Source: Chitinophaga sancti (GTDB taxonomy: Bacteria > Bacteroidota > Bacteroidia > Chitinophagales > Chitinophagaceae). Taken from it: 64,000 nucleotides of DNA. The translations under genes were made by a program, and so were the position numbers. Positions 1 to 64,000 of the stretch are shown one piece after another (within the stretch, counting starts at the first letter, position 1; each line of letters opens with the position of its first letter). The stretch covers positions 744,001-808,000 of the forward strand of contig NZ_CP139247.1 in assembly GCF_034087045.1 (NCBI RefSeq), read 5' to 3'. The notes below the pieces were generated by a model, which searched no databases, was not told the DNA's origin, and worked only from the letters and a program-made list of their open reading frames with translations.

Positions 1-96
1 TATGGATTAGGGTTTGATTATCCACAGTCATTTAGTAAATTGTTTAAGGCGAAGACACAGTTAGCGCCATTGGAATTCCGAAATTCATTTAATTAA
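1..96 (+). CDS. AraC-family transcriptional regulator, C-terminal end only
   Basis: The window opens inside a reading frame whose last 31 residues contain GFDYPQSFSKLFK followed by a proline and EFR. This is the usual end of the second helix-turn-helix of AraC/XylS regulators (GF-x-S-FSR-x-FK then P-x-x-FR). It stops at TAA one base before the next start codon, so it probably shares a transcript with the Crp/Fnr gene. The sensing domain lies outside the window and the ligand cannot be named. Confidence 0.7.
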   Translation, partial: YGLGFDYPQSFSKLFKAKTQLAPLEFRNSFN

Positions 97-97
97 T

Positions 98-661
98 ATG
101 GCAGATCTGATGCTGTTTTGTAAGCAGTTTTCACCGTTGGAAGATGCTGTGTTGTGGGAACTGACTTCGCAGGCGATCACTAAGTCTTACAATAAAGGAG
201 CGTTCCTGCTGCGGAGTGGGGAAACCTGCAGGAATCTTTATTTTGTTAATGAAGGATTGATCAAGTCGTTCTCTGAGAAGGATGATAAGGAGTTTATTAT
301 GCGGTTCTTTTCTGAGAATGTGCTTTTTTCTGTGTTTGATAGTTATTTGAACCAGGTGCCATCGAAGTTTAATATGGTAGCGCTGGAAGATACAACTGTT
401 ACTATGATTCGTTATGAGGTCATGGAGGGGTTATGTAAACAACATCATGCCATGGAGACGTTCTTTCGTAAGCTGGTGGGTATTGCAGCTACCAGGATGA
501 TGAAAAGGATCAGTGAAATGCTGGAAGAGAATGCAGCGGATAGGTACAGGTTGTTTGTAGAGGAGAATAATACAATCCATCAAAGAATTAGCCTGGGGGA
601 TATGGCGAAATACCTGGGAATAACGCAGCAGTCGCTAAGCAGGATCAGGACAATCAGGTAA
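98..661 (+). CDS. Crp/Fnr-family transcriptional regulator
   Basis: A 187-residue cytosolic regulator. Residues about 10-120 fit a cyclic-nucleotide-binding beta-roll (GAFLLRSGETCRNLYFVNEG). Residues about 163-185 form a winged-helix motif with LGDMAKYLGITQQSLSRIR, which is the short recognition region seen in Bacteroidota members of the family. It ends a few residues after the recognition helix, as these short forms often do. No Fnr-type cysteine cluster is visible, so it is not an oxygen-sensing iron-sulfur Fnr. The ATG sits one base after the stop of the AraC-type gene, which implies co-transcription. The ligand and targets are unknown. Confidence 0.85.
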   Translation: MADLMLFCKQFSPLEDAVLWELTSQAITKSYNKGAFLLRSGETCRNLYFVNEGLIKSFSEKDDKEFIMRFFSENVLFSVFDSYLNQVPSKFNMVALEDTTVTMIRYEVMEGLCKQHHAMETFFRKLVGIAATRMMKRISEMLEENAADRYRLFVEENNTIHQRISLGDMAKYLGITQQSLSRIRTIR

Positions 662-735
662 ATTCACCACTAGCCAGCTCCGAACTATTCATTGATTATT
701 TACCCTATGGTAAAATATTCCCCCCTTCTTCCTTA

Positions 736-743
736 TAGCTTTG
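736..743 (+). promoter_or_regulatory. Bacteroidota -7 element (TAnnTTTG) before the YceI gene
   Basis: TAGCTTTG matches the -7 consensus exactly and lies 16 nt before the ATG of the YceI gene, giving a very short leader. No convincing TTG is seen at the -33 distance, so this is only half of a promoter. Confidence 0.4.
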
Positions 744-759
744 ACCAAAAATTAAAGTT

Positions 760-1266
760 ATGACACAATGGAACATTGATCCCGGACATTCTCAAATTGG
801 TTTTAAAGTAAAACACCTTGGCATCGCCAACGTATCGGGCTACTTCAGAGCTTTCAGCGGCACTGTACAAACTGACAATGACAACTTCGAACAGGCTACT
901 GTTACCTTCACACTGGAAGTACAAAGCATAGACACCAATAATAAAGAACGCGACGGCCATCTTACCTCAAACATCTTCTTTGACGCTGCCCAATTCCCTG
1001 CCATTACATTCAATGGCATATTAGCGAATGAGACGCTAAAAGGTGAACTAACCATCTTAAATAATACCCGGCCTGTTACCCTACAAGTAGAACATACAGG
1101 TAGCGGTATCGGCAGGTTCAATGACCACAGAGCCGGTTTTGAAATCAATGGAAAAATCAACCGGAAAGATTTTGGTTTGAACTTTCACCTGCTCAATGAA
1201 GCCGGTAACCTGATTGTAGGTGATGATGTAAAGTTATCTGGTGAAATAGAACTGATCCGTATTTAG
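760..1266 (+). CDS. YceI family protein
   Basis: A 168-residue protein starting TQWNIDPGHSQIGFKVKHLG, the classic YceI opening (W-x-ID-x-x-HS-x-x-F-x-x-KH). It continues with the F-G motif, the TNNKERDGHL segment and FFDAAQFPAITF. YceI proteins form a lipocalin-like beta-barrel that binds long polyisoprenoid lipids. No signal peptide is visible at this start, so this copy looks cytosolic, whereas E. coli YceI is periplasmic. A good TAnnTTTG element lies 16 nt upstream. The aspartic protease gene begins 24 nt downstream on the same strand and may be co-transcribed. The exact role is unknown. Confidence 0.9.
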   Translation: MTQWNIDPGHSQIGFKVKHLGIANVSGYFRAFSGTVQTDNDNFEQATVTFTLEVQSIDTNNKERDGHLTSNIFFDAAQFPAITFNGILANETLKGELTILNNTRPVTLQVEHTGSGIGRFNDHRAGFEINGKINRKDFGLNFHLLNEAGNLIVGDDVKLSGEIELIRI

Positions 1267-1290
1267 CAAGGTTTTTGTATATTCAGAAAT

Positions 1291-2538
1291 ATGAAATATA
1301 CAATTTACCTCATCTTTTTGCTGGTGAGTATCGTTTGTACCGGCCAGACCAACAACCCGACTTTCAACCAGATCTATACGCTTATCATGCAGAAGAATTT
1401 CTTCCATGCAAAAACACTGTATGACAGCAAACATACTTCGCTCTCAAATGCGCAACAAAACTATTTAGCGGCATTACTGGACAATGCATTTAATAAAGTC
1501 TCCCTTTCGGAACAGCGTATCGCTAACCTGAAGGGAGACTTTTCTGATAGCCTGTGGTTCGAGCTATACAAAGTAAAAGAAGACAATGCGGTAAAAGCAT
1601 TTGACTACAAAACGGCCAAAGCCACCGCCCAGACCATGCTGCAGCAATACAAATACCTGCTATCCCCCGATGGGCAGGAGGACCTGACCAATAGTCTGCA
1701 CATGTGGACAGCCCTCGAACATACTCCCCCACAACGTGTGGTTATACATGGTACGAACAGGTTAAAAATGAAAAAGGATAAAGCAGGACTCAATAACCTG
1801 GTTGCTATAGCAGGAAAAGATACGGCTGATTTTATTTTCGATACAGGTGCAAATATGTCTACGATATCTCTTTCTACAGCGAAGCGGTTACACCTGCAAA
1901 TCATTCCTGCTGATATAGAAGTAGGGGCTATTACCGGTGCAACTGTAAGGGCACAATTGGGGGTATGTAAGCAGTTCAAACTGGGGAATATAGAAATAAA
2001 TAATGCGGTGTTTCTTGTACTCGCTGATTCTGCGCTGGCTTTTCCACAGATCAGTTATAAGATTGAAGGCATATTAGGATATCCTGTGATCTGTGCATTG
2101 AAAGAAGTTCAACTCACACAGGATGGTTACCTGGTTATACCGGAAAATGAAACGGCTATCCATACCGAACCCAATATGGCTATCGACAGGTTATCTCCAT
2201 TGATCTTTATCGATGGCAAACATTATACTTTCGATACAGGTGCAGATGAGACCTTCCTATATCATAACTTTTACGAGGCCAATAAAGAGGAGATTGCTGC
2301 GAATTATAAACCTGTACATATTCGTTTTGGTGGTGCTGGTGGAAAGAGGGAACTGGAGGCTTATAAAATCAAACATCATTTTAATATCATGGAAAAGGAT
2401 GTGGTATTGGATAGTGTACCTGTACTCAAAGAGAAAATCAACAACGAGCTGGTGTATGGCAATATAGGACAGGATATTATCAGGCAATTCAAATCCATGA
2501 CGATCAATTTTGATAAAATGTTCATCAAGTTTGACTAG
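1291..2538 (+). CDS. Secreted aspartic protease with two retropepsin-like lobes
   Basis: A 415-residue protein with an N-terminal signal peptide (about residues 1-18, ending VCTGQ). A helical region (about 20-140) is followed by two retropepsin-like units. The first has catalytic FDTGANMSTIS (Asp184) and a later EGILGYP. The second has FDTGADETFLY (Asp315) and a later GNIGQDI. In retropepsins each lobe gives one DTG aspartate and a hydrophobic-hydrophobic-Gly psi-loop motif, and both lobes here have both. The two units are about 131 residues apart, so a single chain could build a full pepsin-like site. It probably acts in the periplasm. It lies 24 nt after the YceI gene. Substrates are unknown. 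Confidence 0.8.
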   Translation: MKYTIYLIFLLVSIVCTGQTNNPTFNQIYTLIMQKNFFHAKTLYDSKHTSLSNAQQNYLAALLDNAFNKVSLSEQRIANLKGDFSDSLWFELYKVKEDNAVKAFDYKTAKATAQTMLQQYKYLLSPDGQEDLTNSLHMWTALEHTPPQRVVIHGTNRLKMKKDKAGLNNLVAIAGKDTADFIFDTGANMSTISLSTAKRLHLQIIPADIEVGAITGATVRAQLGVCKQFKLGNIEINNAVFLVLADSALAFPQISYKIEGILGYPVICALKEVQLTQDGYLVIPENETAIHTEPNMAIDRLSPLIFIDGKHYTFDTGADETFLYHNFYEANKEEIAANYKPVHIRFGGAGGKRELEAYKIKHHFNIMEKDVVLDSVPVLKEKINNELVYGNIGQDIIRQFKSMTINFDKMFIKFD

Positions 2539-2593
2539 ACTATTTTCAGGCCAGGATCTCTTGTACACATTAAAAACCCGAATTGTCCTGTGA

Positions 2594-2704
2594 GAGTATG
2601 AAAAAGCGCTGAGTATACTAAAGATCTCCCTGGATGCTGCCCACTACAAGAACATGGACGACGCAAAGAATATTGCGAAAATTTTGCGGGGGTGCCTACA
2701 GTGA
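2594..2704 (+). pseudogene. Short coding-like remnant upstream of the DUF4268 gene
   Basis: An open frame of 36 codons without an ATG at its beginning reads EYEKALSILKISLDAAHYKN and then MDDAKNIAKILRGCLQ before TGA. The helical, charged composition looks coding and not random, like the tail of a helical-repeat protein. It overlaps in another frame the upstream extension of the DUF4268 frame. I read it as the 3' remnant of a lost gene. It is too short to identify. Confidence 0.3.
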
Positions 2705-2717
2705 GTATTTTCGCGGC

Positions 2718-3167
2718 ATGTATTCCAAACAGGAAGTTTCAAAACTGAAAGAGAATTTCTGGACCGCCTTTGGCCGATATATGAAACCCGTGCTATCTGC
2801 GGATGGGGAGCCTATTAGCTGGCTGAACTATAAGACAGGCATTCCCGGTGTGTTTTTTAAAATGGATGCCGATAGCCGGCATGCCAGCGTAGCTATTGTC
2901 ATTACACAACCTGATCCCCGGTTCTATGAGTTATTTGTCGTCAACAAAGCGGTGCTGGAAACGACATTGGGAGAAAAGTGGCAATGGCAGCCCAATACCA
3001 TGGACGAGTATGGAAAAACAATGAGTACCATCAGTACCCGGCTGGAAAATATCAATGTATTACAAAGCGAAGACTGGCCTGCAATTATCTCATTTTTCAA
3101 ACCCCGCATCATTGCACTGGATGAATTTTGGAGCATGGCTAAGTATGGTTTTGAAGGATTGTTATAA
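2718..3167 (+). CDS. DUF4268 domain-containing protein
   Basis: A 149-residue cytosolic protein when started at MYSKQEVSKLK, which is the usual beginning of DUF4268 proteins. A longer in-frame start exists at 2634, but its 28 extra residues are Arg/Thr-rich and unlike the family. The conserved run FWTAFGRYMKPV, then INYKTG-like WLNYKTGIPGVFF and MDADSRHASVAI, covers almost the whole chain. DUF4268 has no settled function; some members sit beside nuclease or restriction-like genes, but nothing of that sort is nearby. The M28 peptidase gene starts 40 nt downstream. Confidence 0.75.
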   Translation: MYSKQEVSKLKENFWTAFGRYMKPVLSADGEPISWLNYKTGIPGVFFKMDADSRHASVAIVITQPDPRFYELFVVNKAVLETTLGEKWQWQPNTMDEYGKTMSTISTRLENINVLQSEDWPAIISFFKPRIIALDEFWSMAKYGFEGLL

Positions 3168-3206
3168 ATTACGGTGATTAGTTAACCTTAATTAAAGGAC
3201 CCGCAC

Positions 3207-4742
3207 ATGAAAATTTTATGGCTTTCGCTCATAGCTATAGCATGCCACCAATACTGCCTTGCGCAGGACGCGATCGATCCTGCCATCGTTCAGAAAATTA
3301 TGCAGGCAGAATTTGCAGGCTCTCATATTCCTCAATTAGCCCAGGGGCTGACAGACCAATCTGGTGGCCGGCTTACAGGTTCTCCTGGATTTAAAAGAGC
3401 TGCCGACTGGGCGGTACAGGAATTTAAAAAATGGCATGTGAGCTATGCCGGCACTGAATCCTGGGGTCCTTTCGGTATTCAATGGGAGGCGGAGAGCTTT
3501 AGCCTGGATGCCGTCAATCCTTATTATTTTCCGATACATGCTTATCCGGTGCCATGGTCACCCGCCGCTGATCATCTGCAGGGAGAGGTGACTACCATCA
3601 CTCGTGAGCAATCACTGGATTCTGCCTGGTTACAACATCACGCGGCCCAATTCAAAGATAAATTCATCCTGATCGAAAGCAACCCTGTAGATACTTATAA
3701 GAATTTCGGGGTGGCCGCTACCAGATATGATCAGGCAGCACTGGACACGATGAAAGATACCTATATGATATCGCCGGAGGAAATGAAACACATTCAGGTG
3801 TATCTCCATAACCTGCCCGTATGTAGAAAGGTATTAAAACAGGCAGGGGCCATCGGTATCATTGCGGCAAGAGGAAACAGTGATAATGGTGTAGTGATGA
3901 ACCAGGCCACTTATGGGTTTAGAAAAAATAGCCCTATGGTACTACCGGAAGCAGATATCGCCAATGAAGATGCACAACGCATGAGCCGATTAAAAAAGGT
4001 GGTGCTGAAAATGAACTTACAGGTAAAAGCTTCTACAGACGAAGTACCCGGTTTTAACGTGATTGCAGAGCTAAAAGGATCTAACCCACAACTGAACTCA
4101 CAAGTCGTGATGCTGGGTGCCCACCTCGATAGCTGGACAGCCGCCACCGGTGCCACTGATAACGCTGCCGGTTGTGTTGTTATGATGGAAGCCCTGCGAC
4201 TACTGGATTCACTAAAACTCAAACCTGGCAGAACGATCAGAGTCGCATTATGGGGAGGGGAAGAACAGGGCCTGCATGGCTCATTTAACTATGTCACCAA
4301 TCATTTCAGGGAAAAGAAAACCAGGCAAATAAAACCATCCCAGTCAAACATTTCCGTCTACTTTAACCTGGACAACGGCACCGGCAGGATCAGGGGAATT
4401 TTTGCCCAAAACAACACCGCCGTCGTACCCATCTTCAAAAAATGGTTCGCTCCATTCGATACTTTAGGCGCCAATACGATCACTATCCACAACACCGGCT
4501 CTACCGATCACCTGTCTTTTGACTGGGCAGGTATTCCTGCCTTTCAATTCATTCAGGACCCTGTAGATTATAACAGCAAAACCCATCATACAAACCTGGA
4601 CGACTATGATCATTTACAAATAGAAGACTTGAAACAAGCCGCCGTCATCATCGCCTGCTTCGCCTACCAGGCCAGCATCAGAGATGAAAAACTTCCTGCT
4701 AAAGCCATTGAGAATACACCTTTTATCTTCGACGGATTTTAA
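3207..4742 (+). CDS. M28 family zinc metallopeptidase (carboxypeptidase Q-like), secreted
   Basis: A 511-residue exported exopeptidase. A signal peptide ends at about residue 19 (YCLAQ). Residues about 120-270 form the protease-associated insert typical of carboxypeptidase Q-like members. The M28 metal and catalytic motifs are in order: GAHLDSW (His306, Asp308), GATDNAAG (Asp318, bridging), GGEEQG (Glu352 general base, Glu353 ligand), NLDNG (Asp389), and HHTNLDDYDHL near residue 460. All key residues are present, so it should be an active co-catalytic di-zinc peptidase that trims peptides in the periplasm or outside. It stands alone, 40 nt after the DUF4268 gene. Confidence 0.92.
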   Translation: MKILWLSLIAIACHQYCLAQDAIDPAIVQKIMQAEFAGSHIPQLAQGLTDQSGGRLTGSPGFKRAADWAVQEFKKWHVSYAGTESWGPFGIQWEAESFSLDAVNPYYFPIHAYPVPWSPAADHLQGEVTTITREQSLDSAWLQHHAAQFKDKFILIESNPVDTYKNFGVAATRYDQAALDTMKDTYMISPEEMKHIQVYLHNLPVCRKVLKQAGAIGIIAARGNSDNGVVMNQATYGFRKNSPMVLPEADIANEDAQRMSRLKKVVLKMNLQVKASTDEVPGFNVIAELKGSNPQLNSQVVMLGAHLDSWTAATGATDNAAGCVVMMEALRLLDSLKLKPGRTIRVALWGGEEQGLHGSFNYVTNHFREKKTRQIKPSQSNISVYFNLDNGTGRIRGIFAQNNTAVVPIFKKWFAPFDTLGANTITIHNTGSTDHLSFDWAGIPAFQFIQDPVDYNSKTHHTNLDDYDHLQIEDLKQAAVIIACFAYQASIRDEKLPAKAIENTPFIFDGF

Positions 4743-4792
4743 TAAATTTTTGTTAAAATGGCATGCACGGACTCACAACTAAAAATTTAGTT

Positions 4793-4800
4793 TATTTTTG
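4793..4800 (+). promoter_or_regulatory. Bacteroidota -7 element before the outer-membrane barrel gene
   Basis: TATTTTTG is an exact TAnnTTTG match, 59 nt upstream of the barrel gene ATG. No TTG is seen at the proper -33 distance, so only half of the promoter is supported. Confidence 0.35.
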
Positions 4801-4859
4801 ATTTGATAACCTAGAGGGACAAGTGAAGACGGATTAACCCATGCATCAAAATTTTACAA

Positions 4860-7652
4860 ATGAAAGCAGGACCTATACTCCTTCTTCTTTGTTTGTGCTC
4901 ATGTTACCTATATGCCCAGCAGCCTTATGCAGTAAAAGGAAGTTTGACCGATTCAGCTGCCGGAATAAAGATTACTGATGCCACGATCAGCGTACTCAGA
5001 GCAAAGGATTCCACCCTTTGTAAGTTCATCTGGAATAATTCCAGTCACAATTTTTCTGTGCCGCTTCAGGAAGGCGGCCAGTTTATTTTGCTCGTATCCT
5101 ACCCGGGATATGCAGACTACACCGCAGAGTTTAGCCTGGATTCTACTAAACCCGTATACGATTTTCAGGGTATCAATATGCTCCTGAGGTCGCGACTATT
5201 AACGGAAGTACTCATCCAGGGCAAGAAAGCGGAAATGAAGATCAAAGGCGATACCACCGAGTATGACGCCTCTGCATTTCATGTAGAGCCGAATGCAAAA
5301 GTAGAAGACCTGCTCCGGCAATTTCCGGGGATAGAAGTTGACAAAGATGGAAAGATTACCGCCCAGGGCAAAACCATCAATAAGGTGCTCGTGGATGGTG
5401 AAGAATTCTTTGGCGACGACCCTACTCTCGTGACGAAAAACATTCGTGCCGATATGGTAGACAAAGTACAGGTCTACGAGCGATCCAGCGACCAGGCTAA
5501 CTTCACGGGGATTGATGATGGCAAGAAAGAGAAAACCATCAACATCAAACTCAAGGAAGATAAGAAAAACGGTTACTTCGGCAAGGTCGAAGCCGCTGGC
5601 GGTACAGAAAATTTCTATACCGGTAAGCTGATGTTCAATGCATTCAAAGGCAAAGAACGATTCTCCGCTTATGGTATATTTGACAACACCGGCCATTTTG
5701 GTATGGATTGGGGTGAAAGTAGTAAGTATGGCATGAGTAACTACAACTTCAACTTTGGAGACGATGGTAGTATAACCATTACCGGCGAGACCAACGATGA
5801 GCTGGAAAGCTATAATGGTGAATACTATGGAGAAGGCCTGCCCACCGCTAAAAATGGTGGTTTGCACTACGACAATAAATTCAATAATGACAAGACCACC
5901 GTCAATGTCAATTATAGAATAGGATCATTGGCGGTAGATGGAGACAAGCATGTGATTACACAAAACACATTGCCTTCTTCCTATATCAATACCACCTCCG
6001 ACCAAAAGTTCCATAATTACCTCTTCCGTCATAAAGGCAATGGCCGCTTTGAATTTAAACTGGATACCACCAGCACACTGGTGGTGAATGCTGCCGGTGG
6101 TTCAAGGAACAGTTCTGTTGATAACGAGTATAATACTACCAGCCTGCGACAGGATAGTACACTACTCAATACTAACAGCAGGACAGTGCATTCTAAAACG
6201 GATGAAACCACTTTCAATGCCGGCATCTTATTCAATAAGCAATTGAAAAAGAAAGGCAGAAAATTCTCTATGGGTATCAGTGAGAGCCATACCAGCAGTA
6301 ACGGTAATGAGTTCCTGAAATCTGCTATCAATTATTATAATGAAAAAGAAACACTGGATAGTAGTGTAGTCAATGATCAGAACAGGGTGCAGCATAGCGA
6401 CAACAATACATTGACCGCCAATGCTACCTTCAATGAACCACTGTCCGGCAAAGCACAGATTGCCTTCTCGTATGACTTCGTAATGACCAATGCCAATAGC
6501 AATCTAAGTACATACAAAAAGAATGATTCCGAAAAGTACGATGTACTGGATAGCCTGTATAGCAACAATTTCAAGATTGACAATATCTCTCATCAGGGTG
6601 GTGCTATGTTTGTTTACAAGGCGACCAAATACAGGATCAGTGCTGGTACCAAGGTATCCAACGTAGCATTCGAACAGCTGAACCGCTATGATAACAGTAC
6701 TTTCAAACGAAACTTTGTCAACATCAATCCACAGGTTTACTTTACATATACATTCAGTCAGTCAAAATCCATGACCTTTAATGCAACCAGGAAAACGCAA
6801 TTGCCAACGGTAACACAGTTGCAGCCTGTGAGAATTAATACTGATCCGCTGAATGTACACCTGGGTAATCCGGATCTGGATCCATCTTATAGCGAGGATT
6901 TCTATTGGAATTACAATACCTATAAAGCAATTACGCAGCAATACATGTACCTGAATGCCAACTTCTCTCTCAAACACAATTCGATTGTATCGAATGTAAT
7001 GACAGATTCAGCTGGTGCCAGCACTTATCAATATGCTAATATTAAAAAGAATGGCTACAATGGAGGTATCTGGGCGATGCGTGATTTCAAAACCAACTTG
7101 TGGGGTATGAGCCTTGCAACGATGTTGTCTGCCAATACCAATGTGTCTTATAACCTGGTAAACAGTGTGCTGAACAAAGCGACGTCATACACCATTTCGC
7201 CAGAGCTCACCCTTAGAAAGAATGCCGACAAAAAAGGTTACTTCGAAATTAACGCCCGGCCAAATTATACCATTCAGAAATCATCACTGTTGCCCAGCCT
7301 GAATAGTAATGGATTAGGATTCGATGCGGGTGCTGAGTTCCGGGTATTCCTTCCAAAAAATTTCGAGTTTTATTCCAGAACGAATTTTACCTATTCTCCA
7401 AAAACCAAATCGTTTAATACAGATCTGAAGAGAACGATCTGGAATATGGAAGTAAGCCGGAAATTCCTGAAGGAAAAACAACTGAGAGTAGCGGCTTCGG
7501 TGAATGATCTGCTGAACCAGAATTCTGGTTTTACCAGAAATGTATCAGGCAGTCAGATTACACAGAATACCTATAGCACGATCAGAAGATATTTCATGTT
7601 CACCATCACCTGGGACTTCAATAAAATGGGTGGTGCAAAACCTAAATCATGA
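4860..7652 (+). CDS. Outer-membrane beta-barrel protein with TonB-receptor-like plug
   Basis: A 930-residue protein with a signal peptide ending near residue 19 (YLYAQ). A carboxypeptidase-regulatory-like beta-sandwich covers about 20-115. A plug-like region follows with LLRQFPGIEVDKDGKI and GKTINKVLVDGEEFFGDD, then a large barrel ending in the aromatic FTITWDF segment. This is the outer membrane beta-barrel (OMP_b-brl_3) type of Bacteroidota, related to TonB-dependent receptors but not to SusC. It may move small ligands or peptides. Its last four bases ATGA overlap the start of the GLPGLI gene, so the two are translationally coupled. This pairing of barrel protein and GLPGLI protein is common in the phylum. 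Confidence 0.85.
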   Translation: MKAGPILLLLCLCSCYLYAQQPYAVKGSLTDSAAGIKITDATISVLRAKDSTLCKFIWNNSSHNFSVPLQEGGQFILLVSYPGYADYTAEFSLDSTKPVYDFQGINMLLRSRLLTEVLIQGKKAEMKIKGDTTEYDASAFHVEPNAKVEDLLRQFPGIEVDKDGKITAQGKTINKVLVDGEEFFGDDPTLVTKNIRADMVDKVQVYERSSDQANFTGIDDGKKEKTINIKLKEDKKNGYFGKVEAAGGTENFYTGKLMFNAFKGKERFSAYGIFDNTGHFGMDWGESSKYGMSNYNFNFGDDGSITITGETNDELESYNGEYYGEGLPTAKNGGLHYDNKFNNDKTTVNVNYRIGSLAVDGDKHVITQNTLPSSYINTTSDQKFHNYLFRHKGNGRFEFKLDTTSTLVVNAAGGSRNSSVDNEYNTTSLRQDSTLLNTNSRTVHSKTDETTFNAGILFNKQLKKKGRKFSMGISESHTSSNGNEFLKSAINYYNEKETLDSSVVNDQNRVQHSDNNTLTANATFNEPLSGKAQIAFSYDFVMTNANSNLSTYKKNDSEKYDVLDSLYSNNFKIDNISHQGGAMFVYKATKYRISAGTKVSNVAFEQLNRYDNSTFKRNFVNINPQVYFTYTFSQSKSMTFNATRKTQLPTVTQLQPVRINTDPLNVHLGNPDLDPSYSEDFYWNYNTYKAITQQYMYLNANFSLKHNSIVSNVMTDSAGASTYQYANIKKNGYNGGIWAMRDFKTNLWGMSLATMLSANTNVSYNLVNSVLNKATSYTISPELTLRKNADKKGYFEINARPNYTIQKSSLLPSLNSNGLGFDAGAEFRVFLPKNFEFYSRTNFTYSPKTKSFNTDLKRTIWNMEVSRKFLKEKQLRVAASVNDLLNQNSGFTRNVSGSQITQNTYSTIRRYFMFTITWDFNKMGGAKPKS

Positions 7653-8410
7653 GAACTTCCTATATACTGATTGCTGTATGCTTATTGGGTATACAGTCAT
7701 TGACAGCTCAACAGCGCTTTCCATCCACCGGTACGATTACGTTTGAGAAAACGATCAATATGCATGCGTATATCAACAAACGCATTAAAGAAAGACCGGA
7801 TGATGGTATATCGAAACAATTTTTAGAATCATGGCGTAATTCCAATCCTCAGTTCAAAAGGCTCAATTCAAAACTGAGTTTTGCTGCCAACCGTACATTG
7901 TTTACACCTATGCCAGATCCGGGGGCACAGGATTTTATGTCGAATTCACCAGGGGTCTATCAGTCAAACCTGATCTATACAGATTTGACTACAGGCTTGT
8001 ATACCTGCCAGAAACAGGTGTATGGCGACAACATGCTGATCAATGATACAGCAAGAGCTATACAATGGAAGATCACCAGCGAAACGAGGGAGATAGCCGG
8101 CTATCAATGCCGGAGAGCAAATGCCATTGTGATGGATTCTATTTATGTGGTGGCGTTTTATACAGATCAGATACATGTGTCAGGAGGGCCGGAGTCTTTT
8201 ACAGGATTACCAGGTATGATATTAGGCATTGCCCTGCCACATGATAATGTAACCTGGTTTGCGACGAATGTAGACCTCACGAGTGTACCTGCCACGAGTA
8301 TTGTACCACCTAAGAAAGGGAAGCCTCTGACAGCCGCAGGTATGAAAGAAAAGATTAAATTAGTATGGGGAGATAATGGCGGTAGTTATATATGGTGGCT
8401 GTTATTATAA
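7649..8410 (+). CDS. GLPGLI family protein
   Basis: A 253-residue exported protein with a signal peptide (LLGIQSLTAQQ). The family signature appears as FTGLPGMILGIAL near residue 190, a variant of GLPGLI. The preceding EIAGYQCRRANAI matches the conserved segment before the signature, and YVVAFYTDQI fits the typical aromatic stretch. The family is found almost only in Bacteroidota and its biochemical role is unknown. It overlaps the barrel gene by 4 nt, so the two products may work together at the outer membrane. A 12-bp palindrome (TTGTTATAACAA) follows the stop codon. Confidence 0.85.
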   Translation: MRTSYILIAVCLLGIQSLTAQQRFPSTGTITFEKTINMHAYINKRIKERPDDGISKQFLESWRNSNPQFKRLNSKLSFAANRTLFTPMPDPGAQDFMSNSPGVYQSNLIYTDLTTGLYTCQKQVYGDNMLINDTARAIQWKITSETREIAGYQCRRANAIVMDSIYVVAFYTDQIHVSGGPESFTGLPGMILGIALPHDNVTWFATNVDLTSVPATSIVPPKKGKPLTAAGMKEKIKLVWGDNGGSYIWWLLL

Positions 8411-8550
8411 AAAGTTGTTATAACAAGATGAAGACCCACCTGGGTTGGAATATACACTTAAAGAAGCGGAAGTAATAGTAGCAGGTGTAGTAAGTGGTGT
8501 TTGTGGTGTAAGAGGCATTGCCTTTCCCATATCCCCTATATTTCCTCTGG

Positions 8551-8570
8551 ATTTTAACCGGGGTTAAAAT
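8551..8570. promoter_or_regulatory. 20-bp palindrome, possible operator
   Basis: ATTTTAACC and GGTTAAAAT form perfect 9-bp arms around a GG centre. The dyad ends 28 nt before the chosen start of the small membrane protein gene. Its symmetry and position suggest an operator for a dimeric regulator. It has no T-run, so a terminator is less likely. Confidence 0.35.
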
Positions 8571-8598
8571 TATTCTTAGGGATTCATTCGAGATTTGT

Positions 8599-9114
8599 AT
8601 GACTAAAACCACAAACAATATGATCTCTTTATCCGTACTCGGCACCATCCATACGATCATTTCGATCGTCGCTATCATTTTTGCAATTGCAGCTTTTATC
8701 CAATCCGGCAAAATTCAACCCGGCACCACCACAGGAAATTACTACTCCATTCTGACCGTATTTGCCTGTATCACCGCCTTCGGCTTATCAAAAGCAGGTG
8801 GTTTCAATCCGGGTCATGCATTGGCGATCATGATTTTACTTTTTTTAGCAATTGCGTATTGGTTGCATCGCTCCAATCAGGCATGGACCAAATATGTACA
8901 GAACTTTCTTATGACCACCACCTTATTATTGTCCCTCATCCCTGCAGTGAATGAAACACTCACCCGGGTACCATTAGGACATCCACTCGCCACCGACATC
9001 ACCTCACCGGCTATCACCCAAACCCTCATGGGGTTATTGATTCTATATGTGATCGCCCTCATCATTCAAACCTTGTTCATTCGTAAAATGCAGAAGGCTA
9101 CCCACAAAGAGTAG
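8599..9114 (+). CDS. Small multi-pass membrane protein, function unknown
   Basis: I do not recognise this 171-residue protein. It has about five hydrophobic segments (for example VLGTIHTIISIVAIIFAIAA, YYSILTVFACITAFGL, LAIMILLFLAIAYWL and LLILYVIALIIQTLFI), so it should be an inner-membrane protein, ending in a basic tail. I chose MTKTTNN as start: a longer frame from 8518 adds 27 residues that read through the palindrome at 8551-8570, which looks regulatory. It is followed directly by a LytTR remnant in another frame. Such small membrane proteins often sit beside LytTR regulators, which fits the remnant. Confidence 0.6.
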   Translation: MTKTTNNMISLSVLGTIHTIISIVAIIFAIAAFIQSGKIQPGTTTGNYYSILTVFACITAFGLSKAGGFNPGHALAIMILLFLAIAYWLHRSNQAWTKYVQNFLMTTTLLLSLIPAVNETLTRVPLGHPLATDITSPAITQTLMGLLILYVIALIIQTLFIRKMQKATHKE

Positions 9115-9438
9115 CCGCGGATCAGGCATCCTCGTCTACCGCCGGCTCAAAGAAATTGAAGAAATGCTGGCGCTGCCGTTTCTCCGTATTCATCACTCAT
9201 TTATTATTAACCTGGATCACCTGCTGCAAAATCAGGATAACCACGTCTACATAGGCGATAAGCGCATTCCGGTAAGTGATAAGTACAATGAAGCATTTTG
9301 GGAGGTCATCAATAAAAAAGATCTAAGTTGCAACATCTAAAAAACCTGCATGAAATCAGTCAAAAAGCCTGAGCTACATCAGTAACAAGGCTGCTCACGG
9401 TCAGGAATCTGCAACGAATATCTGGTGAACTTTACCTA
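9115..9438 (+). other. Intergenic stretch holding the LytTR remnant
   Basis: Between the membrane protein and the 592-residue protein the only recognisable content is the LytTR fragment. The last 98 bases after it show no clear promoter consensus, hairpin or reading frame. Confidence 0.5.
9119..9340 (+). pseudogene. LytTR DNA-binding domain, C-terminal remnant of a response regulator
   Basis: An open frame without its own start reads YRRLKEIEEML, then LPFLRIHHSFIINLDHLL and KRIPVSDKYNEAFWEV before TAA. This is the second half of a LytTR domain (the usual pattern is LKELEE...FLRIHRSYIVNL...IPVS). The receiver domain and first half of LytTR are missing. The frame begins immediately after the membrane-protein stop codon, so a deletion has probably joined the two. 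Such genes normally encode LytR/AlgR-type regulators partnered with membrane histidine kinases; no such kinase is adjacent. The fragment is not expected to bind DNA. Confidence 0.7.
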
Positions 9439-11217
9439 ATGAACACTACGACGTTGCACCATTTCCATATCCCTGTTCTCGGTCTGGGGTATACCATAGA
9501 CACGCCAGCCAAAGTGGCGAGATTCGGGATCTCGTCAGTTATATCGATCACCGACGATGTTGTGATAGAGAGCATGCGGGCACATTATTCAAAACTTTTA
9601 GACTATCCTTACGAACCTATCAGCGAGCGCGCAGAAGACCACAGAGCCAGAAGAATCACAGGTTACCTTGACCTGATCCACGAAATGGTGGAACGCCAGA
9701 TGACCATTTTACGCGAATTGCCTTTCTTTGAAGATAACGAACTGAGTAAATATTTCGAACTACTGCCAGACGATGTTCCCGTAAAACAACTGTACCTAAA
9801 AATGCTGGATGGTGAGCCTGTAGACCAGGATTACCTGCGTAGCCAGCTGGTAGCAGGTTCGATTGATGTGAACATCATGTGTAAGGTTGATAATTTGCGT
9901 ACAGATGCGAATGGTGATTTGCTGCCAGAAAAATATTCTGATGCAATTGCGGCATTGAGAGGTTTTGCCGATAGTAAACTGAGCAGCTCTGTCGTATTGT
10001 CTGCAGGCTATAATCCACGCCTTTACAATTATGTAGAGCAACTGACAGATTTCCTGCCTGACGAAAATGGTCAACTGAAGAAAAAGATCATTCTGAAAGT
10101 GAGCGACTATCGCTCTGCACTGATACAAGGTAAACTGTTTGCCAAGAAAGGCATTTGGATCTCTGAGTTCAGAATTGAGTCAGGGCTGAACTGTGGCGGA
10201 CATGCATTTGCCACCGATGGTTTACTACTCGGACCTATCCTGGAAGAGTTCAGAACCAAGAGAGCCGATTTAGCGGCTGAGCTTTTTGCGCTGTGCAGCA
10301 ATGTAAAACACTATCCCGTACAGCCTCCACAACTGATCACCGTACAAGGTGGTATAGGTACTGCCAATGAACAGGAGTTCCTGTTAGAATATTATTCCAT
10401 GGATGCTACAGGTTGGGGCAGCCCATTCCTGTTAGTACCGGAAGCAACGAACGTAGATACTGAAACGCTGCAGCTATTGGCTACAGCCCGGAAAGAAGAC
10501 TATTATGTAAGTGATGCATCTCCCCTGGGTGTGCCTTTCAACAACCTACGCAGAACTTCTGCTGAAAAGCAACTGGAAACAAGGATTGAGAAAAAAAGAC
10601 CGGGTAGCCCCTGCTATAAAAAATTCCTGGTAACAGATACGACTTTTACTAAAAATCCAATCTGTACCGCATCCAGAGAATATCAAAATCTGAAGCTGAA
10701 AGAACTGGAAGCAATGAACCTGAGTGGTGAGGAATACAAAGAAGCATTTGAAAAGATAGTAGTAAAAGACTGTCTCTGTGAAGGTTTAACAAGTTCTGTA
10801 CTGATCAATAACGGCTTACCATTATCACATAACCTGAATGCCGTGACGATATGCCCTGGACCTAACCTGGCTTATTTCTCCGGCATCTTCTCGCTGACGG
10901 AAATGGTAAATCATATATACGGCAGGGTGAATTTGCTGAATAAAATTTACCGTCCGAATATGTTTATCAATGAGCTGCATCTGTATATGGATTATTTCAA
11001 AAAGAAATTAGCAACAAGCAGTTCACTGACAGCACAGCAGGTAAAATCATTACAAACATTCAAGAAGAACCTGCTGAGTGGCATTGAATACTACAAACAA
11101 CTGGCAGAGCAATTGAAGAAGGAAAGCAACGAATACATCGCGCAAATGCGGGCAGAATTAGATCATGCGGTGATGACGTTGAATTTGCCCAGCTTCAATC
11201 CATGCCCAACAGTTTAG
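9439..11217 (+). CDS. Unrecognised 592-residue protein; NMO-like barrel plus cysteine-rich C-terminal part
   Basis: I cannot assign this to a named family. The N-terminal half resembles a flavin TIM barrel of the nitronate monooxygenase type. It opens IPVLGLGYTIDTPAKVARFG, has a central LNCGGHAFA (compare EGGHxG) and continues QGGIGTANEQEFLLEYY then GWGSPFLLVPEA (compare GGI...GTxFL). The C-terminal part has Cys392, Cys409, a CxC pair (Cys445 and Cys447) and Cys472 in ICPGPNLAYFSG, a pattern that could hold a metal or iron-sulfur cluster. The end is helical and ends in PCPTV. It has no signal peptide, so it is cytosolic. A short GNAT-like frame overlaps its 3' end. A redox enzyme is an inference from motif resemblance only. 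Confidence 0.6.
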   Translation: MNTTTLHHFHIPVLGLGYTIDTPAKVARFGISSVISITDDVVIESMRAHYSKLLDYPYEPISERAEDHRARRITGYLDLIHEMVERQMTILRELPFFEDNELSKYFELLPDDVPVKQLYLKMLDGEPVDQDYLRSQLVAGSIDVNIMCKVDNLRTDANGDLLPEKYSDAIAALRGFADSKLSSSVVLSAGYNPRLYNYVEQLTDFLPDENGQLKKKIILKVSDYRSALIQGKLFAKKGIWISEFRIESGLNCGGHAFATDGLLLGPILEEFRTKRADLAAELFALCSNVKHYPVQPPQLITVQGGIGTANEQEFLLEYYSMDATGWGSPFLLVPEATNVDTETLQLLATARKEDYYVSDASPLGVPFNNLRRTSAEKQLETRIEKKRPGSPCYKKFLVTDTTFTKNPICTASREYQNLKLKELEAMNLSGEEYKEAFEKIVVKDCLCEGLTSSVLINNGLPLSHNLNAVTICPGPNLAYFSGIFSLTEMVNHIYGRVNLLNKIYRPNMFINELHLYMDYFKKKLATSSSLTAQQVKSLQTFKKNLLSGIEYYKQLAEQLKKESNEYIAQMRAELDHAVMTLNLPSFNPCPTV

Positions 11218-11280
11218 TATTCAGGCATGCAACGGCCCACGATAAACCACAATTAATCGTGCTGGCAATTGCTGCCCGGA
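11202..11280 (+). pseudogene. Possible 5' stub of a GNAT acetyltransferase
   Basis: An ATG overlapping the end of the 592-residue gene by 16 nt opens PNSLVFRHATAHDKPQLIVLA. This resembles the first strand and helix of GNAT acetyltransferases (R-x-A-x-x-D-x-x-x-L). The match ends after about 22 residues and the frame then runs antisense into the lipoprotein gene. The overlapping start suggests a once-coupled operon gene truncated at its 3' side. The evidence is short, so confidence is low. Confidence 0.3.
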
Positions 11281-11288
11281 TAGGTCTT

Positions 11289-11813
11289 TTAGTCAATACG
11301 CATTGCCAGCAGGGCATTTCTGGAACTCTCTATGAAAGAGGTGTCTGCATCGGGGGAACGCTTTTCGAACAAAAGCGTCAGTGTACGTCCTTTTCTCACC
11401 GTTGAGGCTTCCACTGTCTGCAAGAAGAAAGAGTCCTGCTGGAAATTGCTTTCATAGATATAAAACTGATTGCCATTGATATTCATAGTGGTATCAATGA
11501 GTAGTTGTTCATGCCTTGAAAATAACTGGTGAATAGCTTCTGCAGTATCGGCTATCTTGTCTATAGACAGATAGACAGTGAGCCGGTCACTATTATCCAA
11601 AGGCAATGTTTTAGGCTGATAGCGGTACAAGAGGTAGTCTTTTCCCATTTCATAATGAACAAAGGAAAATGCAGTATCGTACTCCGAAGGTAATTGGATG
11701 GTAATGACACCTACACTATCTCCTAAAGGGATTTTTCTGCCTTCCGGCAAATAAGCTGATTGTTTGCAGGCGAAAGCCATGCACACAGGCATTACGAACA
11801 TGTAAGTTTTCAT
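11289..11813 (-). CDS. Small lipoprotein, function unknown
   Basis: A 174-residue protein with a lipoprotein signal peptide: a hydrophobic stretch then AFAC with Cys16 as the acylation site. The mature part is mixed alpha/beta with no catalytic motif that I recognise. It contains YLLYRYQPKTLPL and a C-terminal RTLTLLFEKRSPDAD, and it looks like a small globular domain. It is likely anchored on the periplasmic side of a membrane. It converges with the 592-residue gene and is divergent from the SPFH gene; the 465-bp region between the latter two contains a 17-bp hairpin. Confidence 0.6.
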   Translation of the reverse strand: MKTYMFVMPVCMAFACKQSAYLPEGRKIPLGDSVGVITIQLPSEYDTAFSFVHYEMGKDYLLYRYQPKTLPLDNSDRLTVYLSIDKIADTAEAIHQLFSRHEQLLIDTTMNINGNQFYIYESNFQQDSFFLQTVEASTVRKGRTLTLLFEKRSPDADTSFIESSRNALLAMRID

Positions 11814-12278
11814 AGGTCTAGGATATTATCTGGCCACTGTTCAAAAATATTTTTTTGCAGTGTGTTCATTAAAAATAACGTATTTTTTGATGGTAGTGGT
11901 ATGTTTTCGAGGTATACTACCGTCAAAAAATACATATTTTTTTATGCCCTCTTCTCAATTTCAGGCACTTCTTTCTTAAAAAGTTATTTTCCAATAATTT
12001 GTAGTTGTATACGATTTGTTAAAACTTTTTTGGAATTCAAAAAATAGTTATAACCTTTGTATGGTAATAATATTTACAATGTACAATAAGCCCGCAAATT
12101 GCAATTTTCGTAATCTGCACTATTTAATCTTCACAATTTTCAATACTTCCCCACCAGTATTTTAATTAAAGCATTATAGCTATTACGACTGCGCGCACGC
12201 ACAAAATTCACAGGTATTGGGACATACCTGACATGGATTTCTATTTCATATATTCAAATACATAAACCAACAACTTTT
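11814..12278. other. AT-rich divergent intergenic region
   Basis: This region separates the minus-strand lipoprotein gene from the plus-strand SPFH gene. It is strongly AT-rich, with many T and A runs. Apart from the hairpin at 11881-11932 I see no ORF, RNA gene or full promoter consensus. A partial TTTG-containing element (AACCTTTG) lies near 12057. Confidence 0.5.
11881..11932. terminator. 17-bp stem hairpin in a divergent intergenic region
   Basis: Positions 11881-11897 pair with 11916-11932 (17 bp, one G-U wobble as RNA) around an 18-nt loop. The A/T-rich outer stem provides a run of A on the right arm and T on the left, as in bidirectional terminators. No gene ends here: the neighbours point away from it. 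It could be an operator or a terminator left from a lost gene. Confidence 0.4.
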
Positions 12279-14195
12279 ATGCAAACAACTGATGTAATCA
12301 GGTGGCTGATGCTGCTTGGCATCCCCGTACTATGCCTTGTATTGTACCGTTTCATTCTCCGCGTATTCTTTGGCCTTGTGATCGTACCCGAAGATAAAAT
12401 AGGTCTTGTCACCAAGAAATTCGTATTGGTGGGTAAACAGGAACTCCCAGAAGGCCGCATTCTGGCCACTGATGGAGAAGCTGGTTTTCAGGCCCAAACA
12501 CTTGCCCCAGGTGTGTACTTCTGGAAATGGTTCTGGCAGTACGATGTTAAGTTCCAGGCTTTCACCGTGATCCCTACAGGTAAGATCGGACTTGTATTGG
12601 CAAAAGATGGTGCAGAGCTGCAACCCGGCGCTATCCTGGCCCGCCGTGTAGATTGCGATGCTTTCCAGAATGCGGAAGCGTTCCTGAAAAGTGGGGGTCA
12701 GAAAGGTCGTCAAACGGCGATTATGACACCCGGTTCTTATCGTATTAACACCTTCATCTTTGAAGTGGAAATCACGGATATGGTGAATGTACCTGACAAT
12801 GCGGTGGGTATTGTCACTACAATGGAAGGTAAGGCGATTGAAAACGGTCAGATCGCTGGTAAGATTATAGAAGGTCACAGAAACTTTCAGGATGCCGATG
12901 CTTTCCTTGAAAAAGGCGGCTACAAAGGATTACAGGAACAGGTGATCCTCTCTGGTTCTTATTTTATGAACCCATGGTTTGCAAAGGTAGAGATGCGCAC
13001 CATGACCGAAATTCCTATCAGCCATGTGGGTGTCGTAATCTCTTATGTAGGTAACGAAGGTGAAGACCTGAGTGGTACCGATTTCAAACACGGTAACATT
13101 GTAGGTAAAAACTACAAAGGTGTGTGGGCAGAACCATTAGGGCCCGGTAAGTATCCTATCAATACTTACATCATGAAGGTAGAATATGTACCTACTACAA
13201 ACCTGGTACTGAACTGGGCGAGTGCCCGCAGTGAGGCCCACCAGCTGGATAAAAACCTCTCTACCATTACCGTACGCAGTAAAGATGGTTTTACATTCAA
13301 CCTCGATGTGGCACAGATTATTCACATCCCTGCCAGCGAAGCACCTAAGGTAATTGCCCGCTTTGGTAACATGAGTAACCTGGTCACCCAGGTACTGGAA
13401 CCTACCATCGGCAACTACTTCCGTAACTCTGCGCAGGATGCTGAAGTGATCGACTTCCTGAAGAGCCGAAAAGAAAGACAGGAATCTGCGAAACTACACA
13501 TTGGCCGTGTGCTGGAACAATACAACGTGTTTGGTGTAGATACACTGATCGGCGATATCGTTCCTCCTGAAAGCCTGATGAAAACACTGACTGATCGTAA
13601 GATCGCTGAAGAACAAAAGGTGACTTATGAAACACAGATGCGTGCACAGGAAACCAGGCAGGTACTGGAAAAAGAAACCGCTATCGCAGAGATACAGAAA
13701 GATATCGTAAAAGCAGATCAGGGTGTGTTGATCGCGGAAAGAATCGCAGATGCTTCTGTAAAGAAAGCGACAGGTGATGCAAACAGTGTACGCCTGCAAG
13801 CCAATGCAGAAGCAGATCGTATGAAACTGCTGGCAAGTGGTGAAGCAGAAAAAGTAAGAGTGCTGGCAAAAGCAGAAGCTGAAAGAACGGAACTAACGGC
13901 AAGAGCAGAAGCTGAAAAAATTTCCTTAACAGGTAATGCAGAAGCTGAAAAGATACTGGCGATTGGTAAATCAAGCGCTGAGTCCTATAAGCTGGCGGTG
14001 GAAGCTATGGGTGGTAACAACTTCACACAATTGAAAGTGATGGAAGCGATCGGTGAACAGCATATTAAGATTATGCCTGACATACTGATCGGTGGTGGTG
14101 GCGATGGCAATAATGGTCCTATTAGCGGACTGCTGGGTCTGAAGCTGCTGGAACAATTAGGTGAAAAGAATAATCAACAACCACCTAAAGAATAA
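12279..14195 (+). CDS. SPFH/band 7 (flotillin-like) membrane protein
   Basis: A 638-residue protein with one N-terminal membrane segment (about 8-34). Four tandem related units follow, each opening with a Pro-x(4)-Val/Ile-Gly-Leu/Val motif (Pro37, Pro99, Pro172, Pro246), most with a GG-x-x-G-x-Q and PGxY element. The SPFH core covers about 300-430 and includes NLSTITVRSKDGFTF. A long Ala/Glu-rich coiled coil (about 440-570, with repeats such as AEAEKI) precedes a glycine-rich tail. SPFH proteins form large rings or scaffolds at the membrane. The repeated N-terminal part is larger than in ordinary flotillins. It appears monocistronic, with a terminator hairpin just downstream. Confidence 0.85.
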   Translation: MQTTDVIRWLMLLGIPVLCLVLYRFILRVFFGLVIVPEDKIGLVTKKFVLVGKQELPEGRILATDGEAGFQAQTLAPGVYFWKWFWQYDVKFQAFTVIPTGKIGLVLAKDGAELQPGAILARRVDCDAFQNAEAFLKSGGQKGRQTAIMTPGSYRINTFIFEVEITDMVNVPDNAVGIVTTMEGKAIENGQIAGKIIEGHRNFQDADAFLEKGGYKGLQEQVILSGSYFMNPWFAKVEMRTMTEIPISHVGVVISYVGNEGEDLSGTDFKHGNIVGKNYKGVWAEPLGPGKYPINTYIMKVEYVPTTNLVLNWASARSEAHQLDKNLSTITVRSKDGFTFNLDVAQIIHIPASEAPKVIARFGNMSNLVTQVLEPTIGNYFRNSAQDAEVIDFLKSRKERQESAKLHIGRVLEQYNVFGVDTLIGDIVPPESLMKTLTDRKIAEEQKVTYETQMRAQETRQVLEKETAIAEIQKDIVKADQGVLIAERIADASVKKATGDANSVRLQANAEADRMKLLASGEAEKVRVLAKAEAERTELTARAEAEKISLTGNAEAEKILAIGKSSAESYKLAVEAMGGNNFTQLKVMEAIGEQHIKIMPDILIGGGGDGNNGPISGLLGLKLLEQLGEKNNQQPPKE

Positions 14196-14236
14196 ACCGG
14201 TCCTGCATCCTGTGTTATCCCTATCCTTGTACCATG

Positions 14237-14272
14237 AGAGGCCGTATCATCAATAAGATACGGTCTCTTTTA
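14237..14272 (+). terminator. Intrinsic terminator after the SPFH gene
   Basis: A 12-bp stem (14237-14248 with 14257-14268, one G-U pair) around CCGTATC/GATACGG, followed by TTTT. It lies 41 nt after the stop codon and ends the SPFH transcript. Confidence 0.7.
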
Positions 14273-14338
14273 ATTCGGGAACCAATTCCTCTTTTCTTTT
14301 TTTTACCCCACATTCAAGTGGTTTAATCACATTTAAAA

Positions 14339-14367
14339 TTTGGTGCAATCTGGCTGGACTAATATTG
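14339..14367 (+). promoter_or_regulatory. Promoter of the serine hydrolase gene
   Basis: TTTG (14339-14342), a 17-nt spacer and TAATATTG (one mismatch to TAnnTTTG) lie 21 nt before the chosen ATG. Both spacing and position fit the Bacteroidota housekeeping promoter. Confidence 0.5.
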
Positions 14368-14388
14368 TCCTATCAAAATTGTACTGCC

Positions 14389-15864
14389 ATGAAATCCATT
14401 TTAATAACCACGCTGCTCAGTTTCTGCCTATCATTGTCTGCTCAAGACTTTCAGCTACTCAATGGGAATATACTGATGGCCCAAAAAGGAAAAGTTGTAC
14501 ACAGTCTTTCATATGGCTATGCCGATATGCCGTCGCGTACACCCAATACTTTAGCAACACCATTTAACCTTGCTTCTATATCAAAGACATTTACAGCTAC
14601 CGCCATTCTTCAGCTGATGGAAAAGGGGAAGTTAAAACTGGATGATACTTTCCAGCAATACTTCCCCAATTTTCCTTATCCCGACATTACGATCAAACAC
14701 TTACTCACACATACTTCCGGCCTACCTGACCTGGAGTTATTTGAACCCTTGATCAAACAATATCCTGATACGATTGTAACCAGTCATATATTGATTGATC
14801 AGTTACAAGCAGCACACAGGCCACTTGCCTTCAACCCCGGTGAAGAGTTTCGTTATTGCAATAATGGATTTGTATTACTAGGTCTGCTGGTGGAACTGAT
14901 CAGTCATGAACCATTTGATATCTATTTAACAAAACACATCTTTAACCCTGCGCACATGTATGAGACATTTGTTTATGATCCTACTCAAAACAAACTGCCC
15001 ACACAGGTTACAAAGCATGTGTATGAAAGTTTTGCGATCGATACATTGTCAAGGGTAGGAGATTCAAAAAGATACCGATATACAGACTATAACAATGATG
15101 CAGCAATTGGTGCATCCAACATCGTCACGACCGTGAATGATATGTTGTTATTTGACAAAGCATTCTTTCGTTATAAGCTACTCAGTCCTGCTGCTGTACA
15201 ACTTGCGCTCACACCTGTGAAATTGAAAAATGGAACTATTCACAGTGAAAAGGTAATGGATACCATGCAGGGGGAAGGTACCGGTTCTTACGGATTAGGC
15301 TGGGAATTATTTAACCAACCCGGCTATGGCAAAGGGGCCGGACATGGTGGTTTCAAATTTGGCCTTGCTACTTTTTACTACCACAACCTCGATAAAAACC
15401 AAACGATCATTGCTTTTGACAATACCGCGGCTCCTTCCTTTGGTGCGATCGTCACCAATGCATTGCATATGCTGAACAATGAGGCACCGAAAAAAATTGA
15501 TGATAAAAAATCATTGGCCAGGATATACGTCACTACCCTCGTCAAAGATGGTGCTGATGCAGCTGCTACACAACTGACCTTGTTGAAAACTGACACTGCT
15601 CACTACTACCTGAGTGAGTGGGAACTGAACAAAGCAGGGTATGAGCAGCTATATGATTACTACCGGATCGATGCAGCGCTGGAGATATTTAAACTCAACT
15701 GCCTGCTATTTCCACATAGTTTCAATACCTACGATAGTTATGGTGAAGCCCTGAACAAGGCGGGTAAACGAAACGAAGCGATTGCCCTCTACGAGCGTTC
15801 CATCCAGATCAATCCGAACAATGAAGATGGCATGCGGGAGTTAAAAAAGATCAAAGCCCGTTAA
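14389..15864 (+). CDS. Serine hydrolase of the beta-lactamase/PBP4-like (S12) family, exported
   Basis: A 491-residue protein with a signal peptide (MKSILITTLL to about residue 18, SAQ). The class C beta-lactamase-like domain has the SxxK motif at Ser63-Lys66 (ASISKTFT), the YxN motif in YCNNGF and HTSGLP, and a GHGGFKFG segment that fits the third motif (HxG). About 110 C-terminal residues contain a TPR-like helix pair (EALNKAGKRNEAIALYERSI), a fusion common in Bacteroidota. Activity could be D,D-peptidase, esterase or peptidase. An in-frame ATG at 14365 would add 8 residues before the signal peptide and is less likely. Confidence 0.88.
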   Translation: MKSILITTLLSFCLSLSAQDFQLLNGNILMAQKGKVVHSLSYGYADMPSRTPNTLATPFNLASISKTFTATAILQLMEKGKLKLDDTFQQYFPNFPYPDITIKHLLTHTSGLPDLELFEPLIKQYPDTIVTSHILIDQLQAAHRPLAFNPGEEFRYCNNGFVLLGLLVELISHEPFDIYLTKHIFNPAHMYETFVYDPTQNKLPTQVTKHVYESFAIDTLSRVGDSKRYRYTDYNNDAAIGASNIVTTVNDMLLFDKAFFRYKLLSPAAVQLALTPVKLKNGTIHSEKVMDTMQGEGTGSYGLGWELFNQPGYGKGAGHGGFKFGLATFYYHNLDKNQTIIAFDNTAAPSFGAIVTNALHMLNNEAPKKIDDKKSLARIYVTTLVKDGADAAATQLTLLKTDTAHYYLSEWELNKAGYEQLYDYYRIDAALEIFKLNCLLFPHSFNTYDSYGEALNKAGKRNEAIALYERSIQINPNNEDGMRELKKIKAR

Positions 15865-15992
15865 TAATTTATCACTCTGGGAGAAGATAAAATCACTTTA
15901 AAAATTATTTAAAAACTAACCCCTATACTTGTTATTTTTAGGACTCGCAATTCAGCTAAATGAATGATTGTCAATAAATTTAACAGGTAACG

Positions 15993-18338
15993 ATGAAAAT
16001 CAGACAACGAATTATCATGCTTGGGGTACTGTTGCTGGCCGTAGGTCAGGCTGGTGCACAGACCTACAAAAATGCGAAAGCGCCGATTGAAGCAAGGGTG
16101 AAAGATCTGCTGCAAAGGATGACGCTGGAAGAAAAAGTCGGGCAGCTGAATACACTGCTCGGTTGGCCTATGTACGAAAAGAAAGGTGATGCTGTAGGTA
16201 TAAGTGAAACGTTCAAAGAAGAGATTTCCAAAAGACATATCGGTAGTTTCTGGGCTACGCTCAGAGCCGATCCATGGACACAAAAGACACTTGAAACAGG
16301 TCTGAACCCTCGCCAGAGTGCAGAAGCCACCAATGCCATGCAGAAATATATGATGGAAAATACCCGCCTTGGCATTCCATTGATCCTGGCAGAAGAATGC
16401 CCGCATGGGCATATGGCAATTGGTACCACCGTATTCTCTACTTCTATCGGACAGGCAAGTACCTGGGATCCTGCACTGATCCAGGAAATGGCAAGTGCTA
16501 TTGCTGTAGAGGCACGGGTGCAGGGTGCACACATTGGCTATGGTCCTGTATTGGACCTTGTGCGTGAACCAAGATGGTCACGTCTGGAAGAGACTTATGG
16601 CGAAGACCCTTACCTGATTGGCCAAATGGGTATTGCCATGGTAAAAGGTTTCCAGGGCAGCAATATCAACAGTGGTAAAAACATTATTTCTACACTGAAG
16701 CATTTTACTGCCTACGGTTCTCCTGAAGGTGGTCACAATGGTGGTATTGCACTTACTGGTCAGCGGGATCTGTTTATGTCCTACCTGCCTCCGTTCAGAG
16801 ATGCGATCAAAGCAGGTGCACTGTCTATCATGGCATCTTACAACTCAATCGATGGTATCCCCTGTAGTGCCAATGCTTTCCTGCTGAAGGACGTGCTGGT
16901 GAAAGACTGGGGTTTCAAAGGATATACGGTTTCCGATCTGCATGGTATTCCAAGTATGAATACAAACCATCGTGTAGCAGCTGATATAGAACAGGCAGCA
17001 GCGATGAGCATCAATGCAGGCCTGGACAATGACCTGGGTGGTGCAGCTTATGGCGATGCACTGATCAAAGCAGTAAAGGATAAACTGGTGGCAATGGCCA
17101 CCATTGATTCTGCAACAGCACATGTGCTGCGCGTAAAATTCAAAATGGGGCTGTTCGAAAACCCATATGTAGATCCGGCGGCTGTTGATAAAGCTGTAGC
17201 AACTCCTGAGCATATCGCGCTGTCTAAAAAGGTAGCACTGGAATCAATTGTTTTATTGAAGAATGAAAACAACCTGCTGCCACTGAGCAAGTCAATTAAG
17301 AATTTAGCCGTTATCGGGCCGAATGCAGACAATATCTACAACCAGTTGGGGGATTATACTGCACCGCAGCCGGAAGAGAAAATTGTGACCGTTTTAGAGG
17401 GTATTAAAGCGAAGTTAGGAACAGGTACCAATATCACTTATGTGAAAGGTTGTGCCATTCGGGATACTGCCAATGATAATATCGCTGCGGCTGTTGCTGC
17501 TGCAAAAGGTGCGGATGCGGTCGTACTCGTATTAGGTGGTTCCAGTGCCCGTGACTTCAAAACATCTTATCAGGCTACGGGTGCGGCTGAAGTAAAATCA
17601 GGCGAAAACGCTGTGAGTGATATGGAAAGTGGGGAAGGGTATGACAGGGTGAGCCTGGATCTGATGGGCTTACAGAATAAACTGATGAAAAGCCTGGCTG
17701 CAACCGGCAAACCGATTGTACTGGTATTAATTGAAGGACGTCCTTTGAATATCACATGGGCGGCTGACAATGTACCTGCTATTGTGAATGCATGGTACCC
17801 TGGTCAGGAAGGTGGGCATGCAGTAGCAGATGTATTGTTTGGCGATTATAATCCTGCCGGACGTTTGCCTGTGTCTATTCCTAAATCTGTAGGTCAGCTG
17901 CCGGTGTATTATAACTATAAGAATGCTTCAAAGCATGATTATGTTGAGATGACTTTTAAGCCACAATATAGCTTTGGATATGGTTTGAGCTACACGACTT
18001 TTGGTTATGAGAACCTGCAGGTGAGTGTGTATGGAAAGAAAGTAGCGGTGAAGTTTACTGTAAAAAACACTGGTAAGGTAGAAGGGGATGAGGTAGCACA
18101 GCTGTATGTAAGGGATGATTATAGCTCTGTAGTGACGGCGAATGAACAGCTGAAACGTTTTCAGCGTGTGCATTTAAAAGCAGGGGAGTCTAAGGAAATT
18201 AGTTTTGAAATGAATCCTGAAGATCTGCAATTGCTGAATGTACAGAATAAGTGGGTGGTAGAGCCAGGAACGTTTAGCGTGATGGTGGGCGGTAGTAGTG
18301 ATGATGTGAAATTGAATGGTAGTTTTACTATAAAATAA
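15993..18338 (+). CDS. bglX: Glycoside hydrolase family 3 beta-glucosidase (BglX-like)
   Basis: A 781-residue exported enzyme. A signal peptide ends near residue 22 (GQAGAQ). The GH3 N-terminal barrel begins with VKDLLQRMTLEEKVGQL and holds the nucleophile in YTVSDLHG (Asp315). The C-terminal alpha/beta domain contains LAVIGPNAD and VLVLGGSS. A fibronectin-III-like domain occupies the last 80 or so residues (VKNTGKVEGDEVAQLYVRDD). It should hydrolyse beta-glucosides or related oligosaccharides in the periplasm. It stands alone and ends 4 nt before a strong bidirectional hairpin. The symbol follows overall similarity to E. coli BglX; substrate preference is not shown by the sequence. Confidence 0.9.
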   Translation: MKIRQRIIMLGVLLLAVGQAGAQTYKNAKAPIEARVKDLLQRMTLEEKVGQLNTLLGWPMYEKKGDAVGISETFKEEISKRHIGSFWATLRADPWTQKTLETGLNPRQSAEATNAMQKYMMENTRLGIPLILAEECPHGHMAIGTTVFSTSIGQASTWDPALIQEMASAIAVEARVQGAHIGYGPVLDLVREPRWSRLEETYGEDPYLIGQMGIAMVKGFQGSNINSGKNIISTLKHFTAYGSPEGGHNGGIALTGQRDLFMSYLPPFRDAIKAGALSIMASYNSIDGIPCSANAFLLKDVLVKDWGFKGYTVSDLHGIPSMNTNHRVAADIEQAAAMSINAGLDNDLGGAAYGDALIKAVKDKLVAMATIDSATAHVLRVKFKMGLFENPYVDPAAVDKAVATPEHIALSKKVALESIVLLKNENNLLPLSKSIKNLAVIGPNADNIYNQLGDYTAPQPEEKIVTVLEGIKAKLGTGTNITYVKGCAIRDTANDNIAAAVAAAKGADAVVLVLGGSSARDFKTSYQATGAAEVKSGENAVSDMESGEGYDRVSLDLMGLQNKLMKSLAATGKPIVLVLIEGRPLNITWAADNVPAIVNAWYPGQEGGHAVADVLFGDYNPAGRLPVSIPKSVGQLPVYYNYKNASKHDYVEMTFKPQYSFGYGLSYTTFGYENLQVSVYGKKVAVKFTVKNTGKVEGDEVAQLYVRDDYSSVVTANEQLKRFQRVHLKAGESKEISFEMNPEDLQLLNVQNKWVVEPGTFSVMVGGSSDDVKLNGSFTIK

Positions 18339-18342
18339 AAAT

Positions 18343-18385
18343 GCGGTTCAGTATCTTTTGCCTTCGGCAAAAGATACTGAACCGC
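18343..18385. terminator. Bidirectional terminator hairpin, perfect 20-bp stem
   Basis: Positions 18343-18362 pair perfectly with 18366-18385 around a TTC loop. The apical part reads TTTTGCC/GGCAAAA. It lies between the converging GH3 gene and sensor kinase fragment and can serve both. Confidence 0.8.
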
Positions 18386-18390
18386 CGGGG

Positions 18391-18429
18391 ACCGCTGCCG
18401 CGGGGGCTTATAGCGCCTGTGGCAGCGGT
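18391..18429 (-). terminator. Second hairpin overlapping the end of the kinase gene
   Basis: ACCGCTGCC (18391 onward) pairs with GGCAGCGGT (ending 18429), a 14-bp arm with two imperfect positions. The stop codon and last codons of the minus-strand kinase lie inside it. With the neighbouring 20-bp hairpin it forms a tandem pair, an arrangement seen several times in this window. Confidence 0.5.
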
Positions 18430-19004
18430 TCTTTTTGTTTTACCGGTATACCTATTACAAATGTCGCTCCTTGCTCCAATTCTCCTGTAGCAGTAATAAA
18501 ACCATTATGCTGCTCCATGATCTTCTTACAAATAGATAACCCAATACCCGTACCTTCTATCTCATGGTAACTATGCAGCCGCTTAAACACGATGAAGATA
18601 TCCTCTGCATATTGGCTCTCAAAACCAATTCCATTATCCGTGATATAAATCTTATACAGGTGACTCGCCGCATCTTCCGGCGATTCTTTCTGTGCATAGA
18701 TATGCACTTCCGGCGCCACATCCTTTTTTCTGAACTTCAACGCATTGCTGATTAAATTATAAAACAGCTGCCGCATCAGGGTGGGAATCACCTGTATAGA
18801 CGGTAATGGATCAATCTTAATAATCGCATTGCTCTGCTGAATTTTTATCTCCAGTTCGTTCAATGCATCTTTCACTATCTCATTCAGATCAGCATCTATA
18901 AAGTCTCCACCCTGTATAGAATGACGGGAGAAACGGAGTAAGTCGCTGACCAGTTGTTGCATGCGGATAGAGGCGTTCGTGATCTTCATCACATACTTAT
19001 TCAC
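18408..19004 (-). CDS. Sensor histidine kinase, C-terminal part (split from upstream ORF by frameshift)
   Basis: A 198-residue frame that could start at GTG. It begins in the second helix of a HisKA dimerisation domain (MKITNASIRMQQLVSDLLRF). The whole HATPase_c domain follows, with N box FYNLISNALKF, G1 box ITDNGIGF, F box YAEDIFIVFKRLH and G2 box GTGIGLSICKKI. The phosphorylated histidine is not here; it lies in the adjacent frame (19001-19657), whose last four bases (GTGA) overlap this start. Joining the two by a -1 shift at the A7 run restores a normal kinase. Alone, this piece could bind ATP but could not accept phosphate. Confidence 0.75.
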   Translation of the reverse strand: MNKYVMKITNASIRMQQLVSDLLRFSRHSIQGGDFIDADLNEIVKDALNELEIKIQQSNAIIKIDPLPSIQVIPTLMRQLFYNLISNALKFRKKDVAPEVHIYAQKESPEDAASHLYKIYITDNGIGFESQYAEDIFIVFKRLHSYHEIEGTGIGLSICKKIMEQHNGFITATGELEQGATFVIGIPVKQKEPLPQAL

Positions 19005-19657
19005 CTCTTCGCTGCTGTTTTTTTCTGAATGATCATATCGCTGAACACCCTGATCTTACGGAGTGGCTCCTGCAAGTCGTGCGATGCGATATAAGCAAAT
19101 CTATCCAGTTCAGCATTCACCGCTTTCAGGTGAATATTGTTTTGCAGCAATTGCTTGTTCAACTCTAATACTCTCAGTTCAGAAGCTTCTCTTTCCTCTA
19201 TTTCCTTTTGCAGTGAAGCGTTGGTATTCAGTAGCTTTTGTTCCTGCGCAATGAGTGATTGTGTCTTTCTATACAACTCTACAAAAAGTCCTACCTTTAT
19301 ACGCAACAACTCCGGGTTAATTGGCTTATAGATGAAATCGACAGCACCTGCCTTATAACCTTTGAAAATCACTTCTTCTTCGTGGCTATGGGCAGTGATG
19401 AAGATGATCGGAATATCTTTTAACTTCTCACGCTGATAAATGAAAGCGGCTGTTTCAAAACCGTTCATATCAGGCATCTGCACATCCATCAGGATCAGGG
19501 AAAAATCAAATTCTTTCAACAGTATCTTCAACGCAGCCCGTCCTGAGTTTGCTTTGACGATGATGTAGCTTTCCCTTTCCAATATGGATTCTATCGACCA
19601 AAGATTATCCGGTCGGTCATCAACTACTAAAATTTTTATGACATCGTGGTGCTGCAC
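19001..19657 (-). CDS. Response regulator receiver plus first half of HisKA (frameshifted kinase)
   Basis: A 218-residue frame. Residues 6-125 are a receiver domain with acidic pocket VVDDRPDN, phospho-acceptor Asp58 (LILMDVQMPDMNG) and Lys111 (FIYKPINPELL). A coiled coil (about 130-180) leads to the HisKA H box FAYIASHDLQEPLRK, with His193. The frame then leaves the domain: after QKK it reads TAAKR and stops. In the -1 frame the chain continues with NSSEEVNKYVMKIT and aligns without gaps to the HisKA domain of the multi-PAS kinase at 24673. So this is the front part of one REC-HisKA-HATPase protein. Confidence 0.8.
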   Translation of the reverse strand: MQHHDVIKILVVDDRPDNLWSIESILERESYIIVKANSGRAALKILLKEFDFSLILMDVQMPDMNGFETAAFIYQREKLKDIPIIFITAHSHEEEVIFKGYKAGAVDFIYKPINPELLRIKVGLFVELYRKTQSLIAQEQKLLNTNASLQKEIEEREASELRVLELNKQLLQNNIHLKAVNAELDRFAYIASHDLQEPLRKIRVFSDMIIQKKTAAKR

Positions 19658-19717
19658 CTATTCAATTTTTTCGGAATGAATATACATTAATATATTTATC
19701 GATATAAGGTATTTCCA

Positions 19718-20281
19718 TTAACGGTATAACCACACTCTCATCAACGATAACAGCTGATCTATCTTCAATGGTTTTGTGATATAATCAGATGCGCCGGCTT
19801 CCAGACATTTCTCTCTATTCCCCTTCATCGCCTTCGCTGTCACTGCTATGATCGGCAATGCACTGTTCTTATGTTCCCTGCGAATTTTCTGCATCGTTTC
19901 ATATCCATCCATTTCAGGCATCATAATATCCATCAGCACAATGTCAATCTGGTTATTCTCGCTGAGAATACTCATCGCCTCTTTTCCACTTTCTGCCGTA
20001 ATTGTATTGATACGGAAACGCTCAAATGCTGTAGTCAGGGCAAACAGGTTACGTACATCATCATCGACTACCAGTACATTCTTATGGATTAACACATCTT
20101 TCTGAGAACGCAGATCTTCGATCAGCTTCTTCTTTTCAGGTAATAATGCCTGGTGGTTCAGGTGCAACTGCATGATCGTTTCCTCCAGCAACAAATCCAA
20201 TGAAATAGATCCTACCTGGCAGCTGGTGTGTATCCCCAACGGCAGAAAATTCGTTAAATATCTGGAAAGTATAGAAGACAA
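19718..20281 (-). pseudogene. Truncated hybrid sensor kinase: terminal receiver domain only
   Basis: The convincing part is residues about 33-187: a linker (HLNHQALLPEKKKLIEDL) and a complete receiver domain with VLVVDDDVRNLFAL, phospho-acceptor LMDIMMPEMDG and lysine in YITKPLKI, ending MRVWLYR. This is the C-terminal end of large hybrid kinases in Bacteroidota. The first 30 or so residues are antisense to the plus-strand receiver gene and look unrelated. The sensory, kinase and earlier receiver domains are missing. The junction lies near 20170-20200. It lies upstream, in the same direction, of the frameshifted kinase, as expected of an old operon. Confidence 0.65.
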
Positions 20282-20531
20282 GGAGTTACCTGCGTTAATG
20301 ATCCTGGATTATAATATCCCGGAACTAACGGGGGTCGAAATTGTAGAGGAACTAAATGACCAGTCGAGGTATCTGGGAATTCCTAAGATCATATGGAGTA
20401 CTTCAAGTAGTCCGGTATTTAAGGCACGTAGTATTGAACTGGGAGTGGTGGATTATATCACCAAACCCAGTGACCTGGCATCTTTTTTAACTATTGCAAA
20501 ATATATGCTGTCATTTGTGAAAGAAGCATAA
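20172..20531 (+). pseudogene. Receiver-domain response regulator lacking its N-terminus
   Basis: From about residue 11 this 119-residue frame is a standalone receiver domain: DPTWQLVCIPNGRKFVKYLE, then ALMILDYNIPELTG with the phospho-acceptor aspartate and DYITKPSDLASFL with the conserved lysine. The first beta strand and acidic pocket (usually ILxADDDxDD) are missing, so metal binding and phosphorylation should fail. The opening residues MIVSSSNKSN are antisense to the minus-strand hybrid-kinase fragment. The two genes share a broken boundary, consistent with one deletion that removed both 5' ends. Confidence 0.6.
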
Positions 20532-20618
20532 GATAGAATTAGAATTATAACTCCAAAATTATTTACACCAAAACATTCCACAACATTTCGGTATGCAACC
20601 AAAACAGATGAATGTGTC

Positions 20619-20649
20619 TTGAAGGAATGGTAGCCTTTTGCTACATTTG
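20619..20649 (+). promoter_or_regulatory. Promoter of the SNF2 helicase gene
   Basis: TTG (20619-20621), a 20-nt spacer and TACATTTG (exact TAnnTTTG) are followed by only five bases before the ATG. Initiation 4-8 nt after this element would give a leaderless or nearly leaderless mRNA. Confidence 0.55.
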
Positions 20650-20654
20650 TACCA

Positions 20655-23600
20655 ATGGTCGATAGCGCGCATTATCTGGATATTTATCACTCACGGAACG
20701 AGGAAACACAACTGGTAATAGACATACTAGCAGTTTACATCTACCCGGTAGATAAATACATGCTCACAGATGCCGTGCTGAAATTACTTGATATACCACA
20801 GGATGTAATAGCTGACATATTGGAAGAGCTCATAGCAGCGGGTGTAGTAGTCAAACATGTGACTGGCAACTATTCTCTCGATCCGGCTATGAGCTTTTTT
20901 TTATTCCCTGAAAAAGTAAGGCAACCACAATACCTGCAATTGATTCAGCAGGTAAAACCCTACTCTTTTTATAGTAGCAGCGCAAGGATACAGGAACTAC
21001 AGCAACTGTTGATCGCATTCTTCACAGGAGAGAAGTCGTTATTAAGAGCACCGGTGATGCGCATCAGCGGAGAGATCAACGAATACCTGCCTTATCTCTG
21101 CTATCTACTGTACTTTCCGGAATACAAACCTTTATTGCAGCTGTTTGATACAGATAGTGTTCAGATCATTTACCAGGCGGCCATCAATCTGCAACTGCAA
21201 AGTATGTCGCCGGTTTCGATACTGGCATCGGAGCCGTCTATCATTAACTGGAATGTGTTGGAAGGTTCTTTGAAACCCACTGACGATCCGTTTTCACAGG
21301 CAGTGATTGCGCTCTATGACCAACAACCGGATGCTGCGTTTCTTTTATTTGAGCAAGGCATCAAACAGCAACCTAAAACCGATCGTAAACACATGGTACC
21401 GCTATCGCCGGTACTATCCTTTATATACGCTTTTAACCTGACATTACTCCCTGATTCCAGGTCATTTCCCCTGATCACGAAAATCGTGGCCTTTTACGAG
21501 AAGAAGCTGAAGGCAGACATTACCCCTGCTATCAGTTTACTCCATTTCCATCAGGGTAGAAAAGAAAAAGCAGAAAACATGCTGCTGATCCTATTACAGG
21601 GCAATCATGGAAACCTGATCAGTTACCTGGCATTGATCTGCCTTCAGATTTACCTGCCTGCCAGTAAATTACTGAAGACCTACAAGGAGCTCAGCACACA
21701 ATTACTGTATAAAGGCATTCAAAATCACTACCGGTTCCTGACTTACGAATACCTCTACCTGTTTAAAGATGAGGGCTTTCGTAAAAAGGAAGACGCCTAC
21801 CTCGAAGCAGCATCCGTGATTAGCAGAAAGCCTTTGCTCTCCCAGCTGAAAAGAACGGCGGAGTGGGAAAGGCTGTTGAAATTACTCTCTATACCCGAAG
21901 CACCACAGGCTGAAAAACCACAGCATACAACACGTATTGCTTATCTCGTAGAACCGACTACCAAAGAGATCCAGGTCATTCTCCAATCTTTCAACGATAC
22001 CTCCGGGTGGAGCAAAGGCCGGCCTGTGGACATGAAAAGGTTCAGGGAAGGGGTGATACCCGGTATGGCGCCACAGGATGTACGAATAGGAGACTGCCTG
22101 ATCAAACAAAGTTTCTATACTTACGGCTCGGACGATTATGTGTTTGAAGACAGGGTGTGGTCAGAAATGGCTGGTCACCCTTACCTCTTCATGGCCCATG
22201 ATCCCGATCTCTCCTTTGACATTGTAAAAGGAGAGCCAGAGCTGCTGGTCAATAAAACAGGTAAGGGATTTACTTTTGATAGTAACCTCCCCACCACCGA
22301 TTTATCAAAAGAGATTATCTTCAACAGAGAATCTGAAACAAGACTGAAAGTATACAGGTTGACGCCTAAACAACGTACCCTCTTACAAACTGTTCAACAG
22401 ATTCCCGTCGTACCTGCCGATGGCAAAGAACAATTGCTCACCGCCTTACAGCAAATAGGCGCACACATCACCGTACATGCAAATCTGGAAGGTACTTCGC
22501 TCAATATTCAGCAACGTAAAGGCGATGCCCGCATCACGGTTCAGTTACAACCTACTGCCGATGCACTGAAGGCATCCTTTTTTGTAAAACCTTTTGGGGC
22601 AGACCCGCCCTATTGCAAGCCGGGAGAAGGTGCAGCCCACATTATAGGTGTGATGAATGGGGAACGCTGTCAGGCAACCCGCGACCTGGAAGAAGAGAAA
22701 GGGAACTATGCCCGGTTACTTGAACTTATCCAACAGGCAGTGGCACAGGAAATAGAAGATGATCACATTATCTTCTCCGATCCCAGAGATTGTCTGCAAC
22801 TACTGGAAGTGATTCACGAAAACCCTGAACTGGCTATTTCAGAATGGCCGGAAGGTGAAAAACTGCGCATCCGCAAGGTAGTCACTACCCAAAGAATGAC
22901 GCTGACAGTGAAATCGAACCGTAAGTGGCTGGAATGTCAGGGAGAGTTGAAGGTGGATGAAGACATGGTGCTGTCGCTAAAAGAATTGCTGGATAATACC
23001 GTACAACACAGAAGTCGTTTCATTCCACTCAGGAATGGCAGTTATCTTGCACTCACCAAAAAGCTCTACCGACAGTTGCAGGAGATCAATAGCTTTGCCA
23101 CTGCTGACCACGAGTCTGTGAAAATACAGCCTATGGCCGCCCATATGCTGGATGAGATGCTGGAAGATGCGGGTAGCGTAGAAACGGATGCCGCTTTCAA
23201 AGCACAAAAGCAGCGATGGAAAGAAATCATATCAGTTACGCCTGCTATTCCGGAAGCTTTGCAGGCAACACTACGCCCTTATCAGGAAGATGGCTTTCGC
23301 TGGATGGTACGATTAGCGAACCTGGGCGCCGGCGCTTGTCTGGCAGATGATATGGGTCTGGGAAAAACTATTCAGGCCATCACCTTATTGCTCCACAGGG
23401 GAGCAGAAGGCCCTGCTTTAGTCGTATGCCCGGCCTCTGTATTACCTAACTGGATTAATGAGATCAATCGTTTTGGCCCCTCTTTAAGAGTGGTGGTACT
23501 GCATGCAGGCGGAGACAGAAAAGAGTTGTTAGCTACTGCAGGAGGTTTCTATGTGGTCATCATTACCTATGGGCTGTTGCTGTCAGAGAGGTCACTACTC

Positions 23601-24641
23601 ACTAATATTGAGTGGGATACGGTAATCCTGGACGAAGCACATGCTATCAAAAACTACCAGACCAGAACGGCAAAAGCTGCCATGGCACTACAAGCGCATT
23701 TCCGGTTAATACTCACGGGTACCCCTATCCAGAATAACCTGAATGAGATTTGGAGTCTTTTTCATTTCATCAATCCAGGGTTGCTGGGTACACTCAAGCA
23801 TTTTACCAGGCAATTCACCACACCAGTTGTATATAATCCGGATAGCTCCGTCAAAGTTCACCTAAAAAAACTGATCGCTCCTTACATGTTGCGGAGAACA
23901 AAAGGCGCTGTGCTGGATGAATTGCCGGAAAAAACGGAAATTGTCAAACTCATCCCTTTATCTCACGATGAAAGGGCTTTTTATGAAGCGATCCGTCTCA
24001 AGGCTATTGAAAACATCCGCAAGTATAGGGTCAGCGACAGCAAGCAACACCTGAATACCCTGACCGAAATAGGTAAACTTCGTATGGCAGCCTGTCACCC
24101 ACAGATGTTGCATACGGAAGTGAATATCCCCTCGTCCAAACTGGCCGCCTTTCTCGAAATTGTGGAAGAACTCATTTCTAACAAACATAGGGCGCTGGTA
24201 TTTAGCCAGTTTGTACGACACCTCGAATTGGTAAAACGAGCACTGGATGACAAAGGGATTTCCTACCTTTATCTGGATGGAGCAACGTTTATTCCTGACC
24301 GGGAAGAACGGGTAAAACAATTTCAGTGTGGCACCGCAGATCTCTTCCTCATTAGTCTCAAAGCTGGTGGGCTGGGACTCAACCTCACCGCAGCAGATTA
24401 TGTCATTCACCTGGACCCATGGTGGAACCCGGCGATAGAAGAGCAAGCTTCAGATCGTGCTTACAGAATGGGGCAGACAAAACCTGTGACCATATACCGA
24501 CTCGTGATGCAGGATACAATTGAAGAAAAGATCATTTCCCTGCATCGGAATAAACGTGATCTGGCAGATCAATTGCTGGCAGGCAGCGACGTTTCAGGTA
24601 AGCTTTCTACAGAAGAACTGATTGCTCTCATCCTGAAATAA
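20655..24641 (+). CDS. SNF2/SWI2 family DNA-dependent ATPase (helicase superfamily 2)
   Basis: A 1328-residue cytosolic protein. The first 80 or so residues look like a winged helix. Residues about 100-860 are a long, mostly undefined region with helical and mixed segments. The SNF2 ATPase follows: LRPYQEDGFRWM, Walker A DDMGLGKTIQ near residue 897, DEAH box VILDEAHAIKN near 990, and LTGTPIQNN. The second RecA lobe has VFSQFVRHLELVK, LISLKAGGLGLNL and QASDRAYRMGQ. Such proteins move on double-stranded DNA and remodel protein-DNA complexes; bacterial relatives act in transcription recycling (RapA) or defence. No defence genes are nearby. It may be co-transcribed with the kinase gene 31 nt downstream. 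Confidence 0.9.
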   Translation: MVDSAHYLDIYHSRNEETQLVIDILAVYIYPVDKYMLTDAVLKLLDIPQDVIADILEELIAAGVVVKHVTGNYSLDPAMSFFLFPEKVRQPQYLQLIQQVKPYSFYSSSARIQELQQLLIAFFTGEKSLLRAPVMRISGEINEYLPYLCYLLYFPEYKPLLQLFDTDSVQIIYQAAINLQLQSMSPVSILASEPSIINWNVLEGSLKPTDDPFSQAVIALYDQQPDAAFLLFEQGIKQQPKTDRKHMVPLSPVLSFIYAFNLTLLPDSRSFPLITKIVAFYEKKLKADITPAISLLHFHQGRKEKAENMLLILLQGNHGNLISYLALICLQIYLPASKLLKTYKELSTQLLYKGIQNHYRFLTYEYLYLFKDEGFRKKEDAYLEAASVISRKPLLSQLKRTAEWERLLKLLSIPEAPQAEKPQHTTRIAYLVEPTTKEIQVILQSFNDTSGWSKGRPVDMKRFREGVIPGMAPQDVRIGDCLIKQSFYTYGSDDYVFEDRVWSEMAGHPYLFMAHDPDLSFDIVKGEPELLVNKTGKGFTFDSNLPTTDLSKEIIFNRESETRLKVYRLTPKQRTLLQTVQQIPVVPADGKEQLLTALQQIGAHITVHANLEGTSLNIQQRKGDARITVQLQPTADALKASFFVKPFGADPPYCKPGEGAAHIIGVMNGERCQATRDLEEEKGNYARLLELIQQAVAQEIEDDHIIFSDPRDCLQLLEVIHENPELAISEWPEGEKLRIRKVVTTQRMTLTVKSNRKWLECQGELKVDEDMVLSLKELLDNTVQHRSRFIPLRNGSYLALTKKLYRQLQEINSFATADHESVKIQPMAAHMLDEMLEDAGSVETDAAFKAQKQRWKEIISVTPAIPEALQATLRPYQEDGFRWMVRLANLGAGACLADDMGLGKTIQAITLLLHRGAEGPALVVCPASVLPNWINEINRFGPSLRVVVLHAGGDRKELLATAGGFYVVIITYGLLLSERSLLTNIEWDTVILDEAHAIKNYQTRTAKAAMALQAHFRLILTGTPIQNNLNEIWSLFHFINPGLLGTLKHFTRQFTTPVVYNPDSSVKVHLKKLIAPYMLRRTKGAVLDELPEKTEIVKLIPLSHDERAFYEAIRLKAIENIRKYRVSDSKQHLNTLTEIGKLRMAACHPQMLHTEVNIPSSKLAAFLEIVEELISNKHRALVFSQFVRHLELVKRALDDKGISYLYLDGATFIPDREERVKQFQCGTADLFLISLKAGGLGLNLTAADYVIHLDPWWNPAIEEQASDRAYRMGQTKPVTIYRLVMQDTIEEKIISLHRNKRDLADQLLAGSDVSGKLSTEELIALILK

Positions 24642-24672
24642 TTTGAGCTATATTGTATTTGAATCACAGATT

Positions 24673-27477
24673 ATGCATGAGAATTCCCCATCTGATCAGA
24701 TCGCTCCCGGTGGTCAGGAGATACAACAGATAAAATCCACCCTTCATGCCGTAGGAATCGGTATCTGGGATATTGATATTCTTCAGAATAAAGTAGTACT
24801 GGACACCACATGTAAAGAGCTATTCGGCTTACCGCCGGTGGCAAATATTAACTATAAGATGTTGTTAGACAGCCTACATCCGGCAGACAGGCAACTAGTG
24901 AGCGAGTCCGTAAAAAAACTCCTACAAAAGCAAGCAGACAACAGCATCAACCTGCGATTCAGAACTGCTGATGTAGATAATCGCTCCGTACGCTGGATAC
25001 AGGTAAAAGGGCAGGTATACTTCACCCCCGATGATACAGCAACACGCCTCTCCGGCATGGCTATGGACATCACCAGTGAAGTCGCAGCCAACGAAAAAGC
25101 CGAAGTAGCAGAAAGACTCTCCACTATTGCTATGGAAAGTTCCGGGGCAGGATCATTCACCATCGATTTCGCCAGTGATACCATCACGTATTCCCCCTCG
25201 CTCGCACACATGATCATGGGCGAACGGATGGGAGGCAGCCAGTTCAGAGATATTTTTCTTCCTTATGTACACCCCGAAGACCGCAAGATAAGAGAACAGG
25301 CTTATGAAGAAGCCATGGACACCAGTATACTCAACTACGAATGTCGGTTTATATGGAAAGACGGCACTGTGCACTGGGTAAAGATCAGGGGTAAATACTA
25401 CTATGACCCTACGGGCAGGCCTGTATCTTTTTCAGGCATTGGTCTGGACGTCACAGAATCCAGAGAGCACTCCCGTCTACTCAAAGAAGTAGAACAACGC
25501 TTCCTCCTGGCATTTAATAATTCCAGCATCAGTATGGCCTTTCTTGATAAAAACGGGGTCATACAGGAGGTGAATAAAGCCTTTGCAGGATTACTTGGAT
25601 ATGCACAATCAGAGCTATCAGGTATGTATTACAGAACTATTGTGCAGGCAGATTACAGGCGTGAAAGCGACAAGTTATTCGCCAGTCTTGTCAACGGCGA
25701 ACAGGAATTTTACAACCAGATCAAACAATACTATCACCAGGATGGCAGTGTACGCTGGGTACAGGTGAACATCGCTACCGTGGCAATGGAAGAAGCCAAT
25801 TCTACGCATATCCTGGCGATCGCTTTTGATATAGGCAATGAAGTAGCCGTACGCAAAGAACAGCAACAACTCCTGTCATTGGTAGAAAACAGTAATGACC
25901 TGATCATGGTCAGCAACCTCGAAGGCAATGTTACCTACATCAACGAGGCAGGCGTCCGGTTGCTGGGCTTACCCAACAAAGCTGCAGCCATTACTCACTC
26001 CATGAAAGACTTTTTTGATCCAGCCTTTTTCAGCCAGGTAAAGGACTCAATCATTCCCGAACTGCTCAGAGAAGGTAAATGGACGGGCAGACAAACCTAC
26101 CAACATCAGGAAACAGGAGAACCACTGCCATTCATGACAAACGCTTTCAGGCTGGATAGCCCTATGAGCGGAAAACCGATTGCAGTAGCAGGCGTAGCCA
26201 GAGACCTGCGTACAGAACTGGAAGCACAAAAGGCCCTTCGTGAAAGTGAAAACAGATTCCGATCACTGGTGGAAGAAGCACCTGTACCTACCGCCCTCTA
26301 TGTAGGCAGAGAACTGATCATAGAAGTGGCCAATGAGGCTATGCTCAATCTATGGGACAGGGATAGCACCATTATTGGTTATCCACTGACCAGGGCATTA
26401 CCTGAGGTTCACGGACACTCTTTCCTTGAAATCATGGATCATATCTTCAATTCAGGAGAGGTATATCATGGTCGTGAAATGCCGATCGATCTTGTGATCA
26501 ATGGCCGGGAAACACTCCTGTACCTGAATATTACCTTCAAGCCATTGCTTAATACGCAGGGAGAAGTGTATGCTATTATGAATATGGCCACAGATGTAAC
26601 CCAACAGGTGCTGGCCAGGAATAAGATCCTGGAAAATCAGAGTTTCCTGGAATCTGAAGTATTAGAGCGTACAGAAGAACTGGCGGCTTCCAATGAAGAA
26701 CTGGCGGCGATGAACGAAGAATTGCAGGAGGCAAATTTGCACCTGGTGCGTTCTAACCAGGAACTGGAACAATATGCGTATGTAGCGAGTCATGACCTGC
26801 AGGAGCCTTTGCGCAAAATCAGGATCTATGCAGACCTGTTATCGAACAAAGATGACCTGAATATTGAACACAAACGCCTGGTAGACAAAATCAATCAGTC
26901 GTCCGAACGTATGTCTATGTTGATCAAAGACCTGCTGGAATTCTCCCGCCTGCTGGAAACGGGGAATATGATGCGGGATGTAGATCTGACAGAGCTGCTA
27001 CTGATGGTAACCAAGGATTTTGAATTGATCATTGAAGAAAAGAAAGCCCGGATTAATATTGGTAAATTGCCTGTGATACAGGGTGTGCCATTGCAAATGA
27101 ATCAATTGTTTTACAACCTGATGAGTAATGCATTGAAATTCACGCAGGAAGGCGCAACACCGGTGGTAGAAATACAAGCCCGGCTTATTTCACTGGCAGA
27201 AGCGGCTGGTTATCTGCGTATGCCGGAGCAGGGCAAACAGTATTACGATATTTCATTCAGAGATAACGGGATAGGCTTTGATAATAAATATTCAGAGCAG
27301 ATCTTTGAAGTGTTTAAACGCCTGCATAACAGGAACCAATATCCCGGGTCAGGTATCGGATTATCGTTGTGCAGGAGAATAGTAGGGAACCATGGCGGAC
27401 ATATGTATGTACTGTCAGCCCCGGATGAAGGGACGATCTTTCACATCATTCTGCCTGGAAAGCAGATAGTAGGATAA
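24673..27477 (+). CDS. Multi-PAS sensor histidine kinase, soluble
   Basis: A 934-residue protein from ATG 24673; an in-frame TTG at 24643 would add 10 residues and sits one base after the helicase stop. It has no membrane segment. About five PAS/PAC units (residues about 15-660) are visible, several ending with DGTVHWVKIRGK-type PAC strands. A coiled coil (LEERTEELAASNEELAAMNE-like) leads to HisKA with YVASHDLQEPLRK (His about 704) and HATPase_c (FYNLMSNALKF, FRDNGIGFD, GSGIGLSLCRRIV). All catalytic boxes are intact. It likely senses a cytosolic signal such as redox state or small ligands. No receiver or output regulator is fused or adjacent. The TPR membrane gene begins 23 nt downstream. Confidence 0.88.
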   Translation: MHENSPSDQIAPGGQEIQQIKSTLHAVGIGIWDIDILQNKVVLDTTCKELFGLPPVANINYKMLLDSLHPADRQLVSESVKKLLQKQADNSINLRFRTADVDNRSVRWIQVKGQVYFTPDDTATRLSGMAMDITSEVAANEKAEVAERLSTIAMESSGAGSFTIDFASDTITYSPSLAHMIMGERMGGSQFRDIFLPYVHPEDRKIREQAYEEAMDTSILNYECRFIWKDGTVHWVKIRGKYYYDPTGRPVSFSGIGLDVTESREHSRLLKEVEQRFLLAFNNSSISMAFLDKNGVIQEVNKAFAGLLGYAQSELSGMYYRTIVQADYRRESDKLFASLVNGEQEFYNQIKQYYHQDGSVRWVQVNIATVAMEEANSTHILAIAFDIGNEVAVRKEQQQLLSLVENSNDLIMVSNLEGNVTYINEAGVRLLGLPNKAAAITHSMKDFFDPAFFSQVKDSIIPELLREGKWTGRQTYQHQETGEPLPFMTNAFRLDSPMSGKPIAVAGVARDLRTELEAQKALRESENRFRSLVEEAPVPTALYVGRELIIEVANEAMLNLWDRDSTIIGYPLTRALPEVHGHSFLEIMDHIFNSGEVYHGREMPIDLVINGRETLLYLNITFKPLLNTQGEVYAIMNMATDVTQQVLARNKILENQSFLESEVLERTEELAASNEELAAMNEELQEANLHLVRSNQELEQYAYVASHDLQEPLRKIRIYADLLSNKDDLNIEHKRLVDKINQSSERMSMLIKDLLEFSRLLETGNMMRDVDLTELLLMVTKDFELIIEEKKARINIGKLPVIQGVPLQMNQLFYNLMSNALKFTQEGATPVVEIQARLISLAEAAGYLRMPEQGKQYYDISFRDNGIGFDNKYSEQIFEVFKRLHNRNQYPGSGIGLSLCRRIVGNHGGHMYVLSAPDEGTIFHIILPGKQIVG

Positions 27478-27500
27478 ATCATTTTTTTTATTTTTATACC

Positions 27501-28247
27501 ATGAACATTTTTGGCTTCTGGAACGACTCCTATTACCTGATTATTATTTTACAGATTGTTTGTATTATTCATTGTCTTAAAACGGGCAAAAGGGACTACA
27601 TCTATCTCCTGATCTTATTACCCATGATCGGGTGTATCATCTACTTTGTCCGTGAAATATTACCAGAAATCAACAGGGGAGAGTTCCTACCTAACCTACA
27701 ACGGGTATTTTTCCCAAAAGCCGCTATCAGAGAGTGGGAACACCGTGTCAGGATTTCTGATACCGTTGCTAACAAAATGGGGCTGGCAGCCGCCTACGCT
27801 GACCAGCAACAATATGACAAAGCCATTTTACTGGCAGAAGAATGCCGGAAAAGTTTCCCTAAAGACTTAGGCATTTTACAACAGCTGGGACGTTTTTATT
27901 TCTTTGATCAGCGGTATGCGGACAGTATTGCCTACATGGAAAAAGCATTTGCACAGACAAATGCGAACCTGATCAAACAGGAAGATGAACTGATGTATGC
28001 CCGGGCGCTGGAAGCCACGGGTATGCTACCACCTGCTGAAGAGGTGTATAAGAAAGTGATTCGTGTACATCACGCTATCGATGCCATGTATTACTATGGC
28101 ATATTTCTCAAAAACCAAAACAGGAACAAAGAAGCGTTGCAACAGTTTCAGACCATTAAAGATGAGTTTCACCTGCACCCAAGATATGTACGCAGGATGA
28201 ATGCTCAGTGGCTACGACTCGCCAAGCGGGAAATGGCAGGTCTATAA
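27501..28247 (+). CDS. TPR-containing inner-membrane protein
   Basis: A 248-residue protein with two N-terminal hydrophobic segments (YYLIIILQIVCIIHCL and DYIYLLILLPMIGCIIYFV), a short linker, then helical TPR-like repeats from about residue 95. The repeats include AAYADQQQYDKAILLAEEC, LQQLGRFYFFDQRYADSIAY and FLKNQNRNKEALQQF. It probably serves as a scaffold on one face of the membrane. It starts 23 nt after the multi-PAS kinase and may be part of the same transcript, but no functional link is shown. Confidence 0.7.
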   Translation: MNIFGFWNDSYYLIIILQIVCIIHCLKTGKRDYIYLLILLPMIGCIIYFVREILPEINRGEFLPNLQRVFFPKAAIREWEHRVRISDTVANKMGLAAAYADQQQYDKAILLAEECRKSFPKDLGILQQLGRFYFFDQRYADSIAYMEKAFAQTNANLIKQEDELMYARALEATGMLPPAEEVYKKVIRVHHAIDAMYYYGIFLKNQNRNKEALQQFQTIKDEFHLHPRYVRRMNAQWLRLAKREMAGL

Positions 28248-28325
28248 ACCAACAACTCCCGGCGCCACAGTAATGCGATACTGCTTTGCCAGGAGTGTTT
28301 GTGACTATACTTATCGAACTGCTTG

Positions 28326-29180
28326 TCAACTGCTGATCTTGTGTACTACAAGATTATCATAGTAGATGTATCCATCTGCTGAAGCTTCCCAATAGTCTTC
28401 ACTACCGCCCCGGAAGGTGTGGAAGGTCAATCCTTTGATCAGGCGTTTGCTATCATTGGTTGTCCAGCGGATATCTCTGTCTAATACGATTGTATTATCG
28501 ATCACGTATTGAACGTGACCATCTGTGTTACTACCGGTATTGCTTTTTACATACAGGTGTACATGATACCATTGTCCTTTATTGAGGCTACCTGAAGAAG
28601 GGTACGATTTACCGAAAGTCTCTCCATAAGTACCTGATTGGTCTTTGAAGTAGAGGTAAGGTTGGAAGAACACACGGCCAGCATCGGTTTGATACCACAT
28701 GAGGCGTGCACTGCCACCATTGCCATCCCATCCAGGGTCGCCGCCGGTGTTGCCATCGCCGATGGAGAATCCGAAGCCCAGCTTACCACCTCTGGACCAT
28801 TCGAACTGACTATGAAAACGAATGTCATAGTCTACTTCGTAGGCAGAGCCGTCGGAGATGTCGACATTGCCGATAACGCCGCCAGCACCGGAGAGTGCGT
28901 TGGCAAGGAGTTTAATGCGGCAGTTACCATTGGAGATCCAGCAACGGCTATCGACCCAGCCGGTGATGTTGCCGAAGTCGGAGGCAGCCGAGGAGCTGGC
29001 GTAAGTACCATCGGCATAGTTGTTCCAGTTTACTGACCAGCTGCTGTTTATTGCTGAACCAACAGCAGTGGTTTGTAAGGCTGAGGCAGATGCGAGGGGC
29101 GGAGGTGAAGCGGCCTCCTTACTGCAAGCGCAGCATAAGGTGAGGGCGTAGAAAGCAAATACGCCGAGTTTTGATGTCAT
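28326..29180 (-). CDS. Lipoprotein with polysaccharide lyase (PL14/PL20-like) jelly-roll domain
   Basis: A 284-residue lipoprotein; the signal peptide ends in CCACS, with Cys19 the likeliest lipidation site. The domain at about 75-280 follows the PL14/PL20 beta-jelly-roll pattern: a YDIRFHSQFEWSRGGKLGFG strand pair, then GGSARLMWYQ, LNKGQWYHVHLYVK, GHVQYVIDNTIVL and FHTFRGGSEDYWEASADGY near the end. Members cleave alginate or glucuronan by beta-elimination, but exact substrate and catalytic residues cannot be read with certainty here. As a surface or periplasmic lipoprotein it could act with the nearby carbohydrate genes. It has its own transcript start after the 29262 terminator. Confidence 0.7.
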   Translation of the reverse strand: MTSKLGVFAFYALTLCCACSKEAASPPPLASASALQTTAVGSAINSSWSVNWNNYADGTYASSSAASDFGNITGWVDSRCWISNGNCRIKLLANALSGAGGVIGNVDISDGSAYEVDYDIRFHSQFEWSRGGKLGFGFSIGDGNTGGDPGWDGNGGSARLMWYQTDAGRVFFQPYLYFKDQSGTYGETFGKSYPSSGSLNKGQWYHVHLYVKSNTGSNTDGHVQYVIDNTIVLDRDIRWTTNDSKRLIKGLTFHTFRGGSEDYWEASADGYIYYDNLVVHKISS

Positions 29181-29261
29181 GTAATTTGGTTTAAAGAGGG
29201 AATAAATGGTTTTTCAGTAGGGATGTCGTATAGAAGGGAAGGAAGTACTATTGATATTATA

Positions 29262-29297
29262 AAAAAATGCTTCTGCCAAACAGCAGAAGCATTTTTT
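29262..29297 (-). terminator. Terminator after the T9SS metalloprotease gene
   Basis: A perfect 15-bp stem (29262-29276 with 29283-29297) and CAAACA loop; on the minus strand it ends in a T-run. A second GC-rich weak hairpin (GCAGG/CCTGC, about 29301-29318) lies between it and the stop codon, making a tandem pair. Confidence 0.75.
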
Positions 29298-29340
29298 ATG
29301 GCGCAGGCAGAGTCCTGCGGCCGCCTTAAAAAACGAGCGC

Positions 29341-31938
29341 CTATTTGGAAGAACGTCCGTTACTTACAATAATCTTTTGTCTTGATACTACCCGCTGCCG
29401 TTCATCTGCCACTGTAACTATGTACAGGCCTCCCGGCAATCCACTCACATTCAGGGAAATACTATTACCCGGCGCTATGCGCGAAATATGTTTCACACCA
29501 TTAATACCATATAATGTTACTACATACTTTGCTACCTTACCCGGCAGGGATACATTCACATATCCTGAAGCTGGATTTGGCCATACATGGCAGGTTGGCA
29601 CTTTTACTGTATCAATAGTAGTTGTATCAGGTACTACCGGTTCGTCAGGATAAGTAAATGGAAAATCGATCTGCGCCTGCTTAAACTGCATTTCCAGTTC
29701 ATCATCCCACTTAAATGCCGTATCTGCCTGTTTCTTCAGACTATATTTCACAGCACCACTCCAAAAATGCACAAACTCACCAAGATTCAGATCACGGGTA
29801 TACGCTCCATTATGCTGTGGGAAATATTCAGACAATAATGTAAAATACCTGTTCAGCGCTGCACTGGAATCAGAACGTGTATAAATAGGATAGAACCAGT
29901 CCCTGAACCAATGCGTACCTGGCTTAGGATAGTTCTCCACACCACCTATTACATCGTTGTAAGTGCCCTGTGCATCCTCATTCCAACCCAATCTCTTTTC
30001 CACATCATAAATGAATATCTCCATCCATTTACTATCATGCCATATTGCAAATGCAGGTGAATTCATTACACCCTTGCTACCACCTTCTACGATATGCCCA
30101 ACCTCATGTATCGATGCACCCACATTCCAATCACTTCTCGTGGTCCAGTCACCACCCAGATCAGCGACGTTGCGATAATCGTGTGAACTATCAAATACAG
30201 TAGCCGGATGACCACCTGAGAACCCGGTCACACTGTGGTATACCATGTTTAATTTCGGATCACTAAAGGTGCCGTAATTTGATTTTACATAATCCCACAC
30301 CTTTGTCATATCATCATTCATCCAGGTCACCGTGCGTGGTACAGCACTATCATAGTACATATTGATACTGCTATTGCTATATACTAACGATAATAGTTCT
30401 CTATGTTCAAACCAATGCTCCTTCCAGGTAGCAGGTGGTGTACTTGTCAACGTAGTATCACTCGCATATACCCATGCAGAATTACCAGCGCTGTTTTCTG
30501 CTCTTACGCGATAATAGTAAGTAGTGAGCGGAGACAATTCCAGTGAATAGAAATGAGTGGAGTTTGGATTTAATACTTTTGAAAAATCCCAGTTGCTGCT
30601 ATCAGCAGATCGCTCTAAACGATAATTGGTTTCAGTCGTTGAATTATCAGACCAGTCCAGAATAATCTGGTTGCCTGAAACGCTTGTGGTGACTAAGTCC
30701 GAAGGGGCCGCAGGTGCACCTGTAGGGAAAGAGCCACTACCAGTACCATAGATTTCCAATTCTGAGAACTGAATCAAATCATCGCCGTTATTCGCAGTAA
30801 TGTTTAAACGATAGTAGGTATAAGCAGTCGTGTTAGAGAAAACAAAGGTTCTCTTTTTTTGTCTGCCTGTGAATACCTGATTTGTTTCACTATGCAATGT
30901 TACCCACGTAGTACTGTCGTTAGAACCTTCAAACACCCAGTTTTTAGGATCTCTGCCATCCGCATCGTTTCCGGAGGTAATAGCATACTGTGTTGCTATA
31001 CCGGGATTAGCCAGATGATATATGACCCAGGTAGTTGGATTGTATGCGAGGTATTTGGTGTAGATGCCGTTGTCAACTGCTTTTGCAATACCTTCTCCAC
31101 CAGTAGTATTAAACTGGTCTGAAACTTTTCCATTTACATAATCAGTCAGATCAATGGCATAAGGTGCAGCGGCAGTTCTTACTACACCTGATTTTGCGAT
31201 AGCAGACACACCCACTGAGTTGATGGCTCTCACGTGGTAAATGTAAGCCGTTCCTACACTCAGACCGCTATCGGCATAGTGATGCACATTTGCCGCTACA
31301 GTATCCAGCGTATTGAAAGTAACCCCATCAATAGAACTGGAAACGATAAAGCCTGTTTCATTCGTAGAATTATCCGACCAGCTCAGGTATGCATTGTATC
31401 CTGAAATGCTGGCGGTGAGTTGAGTGGGTGCCGCAGGCCCTGCAGCTGATCCGGACAGTCTCCATTCTGAAAACTGGATGGAACCAGCGCCATTGCTGGC
31501 AGTGATGTGCAAGCGAAAATAAAGGTAAGCAGCAGTACCGGATACGGTGTAAGTGTTAGTCTGGTAACGGGCTGCAAATGTTTGTGCAGTCTGACTATCC
31601 AGTGTAACCCAGTTACTGCCGTCATTGGAACCTAAGAGCACCCAATCCTTAGGGTCTCTGGTCGATGCATCATTGGCAGAAGAAACAGCGTATTGGCTTA
31701 AAATGGCTGAATAGGCCGACTGATACTGCACCCAGATGTCTGTGTGGGCAGTATAGTACTTGGTGTTTACATCATTGTCAGTGATACTCTGATAGTTTTC
31801 CTTTGCGTTGTCATCGTTGTAATACTGTACAGTGACGGTACCTCCATTTGCGGTAAGGTCTGTCTGGGCAAGGGCGCCAAGACTACTGCATAGGCATACA
31901 GCGAACAAAGATAGCTTTGTAAAATTACGGGTCATCAT
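29341..31938 (-). CDS. T9SS-exported discoidin/fibronectin-III protein with HExxH metallopeptidase-like domain
   Basis: An 865-residue exported protein. After the signal peptide (ending LGALAQ) come two F5/8 type C (discoidin-like) domains (about 25-165 and 265-400), each followed by a fibronectin III domain (about 170-255 and 410-500). A catalytic-looking domain (about 510-770) contains SIHEVGHIVE with His611, Glu612 and His615, a zincin HExxH motif. The C-terminus has VWPNPASGYVNVSL and ends in a typical T9SS sorting domain (GLPGGLYIVTV). It should bind glycans or surfaces and cut protein. The third zinc ligand is not certain. OmpR-type repeats lie upstream at 32062-32091. Confidence 0.8.
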   Translation of the reverse strand: MMTRNFTKLSLFAVCLCSSLGALAQTDLTANGGTVTVQYYNDDNAKENYQSITDNDVNTKYYTAHTDIWVQYQSAYSAILSQYAVSSANDASTRDPKDWVLLGSNDGSNWVTLDSQTAQTFAARYQTNTYTVSGTAAYLYFRLHITASNGAGSIQFSEWRLSGSAAGPAAPTQLTASISGYNAYLSWSDNSTNETGFIVSSSIDGVTFNTLDTVAANVHHYADSGLSVGTAYIYHVRAINSVGVSAIAKSGVVRTAAAPYAIDLTDYVNGKVSDQFNTTGGEGIAKAVDNGIYTKYLAYNPTTWVIYHLANPGIATQYAITSGNDADGRDPKNWVFEGSNDSTTWVTLHSETNQVFTGRQKKRTFVFSNTTAYTYYRLNITANNGDDLIQFSELEIYGTGSGSFPTGAPAAPSDLVTTSVSGNQIILDWSDNSTTETNYRLERSADSSNWDFSKVLNPNSTHFYSLELSPLTTYYYRVRAENSAGNSAWVYASDTTLTSTPPATWKEHWFEHRELLSLVYSNSSINMYYDSAVPRTVTWMNDDMTKVWDYVKSNYGTFSDPKLNMVYHSVTGFSGGHPATVFDSSHDYRNVADLGGDWTTRSDWNVGASIHEVGHIVEGGSKGVMNSPAFAIWHDSKWMEIFIYDVEKRLGWNEDAQGTYNDVIGGVENYPKPGTHWFRDWFYPIYTRSDSSAALNRYFTLLSEYFPQHNGAYTRDLNLGEFVHFWSGAVKYSLKKQADTAFKWDDELEMQFKQAQIDFPFTYPDEPVVPDTTTIDTVKVPTCHVWPNPASGYVNVSLPGKVAKYVVTLYGINGVKHISRIAPGNSISLNVSGLPGGLYIVTVADERQRVVSRQKIIVSNGRSSK

Positions 31939-32061
31939 AAAGGGCGTTATGCGTTTAGTTAATAAAGTGCGCTCTAAAAATGTGGCTGTCGATTTTGGTC
32001 TACAGTGTCAGGTCAACACGATTCTATATAAAAATAAGCACAGGTCGGTTACAAACCTGTC

Positions 32062-32091
32062 AATGGATTTCAAATGGATTGTTAATAGATA
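32062..32091. promoter_or_regulatory. Direct-repeat box, 11-bp period, upstream of the T9SS metalloprotease gene
   Basis: AATGGATT, AATGGATT and AATAGATA start at 32062, 32073 and 32084, exactly 11 bp apart, with TCA and GTT spacers. OmpR/PhoB-family regulators bind such 11-bp direct repeats. The same arrangement occurs at 34737-34766. The box lies 124-153 bp upstream of the minus-strand metalloprotease start. Confidence 0.5.
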
Positions 32092-33512
32092 TTAAAGATA
32101 TCTTTCAGAGATTTTTTTGCAGCGTGGTAGCCACACATGCCGTGAACGCCGCCACCGGGAGGGGTTGCAGAAGAACAAACATAAATACCTTTTGCAGGGG
32201 TGCTATAGGGAGAGAGTCTGATAGCAGGTCTTGTATATAGTTGTGTAATATCTAATATTCCACCATTGATATCGCCACCAATGTAGTTGGGATTGTAGTC
32301 TTCCATTTGCCGGGTGTTCATGGTATGCCTGCCAATAATGCGATCACGGAAACCGGGGGCAAAGCGCTCAACCTGATTCTCGATTTGCGTAGTCATGTCT
32401 ACGATAGAACCATGGGGAACGTGGCAATAGGCCCAGGCAGTATGGCTGCCTTCAGGAGCACGGGTTGGGTCGAAGATGCTTTGCTGTGCCAGCAATACAA
32501 AAGGGTTATCAGGATGATGCCCTTTTGAAGTGAGTTGTTCATTGGCCGTGATCTCTTCCAGTGTATTGCCCAGATGCAGGGTACCAGCTTTGCGGCAATG
32601 TTCATTGGTAAAAGGGATCGGACCATCCAATGCCCAGTCTATTTTGAATACGCCCATACCGTACCGATAGCGTTGCAATTGGTATTTGTATAGTCCTTTT
32701 ATTTTGTCGCCTGCTATTTCCAGTAATTGCTTAGGTGTTACATCCAACAATATAGTGCGGGCAGGAGGCAGGTCATTTAATGAGCGTACATAAGTATTCG
32801 TTTGTATCTCGCCGCCGATAGATTCGAAGTAAGCTGCCAGTGCATTGGCGATGGCTTGTGAGCCTCCTTGTGGTGCAGGCCATCCCTGCAGGTGACCATT
32901 GGCTAATAAGACCATTCCTATAGCCGCTGTAGTGAGGTTGGTCAATGGCTGAATAGCATGTGCCGCCATTCCGGCAAATAAGCCTCTGGCCGCCTTTCCC
33001 TGAAATTTATTCGCTAGGGTTCTGGCCGGTAATAACGCTTTCAGCCCAAAACGCACCATAGCACCGGGATGCTTTGGAAACGCCAATGGACCCAGTAATG
33101 CAGGTGCCAACGCTGGCCAATCCCTCACTACCGGGTCCATGAGTTGATGATATGTATGTTCATCTATGCCAAGTCCTTTGGCTGTCTCATCCAGTGAGCG
33201 ATTTAATACAGCTGCTGTACCATCGTCAAATGGGTGTGCAGCGGCCACTTCAGGTTGCAGGAATTTCAGTCCATAATCTGCCAGTGGCAGTGTGCTAAAA
33301 AACGGCGATCCTGCTGCTAAAGGATGAATGGCAGCGCATACGTCATGTACAAAACCAGGCAAGGTAAGTTCTTTGGAACGGAGGCCGCCACCAATGGTAT
33401 CCCTACCTTCCAACAGTAATACCTGTATACCCTGCTGTTGCAGGGTGATAGCTGCCGCCAGGCCGTTGGGACCTGCACCTACTACGATTGCATCATATGC
33501 CTGTTTGTTCAT
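32082..33512 (-). CDS. FAD-dependent oxidoreductase, phytoene desaturase-like
   Basis: A 476-residue flavoprotein. It opens with a Rossmann dinucleotide motif IVVGAGPNGLAAAITL and then LLLEGRDTIGGGLRS, the arrangement of CrtI-type phytoene desaturases and related amine oxidase-fold enzymes. The C-terminal FAD-binding segment is present near GIYVCSSATPPGGGVHGMCG. It has no signal peptide. No carotenoid genes (crtB, crtZ) are nearby, so the substrate is open; the wider family includes retinol saturase-like and uncharacterised dehydrogenases. It stands alone on the minus strand. Confidence 0.85.
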   Translation of the reverse strand: MNKQAYDAIVVGAGPNGLAAAITLQQQGIQVLLLEGRDTIGGGLRSKELTLPGFVHDVCAAIHPLAAGSPFFSTLPLADYGLKFLQPEVAAAHPFDDGTAAVLNRSLDETAKGLGIDEHTYHQLMDPVVRDWPALAPALLGPLAFPKHPGAMVRFGLKALLPARTLANKFQGKAARGLFAGMAAHAIQPLTNLTTAAIGMVLLANGHLQGWPAPQGGSQAIANALAAYFESIGGEIQTNTYVRSLNDLPPARTILLDVTPKQLLEIAGDKIKGLYKYQLQRYRYGMGVFKIDWALDGPIPFTNEHCRKAGTLHLGNTLEEITANEQLTSKGHHPDNPFVLLAQQSIFDPTRAPEGSHTAWAYCHVPHGSIVDMTTQIENQVERFAPGFRDRIIGRHTMNTRQMEDYNPNYIGGDINGGILDITQLYTRPAIRLSPYSTPAKGIYVCSSATPPGGGVHGMCGYHAAKKSLKDIFNIY

Positions 33513-33660
33513 ATTGTTATTAAGATTGCCCCGCTTCGATGGTACTTTCAGACAATGTATACCATTTATCTACCTTATCCAAAATTACGTAAATGCATCA
33601 CTACTATAAGGCCTCAATCAATAACGCAGCATTTCAAACTTCCATTATTTTAATAAAAAT

Positions 33661-33688
33661 AATGGCATCACAAAATTGCGATGCCATT
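33661..33688 (-). terminator. Terminator after the 83-residue small protein gene
   Basis: ATGGCATC pairs with GATGCCAT around an inner CAA/TTG pairing; on the minus strand the hairpin is followed by TTATTTTTATT. It lies 22 nt after the small gene's stop. A second A/T-rich inverted repeat (CCATTATTTT / AAAATAATGG) overlaps its far side. Confidence 0.55.
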
Positions 33689-33710
33689 CCAATCCATTAC
33701 CTGGGGCACT

Positions 33711-33962
33711 TTATCGTTCCATCATATCAAGGATATCAGTCCAGATAATTCTCGCGATCTGCTCACTCTCCACCATTCTGATCCGATCTGCCGGCATCAC
33801 CATACTGTCTTCCTGCCAATCCATATTATCCGGCATAAAATCTTTCAGAATGTTACCACTTGTGATTACTTCATAGGTGGTTTCATGACGTACTTCGTTT
33901 ACACTGATCACAATTTGATAGGACCGACCCTCTATATATACTGTAATTGTATTCTTTTCCAT
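33711..33962 (-). CDS. Small protein, function unknown
   Basis: An 83-residue acidic protein from MEKNTITV; the frame could begin three residues earlier. It has no signal peptide or membrane segment. The pattern of short strands (TITVYIEGRSYQIVISV) then helical C-terminus (SEQIARIIWTDILDMMER) suggests a compact alpha/beta fold. I do not recognise it. Support comes from the ORF, an adjacent terminator, and a 7-bp hairpin (TTGCGAC/GTCGCAA at 33987-34005) 25 nt upstream of the start. Confidence 0.5.
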   Translation of the reverse strand: MEKNTITVYIEGRSYQIVISVNEVRHETTYEVITSGNILKDFMPDNMDWQEDSMVMPADRIRMVESEQIARIIWTDILDMMER

Positions 33963-34044
33963 AACAAACAAAAATTAGTTGTGCTATTGCGACAATAGGT
34001 CGCAACAGTGGGGTACAAAGGCTGTAAGATCAGATATAAGAAAG

Positions 34045-34212
34045 CTAACCATGATTGGCCACGCGATGTCCCGCTTTTTTCGCCACGCCGGTAGGATGGG
34101 GTCCCCTGTTTTTTTCCTTGTTGGTGGTCAGGCCAATGGCTTCAGCCTGACTGGGGTGCTTCACTTTCTTTCCACTTTCATGCTTTGTTCCTTCATTCTG
34201 GTTTTTTGCCAT
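34045..34212 (-). CDS. Small basic protein, function unknown
   Basis: A 55-residue protein from MAKNQNEGTKHESGKK, rich in Lys, Gly, His and Asn, with no hydrophobic segment. The composition and the pattern KKVKHPSQAEAIG recall small, disordered stress- or nucleic-acid-associated proteins of Bacteroidota, but I cannot name a family. The frame extends upstream to 34266; the added 18 residues include two cysteines and look unlike the rest, so I chose the inner ATG. It is the last minus-strand gene before the hairpin-rich gap. Confidence 0.5.
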   Translation of the reverse strand: MAKNQNEGTKHESGKKVKHPSQAEAIGLTTNKEKNRGPHPTGVAKKAGHRVANHG

Positions 34213-34424
34213 GTCAACTTCGCATTTTAATGGGTGAGTAATAGAAGAACACTTTAGGTAAATCAAAAGGTTTGCCAGCTTGTGAAGGAGAGGGTTAAAT
34301 AATGTTAACTAGATGACAATCAACACACAATAGATAATATTTGTTTACTGCGTCAGGGGTAGGTAGGTCTGTATATATGTCTACAAAGTATTCCAATAGT
34401 CTCCTTACTTAAGTTAAGTACTCC

Positions 34425-34466
34425 CAACCCCGGCCGATTTGCCTCCGGCAAAATCGACCGGGGTTG
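34425..34466. terminator. Long GC-rich hairpin (first of a tandem pair)
   Basis: About 19 bp of stem with one wobble and one bulge; the apex reads TTTGCC/GGCAAA around TCC. The apex is shared with the hairpins at 18343 and 57151. It lies in a divergent intergenic region with no gene ending here. Confidence 0.5.
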
Positions 34467-34470
34467 AATT

Positions 34471-34513
34471 CGCCCATACTATGTTTTATCTTGAGTAAAA
34501 CATAGTATGGGCG
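34471..34513. terminator. Perfect 18-bp hairpin (second of a tandem pair)
   Basis: Positions 34471-34488 pair perfectly with 34496-34513 around a 7-nt loop. It starts 4 nt after the first hairpin. The stem ends TTTTA/TAAAA at the apex. Confidence 0.5.
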
Positions 34514-34736
34514 AGGGTAACAATTAATTTAATAACCGCATACTACATACCAGGGGGCTAATAAGAATGAAAAACCTGTTGAGACCTGGTTCTCGGCCTG
34601 GCTTGCAGCATGCAATCTAAACTACAGAATACTTGTTGCGTGGTAAATTTTAGCACAAAGGAGAGGACACCGCCTCTATTAATAACGTTAAAACTATGTA
34701 TTGCTAAATTACCGATACCATTCATTAAAAGTTGTC

Positions 34737-34766
34737 AATGAATTTCAAACGAATTGTAAATGAAAT
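34737..34766 (+). promoter_or_regulatory. Direct-repeat box with 11-bp period before the kinase/OmpR operon
   Basis: AATGAATT, AACGAATT and AATGAAAT begin at 34737, 34748 and 34759, each 11 bp apart with 3-bp spacers. This is the geometry of PhoB/OmpR-family boxes. The box ends 21 nt before the kinase ATG, so the regulator encoded at 36301 may control its own operon. Confidence 0.6.
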
Positions 34767-34787
34767 TTAAATTCCCGATATTTAAAT

Positions 34788-36287
34788 ATGAACAGAAAAA
34801 CGCGGTTGGAGTTTAAACTGGCGATTGAAAGAATATATTTGTCTTTCAGGAATTATTACATGAGGCATCCGGTTAAGGTTTACATTACTTCTTCTGTCAT
34901 TTGTTTCATTATATTGGCAATAGTCCAGATCATGTTAGTTTACAATACCTACGATCTGCTAAACAGAAGATTCTACTATGAAAAGAAAGGACGTATCAAT
35001 GAACGTTATACAAAGGCAATCATCAACGACCACGTCTTCCCGGGGGGGAAAGATATTATTGATGGCCTGTTAACACCGCAATACCATGAACTCGAAAAAC
35101 TTTACCAAGCCGGTGATACCGCCCGTTTCAATCGTGCATCCCAGATAATACTCCGGAGTGTTTTCAATACTCTCATCAACAAACAAAACGCAGAAGCGCT
35201 GCTAAGAGATATCAAACTCAAAGAAGGCATTCACGATTCACTCAGGTACCTGCTTGTCGTATCCCGTATAGACCTCCAATTCGCTGATTTAAAATATGTG
35301 AACATCTATGACAAGCGAAAAAAATACCCGCTTATAGACGATACTATTCAGACACCAAAGGGAATCAAAATATTCGGCGACCTGGCAAACCCCGATGAGC
35401 AAAGTCAGATCATCGGTCTTTTTGTATCAGATCCAAAACCGTATACATACGCCATTAGTTTTTCACTCTACGCCGATCCTTACAACCGACGGCAGGTAGT
35501 GTTCAAACAAATGCAGGGCATCCTCACCATGAGTCTGCTCTCGGTATTGGCCATCATCATCCTGTTCTTCATCACGCTCCGCAACTGGATCAAACAGAAG
35601 CATATTGCCGATGTAAAAACAGATTTCATCAACAATATCACCCACGAATTCCATACGCCACTCTCAGCTATCATGGTGGCCAATAAAAACATCCAGAACG
35701 AACGGGTGCTCGAAAACAAAACCGCCATCCGCTCCCTCTCCGACATCATAGAGCGACAATCACAGCGATTGAAGCTACTGATCGGCCAGGTGCTGGACAT
35801 TGCTACTATCGATAACTTATACGTACAGAAAGGCCCTGAAGACCTGAATGTGCTGATCAGTGAGATACTCACCGACTTTAGTATCAAGTTCCCTTCAGAC
35901 AACCTGCAATTGTCTTTTATACCTGCCCCGGAAACAATTATAGTCGATGCAGACAGTTTTCATTTTACCACCCTGCTGCTCAATCTCCTCGATAACGCAG
36001 TGAAATACAACCTGCAGGAGGTAAAACATATACAGGTCGCCACCATAGAAACAGAAACTGATATACAGATCTCGATCAGTGATAATGGAATTGGTATGGA
36101 TAAAGAAACAATCCGTTATATCTTTGACAAGTTCTACCGAAATCAGAAAGATCTGACACAAAATGCCAAGGGTTTAGGACTTGGCCTGCATTATGTAAAG
36201 CAATGCATAGATGCTCACCAATGGACAGTAAAAGTAGAGAGCGAGCCTGGCATGGGAAGTACATTTGTAATCATTATACCTAAGTGA
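34788..36287 (+). CDS. Membrane sensor histidine kinase
   Basis: A 499-residue kinase with two membrane segments (about 31-52 and 246-265) flanking a periplasmic sensor region of about 190 residues. HisKA has ITHEFHTPLSAI with phospho-acceptor His286. HATPase_c has LLDNAVKYN, ISDNGIGMD, IFDKFYRN and KGLGLGLHYVKQ. The layout matches RprX-type kinases of Bacteroidota. The gene stands 13 nt before an OmpR-family regulator gene, its evident partner. A triple direct repeat lies directly upstream, suggesting autoregulation. The signal is unknown. Confidence 0.92.
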   Translation: MNRKTRLEFKLAIERIYLSFRNYYMRHPVKVYITSSVICFIILAIVQIMLVYNTYDLLNRRFYYEKKGRINERYTKAIINDHVFPGGKDIIDGLLTPQYHELEKLYQAGDTARFNRASQIILRSVFNTLINKQNAEALLRDIKLKEGIHDSLRYLLVVSRIDLQFADLKYVNIYDKRKKYPLIDDTIQTPKGIKIFGDLANPDEQSQIIGLFVSDPKPYTYAISFSLYADPYNRRQVVFKQMQGILTMSLLSVLAIIILFFITLRNWIKQKHIADVKTDFINNITHEFHTPLSAIMVANKNIQNERVLENKTAIRSLSDIIERQSQRLKLLIGQVLDIATIDNLYVQKGPEDLNVLISEILTDFSIKFPSDNLQLSFIPAPETIIVDADSFHFTTLLLNLLDNAVKYNLQEVKHIQVATIETETDIQISISDNGIGMDKETIRYIFDKFYRNQKDLTQNAKGLGLGLHYVKQCIDAHQWTVKVESEPGMGSTFVIIIPK

Positions 36288-36300
36288 AAATTGTAAGGGG

Positions 36301-37002
36301 ATGAAACACAAAATTCTGTTAGTAGAGGATGAAGCAGACCTCGGAAACGTTGTTAAACAATACCTGGAATTAATGGATTTTGATGTGGACTGGCAGCAAA
36401 ATGGCCGGACCGCCCTGGACCTGTTTGAGAAATCGCCCAATGCCTATCATATTCTCCTCATAGATGTAAACCTCCCCGGATTGAATGGATTCGAACTGGC
36501 GGAGCAGATCATCAGGCTCAACAATCATGTCCCATTCCTGTTCCTCACAGCAAGAGGGGACAAGAATGACCGGCTGAGCGGCTTGAAGATAGGTGCAGAT
36601 GATTATGTGGTCAAACCCTTTGATGTAGATGAACTGGTACTACGCATCCGTAACATCATCAAGAGAAAGCAACCTGTTGTGAGCGCTGAACCTGCCCAAC
36701 AAAGTGTGATCAATATAGGAACGACCCACCTTTTTGTAGATTCACTGAAGCTGGTGACGGAGCAGGGAGAAGAGATCATTCTCACCCCAAGAGAGTGCGA
36801 TTTGCTGGTATTGTTCTTTAACAATGTGAACCGTGTATTGAAGCGGGAAGAGATCCTTACAAAAGTGTGGGGCTCTAACGACTACTTTGTAGGCCGTAGC
36901 CTCGACGTATTCATTTCACGTTTTAGAAAGTATTTCCAACATAATATTAATATCAGTATCAAGAATGTATATGGTATTGGTTTTGTATTTAATGTGAAAT
37001 AG
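36301..37002 (+). CDS. OmpR/PhoB-family response regulator
   Basis: A 233-residue regulator. The receiver domain (1-120) has ILLVEDEADL, phospho-acceptor Asp55 (LLIDVNLPGLNG) and the conserved lysine in DDYVVKPFD. The C-terminal winged helix (about 138-233) includes LTPRECDLLVLFFNN and GRSLDVFISRFRKYF, the OmpR/PhoB DNA-binding signature. It follows the kinase by 13 nt, a classical two-gene operon. Regulators of this type bind 11-bp-spaced direct repeats, like those at 34737 and 32062. It resembles RprY, partner of RprX. Confidence 0.93.
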   Translation: MKHKILLVEDEADLGNVVKQYLELMDFDVDWQQNGRTALDLFEKSPNAYHILLIDVNLPGLNGFELAEQIIRLNNHVPFLFLTARGDKNDRLSGLKIGADDYVVKPFDVDELVLRIRNIIKRKQPVVSAEPAQQSVINIGTTHLFVDSLKLVTEQGEEIILTPRECDLLVLFFNNVNRVLKREEILTKVWGSNDYFVGRSLDVFISRFRKYFQHNINISIKNVYGIGFVFNVK

Positions 37003-37089
37003 CGATTGCCCTGTTAGCACGGTTATAGGCTGTTTGTGTTTTCTTATCTTTTATTTAGTGCCTGGTATCAATACAAACGATCTTCTAAA

Positions 37090-37149
37090 CGAAAGGGAAT
37101 GATCTTCAAGTATGATACAAGAAGTCATAATTGCGAAAATTCCCTTTCG
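37090..37149 (+). terminator. Nested inverted repeat downstream of the response regulator
   Basis: CGAAAGGGAAT (37090-37100) pairs with ATTCCCTTTCG (37139-37149). Inside, ATGA-CTTC pairs with GAAG-TCAT with one bulged base, giving a long two-part stem. There is no strong T-run, so it could be a terminator, an mRNA-stabilising 3' structure or a small RNA. Confidence 0.4.
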
Positions 37150-37182
37150 CAGTAATTCTTTTGTGCTCTTAAATGAGGGTTA

Positions 37183-37335
37183 TCAATGCGTCGCTTTTCT
37201 GCTACTGTAGTGGTATACTGTTGTCTGATGTCTCTCTTTGCTCACCTTGCCTTTGTGGCCATAGATTTTGTTTACTAATACAAAAACAACTGTAATGCTC
37301 GCAATGATAACATAATGCAATACTATTGACGGCAT
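37183..37335 (-). CDS. Possible small membrane protein
   Basis: A 50-residue frame from MPSIVLHYVIIASITVVFVLV has one hydrophobic segment and a basic, polar tail (KIYGHKGKVSKERHQ). The frame extends upstream to 37467, but that part looks random. It may be a real one-pass membrane peptide on the minus strand. There is no homology evidence. Confidence 0.3.
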   Translation of the reverse strand: MPSIVLHYVIIASITVVFVLVNKIYGHKGKVSKERHQTTVYHYSSRKATH

Positions 37336-37529
37336 ATGTTTGTGGAATAAAATGTTGATAGTGCTGTTTAGTGCTGTTTTGTAGTGCGCCCTTAAACTTA
37401 ACCTTTTTCGTAGCAAAAGATACAGCAGTATCATGAATTTTGCATCACACTTTCCTGTCATTAACAAATGTTAACTACGCCCAATGAGCCTGCATTTATG
37501 TATCATTGCGAAACATATTAAATTAATAA

Positions 37530-38552
37530 TTAAGGCACTCGTAATTCTTTCTTTACAGACACTGGTTTGCCCAAAACAGGCATCCCATCCTTGTCCCAGG
37601 TAAAGGGTTGCATACGGGGGGAACGCCTGTTTCCACACCCATCTCCTGCATGATCATTGGCATGATACAAGATCCAGTTTTGCTTGCCGTCAGGCGTTGT
37701 AAAGAAGGAATTGTGCCCTGGTGCATACACACCCGTTTCAGGTGATTGAAGGAACATCGGCGTTGCATGCTTCTTCCAGCTGGCGGTATCCAGCAGGTTA
37801 CTGTTATCATCCGCTACAAGCATTCCTAATGCATAATAATCTGTCCAACAAGCAGATGCGCTATAAAACAGGAACAGCTTATTACCATGCTTCAGGATCT
37901 CCGGCCCCTCATTTACATTGACATGTGGCAGGTTCGGATCATTCAGGTCGCCAAATTTTTCCCAGTCATAGACAGGGCGGGAGAGTCTCACCCGTGGGCC
38001 TGTGATCGTGAGAGGGTCCTTCATTTCTGCTATATAAATATCCTGCTCTCCGTTGTTATCCCCCTCCCAGCCAGACCAGATCATATACAACTTTTGTTCG
38101 TGCTCAAATACAGACGCATCAATGGCCCACTTATCTGAAGGATCGGCTACTTTCCCTTTCATTTCCCAGATACCTGTCATAGGATCGGGAGAGCTGTTTT
38201 CCAGCACATAGATGCGGTGATTTTGGTTATCTCCTCCATCCGCACAAAAATAGATATACCATTTGCCCCGCAGGAAGTGGATTTCCGGCGCCCAGTTGTC
38301 TTTTGAATAAGGGCCGGTGGCAGGCGGTGTCCAGATGCTTTTTTGAGGGGCATCTTCCAGTTTTGCCATATTAGCCGTTTTCCAGAGCTCCAGGTGATTG
38401 CCAACCGTATGCATGTAGTAGTAATACCCATCTTTGTACGTTACCCAGGGATCAGGTCCGGAAGACAGAAGGGGATTGTGAAAAGTGGTTTTCTGCTGTG
38501 CATTGCAGGCAAAGACACAGAGCAGGATACAAAGCCGGATAATAGATTTCAT
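37530..38552 (-). CDS. Glycoside hydrolase family 43 lipoprotein
   Basis: A 340-residue five-bladed beta-propeller enzyme. The signal peptide ends VFAC, making Cys16 a lipidation site, so the enzyme is membrane-anchored. The three GH43 catalytic acids fit Asp34 (SSGPDPWVTY, general base), Asp145 (WAIDASVFE, pKa modulator) and Glu215 (NEGPEILKH, general acid). Family members are mostly arabinofuranosidases, arabinanases or xylosidases, cutting with inversion. It is the last gene of the polysaccharide utilisation locus. A terminator separates it from the DUF3823 gene, so it may depend on read-through or on its own promoter. Confidence 0.88.
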   Translation of the reverse strand: MKSIIRLCILLCVFACNAQQKTTFHNPLLSSGPDPWVTYKDGYYYYMHTVGNHLELWKTANMAKLEDAPQKSIWTPPATGPYSKDNWAPEIHFLRGKWYIYFCADGGDNQNHRIYVLENSSPDPMTGIWEMKGKVADPSDKWAIDASVFEHEQKLYMIWSGWEGDNNGEQDIYIAEMKDPLTITGPRVRLSRPVYDWEKFGDLNDPNLPHVNVNEGPEILKHGNKLFLFYSASACWTDYYALGMLVADDNSNLLDTASWKKHATPMFLQSPETGVYAPGHNSFFTTPDGKQNWILYHANDHAGDGCGNRRSPRMQPFTWDKDGMPVLGKPVSVKKELRVP

Positions 38553-38556
38553 ATAC

Positions 38557-38564
38557 CAAAATTA
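38557..38564 (-). promoter_or_regulatory. -7-like element directly before the GH43 gene
   Basis: On the minus strand TAATTTTG (exact TAnnTTTG) lies 4 nt before the GH43 ATG and overlaps the tail of the upstream terminator. A TTTG lies 15 nt upstream, slightly too close. If used, the mRNA would be leaderless. Confidence 0.3.
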
Positions 38565-38569
38565 AAAAA

Positions 38570-38602
38570 CCGCTGAATGCAAATTTTCATTGCACTCAGC
38601 GG
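38570..38602 (-). terminator. Intrinsic terminator or attenuator between DUF3823 and GH43 genes
   Basis: A 12-bp stem (CCGCTGA-TGCA pairing with one mismatch), 9-nt loop and TTTTTT on the minus strand, 18 nt after the DUF3823 stop. It should lower transcription into the GH43 gene. Confidence 0.7.
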
Positions 38603-38619
38603 TCCATTGATGACAAATA

Positions 38620-39345
38620 TTAAAGGTCAATTTTAACTACAGTAGAATAAAGCAGATCTTCCACACCGGCAATCTTCACCCCAATCCTTGCATATGCATA
38701 ATTCTGAGCGCCTGTGGTACCTACTGATGACATAGAAGCTGGTATGTCTACAGACATAGCTACGTTGTTCAGATCAGTAATACTGCTGCCTGCCAGCGCA
38801 GTCCGCACTTTATAATTGCTTTGATCTACGATGGTGGTCTGGTTCAGATAAAGATACACGTTTTCAATGCTTCTGCCATTCGCACCCGTGATAATCTGTT
38901 CCAGTTTAAAACTGGCTGCTGCTGTCGTACCACTTTTCGCAATCTGCTGGTTACGGATCATGTAATAAGGCATTACCTCAATATTCATGGTCGTACTGCC
39001 AGTCAGGTTCAGCGGAATAGTGTCATTATTAGTAGCGTTATTCGTTACGGATCTGAATGGTCCCTGACCAGCAGGAATGATCAGTTTATAATTACCGTTA
39101 AACAGGAGGGAAGAGAAAGAACCATCTTGCTGAATCTGCACCGCAATTGCGCCGCTCTTACCCCAGCCGGGTTCCCATAGTTCAAAATATACAGCCAGCG
39201 AAGCAACATTGATGGCTTCACCCTGGTAAGTGATACTACCCTTGAAGGTAGTCTTTGGTTCATCATAATTATCCTTCTTGCATGCAAATGCAGTCAAGGC
39301 AATCAATAGACCGGTGATATATTTTCTACGAAACATAATTTTCAT
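38620..39345 (-). CDS. DUF3823 family lipoprotein (accessory glycan-binding protein of a Sus-like system)
   Basis: A 241-residue lipoprotein; the signal peptide ends TAFAC and is followed by KKDNYDEPKTTFKGSI. The beta-rich N-terminal domain has GSITYQGEAINVA and the FELWEPGWGK segment of DUF3823; the C-terminal half is a second beta domain. Genes of this family typically follow SusC/SusD and are thought to form surface glycan-binding proteins. The gene begins one base after the SusD stop. A second ATG at 39336 (MFRRKY) is an equally possible start. Confidence 0.8.
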   Translation of the reverse strand: MKIMFRRKYITGLLIALTAFACKKDNYDEPKTTFKGSITYQGEAINVASLAVYFELWEPGWGKSGAIAVQIQQDGSFSSLLFNGNYKLIIPAGQGPFRSVTNNATNNDTIPLNLTGSTTMNIEVMPYYMIRNQQIAKSGTTAAASFKLEQIITGANGRSIENVYLYLNQTTIVDQSNYKVRTALAGSSITDLNNVAMSVDIPASMSSVGTTGAQNYAYARIGVKIAGVEDLLYSTVVKIDL

Positions 39346-39346
39346 T

Positions 39347-41239
39347 TTACTGATTAGGATTCTTTACCAGCTTAGGGTTGTTACTCAGAATGTCTGCTGA
39401 GATAGAAGAGTAATAGTTGCCCAGGTTGAAGCGGTGTGCCGCAGTTACGTTAGCAGATTTCACCACTTTGAACACATATTTACCATCATTTGCACTACCT
39501 GGATTATAAATCTTGTAAGGCCACAGACCATAGATCTGGGTGTTTATTTTATCAGCTTTACCAATGTTGGATATCACTTCGCTTGCACTGATACTTTCAC
39601 CATTCCAGACTTTATGAGCCAGGCGCCAGCGTTTGTTATCAAACAGTTCGTGACCTTCAAATGCCAGTTCCACTTTCCTTTCATGTACGATCCTGTCAAA
39701 GGTGATGTCAGCAGCAGTCAGTGGTGTAGTCAGCCCTGCTCTGGAACGCACAGTGTTCATATACCCAGCTGCTACGGCAGGCTGATTCAGTTCGAAAGCC
39801 GCTTCTGCTGCATTCAGCAATACTTCTGCATAACGGTAGCGTACCCACCAAACTTCACTCTGTGTACCCAACTGTCCGGAACCTATTGTAGGATCCATGA
39901 ACTTACGTACAAGGAAACCTGTCTGTGCAGAATATTCTTTACCATCGATAGGACCATCGGTACCTACTATCTGCACGCCTGTAGGGCCACCGGGAATGTT
40001 ACCAATTTCACCATAAGTATCCCCGCTGATGATGCTGTAAGCACCATTATTCCAATACATGATACCAGCCCAGATATCCAGATCCTTGCCTTTGAATTTA
40101 GAACCAGGCAGCATAATAGTGCCCCCTAATCTTGCATCTCTGCCAGCGAAAATGTCACCTGGATGCTCGTAGTAGATATAGTCGCTGCCTGAATTGGTAG
40201 CAAATGGTGCATATGTGTTATCGAGTTTTTCAAACTGCTCAGCGAGGTTAAGGGAAGGATTCACACGACCGCCCTGTTGCTCTTCAGCTGAAGACCATGG
40301 CTGGTTAGCGATAGTCCATCCCTGTACCTTTCCGCTTTTCAATTTGAAATCCTGTGCGAAGATGACTTCCGGGTTGTTTGACTTATCATAAAAAGTGGCT
40401 GCGAAGTTGTCCTGCAGATCTTCAGCTTTCTTCTGATACAGGGAATACTTACCACCATTAATAATCTCCTGTGCAGCAGTCAGTGCTTTCTGATAGTAGC
40501 CCTCTGCCTTATCAGCAGGTATACCTACTTCGCCGCCGGCAGTGGCTACAGATGGTGTACCTGCGCCATATCTTGCAATAGAAGCGGCATACAAAGCTGC
40601 TCTGGCCTGCATTGCCAATGCTACACCTTTGGTAGCTCTTGACTGTGTGGCAGGATCATCAGGTAACATCGTTTTAATGGTATCCATTTCCGCAATAACG
40701 AAATCATATATTTCAGATTCTTTTGCTCTTGCATGTTGCAGGTAGGTAGGATCGCCACTGAAGTCGTAAGTCATAGGCTCGGTGATCAAAGGAACACCAC
40801 CCATGCGTTTTACTTCTTCAAAATACAGTGCAGCACGCAGAAAACGGGCTTCACCCAGGAAACGGGTACGTGCTTCTTCACTTAAGGCAGTCGCTGCGGT
40901 ACACTTCTGAATAAAGAGATTCAGGTCACGCATCTGGCCATAATCCCACAGGTTCCACCAGTCATAAGGATAGTCGATCTGCTGTACACGCCAGTATTCA
41001 CTGGCCTGAGAAGGGAATGCTTCGTCAAAATTCGTATACTCTACCCAGTTTGTTATAGTTTGTTGATCTACATAACGGTTATAGAGATCGGCCAGTACTG
41101 ACAATACCAAACTTTCACTTTTCCAAACGGTTTCGTCTGTCAGAATATTGGAAGGATCAGTTTGCAGGAAGTCAGCATCCTTTTTACAACCCAACACAAA
41201 CACAAGGGCTGCTGATATGATTAACAGATATTTTTTCAT
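39347..41239 (-). CDS. SusD/RagB family outer-membrane lipoprotein
   Basis: A 630-residue lipoprotein with signal peptide ending VLGC, Cys18. The N-terminal TPR-rich SusD core is followed by RagB/SusD regions containing WWVRYRYAEVLLNAAEAAFE, AGYMNTVRSRAGL and IVHERKVELAFEGHELFDNK, a strong family signature near the C-terminus. It forms the lid of the SusC transporter and binds glycans at the surface. The gene is 20 nt after SusC and one base before DUF3823, a tight operon. Confidence 0.95.
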   Translation of the reverse strand: MKKYLLIISAALVFVLGCKKDADFLQTDPSNILTDETVWKSESLVLSVLADLYNRYVDQQTITNWVEYTNFDEAFPSQASEYWRVQQIDYPYDWWNLWDYGQMRDLNLFIQKCTAATALSEEARTRFLGEARFLRAALYFEEVKRMGGVPLITEPMTYDFSGDPTYLQHARAKESEIYDFVIAEMDTIKTMLPDDPATQSRATKGVALAMQARAALYAASIARYGAGTPSVATAGGEVGIPADKAEGYYQKALTAAQEIINGGKYSLYQKKAEDLQDNFAATFYDKSNNPEVIFAQDFKLKSGKVQGWTIANQPWSSAEEQQGGRVNPSLNLAEQFEKLDNTYAPFATNSGSDYIYYEHPGDIFAGRDARLGGTIMLPGSKFKGKDLDIWAGIMYWNNGAYSIISGDTYGEIGNIPGGPTGVQIVGTDGPIDGKEYSAQTGFLVRKFMDPTIGSGQLGTQSEVWWVRYRYAEVLLNAAEAAFELNQPAVAAGYMNTVRSRAGLTTPLTAADITFDRIVHERKVELAFEGHELFDNKRWRLAHKVWNGESISASEVISNIGKADKINTQIYGLWPYKIYNPGSANDGKYVFKVVKSANVTAAHRFNLGNYYSSISADILSNNPKLVKNPNQ

Positions 41240-41259
41240 CTAATTGCTGTATTAAAGGA

Positions 41260-44200
41260 TCAAAAAGAAAGGTCAAAACCAATATTCACATACTTGCTTT
41301 GTGGATAGGTCAGACCGTTATCATCAGCGACTTCAGCGTCTATACCTGTCTTACGCAGATTATCGATAGAGAACAGGTTATAAGCGTTGATGTAAGCACG
41401 GAAACGTTCAATTCTGGCCTTGGCAAGGATGTTCTTAGGAATGGTGTAACCCAGTTCCAGTGTACGTGCCCTGATGTAATGAACGTTAATCAGCCAGAAG
41501 TCAGAGTTTTTATTGTAGTTGCTATGACCTCCATTGTTGAAACGCAGTGCAGGATATTTACCAGGGATCCATTTGCTGTTTACATCATAAGCATCTTCCC
41601 TGTGCCAGCGATCGTTATAGAACTCAGCCAGCAGGTTACCCTGGTTGGTGTAAGGAATACGCATTTCATAGTTACGGTTAAAGGAATAACCGGTACCCGC
41701 TGAGAAGTCGGCTCTGAAATCAAAGTTGCTATATGCTACCGTGAAGTTGAAACCACCATTCATGATAGGGTTTTTACCTGTACCCCATCCAATAGGACGT
41801 ACATCCAGATCGTTAATCACCCCATCGCCATTCCAGTCTTTGTAAATCAGGTCACCTGGTAATAATGTTTTGTTACCCGCCCCGTCAACGTTTACTTTAT
41901 AGTTGTTGATCTCGTCCTGTGACTGGAATTGTCCGATTACGTTATATCCCCAGAATGTATTGGCGTACCTGTTTTCAGCAGAGTTACGGTAGTGATCAAT
42001 GGAGTTCAGGAACACTGGTTTGTAGCTATCCAGGTTCTTTGAACGTGCATAAGAGAAATTAGCACCTACCGTGAAACGTACTTTCTTTATCTCGCCATGG
42101 TAATTAATAGAAAACTCCGCACCGGATACCAGATCGCTCTTCACATTTTCTAAAGGCAGTGTATAACCCAGTTCACTTGGTATGAGGATGTCATATTTGG
42201 TACCCAGCAGACCTGTTCTTTTTCTCTTGAAATAATCAACCGCACCGCTGATCCGGTTGTCCCAAAAACCATAGTCAGCACCGATGTCCAATGTTCTACT
42301 TACATACCAGGAGATATTATCGATAGGAACACCTTTGTAAGAGGAACCGATCACTGATTTACCATCCAGGATCACAGTAGAAGAATTATAGTTATAACCG
42401 GAGAGATAGTCATATGCAGACAAAGGAATATCATCATCACCCAGTTTACCATAAGAACCTCTCAGTTTCAGTTCGCTCAGGGTTTTCTTGCCACCTACGA
42501 GGTGCTGAAAGAATTGCTCTTCGCTGATACGCCAGCCAGCCTGCATAGCAGGAAAAGTACCCCAACGTTTGTTAGGTGCGAACTTCCAGGAGGCATCTCT
42601 TCTTGCAGATACTTCCAGGTAGTAACGGCTGTCGTAGTTATAAGTGAACCTGCCAATGTAACCCAGACGGGCAGTAGTAAAATCATTATCATTATACGTA
42701 TCCATTGTACTGAAGTAAATCAGCGGCAGATCGTTGGTAGTCGGCACAGCATGCAGCCAGTTGTCGATTTCCCTTCTCTTGATTCTTTCTGCTACTACGG
42801 TACCGCCTACGTTATGCTTGCCAAATGAATGTGCATAGTTCAGTTGTAACTGAACGGTAGGAGACAGGTTGGTGTGGTTATCTCTTTCTCTCCATGGGTT
42901 AGAGCTACCACCAGATACATTGTAAGTATCAGTATTCGGATCATAAGTATATACATTGTAAGTATACTCGTGACCATTCATAATTCTGTTTGCATAGTAA
43001 TAGGAGAACAGGCCTCTTGCGCTCAGACCATCGATGGGAAATTTATATTCCGCGGTCAGGTTAGTCTGTAATACGCGCCAGTCTTCGTGCCAGTAGCCGG
43101 ACAACTTCTTATTCTGTAATGCCCAGTTTTCGGTATTGTGACCGATGTTGTTTGGGTAATTTGGGTTATCGTTTGCATAAGGGCGTTCGATAGGCGTGTT
43201 ACGCAGGATAGCGAAACGAGCTTCCCAGTAGTCATCTGTACCAGGTACCCCAGGTTGGTCGCGGGTTTCAACACGACCATTGATCTGCGCACCGATTTTG
43301 AAGTTGTCAGAAACTTTGGCTTCGATATTACTCTGAATGTTGGTACGTTCGAAAGTGAATTCTCTGCCCAGTACAGAATATTGCTTCAGGTGAGTGGCAG
43401 ATACGTAGTAGTTGATCCTGTCAGAACCACCACTGAAGTTCAGGTTCAGGTTAGTGAGCGGAGCATTGTCTTTCACAATAAACTTGTACCAGTCAAAGCT
43501 CTTGTAGCCTGTTTCAGTACCTGCTTTCCACTTTTCCAGTTCTTCCTTGGTGATGGTGGTAGAACCATACTGGTTCATTTCAGCATCAGCTTTACCAGCC
43601 ATCCACTGATAGGCATTTACGCCTTTAGGGAAGCGGGTCCAGTTCTGCCAGCCAGTATATGCAGCAAGGTTGATGGTGTTGCGGCTGTTCAGTTTACCTC
43701 TCTTGGTAGTAACCACCACTACACCATTCGCAGCACGCATACCATAGATAGCAGCAGAAGCGTCTTTCAGAACGGTGATAGTTTCAATATCGTTTGGCGC
43801 GATGTTGTTGAACTGGCCAGCATCCTGTTGGATACCGTCAATTACATACAATGGATCGCCCATGTTACGGATTTGAATAGATGCACTCGCACCCGGACGT
43901 GAGTCCGACATGCGGAAGGTAACACCCGGTAGCTTACCTGCCAGTACAGTACTTACCGTAGAACCAGCGTGTACATCGCCCATATCTTTAGCAGATATAG
44001 CGGCGATCGCACCGGTGAGTGACTCTTTCTTTTGTGTACCATAACCAACGATCACCACATCACTCAGTGAAGTAGCAGAAGGTTCCAGTGTTACGTTGAT
44101 AACGCTCAGCCCATTGATCTCTACTTCTTTGGAAGTATACCCTACATAAGAGAAGATGAGGGTACCAGAGAGATCCGGTGCATTGAAAGCGAAATTACCA

Positions 44201-44700
44201 CCGGCATCAGTAACAGCACCGGCTGCACTATTTTTGAGTTTTACGTTTACGCCGGGGAGTGGTGTGCCTTTTTCGTCTACCACTTTACCCTGGATGCGTA
44301 CAGCAGCATCAGCGGCATAAGTAATCTCCTCTGCCTTGCGTAATCGATTGAGCACAATTTGCCGGCCATCGACCTGATAGGAGAGTTGTAACGGAGCGAG
44401 TAACTTGTCGAGTACTTTACCCAGTGGCTCCTGTTTTGCTTCCAGGCTGACTTTGCGGGAAGCGCTGATAAGCGTGGAAGAATAGAGGAATTTCACATCA
44501 GCCAGTTGTTCTATTTTAGACAGCACCTGATCAACAGATTGCTGACGGGCGTCGATAGATACAGGTTTGGTGAGGATTTCCTGGGCCTCAGTGGACTTTG
44601 CAAAAGTGAGACCGGTACATAACGTGGCAAATAGCAGCTGGTAAAAGCATGTACGCATGACCATAAAGATTAAATCATGGATTCGTAGTCTTTTTTTCAT
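41260..44700 (-). CDS. SusC/RagA TonB-linked outer-membrane transporter with STN domain
   Basis: A 1146-residue transporter. After the signal peptide an STN (secretin/TonB short N-terminal) domain covers about 45-115, with VDQVLSKIEQLADVKFLYSS. A carboxypeptidase-regulatory-like domain (128-210, GKVVDEKGTPLPGVNVKL) precedes the plug. The TonB-box region near 225 reads VVIVGYGTQKKESLTGAI, and the plug has DPLYVIDGI and AAIYGMRAANGVVVVTTK. The barrel ends NIGFDLSF. An STN domain usually signals to a FecR anti-sigma factor, which fits the FecR/sigma genes directly upstream. It should import a glycan or peptide with SusD. Confidence 0.95.
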   Translation of the reverse strand: MKKRLRIHDLIFMVMRTCFYQLLFATLCTGLTFAKSTEAQEILTKPVSIDARQQSVDQVLSKIEQLADVKFLYSSTLISASRKVSLEAKQEPLGKVLDKLLAPLQLSYQVDGRQIVLNRLRKAEEITYAADAAVRIQGKVVDEKGTPLPGVNVKLKNSAAGAVTDAGGNFAFNAPDLSGTLIFSYVGYTSKEVEINGLSVINVTLEPSATSLSDVVIVGYGTQKKESLTGAIAAISAKDMGDVHAGSTVSTVLAGKLPGVTFRMSDSRPGASASIQIRNMGDPLYVIDGIQQDAGQFNNIAPNDIETITVLKDASAAIYGMRAANGVVVVTTKRGKLNSRNTINLAAYTGWQNWTRFPKGVNAYQWMAGKADAEMNQYGSTTITKEELEKWKAGTETGYKSFDWYKFIVKDNAPLTNLNLNFSGGSDRINYYVSATHLKQYSVLGREFTFERTNIQSNIEAKVSDNFKIGAQINGRVETRDQPGVPGTDDYWEARFAILRNTPIERPYANDNPNYPNNIGHNTENWALQNKKLSGYWHEDWRVLQTNLTAEYKFPIDGLSARGLFSYYYANRIMNGHEYTYNVYTYDPNTDTYNVSGGSSNPWRERDNHTNLSPTVQLQLNYAHSFGKHNVGGTVVAERIKRREIDNWLHAVPTTNDLPLIYFSTMDTYNDNDFTTARLGYIGRFTYNYDSRYYLEVSARRDASWKFAPNKRWGTFPAMQAGWRISEEQFFQHLVGGKKTLSELKLRGSYGKLGDDDIPLSAYDYLSGYNYNSSTVILDGKSVIGSSYKGVPIDNISWYVSRTLDIGADYGFWDNRISGAVDYFKRKRTGLLGTKYDILIPSELGYTLPLENVKSDLVSGAEFSINYHGEIKKVRFTVGANFSYARSKNLDSYKPVFLNSIDHYRNSAENRYANTFWGYNVIGQFQSQDEINNYKVNVDGAGNKTLLPGDLIYKDWNGDGVINDLDVRPIGWGTGKNPIMNGGFNFTVAYSNFDFRADFSAGTGYSFNRNYEMRIPYTNQGNLLAEFYNDRWHREDAYDVNSKWIPGKYPALRFNNGGHSNYNKNSDFWLINVHYIRARTLELGYTIPKNILAKARIERFRAYINAYNLFSIDNLRKTGIDAEVADDNGLTYPQSKYVNIGFDLSF

Positions 44701-44745
44701 AACTTGAATTGTGTTCCTGTTTGTAATGGGAAATAGAAAGGGTGT

Positions 44746-44823
44746 CTTATCCCAGTGGAGCGGGTATAAGGCGGTGCCGCAAGAGTATTCTTTTCAGCCA
44801 GTGGTACGGCCATACCGCTGGCT
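44746..44823. other. Two hairpins in the FecR-SusC intergenic region
   Basis: The 255-bp spacer contains CTTAT-CCC/GGG-ATAAG (44746-44770, one bulge) and AGCCAG-GGTA/TACC-CTGGCT (44796-44823, one mismatch). Both could fold in the SusC leader on the minus strand. No T-run follows on that strand, so a leader structure is more likely than a terminator. Confidence 0.4.
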
Positions 44824-44955
44824 TTTTCATTACGTGATGTAAAGCATAAGTATCAGTGTAAATTTTTGTTTGTTCTCAATAACGTATTTCGTGGAATAGT
44901 GTGTCAACGGGGGAACTCTCTACATTCCTTATTAGCTACGCGTACGTGAACACTA

Positions 44956-46020
44956 TTAATGACATCCTTTGGTTGTAATTGTAATCTCATTTCCGTCGAT
45001 CGTACAGTTTGCTTCCAGTGCCTGACAAATAAGCTTTAATTTTTCCTTTAGTGGTTCATCATCCAGGGAGGCAGTGAGTCTACAGCCAGCCATCAGGTTT
45101 TTATCATAGCTGATATGAACACCATAGGCTTTTTCCAACAGGGTCAGCACACTATCTGCAGGGGCATCTGCGAATACAAACGAGTACAGCTCAGTTATAG
45201 TTGGCTGGGCAGATCCTGCTACAGACATGGGCAATACATCTAACGCATGAGTGGAGCGTTTCAGTATCGCCTGCTGATTGGCAGATAAATTTGCCCGGGC
45301 ATCGTTCGCTTTTGGTTGTATTGAAATAGCAATTTTCCCGGTTTTTACTGCTACACTTACCAGGGTATCTTCGTCATAGGCTCTGACCATAAATGAGGTA
45401 CCAAGCACGTTGATTACCATTTCGTTGGCATATACTACAAAAGGTTCAATGTTTCTTTTTACTTCAAAGAACGCGGCACCGGAGAGGTATACCTGGCGGT
45501 GGCATTTGCCAGTGAGACAGGTGGAATAACTGATCCGGGCTCCGGGTTGCAACACTACAGAACTACCATCGGGCAGGCTGACAGTTTCGGGTTTCCTGCC
45601 CTTGTTGATACTCTCAACAAAAGTATTTTTAGCTGTTTCAGCTTTTGCCACCAATTCATGGTAAGCACTGTGGTCCGGCTTGTGCATGGTATACCACATA
45701 ATGGTGGTAGCTACCAGGGCCATGAGCACAGCAGCGGCAGCCATATACCAGGGGCGGAGTCTCCGCACTGGTTGTGGTGGCGCATCCATGCTTTCGCGGA
45801 TATTTTGCCAGATAGCAGCATCGACATTTTCTTTCAAACCAAATGCAGGAAGCTGGGAAGCTGCCAGAATTATAGCACGGGCCTGCAAAATAGCGGCTCG
45901 CTGACCAGGAAAATTTCGCGCGATGGATTCCCAATGGGCTGCGTTTTCACCATATTTCACCCAGGCGACGAAACTGTCGTCGGTTACAAAATCGGCGGTA
46001 TCGAAGTTTGAGTAATCCAT
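44956..46020 (-). CDS. FecR family anti-sigma factor
   Basis: A 354-residue inner-membrane protein. The cytosolic N-terminal region (1-85) should hold the sigma factor. One membrane segment covers about 90-110 (WYMAAAAVLMALVATTIMWY). A FecR domain (about 140-250) has VSLPDGSSVVLQPGARISY and GAAFFEVKRNIEPF. A DUF4974 domain ends the chain (VLTLLEKAYGVHISYDKNL). In such systems the periplasmic part senses the STN domain of the loaded SusC transporter and controls the ECF sigma factor. It follows the sigma gene by 78 nt. Confidence 0.93.
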   Translation of the reverse strand: MDYSNFDTADFVTDDSFVAWVKYGENAAHWESIARNFPGQRAAILQARAIILAASQLPAFGLKENVDAAIWQNIRESMDAPPQPVRRLRPWYMAAAAVLMALVATTIMWYTMHKPDHSAYHELVAKAETAKNTFVESINKGRKPETVSLPDGSSVVLQPGARISYSTCLTGKCHRQVYLSGAAFFEVKRNIEPFVVYANEMVINVLGTSFMVRAYDEDTLVSVAVKTGKIAISIQPKANDARANLSANQQAILKRSTHALDVLPMSVAGSAQPTITELYSFVFADAPADSVLTLLEKAYGVHISYDKNLMAGCRLTASLDDEPLKEKLKLICQALEANCTIDGNEITITTKGCH

Positions 46021-46098
46021 GTATAGAAATAAAGACGGGGAAGGGGGGTTTTAACTCACTTATGTTAAAGTTTTTTTAAAAAAACTTTTTTTGGGGGG

Positions 46099-46647
46099 CT
46101 ACAGCAGTTCTCTTAATTTGACTACCGCACGTTGTACCAGGTTACGAACAGATTGCTCATTGACGCCCATAATCCCGGAAATCTCTTCCCAACTAAAATT
46201 ATCATAAAACCGGAGACGGATGGCCTCCTGTTGCCTGACAGGCAATTGTCGCATGGCTTTTTGCAAACGGAGCTGTTGCAAAAGGTCCTCTTCGCCCATA
46301 ATACGCATATCCTCTGCCGAGGCCTCTTCCTGCAATGACCAATCCAGTACCAGGGCCGCCTTTGCATCCGATAACCGGTGCAAACGCCGCCGCAAAGCCC
46401 TGAAAAGATAATATTTGACAGAAGTAGTCGCTGAGAGGTTATGTCTTGTACGCCAGAGATCGGCAAAAAGATCCTGCATGGCATCCTGCACCTGTGCAGC
46501 ATCTCCCGCAAGGTGGTAGCCGTAGTTATACAATACAGCAGAAAAACGCCTGTACATCTCACTAAAGGCCTGTTCGTCGTCCTGTCTAAAGGCATTCCAC
46601 AGTACCTCTTCCGCTATGAATGACTGATAGCTATTTCCAGACCCCAA
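46099..46647 (-). CDS. ECF-type RNA polymerase sigma factor
   Basis: A 182-residue sigma-70 ECF factor. Region 2 is around 25-95 (FSEMYRRFSAVLYNYGYHLAG, DAMQDLFADLWRTR) and region 4 around 125-180 (LPVRQQEAIRLRFYDNFSWEEI and VNEQSVRNLVQRAVVKLREL). No upstream ATG or GTG exists in frame, so I accept the TTG start, giving MGSGNSYQSF; the exact start is uncertain. It should direct RNA polymerase to the SusC/SusD operon when FecR releases it. Two terminator-like hairpins lie upstream on the same strand. Confidence 0.92.
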   Translation of the reverse strand: MGSGNSYQSFIAEEVLWNAFRQDDEQAFSEMYRRFSAVLYNYGYHLAGDAAQVQDAMQDLFADLWRTRHNLSATTSVKYYLFRALRRRLHRLSDAKAALVLDWSLQEEASAEDMRIMGEEDLLQQLRLQKAMRQLPVRQQEAIRLRFYDNFSWEEISGIMGVNEQSVRNLVQRAVVKLRELL

Positions 46648-46782
46648 TTTACCTGATTTAAAAAAGTATCACCTGTAGTAATAGTATGGTTCACCAGTCC
46701 ATTCTTACTGGCTGCGGGGACTAAACTACGAACTATAAAAATCATTTACGAATCATTGCTAATCCCGGGATGAGTTATACCC

Positions 46783-46813
46783 AAAAAAACGGGGCCTGAT
46801 AAATATCAGGCCC
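46783..46813 (-). terminator. Terminator-like hairpin with T7 tract, orphan (unit 1)
   Basis: On the minus strand GGGCCTGAT pairs with ATCAGGCCC around ATTT, followed by CG and seven T. No minus-strand ORF ends here. A TATTTTTG promoter-like element lies 47 nt upstream. Confidence 0.6.
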
Positions 46814-46859
46814 TCCCCAAATTAACCATTAAAAAAACTCATTTGAATTTTGCTTGAAA

Positions 46860-46867
46860 CAAAAATA
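46860..46867 (-). promoter_or_regulatory. TAnnTTTG element before orphan terminator unit 1
   Basis: TATTTTTG on the minus strand. Starting about 7 nt later would yield an RNA of roughly 70 nt ending at the T7 tract near 46783. A TTTG lies 14 nt upstream, closer than the usual 17-23 nt. Confidence 0.35.
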
Positions 46868-47005
46868 GAATGAATCTTTTGCAAATCTGTTAATCATAAG
46901 TTAATGATTCTAAATAATATGGAGAGGTAATAACGATAGAATCAGTATGATATTTACATGATCAGATAGGTTAATAAATTAATCCATTGCCGCAGAAATC
47001 TCTAT

Positions 47006-47038
47006 AAAAAAAAGGTCCCCGGAAAAAATTCCAGGGAC
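47006..47038 (-). terminator. Terminator-like hairpin with T8 tract, orphan (unit 2)
   Basis: On the minus strand GTCCC-GGAA-type arms pair (one mismatch) around TTTT, then GGACC and eight T. It shares an upstream GGTTAA..GG motif with unit 1. No minus-strand gene precedes it. Confidence 0.6.
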
Positions 47039-47239
47039 TTACCATTTAACCTATATTCTGTACTGTAGCATCAAAATTTTAAATATTTTTCAGAGGCTTA
47101 GACTTTTCCCGCTTTCTATACTTCAATTCGTTTCTCTAAAGTTTCGCTCTCAAATATTTTCTGTATATAAGACGGTGATTAATATCCGAAGTTTAACGGG
47201 TTTCAACTTTTTTTTCATTTTATTTCTAAATTACCTGCT

Positions 47240-48238
47240 ATGAACAGGATTGATCGGCTTTCAGCCATACTTATTCAGCTACAGGGCAAGAAAATAGTGA
47301 AGGCTGCTGAGATAGCAGAACGGTTTCAAATCAGCCTCAGGACCGTATATCGCGATGTCAGGGCCCTGCAGGAAGCTGGCGTACCTGTGGGTGCGGAGGC
47401 TGGTACAGGTTATTATCTGGTAGAAGGGTATCACCTGCCACCGGTGATGTTTAACAGGGAAGAGGCAGCTGCGTTGCTGACAGGGGAGAAGCTAATGGCC
47501 CAGTTGAGTGATCATTCCAATAAAAAACAATTTGGCAATGCCATGCAGAAGATCAGGGCAGTGCTGCGGACCAGTGAGAAAGATTTCCTGGAATCGCTGG
47601 AACAGAATATTGCGGTCGTTGGCCGCCGGGCTCCGGAAGATAGTGAGTTTCCAAACCGCTTCCTCTCAGATATTCAACATGCACTGGGCAAGCACCTCAT
47701 GCTCAAACTGGATTATTTTGCCCTGCACAGCGAAACACTGACACATAGAGAGATTGAGCCCATTGGTATTATATATATGATGGGGTACTGGTACCTCATT
47801 GCCTGGTGCAGACTACGCCATGCTTACCGCAATTTCAGGATGGATCGCATCCGAAACCTGGCTGTTACAGACATTTCTTATGACAGGGACCGACACATTT
47901 CGTTAAAAGAATACATGGAAAAATATGCGGAGCCTGCTGCTTATCCCCATGTAGTGAAGCTGCGGTTTAGTGCGGGTATGGCGAAAAAGCTGGGGAATCA
48001 GCGATTTTATTATGGGTTGATGGAGGAGCAGACAATAGGGGAGTATGTGGAGATGGTGTTCCTGACTTCTCACCTGGATTGGTTTGGGAGATGGGTGTTA
48101 ACAATGGGAAAAGAAGTAGAGATACTAGGTCCGGAGGAATTAATGGAACATATGCGCATACTTGCCAAAGAAATACATGAACAATATTTAACGAATCGCT
48201 TACCGGATAGTTTATCGGATCGCTCCACGATCCGATAA
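47240..48238 (+). CDS. WYL-domain transcriptional regulator (YafY-like)
   Basis: A 332-residue regulator. An N-terminal HTH (1-60) reads IDRLSAILIQLQGKKIVKAA and FQISLRTVYRDVRALQEAG. A central WYL domain (about 140-235) has IEPIGIIYMMGYWYLIAWC and the RNFRMDRIRN arginine-rich strand, and a WCX-like C-terminal extension follows. WYL domains sense small ligands or nucleic acid and control defence, DNA repair or metabolism genes. The C-terminal codons lie inside a 19-bp hairpin, so the last residues (LPDSLSDRSTIR) may have been shaped by that structure. It is upstream of the GyrI-like gene. Confidence 0.9.
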   Translation: MNRIDRLSAILIQLQGKKIVKAAEIAERFQISLRTVYRDVRALQEAGVPVGAEAGTGYYLVEGYHLPPVMFNREEAAALLTGEKLMAQLSDHSNKKQFGNAMQKIRAVLRTSEKDFLESLEQNIAVVGRRAPEDSEFPNRFLSDIQHALGKHLMLKLDYFALHSETLTHREIEPIGIIYMMGYWYLIAWCRLRHAYRNFRMDRIRNLAVTDISYDRDRHISLKEYMEKYAEPAAYPHVVKLRFSAGMAKKLGNQRFYYGLMEEQTIGEYVEMVFLTSHLDWFGRWVLTMGKEVEILGPEELMEHMRILAKEIHEQYLTNRLPDSLSDRSTIR

Positions 48239-48246
48239 ACTATCCG
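48204..48246 (+). terminator. Perfect 19-bp hairpin overlapping the WYL gene end
   Basis: Positions 48204-48222 pair perfectly with 48228-48246 around CTCCA; the WYL stop codon (48236-48238) lies in the right arm. It is the first of a tandem pair. Confidence 0.6.
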
Positions 48247-48247
48247 A

Positions 48248-48292
48248 CGTTCAAAAAGTTGGGATTGCTTCGCAATCCCAACTTTTTGAACG
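48248..48292 (+). terminator. Perfect 21-bp hairpin, second of the tandem pair
   Basis: Positions 48248-48268 pair perfectly with 48272-48292 around TTC. It begins one base after the first hairpin and should stop transcription from the WYL gene, leaving the GyrI-like gene to its own promoter. Confidence 0.65.
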
Positions 48293-48345
48293 CTACTGAC
48301 ATAACGCTGTCACTCCCCATATCTTCCTTTGCATTATCAACGCTA

Positions 48346-48969
48346 ATGCATATGTCCAGACTCGACCTCACAAAAACCTATAAAGAACTCTACACTGCCA
48401 CTTCCAAACCGGCCCTCCTCTTCGTACCCCCCGGTCACTACCTCTCCATCGAAGGCCAGGGTGACCCAAACGGCGAGCATTTCGCCGCCTGCACCCAAGC
48501 CCTGTACACAGGTGCTTACGGTATCAAAATGCATTATAAGAAGATGGAGCTGGATTTCGTAGTCTGTAAACTCGAAGGCCTCTGGTGGGTAAACGATGTG
48601 GAAAACTACAATGACTTCAAGGAGGTTATGCAGATTCCCCGTGACCAATGGCACTGGCAACTCCTCATCCGCATGCCTGACTTCATCAATAAGAATGATG
48701 TCAAAAACATTCTGAAAAGGGCGTATCAAAAGAAACCCATTCAATACTTCAACCAGGTCTACCTCCAAACCCTGGCCGAAGGCCAAAGCATACAGATCCT
48801 GCACACAGGTCCCTATGCTACCGAACCGGTATCACTACAGTTATTACACGACTTTATGAAAGCAAAAGGGCTGACCTGGAATGGCCGCCACCATGAGATA
48901 TACCTCAGTGACCCGCGCAAAACTGCGCCGGAAAAACTGAAAACAATTTTAAGACAACCGGTAAAATAA
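48346..48969 (+). CDS. GyrI-like small-molecule-binding domain protein
   Basis: A 207-residue cytosolic protein starting MHMSRLDLTKTYKELY; a second ATG lies two codons later. An upstream in-frame start would read through the preceding hairpin and is rejected. The fold matches the GyrI-like/SOUL-type effector domain: PALLFVPPGHYLSIEGQGDP, then ALYTGAYGIKM, EGLWWVND, MIRMPDFI-like LLIRMPDFINK and ILHTGPYATEP. Stand-alone members bind and in some cases hydrolyse toxic small molecules. The WYL regulator gene upstream could be its controller. It converges with rnc. Confidence 0.8.
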   Translation: MHMSRLDLTKTYKELYTATSKPALLFVPPGHYLSIEGQGDPNGEHFAACTQALYTGAYGIKMHYKKMELDFVVCKLEGLWWVNDVENYNDFKEVMQIPRDQWHWQLLIRMPDFINKNDVKNILKRAYQKKPIQYFNQVYLQTLAEGQSIQILHTGPYATEPVSLQLLHDFMKAKGLTWNGRHHEIYLSDPRKTAPEKLKTILRQPVK

Positions 48970-48981
48970 CAGAGAAACGGG

Positions 48982-49719
48982 TTACTTTTCCCCCAGCCCC
49001 AGCAACTCTATCGCCTGCTGTGCCGCAATCTGGCTGGCATCTTTTTTATTGAACGCCTTACCGCTGCAAATGAGCTCCCCATCTACTACTGCACCTACAG
49101 TAAAGATGCGGCGGCCATTGTCCATCTGTTCTTCCAGCAGGTCGAACTCCAGCACTTTGCCATGCTTATTCGCCCATCCGTACAGCTTGTTTTTGTGGTT
49201 CATTTCCACACTTTCAAGCATTTCCAGATCGATGTAAGGCATAATGATGCGTTGGTGCACAAACTGTTTGGTACGATTATACCCTTTGTCAAGGTATACA
49301 GCGCCGACCAGGGCCTCAAGGGTATTACCGAAGATCTGGGAAATCTTCAGAAAGCTATTGTACTTATCATAAATGGTGAGCTTTCGCAACCCCATCTTGA
49401 TAGCAATATCATTAAGCTGCTGGCGGTTCACAATCTTGGACCGCATTTCGGTGAGATAGCCTTCTGTCTTATAAGGATACTTCTTAAAGAGGTAATCGCC
49501 GACAATAGCACCAAGAATGGCATCGCCCAGGTATTCCAGCCGTTCATTGCTCTCCAGAAACTTCTCCTTGCTCGAGCGATGGCTCAGGGCCACTTCATAC
49601 AATGAGAAATTGCCCGGGGCAAAGCCCAGCAGGTTATACAGATCCTTGTAAAGACTTCTCTTACCGGATACAAATCGATATAAAAATCCTGGCAGTAATT
49701 TCACACAATCAAGCAACAA
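48982..49719 (-). CDS. rnc: Ribonuclease III
   Basis: A 245-residue double-strand-specific endoribonuclease. The catalytic domain has the family signature NERLEYLGDAILG (residues about 57-70) and the second acidic pair in GNTLEALVGAVYLDKG. A C-terminal double-stranded RNA-binding domain (about 175-243) contains KNKLYGWANKHGKVLEF and KKDASQIAAQQAIELL. It processes rRNA precursors and structured mRNAs. Its start overlaps the end of fabF by 11 nt, which indicates translational coupling in the conserved acpP-fabF-rnc operon. Confidence 0.97.
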   Translation of the reverse strand: MLLDCVKLLPGFLYRFVSGKRSLYKDLYNLLGFAPGNFSLYEVALSHRSSKEKFLESNERLEYLGDAILGAIVGDYLFKKYPYKTEGYLTEMRSKIVNRQQLNDIAIKMGLRKLTIYDKYNSFLKISQIFGNTLEALVGAVYLDKGYNRTKQFVHQRIIMPYIDLEMLESVEMNHKNKLYGWANKHGKVLEFDLLEEQMDNGRRIFTVGAVVDGELICSGKAFNKKDASQIAAQQAIELLGLGEK

Positions 49720-50962
49720 ATTTTTTGAAAATCACGGATGCATTATGCCCTCCAAAACCGAAGGTATTGCTTAATGCAGCGTTTACTTCTCTATGTTGTG
49801 CGACGTTAAAGGTAAAATTTAATTTGGAGTCCAGTTCAGGATCGTCCGTAAAATGATTAATGGTAGGAGGAATAATACCATGTATGACAGACATGATAGC
49901 CGCAATCGACTCAATTGCACCGGCAGCGCCTAATAAGTGACCGGTCATAGACTTGGTGGAGCTGATATTCATTCGATATGCATCTTCACCAAATACCTGT
50001 TGGATCGCTTTTACTTCGGCAATATCTCCCAAAGGAGTAGAAGTACCGTGTACGTTAATGTAGTCAATTGCATTGGGTTGCAGTCCAGCGTCTAACAGCG
50101 CCATTCGCATGACGTTCATAGCGCCTAATCCTTCTGGATGGGGTGCTGTGATATGATAGGCATCTGCTGTTGCGCCACCTCCTGCCAGTTCAGCATAAAT
50201 TTTGGCACCTCTAGCAATCGCATGTTCATAGGATTCTAGCACCAGTGCTCCTGCGCCTTCGCCCATTACGAACCCATCACGGTTCAGGTCAAAAGGTCTG
50301 GAGGCAGTGGATGGGTCATCATTCCGTTCAGATAGGGCCTTCATAGCGTTAAAACCGCCTACACAGGCATCGTTTATAACGTTTTCAGATCCTCCGGTGA
50401 TCATTACATCTGCTCTGCCGTACCTGATGTACTGCATAGCCTCTATAATGGCATTGGTAGCTGAAGCACAGGCAGACACCACAGAGAAATTAGGTCCTCT
50501 AAAACCGTGGCGAATGGAAATATGCCCTGCAGCAATGTCGATAATTAACCGGGCTATCAGGAAAGGACTAAAACGGGGAGTTCCGTCGCCTTGACCGAAA
50601 TCTTTCATTTCCTGACAAAAATTGATCATACCGCCAATACCAGATCCCCAGATAACCCCAACCCTGTCCATATCGACAGAATTACGGTCAATCCCGGCAT
50701 CTTGCACAGCCTGGTCAGCAGCTATTACAGCCGTCTGTGTGAAGGGATCCATTTTACGGGCTTCCTTCTTGTCCAGGTAATTGGTCGCATCAAAGTTCTT
50801 CAGTTCGCAAGCAAAACGGGTTTTGAACTTGGAAGCATCAAATTGTGTAATAGGCCCGGCACCGGATACACCGTCCGTCAATCCCTTCCAGTATTCGGAT
50901 ACGGAATTGCCGAGCGGTGTAAGTGCGCCTAAACCTGTAACGACTACTCGTCTTGGTTGCAT
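49709..50962 (-). CDS. fabF: 3-oxoacyl-[acyl-carrier-protein] synthase II
   Basis: A 417-residue condensing enzyme of fatty-acid elongation. The catalytic triad is complete: Cys165 in VVSACASATN, His305 in INVHGTSTPLGD and His342 in KSMTGHLLGAAG (with Lys337). It condenses malonyl-ACP with acyl-ACP in the cytosol. Its gene lies 24 nt after acpP and overlaps rnc by 11 nt. Confidence 0.97.
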   Translation of the reverse strand: MQPRRVVVTGLGALTPLGNSVSEYWKGLTDGVSGAGPITQFDASKFKTRFACELKNFDATNYLDKKEARKMDPFTQTAVIAADQAVQDAGIDRNSVDMDRVGVIWGSGIGGMINFCQEMKDFGQGDGTPRFSPFLIARLIIDIAAGHISIRHGFRGPNFSVVSACASATNAIIEAMQYIRYGRADVMITGGSENVINDACVGGFNAMKALSERNDDPSTASRPFDLNRDGFVMGEGAGALVLESYEHAIARGAKIYAELAGGGATADAYHITAPHPEGLGAMNVMRMALLDAGLQPNAIDYINVHGTSTPLGDIAEVKAIQQVFGEDAYRMNISSTKSMTGHLLGAAGAIESIAAIMSVIHGIIPPTINHFTDDPELDSKLNFTFNVAQHREVNAALSNTFGFGGHNASVIFKKFVA

Positions 50963-50986
50963 TAAAACAAATCTGATTAAGTAGGA

Positions 50987-51223
50987 TTATTTTACATGTT
51001 CTTCCAGGTAAGCAACTGCCTGGCCAACAGTAGTAATAGTTTCAGCTTGTTCGTCAGGAATGGAGATGTTGAATTCTTTTTCGAATTCCATGATCAGTTC
51101 TACCGTATCCAAAGAGTCAGCGCCCAGGTCGTTGGTGAAGGAGGCTTCAGGAGTTACCTCAGCTTCGTCAACGCCCAATTTGTCAATAATGATCTTTTTA
51201 ACTCTTGATGCAATGTCTGACAT
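50987..51223 (-). CDS. acpP: Acyl carrier protein
   Basis: A 78-residue acidic protein starting [12 protein letters not shown], with the 4'-phosphopantetheine attachment site at Ser37 ([13 protein letters not shown]). A longer frame upstream to 51403 is not used: the 78-residue size and start match the family, and a strong promoter lies within the extension. It carries growing acyl chains for FabF and other fatty-acid enzymes. Confidence 0.97.
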
Positions 51224-51256
51224 AATTTTAAGTGTTTTTGGTTTAAAACTTGAGTG

Positions 51257-51285
51257 CAAAAATATAATTTTTATTGAATTGACAA
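51257..51285 (-). promoter_or_regulatory. Promoter of the acpP-fabF-rnc operon
   Basis: On the minus strand TTG, an 18-nt spacer and TATTTTTG match the Bacteroidota consensus fully. It lies 33 nt before the acpP ATG. Confidence 0.7.
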
Positions 51286-51539
51286 GAACAGAGCCGAATT
51301 TTACCCAATTTACTTTAGTGTTATAGATACTAAATCCATCCCCACAAAGGATTAGACAGATATTCCGAATTCTCCCCATCCCTGGAAAACACCCCTTTAC
51401 CACACCGTATATCCTTCAAAGTACACATATAATAATGCCCACAATTGCCATTCAACCTCCTTTTATGCCTCCTATATACGGTTAAAGATCGATTAACGCT
51501 AATTAACACATGAAACTCCCTATCAGCACGGGCTTTTAT

Positions 51540-51547
51540 TAAATTTG
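51540..51547 (+). promoter_or_regulatory. -7 element of the RND efflux operon
   Basis: TAAATTTG is an exact TAnnTTTG match, 38 nt before the adaptor ATG. No TTG at the usual -33 distance was found. Confidence 0.4.
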
Positions 51548-51585
51548 CCCGGGCGATATCCCCTACAACATAAATATGCGAACAA

Positions 51586-52671
51586 ATGGCTGGTAACAAA
51601 AAGTTCCTGAAAACAGTCGTTTACCTGATCCTGGCTGTAGTTATTATAGGTATTATCTATACCCGGTTTGCTGCTCCTAAAAAAGAAGAAGCAGCACCCA
51701 ACAAAGAAACTGTACGTGGTAGCAAAGGGAACAAACCCTTGCTGGTAGACGCTTTTATTGTACATACCTCCTCCCTTAATGAAGTTATTAATGCGAGCGG
51801 TACCCTCCAAAGCAACGAAGAAGTCCAGATCCAACCCGAAATTACCGGCAAAGTCACTGGCCTCTTCTTCAAAGAAGGCACCCAGGTAACCAAAGGCACC
51901 CTCCTCGTCAAAATCTATGACGAAGACCTTAAAGCACAGCTGGCTAAACTGCAATTGCAGCAACAACTGGCCAAAACTACTCTCGAAAGACAGGAAAATC
52001 TCCTGAAAATCAATGGTATCAGCCGCCAGGATGTAGACGTTACCCGCAACCAGGTCAGCGCCTACGGAGCAGATATGGACTATACCCGTACGCTGCTTCA
52101 GAAAACGGAACTCAGAGCCCCCTTCAATGGCCGGCTTGGACTCCGTAATATTTCCCTGGGAGCCATCGTCAACAATACCACTGTTATCACCACCCTCCAG
52201 CAAATCGATCCCCTCAAGGTGGATTTCACCGTCCCTGAAAAATACCGCAACGCTATCAAACAAGGCGATGCTGTTGATTTCAAAGTTGCCGGCGATGCCC
52301 ATTCTTATAAAGGACAGATTTACGCAATCGATCCTAAAATAGACCTCGCTACTCGTACTATCAAATTAAGAGCCATCGTTCCAAACCCCGGTCAGTTACT
52401 GCCCGGTGCTTTTGCAAACGTACAGATCGCTCTCCGCAATATGCCCGATGCACTCATGATCCCTTCGCAGGCCGTAATTCCAGGTACCCGCAATAAAAAA
52501 GTGATCGTCGCTGACCAGGGCAAAGCAAAATTTGTAGTCGTAGAAACTGATCTCCGCGATGCTGACAAAGTACAGATTATCAGCGGTCTTAGCAAAGGCG
52601 ATACCGTGATCACCAGCGGTATGCTGCAACTCAAACCTGGTATGGTACTGAAGTATAACAAGATCAATTAA
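51586..52671 (+). CDS. RND efflux periplasmic adaptor (membrane fusion protein)
   Basis: A 361-residue adaptor. An N-terminal membrane anchor (about 9-27) is followed by a barrel-sandwich (lipoyl-like) domain with IQPEITGKVTGLFFKEGTQVT, a coiled-coil hairpin and the second lipoyl half (TELRAPFNGRLGLRNISLGA). A beta-barrel domain and a membrane-proximal domain follow (VVETDLRDADKVQIISGLSKGD). It links the inner-membrane pump to the outer-membrane channel. The pump gene starts 12 nt later. Confidence 0.93.
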   Translation: MAGNKKFLKTVVYLILAVVIIGIIYTRFAAPKKEEAAPNKETVRGSKGNKPLLVDAFIVHTSSLNEVINASGTLQSNEEVQIQPEITGKVTGLFFKEGTQVTKGTLLVKIYDEDLKAQLAKLQLQQQLAKTTLERQENLLKINGISRQDVDVTRNQVSAYGADMDYTRTLLQKTELRAPFNGRLGLRNISLGAIVNNTTVITTLQQIDPLKVDFTVPEKYRNAIKQGDAVDFKVAGDAHSYKGQIYAIDPKIDLATRTIKLRAIVPNPGQLLPGAFANVQIALRNMPDALMIPSQAVIPGTRNKKVIVADQGKAKFVVVETDLRDADKVQIISGLSKGDTVITSGMLQLKPGMVLKYNKIN

Positions 52672-52683
52672 ATAAATTAGACC

Positions 52684-55600
52684 ATGAGCCTTCCCTCTCT
52701 ATCGCTCAAACGTCCTGTGTTTGCCATCGTGATGAACATTATCATCGTCATCTTTGGCATCGTAGGCTTCAACTTTCTGGGGGTAAGAGACTTCCCTGCC
52801 ATAGATCCACCCATTGTAAACGTGCGCACTTCCTATGCAGGCGCCAACTCAGATATTATTGAAACACAGATCACCGAGCCCCTCGAGAAATCTATCAACG
52901 GGATAGCCGGTATCAAAAATATATCGTCCAGCAGTAGCCAGGGTACTTCCAATATCACAGTTGAATTTGAACTGGGTATTGACCTCGAAGCGGCTACCAA
53001 CGATGTGCGTGACAAAGTATCACAGGCTCTCCGTAACCTGCCTCCCGATATCGATGCCCCACCTGTAGTATCCAAAGAAGATGCGAATTCCGACTATATC
53101 CTCTCCATGACATTGCAGAGCAATACCCGCAATCAGCTGGAGATCACGGAATATGCGAACAATGTGCTGCTGGAAAGACTCCAGACCATTCCCGGCGTCA
53201 GCTCTATCCGTATACTCGGTGAAAAGAAATACGCCATGCGTCTCTGGATGGATCCTGCCCGACTTTCCGCCTACAGCCTCACACCTTCTGATGTACAGGC
53301 AGCACTGGCCAGAGAAAACGTAGAACTGCCCTCCGGTAAAATTGCCGGTAATGCGACTGAACTGACCGTACGCACTTTTGGCCGTTTGAATACAGAAGAA
53401 GATTTCAATAACCTGATTATTAAAAATGTCAATAGTAGTGTCATTCATTTCAGGGATATTGGTCAGGCAGTATTAGGTCCTGAAAATGAAGAAACGATTC
53501 TGAAAGAATCAGGTGTGCCCATGATCGCCCTGGCCCTTACCCCACAACCAGGTTCCAACTATGTAGCCATTACTGACGAATTCTATAAAAGGTATGAGCA
53601 GCTGAAAAAAGACCTGCCACCTGATCTGAGCACGAATATCGCGATCGATAACACCCGCTTTATCCGCAAGTCTATCGAAGAAGTGGAAGAAACCCTTGTC
53701 GTGGCACTGGTGCTGGTGATCCTCATCATCTATCTCTTCTTCCGCGATTGGCTCATGGCCTTCCGTCCATTGGTGGATATCCCGGTATCCCTCATTGCAG
53801 CATTCTTTATTATGTATATGTGTGACTTCACCATTAATATATTGACACTGCTGGCAATCGTACTCGCTACTGGATTGGTAGTGGATGATGGGATCGTGGT
53901 CACGGAAAATATCTATAAAAAGATTGAAGCAGGCATGCCACGTATGCAGGCAGCGAAGGAGGGTTCTGAAGAAATCTTCTTTGCCGTTATCGCCACCAGT
54001 ATCACGCTGGCATTCGTATTCCTGCCCATTGTATTCCTGCAGGGGTTCGTAGGTCGCCTGTTCAGGGAGTTTGGGATCGTGGTAGCGGGAGCAGTGCTCA
54101 TCTCTGCTTTTGTATCACTCACATTGACACCCGTATTGAATGTGAAGCTGGGTCGTAAAAAGCATGCCCACTCCTGGTTTTATACCAAAACGGAACCTTT
54201 CTTTACATGGATGGAAGATAGTTACCAGGGCGCCCTGGAGAAATTCATGAAAGTGCGCTGGATAGCTACCCTGATCATTTTAGCGTGTGTGGCCATGATT
54301 TACGTCATATTCCGCAACCTGCAGTCAGAGCTGGCCCCGATTGAAGACCGTAGCCAGTTCCGTCTTTCTATCTCAGCTCCGGAAGGTACTTCTTACGACT
54401 ATATGGAACGGTACATGGATGGGTTAACCCAGTTTATGATCGATTCCATTCCTGAAAAGAATATCGTACTGACAGTGACGGCACCTGGTTTTAGTGGTGG
54501 TGGTGCGGTGAACAGTGGCTTTGCGAATGTGGTGCTCACAGAACCAACTGAGCGAACCCGTTCTCAAAAGGAAATTGTGAACATGGTGAACCGGAATATG
54601 TTCAGGTTCTCCGAAGGCAAGGTATTCGCCATCGAACAGCAAACCATTCAGGTAGGTCGTCGTAGTGGTTTGCCGGTATCCTTTGTATTGCAGCATATCA
54701 ACTTCGATAGTTTAACAAGAGTATTGCCGCTCTTCCTCGATGAGGCGAACAATGATCCAACTTTCTCAGGTGTGGATGTGGACCTGAAGTTCAATAAGCC
54801 CGAATTACGTATTCTGATCAATCGTGACAAAGCGAGTGAACTGGGTGTATCTGTGGATGACATCTCACAAACCCTGCAACTTGCTTTGAGTAATGTACGC
54901 TATGGTTACTTTATCCGCAATGGTAAGCAGTACCAGGTAATGGGTCAGGTATTCCGTGGCAATCGCGATAAACCTACTGACCTGCAAAACTTCTATGTAC
55001 GCAATAGCAGGGGAGAGGCTATTCAGCTGGATAATGTAGTAACGATATCTGAAGAAACAAGTCCGCCGATTATTTATCACTTCAATCGTTATAAATCTGC
55101 TACTATTTCTGCGGGGCTGGCACCGGGTAAGACAATTGGAGATGGTATCGATGCCATGTACCGGATTTATAATGACCTGCAAAAGAAAGGCGTGATCGAC
55201 GATTCTTATAATGCAGCATTGTCAGGATCTTCCAGGGACTATGCAGAAAGTGGTTCCAATACCATGTTTGCATTGGTGCTGGCGTTAGTGTTGATCTACC
55301 TGGTATTGGCGGCACAGTTTGAGAGCTGGGTCGATCCGTTTATCATTATGCTCACGGTGCCACTGGCATTTGCAGGAGCACTGTTCTCACTGTGGATCTT
55401 TGGTCAGACATGGAATATTTTCTCACAGATCGGGGTAATTATGTTGATCGGATTGGTGACGAAGAATGGTATCCTGATCGTAGAGTTTGCGAATCACAAA
55501 CGGGATGAAGGACTGGAAAAAACAACGGCCGCAATAACAGCGGCGACCATGCGTTTGCGTCCTATTCTGATGACGAGTCTTGCGATGGCATTAGGTGCAT

Positions 55601-55767
55601 TACCAATTGCTATGTCACTGGGAGCAGCTGCCACGAGTCGTATTCCTTTGGGTATTGTGATCGTGGGGGGTATCGTCTTCTCATTGATACTGACCTTATT
55701 TGTGATTCCGGCGATGTACATATTCCTGAGCAGAAGAAAACCAGTAACAGAACCAGTAAATGATTGA
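52684..55767 (+). CDS. RND efflux pump inner-membrane transporter (HAE1-like)
   Basis: A 1027-residue proton-driven exporter with the RND layout: TM1, first periplasmic loop, TM2-6, TM7, second loop, TM8-12. The TM4 motif LATGLVVDDGIVVTENIYK carries the paired aspartates of the proton relay. SLPSLSLKRPVFAIVMNIII at the start and LAAQFESWVDPF near TM8 are typical of hydrophobe/amphiphile exporters. It lies between adaptor and TolC genes, so the whole tripartite pump is present. The substrate is not readable from sequence. Confidence 0.95.
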   Translation: MSLPSLSLKRPVFAIVMNIIIVIFGIVGFNFLGVRDFPAIDPPIVNVRTSYAGANSDIIETQITEPLEKSINGIAGIKNISSSSSQGTSNITVEFELGIDLEAATNDVRDKVSQALRNLPPDIDAPPVVSKEDANSDYILSMTLQSNTRNQLEITEYANNVLLERLQTIPGVSSIRILGEKKYAMRLWMDPARLSAYSLTPSDVQAALARENVELPSGKIAGNATELTVRTFGRLNTEEDFNNLIIKNVNSSVIHFRDIGQAVLGPENEETILKESGVPMIALALTPQPGSNYVAITDEFYKRYEQLKKDLPPDLSTNIAIDNTRFIRKSIEEVEETLVVALVLVILIIYLFFRDWLMAFRPLVDIPVSLIAAFFIMYMCDFTINILTLLAIVLATGLVVDDGIVVTENIYKKIEAGMPRMQAAKEGSEEIFFAVIATSITLAFVFLPIVFLQGFVGRLFREFGIVVAGAVLISAFVSLTLTPVLNVKLGRKKHAHSWFYTKTEPFFTWMEDSYQGALEKFMKVRWIATLIILACVAMIYVIFRNLQSELAPIEDRSQFRLSISAPEGTSYDYMERYMDGLTQFMIDSIPEKNIVLTVTAPGFSGGGAVNSGFANVVLTEPTERTRSQKEIVNMVNRNMFRFSEGKVFAIEQQTIQVGRRSGLPVSFVLQHINFDSLTRVLPLFLDEANNDPTFSGVDVDLKFNKPELRILINRDKASELGVSVDDISQTLQLALSNVRYGYFIRNGKQYQVMGQVFRGNRDKPTDLQNFYVRNSRGEAIQLDNVVTISEETSPPIIYHFNRYKSATISAGLAPGKTIGDGIDAMYRIYNDLQKKGVIDDSYNAALSGSSRDYAESGSNTMFALVLALVLIYLVLAAQFESWVDPFIIMLTVPLAFAGALFSLWIFGQTWNIFSQIGVIMLIGLVTKNGILIVEFANHKRDEGLEKTTAAITAATMRLRPILMTSLAMALGALPIAMSLGAAATSRIPLGIVIVGGIVFSLILTLFVIPAMYIFLSRRKPVTEPVND

Positions 55768-57082
55768 CATGAAACGTATCCTCATATTCTGCCTGTTGCT
55801 ACCCGCTTTCCATCTATCTGCACAGCAGGTGCTTACGGTGGAGCAGGCAATAGATCTGGCATTAAAAAACAACTATGATATACGGCTGGCAAAGAATGAT
55901 GCCGCCATTGCAGCTAACGATTACGCCTATGCAAACTGGGCGTTTGCACCGAGGGTGAATGGAACCGCTTCAAAGGTGTGGAATACCACCCGTACCAAAC
56001 AGGAGTTTGTAAATGGATCCAAGCGGGATACCAGTGGGATCCATAGTAATAACTTCACAGGCAATGTGACCTTGTCATGGACACTCTTTGACGGGTTGAA
56101 AATGTTTGCCACCCGGCAAAAGCTGGAGGCGATACGTGACCTGGGAGATGCCACCCTAAAAGATCAGTTGATGACGACTGTCGCCAATGTAATAGCGAGT
56201 TATTATGCAGTGGTGCAGGGCAAACAACAACTACATAACCTCTCGGAGCAATTGTCTATTGCAGATGAAAGAGTGAAATTGTCTGATGCAAAATTTCAGA
56301 CAGGGTTAGGACCAAAGACCGATTGGTTGCAATCAAAAGTAGATTACAATGCATTGAAAGCGTCTTACCTGCGGCAACAGACGGTGATCGATCAGGGCAA
56401 AGTGATACTGAACCAGTACATGGCGATAGAAGGTGGGAATACACAGTACGACGTTCAGGATAGCATTCCATTAAACACAGATCTTGCCTATGGTAAACTG
56501 AGAGATGAGATGTTACAACGCAATACCAGTCTGATGGTGGCAAAACAAAACCTACAGGTTTCCGAGCTGGCGCTGAAAGAAAGTAAAGGAGATTATTTCC
56601 CTGTTATCAGCTTCAATTCCGGTTACAACTTTACAAAGGTAAATTCGAATGCAGCGACCAACTCATTCAGTCCTATCTTCAACCAGAATGGCGTATTGAA
56701 TTATGGTTTCTCTGCCACGATTCCCATTTTCAATGGATTGAATGTACATCGTCAGGTAAAGAATGCGCAGCTGAATGTAAGCTATCAGCAGCTCTCGCTG
56801 GAAAATACCCGCACGAAGGTAAATATGGCGCTAAGTAATGCATTCAAGGATTACGAATATTACAAGACAGCGGTAGACCTGGAGGATGAGAATTTAGGGT
56901 TGGCGCGGGAAAATGCGATGGTTGCTTTAGAACGGTTCAAACAAGGGGTATCTACAACGATTGAAGTGAAAGAGGCGCAACAAAGCCTGGAAGATGCATA
57001 TAACAGGTTAATCAATGCACGATACAATATCAAACTCGCAGAAACAGAATTACTCCGCCTCAATGGCTATTTAATAAAGTAA
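55760..57082 (+). CDS. TolC-family outer-membrane efflux channel
   Basis: About 437-440 residues. The first ATG (55760) overlaps the pump gene by 8 nt; MKRILIFCLLLPAFHLSAQQ from the ATG at 55769 is a better signal peptide and lies one base after the pump stop. The repeated long helices of the outer-membrane factor fold follow, with LTVEQAIDLALKNNYDIRLA at the start and VSTTIEVKEAQQSLEDAYN near the end. It forms the exit duct of the RND pump. A bidirectional terminator lies downstream. Confidence 0.92.
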   Translation: MIDMKRILIFCLLLPAFHLSAQQVLTVEQAIDLALKNNYDIRLAKNDAAIAANDYAYANWAFAPRVNGTASKVWNTTRTKQEFVNGSKRDTSGIHSNNFTGNVTLSWTLFDGLKMFATRQKLEAIRDLGDATLKDQLMTTVANVIASYYAVVQGKQQLHNLSEQLSIADERVKLSDAKFQTGLGPKTDWLQSKVDYNALKASYLRQQTVIDQGKVILNQYMAIEGGNTQYDVQDSIPLNTDLAYGKLRDEMLQRNTSLMVAKQNLQVSELALKESKGDYFPVISFNSGYNFTKVNSNAATNSFSPIFNQNGVLNYGFSATIPIFNGLNVHRQVKNAQLNVSYQQLSLENTRTKVNMALSNAFKDYEYYKTAVDLEDENLGLARENAMVALERFKQGVSTTIEVKEAQQSLEDAYNRLINARYNIKLAETELLRLNGYLIK

Positions 57083-57150
57083 TACTTTTATCAGCACTGC
57101 CAGTCTTTGCAATCAAAAACGCTTTTCGCTGCCGGCCGCAGGCCCACCCC

Positions 57151-57195
57151 CAAACAAAAAGCGCTTTTGCCTAAGGCAAAAGCGCTTTTTGTTTG
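57151..57195. terminator. Bidirectional terminator, perfect 21-bp hairpin
   Basis: Positions 57151-57171 pair perfectly with 57175-57195 around TAA. The apex TTTTGCC/GGCAAAA is the same as in the hairpins near 18343 and 34425. It separates the converging TolC and carboxypeptidase-regulatory-like genes. Confidence 0.8.
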
Positions 57196-57211
57196 TATCT
57201 AATATTTTTTG

Positions 57212-57982
57212 TTATTCCTGCTCCTCCTCCTTCTTCACCGGCGGCAAATTCCCCGTCGCCTTATCCTTCTGATACTGTGCATAACTATTCTTTATATACA
57301 CCATCAAATCATACTCCGTCGCATCCTGCATAAACTGATACCCCGGCCTATACCTCATCATAAAACTATCTAACTCAGTCCCGTTCAAATGCGTCATCCT
57401 CTCCACCAATTCCGGACTATACCTGTTATCTATATACTTTTCCTTCTCCCAATACACCAACTGTTCCTTAAAGTGTTCATTCCGCTTCCTCGTCTTACTA
57501 GGCACCAGGTATGTCAACGCCGTGATCGGGTGCGACGGCAATGTTTTCAACACATCCATCGCCCCAGGTTTCTTATAACCAAAATACTTCGCATATTCCT
57601 GCCTCGTAGCCGCCGAATCCTTCACATAGTTCCTTCCCCTCACATCTACCCGTTGAATATCGATGATCCTCTTAGTCATATAAACATTAATAAACATAGA
57701 AGAAGAAGGTACTGCTACATATTTCTTTTCATACGTTAACATGGAAAACTCCAGGGTATCTCCCGGCATCGCATCAATTTCAAAACGTCCACTCTCACTT
57801 CCTAAGGCACCTGTTCTTGTCTTTTTGTTGATGATACTAACATTTGGAATACCCTGTCTATTGTCAATGTCTGTGATTAGACCCGACACTCTGACCTGCG
57901 CACTTGCGTGCTGCAGACAGAAAAACAGGCTAAAAAATAGTGCTCCAAGCCAGGTGGGAAGCGTTTTAATTCGTCTAGGCAT
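57212..57982 (-). CDS. Carboxypeptidase-regulatory-like domain protein, exported
   Basis: A 256-residue protein with a signal peptide ending HASAQ. A CarboxypepD_reg-like beta sandwich (about 30-115) contains VSGLITDIDNRQGIPNVSII and FEIDAMPGDTLEFSMLTYE. The remainder is basic and helical, ending in an acidic tail (KKEEEQE). Such proteins are frequent in Bacteroidota and often attach to outer-membrane proteins, but no barrel follows. Role unknown. Confidence 0.75.
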   Translation of the reverse strand: MPRRIKTLPTWLGALFFSLFFCLQHASAQVRVSGLITDIDNRQGIPNVSIINKKTRTGALGSESGRFEIDAMPGDTLEFSMLTYEKKYVAVPSSSMFINVYMTKRIIDIQRVDVRGRNYVKDSAATRQEYAKYFGYKKPGAMDVLKTLPSHPITALTYLVPSKTRKRNEHFKEQLVYWEKEKYIDNRYSPELVERMTHLNGTELDSFMMRYRPGYQFMQDATEYDLMVYIKNSYAQYQKDKATGNLPPVKKEEEQE

Positions 57983-58118
57983 CGCTCAAAAATAAATTTC
58001 CCCTCGCAAATGAAACGTTAAAAATATAGATTAATGTTCAAAAATCGGGGTTAATGGCTGTAAAACATACCATTTATTTATAAATAATTAATTTTAACCC
58101 TTATATATTCCAAACACT

Positions 58119-59045
58119 ATGCCTCAGAAGATCATTTTTGCAACACAGCGCTATCAATACCTCAAAGACCGTATACTGGCGCTGGTACCCCACTGGGAGG
58201 AGGGTAAACTGGAAATTCGTGACTTTCCGGACGGGGAGCATTATCACCGTATCCGGAGCCAGGTGCACGATAAGGAGGTCATAGTGCTGGGAGGTACCAT
58301 TGATGATAAAGAAACCCTGGAACTCTTCGATATCGCCCACGGTTGTATCCAGGAAGACGCCCATTCCCTGAACCTCGTGATCCCCTTCTTTGGCTACTCC
58401 ACTATGGAAAGAGCCGTAAAATCCGGGGAAATCGTAAAGGCCAAAACCCGGGCTTTACTTTTTTCTGCCCTGCCCGCTACGAATAGTGGTAACAAAGTGT
58501 TGCTCATGGATCTCCATGTAGACGGTATCACTTACTACTTTGAGAGTGGGGTAAGACCCGTACACCTATATGGCAAAGACCTGGTCAAAGAAGCAGCGAT
58601 GGAATTAGGAGGAGGTGAACCATTTGTACTCGCCAGTACCGATGCAGGGAGAGCAAAGTGGGTAGAATCACTCGCAAATGATCTGCATGTAGAAGCTGCA
58701 TTCGTATTTAAAAAACGTCTCTCTGGCGACACCACACAAATTACTGCGATCAGTGCTGAAGTAGAAAATAAAAATGTGATCATTTATGACGATATGATTC
58801 GCACGGGTGGCTCACTCATACATGCAGCACAATCTTACCTTGATGCAGGTGCAAAATCCATTTCAGTAATTACAACCCATGGGATCTTTGCCGGTGGAGG
58901 ATTTGATAAAATTAAGAAAAGCGGTATCATTAAGAAAGTAATTTGTGCGGATACACACCCCAATGCACTGAGCATAAAAGATGATATGCTCACCGTAAAA
59001 TCAGTAGATAAGATTATTGTAGACTACTTCCAACAACACGGGTAA
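58119..59045 (+). CDS. Ribose-phosphate pyrophosphokinase, divergent form
   Basis: A 308-residue member of the PRPP synthetase family. It keeps the type I phosphoribosyltransferase-like PRPP loop as IIYDDMIRTGGSL and the catalytic-region LLMDLHVDG. The flexible-loop area has FKKRLSGDTTQI, and the C-terminus has TTHGIFAGG, as in canonical Prs. It differs from housekeeping enzymes at the N-terminus: it starts IFATQRYQYLKDRI instead of the usual G-N-x-x-P-x-L-A motif. It could be a second, specialised PRPP synthetase or a regulatory homologue. It stands alone. Confidence 0.75.
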   Translation: MPQKIIFATQRYQYLKDRILALVPHWEEGKLEIRDFPDGEHYHRIRSQVHDKEVIVLGGTIDDKETLELFDIAHGCIQEDAHSLNLVIPFFGYSTMERAVKSGEIVKAKTRALLFSALPATNSGNKVLLMDLHVDGITYYFESGVRPVHLYGKDLVKEAAMELGGGEPFVLASTDAGRAKWVESLANDLHVEAAFVFKKRLSGDTTQITAISAEVENKNVIIYDDMIRTGGSLIHAAQSYLDAGAKSISVITTHGIFAGGGFDKIKKSGIIKKVICADTHPNALSIKDDMLTVKSVDKIIVDYFQQHG

Positions 59046-59441
59046 TCACATCCATGTGAGTATTACTGCACGATTCCTACACCTTCCGTTGGCAAGGTGT
59101 TTGATATACAGCGTCCTAGAAAAAGATGAGCTGTAGAGTAGTGCTGCGCAACAAACACAGAGACCATAAAAGAATTTTGATTTGTTTGAAGGGGTGCTTC
59201 ACTGCAGGTGAGGGGCATGGAATTACTATATGCGGATGTTGCATTCTCACACCTATAGACCAACACTGTAAAAGCTACTTGTTATGGCATTTTACAGGCA
59301 TTCCTAAGAAATAATCCTGAGCTGGTTCATTGTACCGGCGCTTTCGATTGTATTATAATTGAGTAAAAGAATCAGGTATTGTAGACAGGATAACGGAAAC
59401 CTGTTTTGAAAAAATTTTAAACCAAATCTTCCAATATAACA
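59046..59441. other. 396-bp intergenic region before the second SusC
   Basis: It holds a small dyad right after the PRPP gene (TCACAT/ATGTGA, 59046-59059) and a possible promoter (TTG at 59330, 21-nt spacer, TATAATTG at 59354, one mismatch) for the SusC gene. Short ORFs on both strands lack support. Confidence 0.45.
59330..59361 (+). promoter_or_regulatory. Possible promoter of the second SusC/SusD operon
   Basis: TTG, 21-nt spacer and TATAATTG (one mismatch to TAnnTTTG), 80 nt before the ATG. Spacing is at the upper end of the usual range. Confidence 0.35.
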
Positions 59442-62400
59442 ATGAGAAGCCATGTACTTACCTGGTTATGGCTGTGCTTTGCTTTCTACTGTAGTTTAGG
59501 ACCCAATAAAGCGAGCGCAAACGTTAACCGGCCATTCCTGACGCAATCTGCAGTAAAAGCAGTTCAGCAACAAAAAAATACTACTGTGAAGCCTTCCGCT
59601 TCGCCTGTAGTGATCACACCTTCTGCCAGTAAACCGGCCACAGATAAGAGTACGCCAGCAACGGCCACTCCTGTGACCATCACGCCAAACAATAATAATC
59701 AGCCTAAAGCGGATACGAATAAACCCGCCGCTGCTGTGATTACACCGAATAATCAGGCGAGTGACAGTACCAAAACGGATACCACCAAACCCGCTGCTGC
59801 CGTGATTACACCGAACAATCAGGCGAGTGACAGTACCAAAACGGATACTACCAAACCCGCCGCTGCTGTGATTACACCGAATAATCAGGCGAGTGACAGT
59901 ACCCGTAAGGATACCACCAAACCCGCTACTGCAGCCAGTGATAGCACAAAGGCAAAACCTGCTGACACCTCTGCACTCATCCTTCCTTCAGATAGTAATA
60001 CACTGAAAAAAGAGATCGGTCAGTTTACATTAAGTGGTGTGGTAAAACAGCCGGGAGGCCAACCTATCCCGGGTGCACAGGTTGTAAACCTGTCCACAAA
60101 ACAAGGTGTCGCTGCCAATGTAGATGGTACTTTTTCTATCAAGGCTTCTCTGAAAGATACCATCAAAATATCAGCTCCTACATTTGGCGATCAGTCAATA
60201 CCCCTTACCAACAAGGATTCACTGCCAGTGACACTCACAACAGCCTCTACCGGTAAGAAACAATTGCAGGAAGTAGTTGTCACCGCACTCGGTATTCAAC
60301 GTAATACAAGAGCAGTTGGTTATGAAATCGAAAATGTAGGCGGTAGCGCCGTGCAGGAAGCAAAAGAAGTGAACTTCGTCAATGCACTGCAAGGTAAAGT
60401 ACCAGGCCTGCAAATCTCCTCAAATACAGGCTCCATGGGTGGTTCCAACAAGATCACAATTCGTGGTGTGAAGTCTATATTAGGTGATAACAACGCCTTC
60501 ATCGTAGTAGATGGAACACCATTCGTCAATAGCAACAGCAACCAGGCAGGACAGCTGAATGGTGGTGGTGGTTATGACTACGGTTCCTCCCTGCAAGACA
60601 TCAACCCGGATGATATCGACAACATCTCTGTGTTGAAAGGTGCCGCCGCTACTGCATTGTATGGCAGTCGTGGTGCAAATGGTGTGATGCTCATCACCAC
60701 CAAAAAACGTCCTGATACAGGAGGTGGTATTGGTGTAACATATAGCCTCAATGCACAGGCAGATCAGGTATCTATACTACCTCATTACCAGAATCAGTAT
60801 GGTGGTGGAAGTGGTGGAAAGTTTGAAAAACTTTACTACAACGAACATCCTGATGCCTTCACAAGTGAGGCTAGTGCTACATATGACGATGGTGATGGTT
60901 TAGGAAGATATGACCTGATGCCGATCTACAAAGCAGATGAATCATGGGGTCCCAAACTGGAAGGACAGCTCGTACGCCCATACTATTCCTTCGATAAGGA
61001 TAAAGGTAATCCTTACTTCGGTCAGACTACTCCATGGGTAGCACAGCCTAATAATGTGAAGGATTTCTACAGAACGGGGTATACCATCACCAACAATATT
61101 GCTATGGCCGGCAATAACGACAAAGGTTATTTCCGCCTATCTTATGGCAATATGAACCAGGTATTCGTACTGCCAAATGCAAGTATGAACAGGAACAACG
61201 TATCGTTCAATGGTGGATATGAAATTGCCAAAGGACTGAAAGCTGTAGCATCTGTAAATTACACTGCATTCGCTGCGAAAGGCAGACCGGGTACAGGTTT
61301 CACAGGCCCTAACCCAACCCTGCAATTCACCATGTATGGACAGCGTCAGCTGAACCTGGATATGGAAAAGAGATATAAATATGAAGATGGTTCACAGATC
61401 ACCTGGAACCGTACATCATGGGATAATCCTGCTCCTGCTTCCAGCAATGGTCCATACTGGAACCGCTATATGGATTATGAAACTGATAGCCGTAACCGCA
61501 TCTTTGGTAATGTAGGGCTCGATTACGAAGCGAACAAATGGTTAACTATCAGTGGCCGTGTGTTTATGGACAGCTACAATGCATTGCAGGAAGAACGTAC
61601 TGCGAAGGATTATTTCATAGGAGGCTATATCAAACGGTTACCAACTGCTAGAGAAATGAACTATCAGTTAATTGCGAATATGAAGTTCGACCTCGGTAAA
61701 GATTTCAAGTTGAACGGCCTGGTAGGTGGCAATATCATGCATTCCAAATGGACAATGACTGGTGGTGCTACCAATGGTGGTTTGATTCTGCCATTGGTGT
61801 ACAACCTGAACAATTCTGTAACGACTGCGACACCGTACGATGAATATTATGAGAAACAAATCAACTCAGGATTCGCTTCCGCATCATTCTCTTACAAGAA
61901 CTTCCTCTTCTTAGATCTGACAGGTCGTGCAGATTGGAGCTCTGCGCTGCTGAATGAAAACAATCCGTATGTGTATCCATCTGCATCAGCATCCTTTGTA
62001 TTCTCCGATCTGCTGAAGAGCTGGAAATGGCTGTCCTTCGGTAAATTGCGTGCAAGTGCTTCTGCTGTAGGTAGCGATACCGGTCCATATAATATTCGTG
62101 ATACCTATCAGTTTATAGCTGGTTTTGGCAGCCATCCAATCACACAGGCGACTACTACTAAATACAATATGAACCTGAAACCTGAGCGTACACAAGAGTA
62201 CGAAACAGGTATCGCCCTTAAGTTCCTCGATGAAAGGGTAGGTGTGGATTTCACTTACTATCAGCGAACTACCAAAGACCAGATCATGCCGCTCACAGTT
62301 TCTCCGGCTACTGGTTATACCACCACTTATGCAAATGGTGGTAGTGTACAGAACAAAGGTATTGAAGCTTCCTTATCACTGAACCCCATCCGTTTGAAGA

Positions 62401-63197
62401 ACGGTTTCCGTTGGGATATCGTAGCGAACATTGCACGCAACAGGAACAAGGTGTTGAATATGGATATCGCTCAGTATGGCACTTCACTGACACAGTTAAC
62501 GATCGGTACTGACCGTCGTACTGCAAGAGTATCAGTAGTAGGCCTGGTAGGCCAGCCACTGGGTACACTGATGGGTACCGACTATGTGTACAATGATAAA
62601 GGACAACGTATCGTAGGGGATGATGGTAATTACCTGATCTCTGACATCAAACCTATCGGATATGCCTATCCTGATTACACAGGTGGTATCAATAATACCT
62701 TCTCTTACAAAGGTATTTATTTGTCAGCGCTGATTGACTTCCAGCATGGTGGCAACTTCTTCTCTTATACGAATATGTATGGTAAGATCTCTGGTCTGCT
62801 GGATGTAACTGCTGCAAACAATGTACGTGAAACAGGTATTATCGCAGAGGGTGTAAAGGCAGACGGTACTCCAAATGATGTAGTGCTGGATGCGAATAAA
62901 TACTTCGTAAACAATGAAAACAAAACATTGAGCAAAGCGAACCTGTACGATGCAAGTTATGTATACCTGCGTGAAGTGAAACTGGGATATAATATTCCTG
63001 AATCATGGTACAAACGTTTCCATGCACAGAGTGCAAGACTCTCTTTATACGGCCGTAACTTATGGTTGATGCATAGCAATGCGCCAAACGTAGACCCGTC
63101 CAATATTCTAAACTCTAATTCCAACATTGTGGGTATAGAGGGTGGTGCGTTACCATCTATCCGCTCTTTTGGTGTTAACCTCAATGTTTCATTCTAA
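59442..63197 (+). CDS. SusC-like TonB-dependent transporter with repeat-rich N-terminal linker
   Basis: A 1251-residue outer-membrane transporter. The signal peptide (about 1-26) is followed by a disordered linker (about 45-190) rich in Thr, Pro, Ala, Ser and Lys, which contains 22-residue repeats (AAAVITPNNQASDSTKTDTT). A carboxypeptidase-regulatory-like domain (195-270, GVVKQPGGQPIPGAQVVNLS), TonB-box region VVVTALGIQRNTRAVGY and plug (NAFIVVDGTPFVN, AATALYGSRGANGVMLITTK) lead to the barrel, which ends in LNVSF. Unlike the transporter at 41260 it has no STN domain and no nearby sigma/FecR genes. SusD follows 13 nt later. Confidence 0.93.
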   Translation: MRSHVLTWLWLCFAFYCSLGPNKASANVNRPFLTQSAVKAVQQQKNTTVKPSASPVVITPSASKPATDKSTPATATPVTITPNNNNQPKADTNKPAAAVITPNNQASDSTKTDTTKPAAAVITPNNQASDSTKTDTTKPAAAVITPNNQASDSTRKDTTKPATAASDSTKAKPADTSALILPSDSNTLKKEIGQFTLSGVVKQPGGQPIPGAQVVNLSTKQGVAANVDGTFSIKASLKDTIKISAPTFGDQSIPLTNKDSLPVTLTTASTGKKQLQEVVVTALGIQRNTRAVGYEIENVGGSAVQEAKEVNFVNALQGKVPGLQISSNTGSMGGSNKITIRGVKSILGDNNAFIVVDGTPFVNSNSNQAGQLNGGGGYDYGSSLQDINPDDIDNISVLKGAAATALYGSRGANGVMLITTKKRPDTGGGIGVTYSLNAQADQVSILPHYQNQYGGGSGGKFEKLYYNEHPDAFTSEASATYDDGDGLGRYDLMPIYKADESWGPKLEGQLVRPYYSFDKDKGNPYFGQTTPWVAQPNNVKDFYRTGYTITNNIAMAGNNDKGYFRLSYGNMNQVFVLPNASMNRNNVSFNGGYEIAKGLKAVASVNYTAFAAKGRPGTGFTGPNPTLQFTMYGQRQLNLDMEKRYKYEDGSQITWNRTSWDNPAPASSNGPYWNRYMDYETDSRNRIFGNVGLDYEANKWLTISGRVFMDSYNALQEERTAKDYFIGGYIKRLPTAREMNYQLIANMKFDLGKDFKLNGLVGGNIMHSKWTMTGGATNGGLILPLVYNLNNSVTTATPYDEYYEKQINSGFASASFSYKNFLFLDLTGRADWSSALLNENNPYVYPSASASFVFSDLLKSWKWLSFGKLRASASAVGSDTGPYNIRDTYQFIAGFGSHPITQATTTKYNMNLKPERTQEYETGIALKFLDERVGVDFTYYQRTTKDQIMPLTVSPATGYTTTYANGGSVQNKGIEASLSLNPIRLKNGFRWDIVANIARNRNKVLNMDIAQYGTSLTQLTIGTDRRTARVSVVGLVGQPLGTLMGTDYVYNDKGQRIVGDDGNYLISDIKPIGYAYPDYTGGINNTFSYKGIYLSALIDFQHGGNFFSYTNMYGKISGLLDVTAANNVRETGIIAEGVKADGTPNDVVLDANKYFVNNENKTLSKANLYDASYVYLREVKLGYNIPESWYKRFHAQSARLSLYGRNLWLMHSNAPNVDPSNILNSNSNIVGIEGGALPSIRSFGVNLNVSF
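59721..59932 (+). repeat. 66-bp tandem repeat inside the SusC gene
   Basis: Three full 66-bp units start at 59721, 59787 and 59853, and a partial fourth at 59919, all opening AAACCCGC. They differ at only a few, mostly synonymous positions, so the expansion is recent. Each encodes 22 residues, so copy number can change without shifting the frame. Confidence 0.9.
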
Positions 63198-63210
63198 AAA
63201 GTGAATCAAA

Positions 63211-64000
63211 ATGCTTAACCGTATCATAAAATATTGTTTCCTGTTTGCTTTCGTGGGGCTGATCATGACCGGATGTAAAAAGCTGGACAGCATCAATTAC
63301 GATCCAACTAAATCAACAACGACAGAACCTCCATATCTGCTGACTGGCGCAGAGAAAAGTGTGATGGATGTATTGTATAGCACATTACAGAATGGCTATA
63401 TTGGTATGCACTATGCACAGTTCTGGTCTGGCAATACAAGAGTGGCAGACAGCCAGTATTCACTCGATGAATCCAACAACGGTACACTGTGGACCACGCT
63501 GTATGCAGCCTTACACAACCTGGATCTGATCCGTACGCTGAATACTGCGAAGGGCAATAATCCTGCGGCACAGAATCAGAATGCCATTGCAGGTATTCTG
63601 AAAGTATGGATCATGCAGATGCTGACAGATACTTATGTGAATGTACCATATACACAGGCATTGAATGTGACTGAATATATCACACCAGTCTATGACGATG
63701 CCAGGACCATTTATTCACAGCTCTCAGATACACTGACAGCGAATATCAATGCGCTGGATGCATCACAACCTACCTTCGATGATGCAGACATCATCTTCAG
63801 TGGCGATGTCGCCAAATGGCAGACATTAGGCCATTCGCTGATGCTGCGTCTCGCTATTCGTATGGCAGATCGTGATAACGCAAAAGCACAGAGCCTGATA
63901 GAAGCTAACTATCAGGGAGCAATGACCAGTAACAGTGACAATGCAGAATTTGCATACCTGGGTGCTGATCCCAACAGGTATCCGATGGATGAAACCAACA
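63211..64000 (+). CDS. SusD/RagB-like lipoprotein, 3' end outside the window
   Basis: 263 codons are visible from an ATG 13 nt after the SusC stop. The signal peptide ends LIMTGC (Cys22 lipidated) and is followed by KKLDSINYDPTK. The chain has the SusD-like pattern of helices: NGYIGMHYAQFWSGNTRV, WIMQMLTDTYVNVPYTQAL and KWQTLGHSLMLRLAIRMAD. It resembles the SusD-like 2 subgroup. The reading frame is open at the window edge. Confidence 0.92.
   Translation, partial: MLNRIIKYCFLFAFVGLIMTGCKKLDSINYDPTKSTTTEPPYLLTGAEKSVMDVLYSTLQNGYIGMHYAQFWSGNTRVADSQYSLDESNNGTLWTTLYAALHNLDLIRTLNTAKGNNPAAQNQNAIAGILKVWIMQMLTDTYVNVPYTQALNVTEYITPVYDDARTIYSQLSDTLTANINALDASQPTFDDADIIFSGDVAKWQTLGHSLMLRLAIRMADRDNAKAQSLIEANYQGAMTSNSDNAEFAYLGADPNRYPMDETN

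Follow-up and report, generated by a model that had tools for sequence, protein, structure and literature searches.

Within the window, the 64,000-nt stretch of the Chitinophaga sancti genome analysed here, two arrays of tandem repeats lie upstream of two different genes and point in different directions relative to them, which raises the question of which regulator reads these boxes and how a polar operator can serve both genes. The preliminary description of this DNA had reported triple octamers with an 11-bp period at both places, a longer common core and a differing orientation, and all three observations hold. The octamers of box A (AATGAATT at 34737, AACGAATT at 34748 and AATGAAAT at 34759) and of box T (AATGGATT at 32062, AATGGATT again at 32073 and AATAGATA at 32084) follow each other in exact 11-bp steps, with the third octamer as the imperfect one in both. 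The common stretch is even longer than had been claimed, as it covers 39 nt from TGTCAATG through TTAAA/ATTAAA and comprises three ~TTGTnAAYRRA units followed by a partial fourth, and the orientation is indeed direct for the kinase gene and inverted for the metalloprotease gene (Table 1). Presence, rarity and conservation of the boxes, their orientation rule and their co-occurrence with the kinase were computed here, and judging from these sequence comparisons both boxes are probably tandem-repeat operators through which the OmpR/PhoB-type regulator would control the kinase-regulator operon and the metalloprotease gene.

Table 1. Position and strand of the boxes, genes and putative promoter elements within the window.
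Feature	Position	Strand	Remarks
865-aa secreted protein, presumed target gene	29341..31938	-	two discoidin, two fn3, HExxH domain, T9SS tail
281-aa stretch with HExxH peptidase-like domain	29614..30456	-	conserved motif residues, structure model
Putative -7 element TATTTTTA of metalloprotease gene	32029..32036	-	same place as TATATTAG/GATATTRG in orthologs; inferred
Box T, tandem 11-bp repeats	32058..32096	+	between oxidoreductase stop and metalloprotease; inverted relative to metalloprotease gene
FAD-dependent oxidoreductase gene between boxes	32082..33512	-	Pfam NAD_binding_8/Amino_oxidase; stop codon overlaps box T
Box A, repeats of the box T type	34733..34771	+	upstream of kinase gene; direct orientation
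Histidine kinase ORF	34788..36287	+	HisKA (PF00512) and HATPase_c (PF02518); true start probably 34860
Putative -7 element TATATTTG of kinase operon	34834..34841	+	full match to TANNTTTG consensus; inferred
OmpR/PhoB-type response regulator	36301..37002	+	Response_reg (PF00072) 90.9 bits, Trans_reg_C (PF00486) 62.3 bits

In the genome-wide scan for triple repeats, boxes T and A were the only strong matches. The pattern AATRRATTNNNAAYRRATTNNNAATRRA has two exact matches in the 8.32-Mb genome, namely the two boxes, and five matches with up to two mismatches versus two for the reversed pattern. A sequence-only profile, made from 35 distinct boxes with the window's own among them, returned box T with E = 4.0e-9 and box A with E = 8.2e-9, and the next site of this genome with E = 0.011. 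The latter (C1:4326404) lies in a context that is not telling; a further site (C1:8145815, E = 0.037) recurs in G045, G048, G052 and G053, has a weaker counterpart at the equivalent position in G001, some 550 bp ahead of a SusC-like gene, and is regarded as a candidate only. A triple-octamer matrix gave 31.9 and 31.3 bits for the boxes and 14.2 for the next non-overlapping site of the window, a circular result since the matrix was built from the two boxes themselves. The test was repeated with matrices from boxes of other genomes, omitting the window's clade: the metalloprotease-side matrix (16 of 19 rows) scored the boxes at 47.9 and 41.6 and the next non-overlapping site at 9.7, and the much less sharp kinase-side matrix (14 of 16 rows) scored them at 25.0 and 17.3, so that box T by this matrix alone barely exceeds an unrelated site (15.9). 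As scores above 18 are expected 3.6 times per Mb under a Markov null, boxes scoring near 20 are individually uncertain. The motif is AT-rich, as would be expected if the boxes were mere chance similarity or copies of a dispersed repeat element; nevertheless, this explanation has practically no probability left, given just two matches in 8.32 Mb, the recovery of the boxes by a matrix from other genomes and their conservation, in register, across divergent species.

Box A precedes an operon in which the regulator gene follows the kinase ORF after 14 bp. Kinase and regulator are thus two separate ORFs, unlike the hybrid two-component systems of polysaccharide loci, in which both are fused in one protein. 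The regulator combines receiver and winged-helix domains (both Pfam matches exceed their cut-offs) with an adjacent HisKA/HATPase_c kinase and ~11-bp tandem direct repeats at the presumed target promoters, and is therefore of the OmpR/PhoB type. Its best two NCBIfam matches, RprY (NF051850, 185.7 bits) and the Bacteroidota PhoB (NF053854, 171.9 bits), stay far below the respective cut-offs of 370 and 270 bits, so that it belongs to neither family by this measure. The segment DYF[VL]GRSLDVF[IV]SR[FL]RK is largely conserved in 28 regulators of this system, with the strongest deviations in G074, G049, G051 and G062.

The box is a regular companion of this kinase. Of 79 same-genus genomes, 38 contain the kinase at E <= 1e-80, with 39 such genes in total; 34 of these genes have a direct-orientation box scoring at least 20 upstream, and in all 21 that reach 64% identity or more the box begins exactly 55 nt upstream of the ORF's ATG. 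In one of the 34, that of G003, the longest kinase ORF starts upstream of the box. Weak boxes precede the kinase genes of G062 (18.9) and G074 (16.2), and among the 39 genes scanned those of G023, G059 and G065 had no box upstream. In an even sample of the order (298 genomes), the kinase was matched at E <= 1e-100 in ten genomes, six of them from five other genera of the family; a direct box was found by matrix within 130 bp upstream of four of these six kinases, and the profile (E <= 0.01) placed sites in three of the six genomes.

The metalloprotease gene was found at E <= 1e-150 in 28 of the 79 genus genomes, and box T is present upstream of all 19 orthologs that reach 58% identity or more, with an ungapped alignment from the box to a TATATTAG-like element that lies 24 nt past the box-edge TTG, as does the putative -7 element of the window; its variants are GATATTRG in five orthologs and TATTTTTA in the window's clade. 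The box is also found at distant orthologs in G055 (54%), where the gene is unlinked to the kinase and the -7-like element is not conserved, and in G071 (47%). No box was detected at the homologs in G022, G046, G033 and G042:C9 or at a second copy in G071, and G022 carries the kinase as well as this boxless metalloprotease gene. Coding constraint was rejected as the cause of the conservation of box T, because at three loci (L009, L010, L018) the oxidoreductase reading frame ends just short of the box. Both boxes are thus kept in close and distant relatives and have no other strong match in their genome, two of the points on which the preliminary description had made their meaning depend.

The presumed target is a T9SS cargo protein, as Por_Secre_tail (PF18962) matches its C-terminus with 43.8 bits at a cut-off of 27; F5_F8_type_C and fn3 exceed their Pfam cut-offs, too. 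The HExxH domain (approximately residues 495-775) is covered by neither a Pfam nor an NCBIfam model. In the 281-aa domain, H117, E118, H121 and E146 are invariant in 38 sequences, E146 being a Glu 25 residues past the HExxH motif (117-121). Foldseek compared the structure model of this domain (mean pLDDT 91.6) best with M1, M61 and M30 zinc peptidases of the PDB, with modest scores (best E 2.7e-4; query TM up to 0.54 among the 50 matches listed), and a comparison with PDB sequences gave no match under E 0.2. Gluzincins are characterized by HExxH and a downstream Glu in a thermolysin-like fold; with its invariant motif and modest fold matches, the domain may be a peptidase of this type.

If the neighbouring two-component system reads the boxes, motif and kinase should occur together. 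A strong profile match (best E <1e-3) was present in 30 of the 38 kinase-bearing genomes versus 1 of 41 others, and in the sole exception, G046, the kinase ORF is shortened and has a box of its own. Kinase-bearing genomes that had no such match in the per-genome profile search, which used strict filters, are G030, G038, G051, G059, G062, G065, G072 and G074; in G030, G038, G051 and G072 the kinase-upstream matrix scan found a box of 21-29. Fisher's p of 3.6e-13 for this co-occurrence is overstated, because the genomes are related and counts across them are not independent. The better test is the peptidase-side count, since kinase-side boxes are necessarily absent where the kinase is absent: a box of at least 20 lies within 600 bp of 37 of the 81 peptidase genes in kinase-bearing genomes and of 0 of 13 elsewhere. 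The earlier proposal that the regulator at 36301 controls its own operon and the metalloprotease gene thereby gains support from conservation, rarity and box-kinase co-occurrence alike. A different regulator might bind the boxes, with the neighbouring system merely as another of its targets: the genome holds 16 further regulator matches at E <= 1e-20 (17 in all), and the closest paralog has a similar recognition segment, DYFLGRSMDVFITKLRKHF. We consider this very unlikely, as strong boxes track the kinase across the 79 genomes and sit at the kinase promoter across genera. A stronger argument comes from the profile search of the whole genome than from a scan around the 16 paralog genes: the latter covered 1.5 kb on each side, a span that misses box A itself, and its finding of no box above 14.6 is therefore weak.

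With the adjacent regulator as the most probable reader of both boxes, the difference in orientation turns out to follow a rule. The scan took in all 94 peptidase-domain genes (E <= 1e-30) from 43 of the 79 genomes, and the nearby box was inverted in each of the 37 cases: 21 are the metalloprotease boxes that went into the profile, ten are single boxes that separate the kinase gene from a divergent gene for a 305-319-aa peptidase (G001, G003, G020, G032, G035, G037, G039, G042, G066 and G068), direct for the kinase and inverted for the peptidase, and six are neither in the profile nor at a kinase (G020, G023, G039, G065 and two in G003). The box thus faces the kinase gene in direct orientation, and wherever a peptidase gene has one nearby it is inverted. 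As a point against the proposed regulation, the other 44 of the 81 peptidase genes in kinase-bearing genomes, including the second one of the window's genome (C1:3277914), have no box inside 600 bp. For eight further peptidase genes a box lies several kb upstream, inverted at the head of the operon, and by inspection these operons contain SusC/SusD-like genes; a ninth distant case (G001:C1:2453196) has a box of 29.2 in a longer locus (L221), and the remaining 36 of the 81 peptidase genes have no box.

The polarity in the window, with the peptidase to the left of box T and the kinase to the right of box A, is as in the relatives. The simplest history would be an ancestral peptidase-box-kinase unit whose box is now present in two copies. 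These copies are up to 13 kb apart in relatives, and in G035 an oxidoreductase gene, SusC/D-like genes and divergent peptidase genes lie between them; a search before the kinase of the window revealed no trace of a divergent peptidase. As box T reads on the + strand like box A and overlaps the stop codon of the oxidoreductase gene, it could alternatively drive transcription antisense to this gene, or control the oxidoreductase and not the metalloprotease. This is highly improbable, given that a conserved promoter-like element is found on the metalloprotease side and none was seen on the oxidoreductase side, and that in G020, G023, G003 and G039 an inverted box is also found upstream of an unlinked gene for a lipoprotein peptidase.

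The metalloprotease gene as the presumed target of box T leads to the question of how the bound regulator acts, for which the promoters have to be placed. The -7 element of the kinase operon is predicted from the Bacteroidetes consensus TANNTTTG as given in PMC6847099. Kinase codons 2-24 look non-coding, with 10/11/15 variable columns by codon position out of 23 in comparison to 17/2/32 out of 36 for codons 25-60, and contain a nearly invariant GAAAGAATATATTTG that includes a full match to the -7 consensus. For these reasons, we assign the kinase start codon to 34860 and put the beginning of the transcript near 34846, although these 72 nt show no length changes among 21 genomes, which speaks against it. 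Box A would then span about -113 to -75 of this start, and box T, with a predicted start near 32024, about -72 to -34. The helical phase of the boxes, determined by hand, is not diagnostic because the -7 elements are predicted ones.

The kinase encoded just upstream presumably phosphorylates the regulator, whose subunits may sit head to tail with one per 11-bp unit. The array of box A points towards the kinase-regulator operon, which would result in autoregulation, and that of box T points away from the metalloprotease gene and ends about where its -33 element would lie, so that the regulator bound there probably activates this gene. For Salmonella PhoP, activation from reversed boxes has been described at distances of 27, 37 or 48 nt on the upstream side of the -10 hexamer, with a single working orientation at a given place (PMC3335776); the fixed spacing of the inverted box T is therefore compatible with activation. 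Conversely, the bound regulator might repress the metalloprotease, the kinase operon or both until a signal releases it, as the promoter positions are predictions and a conserved TTAAATTYCCRATATTTA block adjoins box A, so that an unmapped promoter could be covered. Repression appears unlikely to us, since the best -7 matches are found downstream of the two boxes and do not overlap them, and since a constant spacing of 24 nt at box T fits activation, which we take to be the probable mode of regulation.

Box-associated genes in the relatives allow some insight into a possible function. G066 and G067 carry a box between a GH18 endo-beta-N-acetylglucosaminidase-like lipoprotein gene, for which it is direct, and a divergent SusC-like operon, for which it is inverted, and in G017 and G021 a box precedes a SusC-like gene of this kind. 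In G055 and G009 the box is direct for a PAP2 gene and inverted to a SusC/D-peptidase operon. The direct boxes at GH18-like and PAP2 genes count against the proposed reading. An inverted box is also found at a 3-keto-disaccharide-hydrolase-domain gene in G009, G055, G032 and G066 (Pfam was run on the G032 copy). Two genomes of another genus, G257 and G360, have inverted boxes of 18.5-26.9 upstream of GH92 genes, SusC-like genes and a single gene for a 239-aa protein, with no profile match at E <= 0.01. The peptidase domain is present in two of the six other-genus genomes, G331 and G366, 10 and 6.4 kb from the kinase and on the opposite strand, and the G366 locus also contains an alpha-L-fucosidase. 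This collection of SusC/D-like, endoglycosidase-like, GH92 and 3-keto-disaccharide hydrolase genes suggests glycoprotein foraging, with an inducing signal that may be glycoprotein-derived. Tentatively, the Chitinophaga family could thus possess a dedicated two-component system for glycoprotein foraging, whose polar tandem operator serves as an orientation code, direct at its own operon and inverted at effectors such as zinc peptidases, SusC/D-like transporters, GH92 mannosidases and 3-keto-disaccharide hydrolases. If so, a single site between divergent genes would set feedback and effector output independently.

The system represents a new regulon of an established type, and in the open-licence PMC literature we found no paper on the kinase-regulator pair, the motif or the regulon. 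For an apparently uncharacterised pair, this provides a binding site that can be tested, a family of core targets and a probable role, and these targets include an HExxH domain family outside the Pfam and NCBIfam models. Besides, the orientation rule offers a clean system for studying how a polar tandem operator acts in two directions. PhoB-type response regulators recognize pho boxes, which consist of direct repeats in tandem with an 11-bp period and lie upstream of promoters. The system described here shares the protein type, the repeat period and the position upstream of promoters, and differs in its unit of ~TTGTnAAYRRA, its 3.5 or more units, its Bacteroidota promoters and its targets. 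HaeR (PGN_0753) of Porphyromonas gingivalis is likewise a Bacteroidota response regulator with its own promoter among its reported targets, next to those of ragA, kgp and rgpA (PMC3764172), a likeness by description; the available text of that report gives no repeat motif and contains 'direct repeat' 0 times, in contrast to the 11-bp repeats found here. The PhoP regulon of Salmonella (PMC3335776) resembles the present system in the arrangement of its boxes, which are direct or reversed depending on the promoter and subject to position limits in either orientation; there, both orientations occur among the effector genes, whereas here nearly all effectors have the reversed box.

Between the 11-bp repeat box beside the metalloprotease gene and the presumed -7 element of that gene's promoter lies a hairpin, ACAGGT-9-ACCTGT. 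Reading along the minus strand, a T-rich run comes directly after it, and the hairpin is possibly the terminator of the oxidoreductase gene. At two loci, L009 and L018, comparison by eye showed ACAGCT..AGCTGT in place of the hairpin arms. The polysaccharide-lyase-14-like gene might share a transcript with the metalloprotease. Separately, the metalloprotease ortholog of one relative (G045, locus L059) is reported by the homolog search to contain a single in-frame TAA.

Features and sites (window coordinates; G000:C1, contig of the window's own genome)
Feature	Coordinates	Placement
Polysaccharide-lyase-14-like gene	28326-29180	metalloprotease's strand, directly downstream of it
Hairpin	32040-32060	
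Two inverted repeats	34425-34514	upstream of kinase
First 24 codons of kinase ORF	34788-34859	
Likely kinase start codon	34860	
Second peptidase-domain gene	G000:C1:3277914-3278717	
Weak box-profile site	G000:C1:8145815-8145851	upstream of SusC-like gene

In the relatives G066 and G067 (loci L254 and L123), a box stands upstream of endo-beta-N-acetylglucosaminidase-like GH18 lipoprotein genes, and the homolog search of relatives' genomes gave no match to the discoidin metalloprotease in G067. Within the own genome, a scan of nearby sequence found no box at the second peptidase-domain gene; the weak site at the SusC-like gene (E 0.037) is conserved in four sister genomes and weakly also in the relative G001.

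The first codons of the histidine kinase ORF are non-coding in appearance, and its start probably lies downstream of them. The near-perfect inverted repeats preceding the kinase stand side by side, with arms of 16 nt (94%) and 19 nt (100%), and are REP-like or terminator-like.
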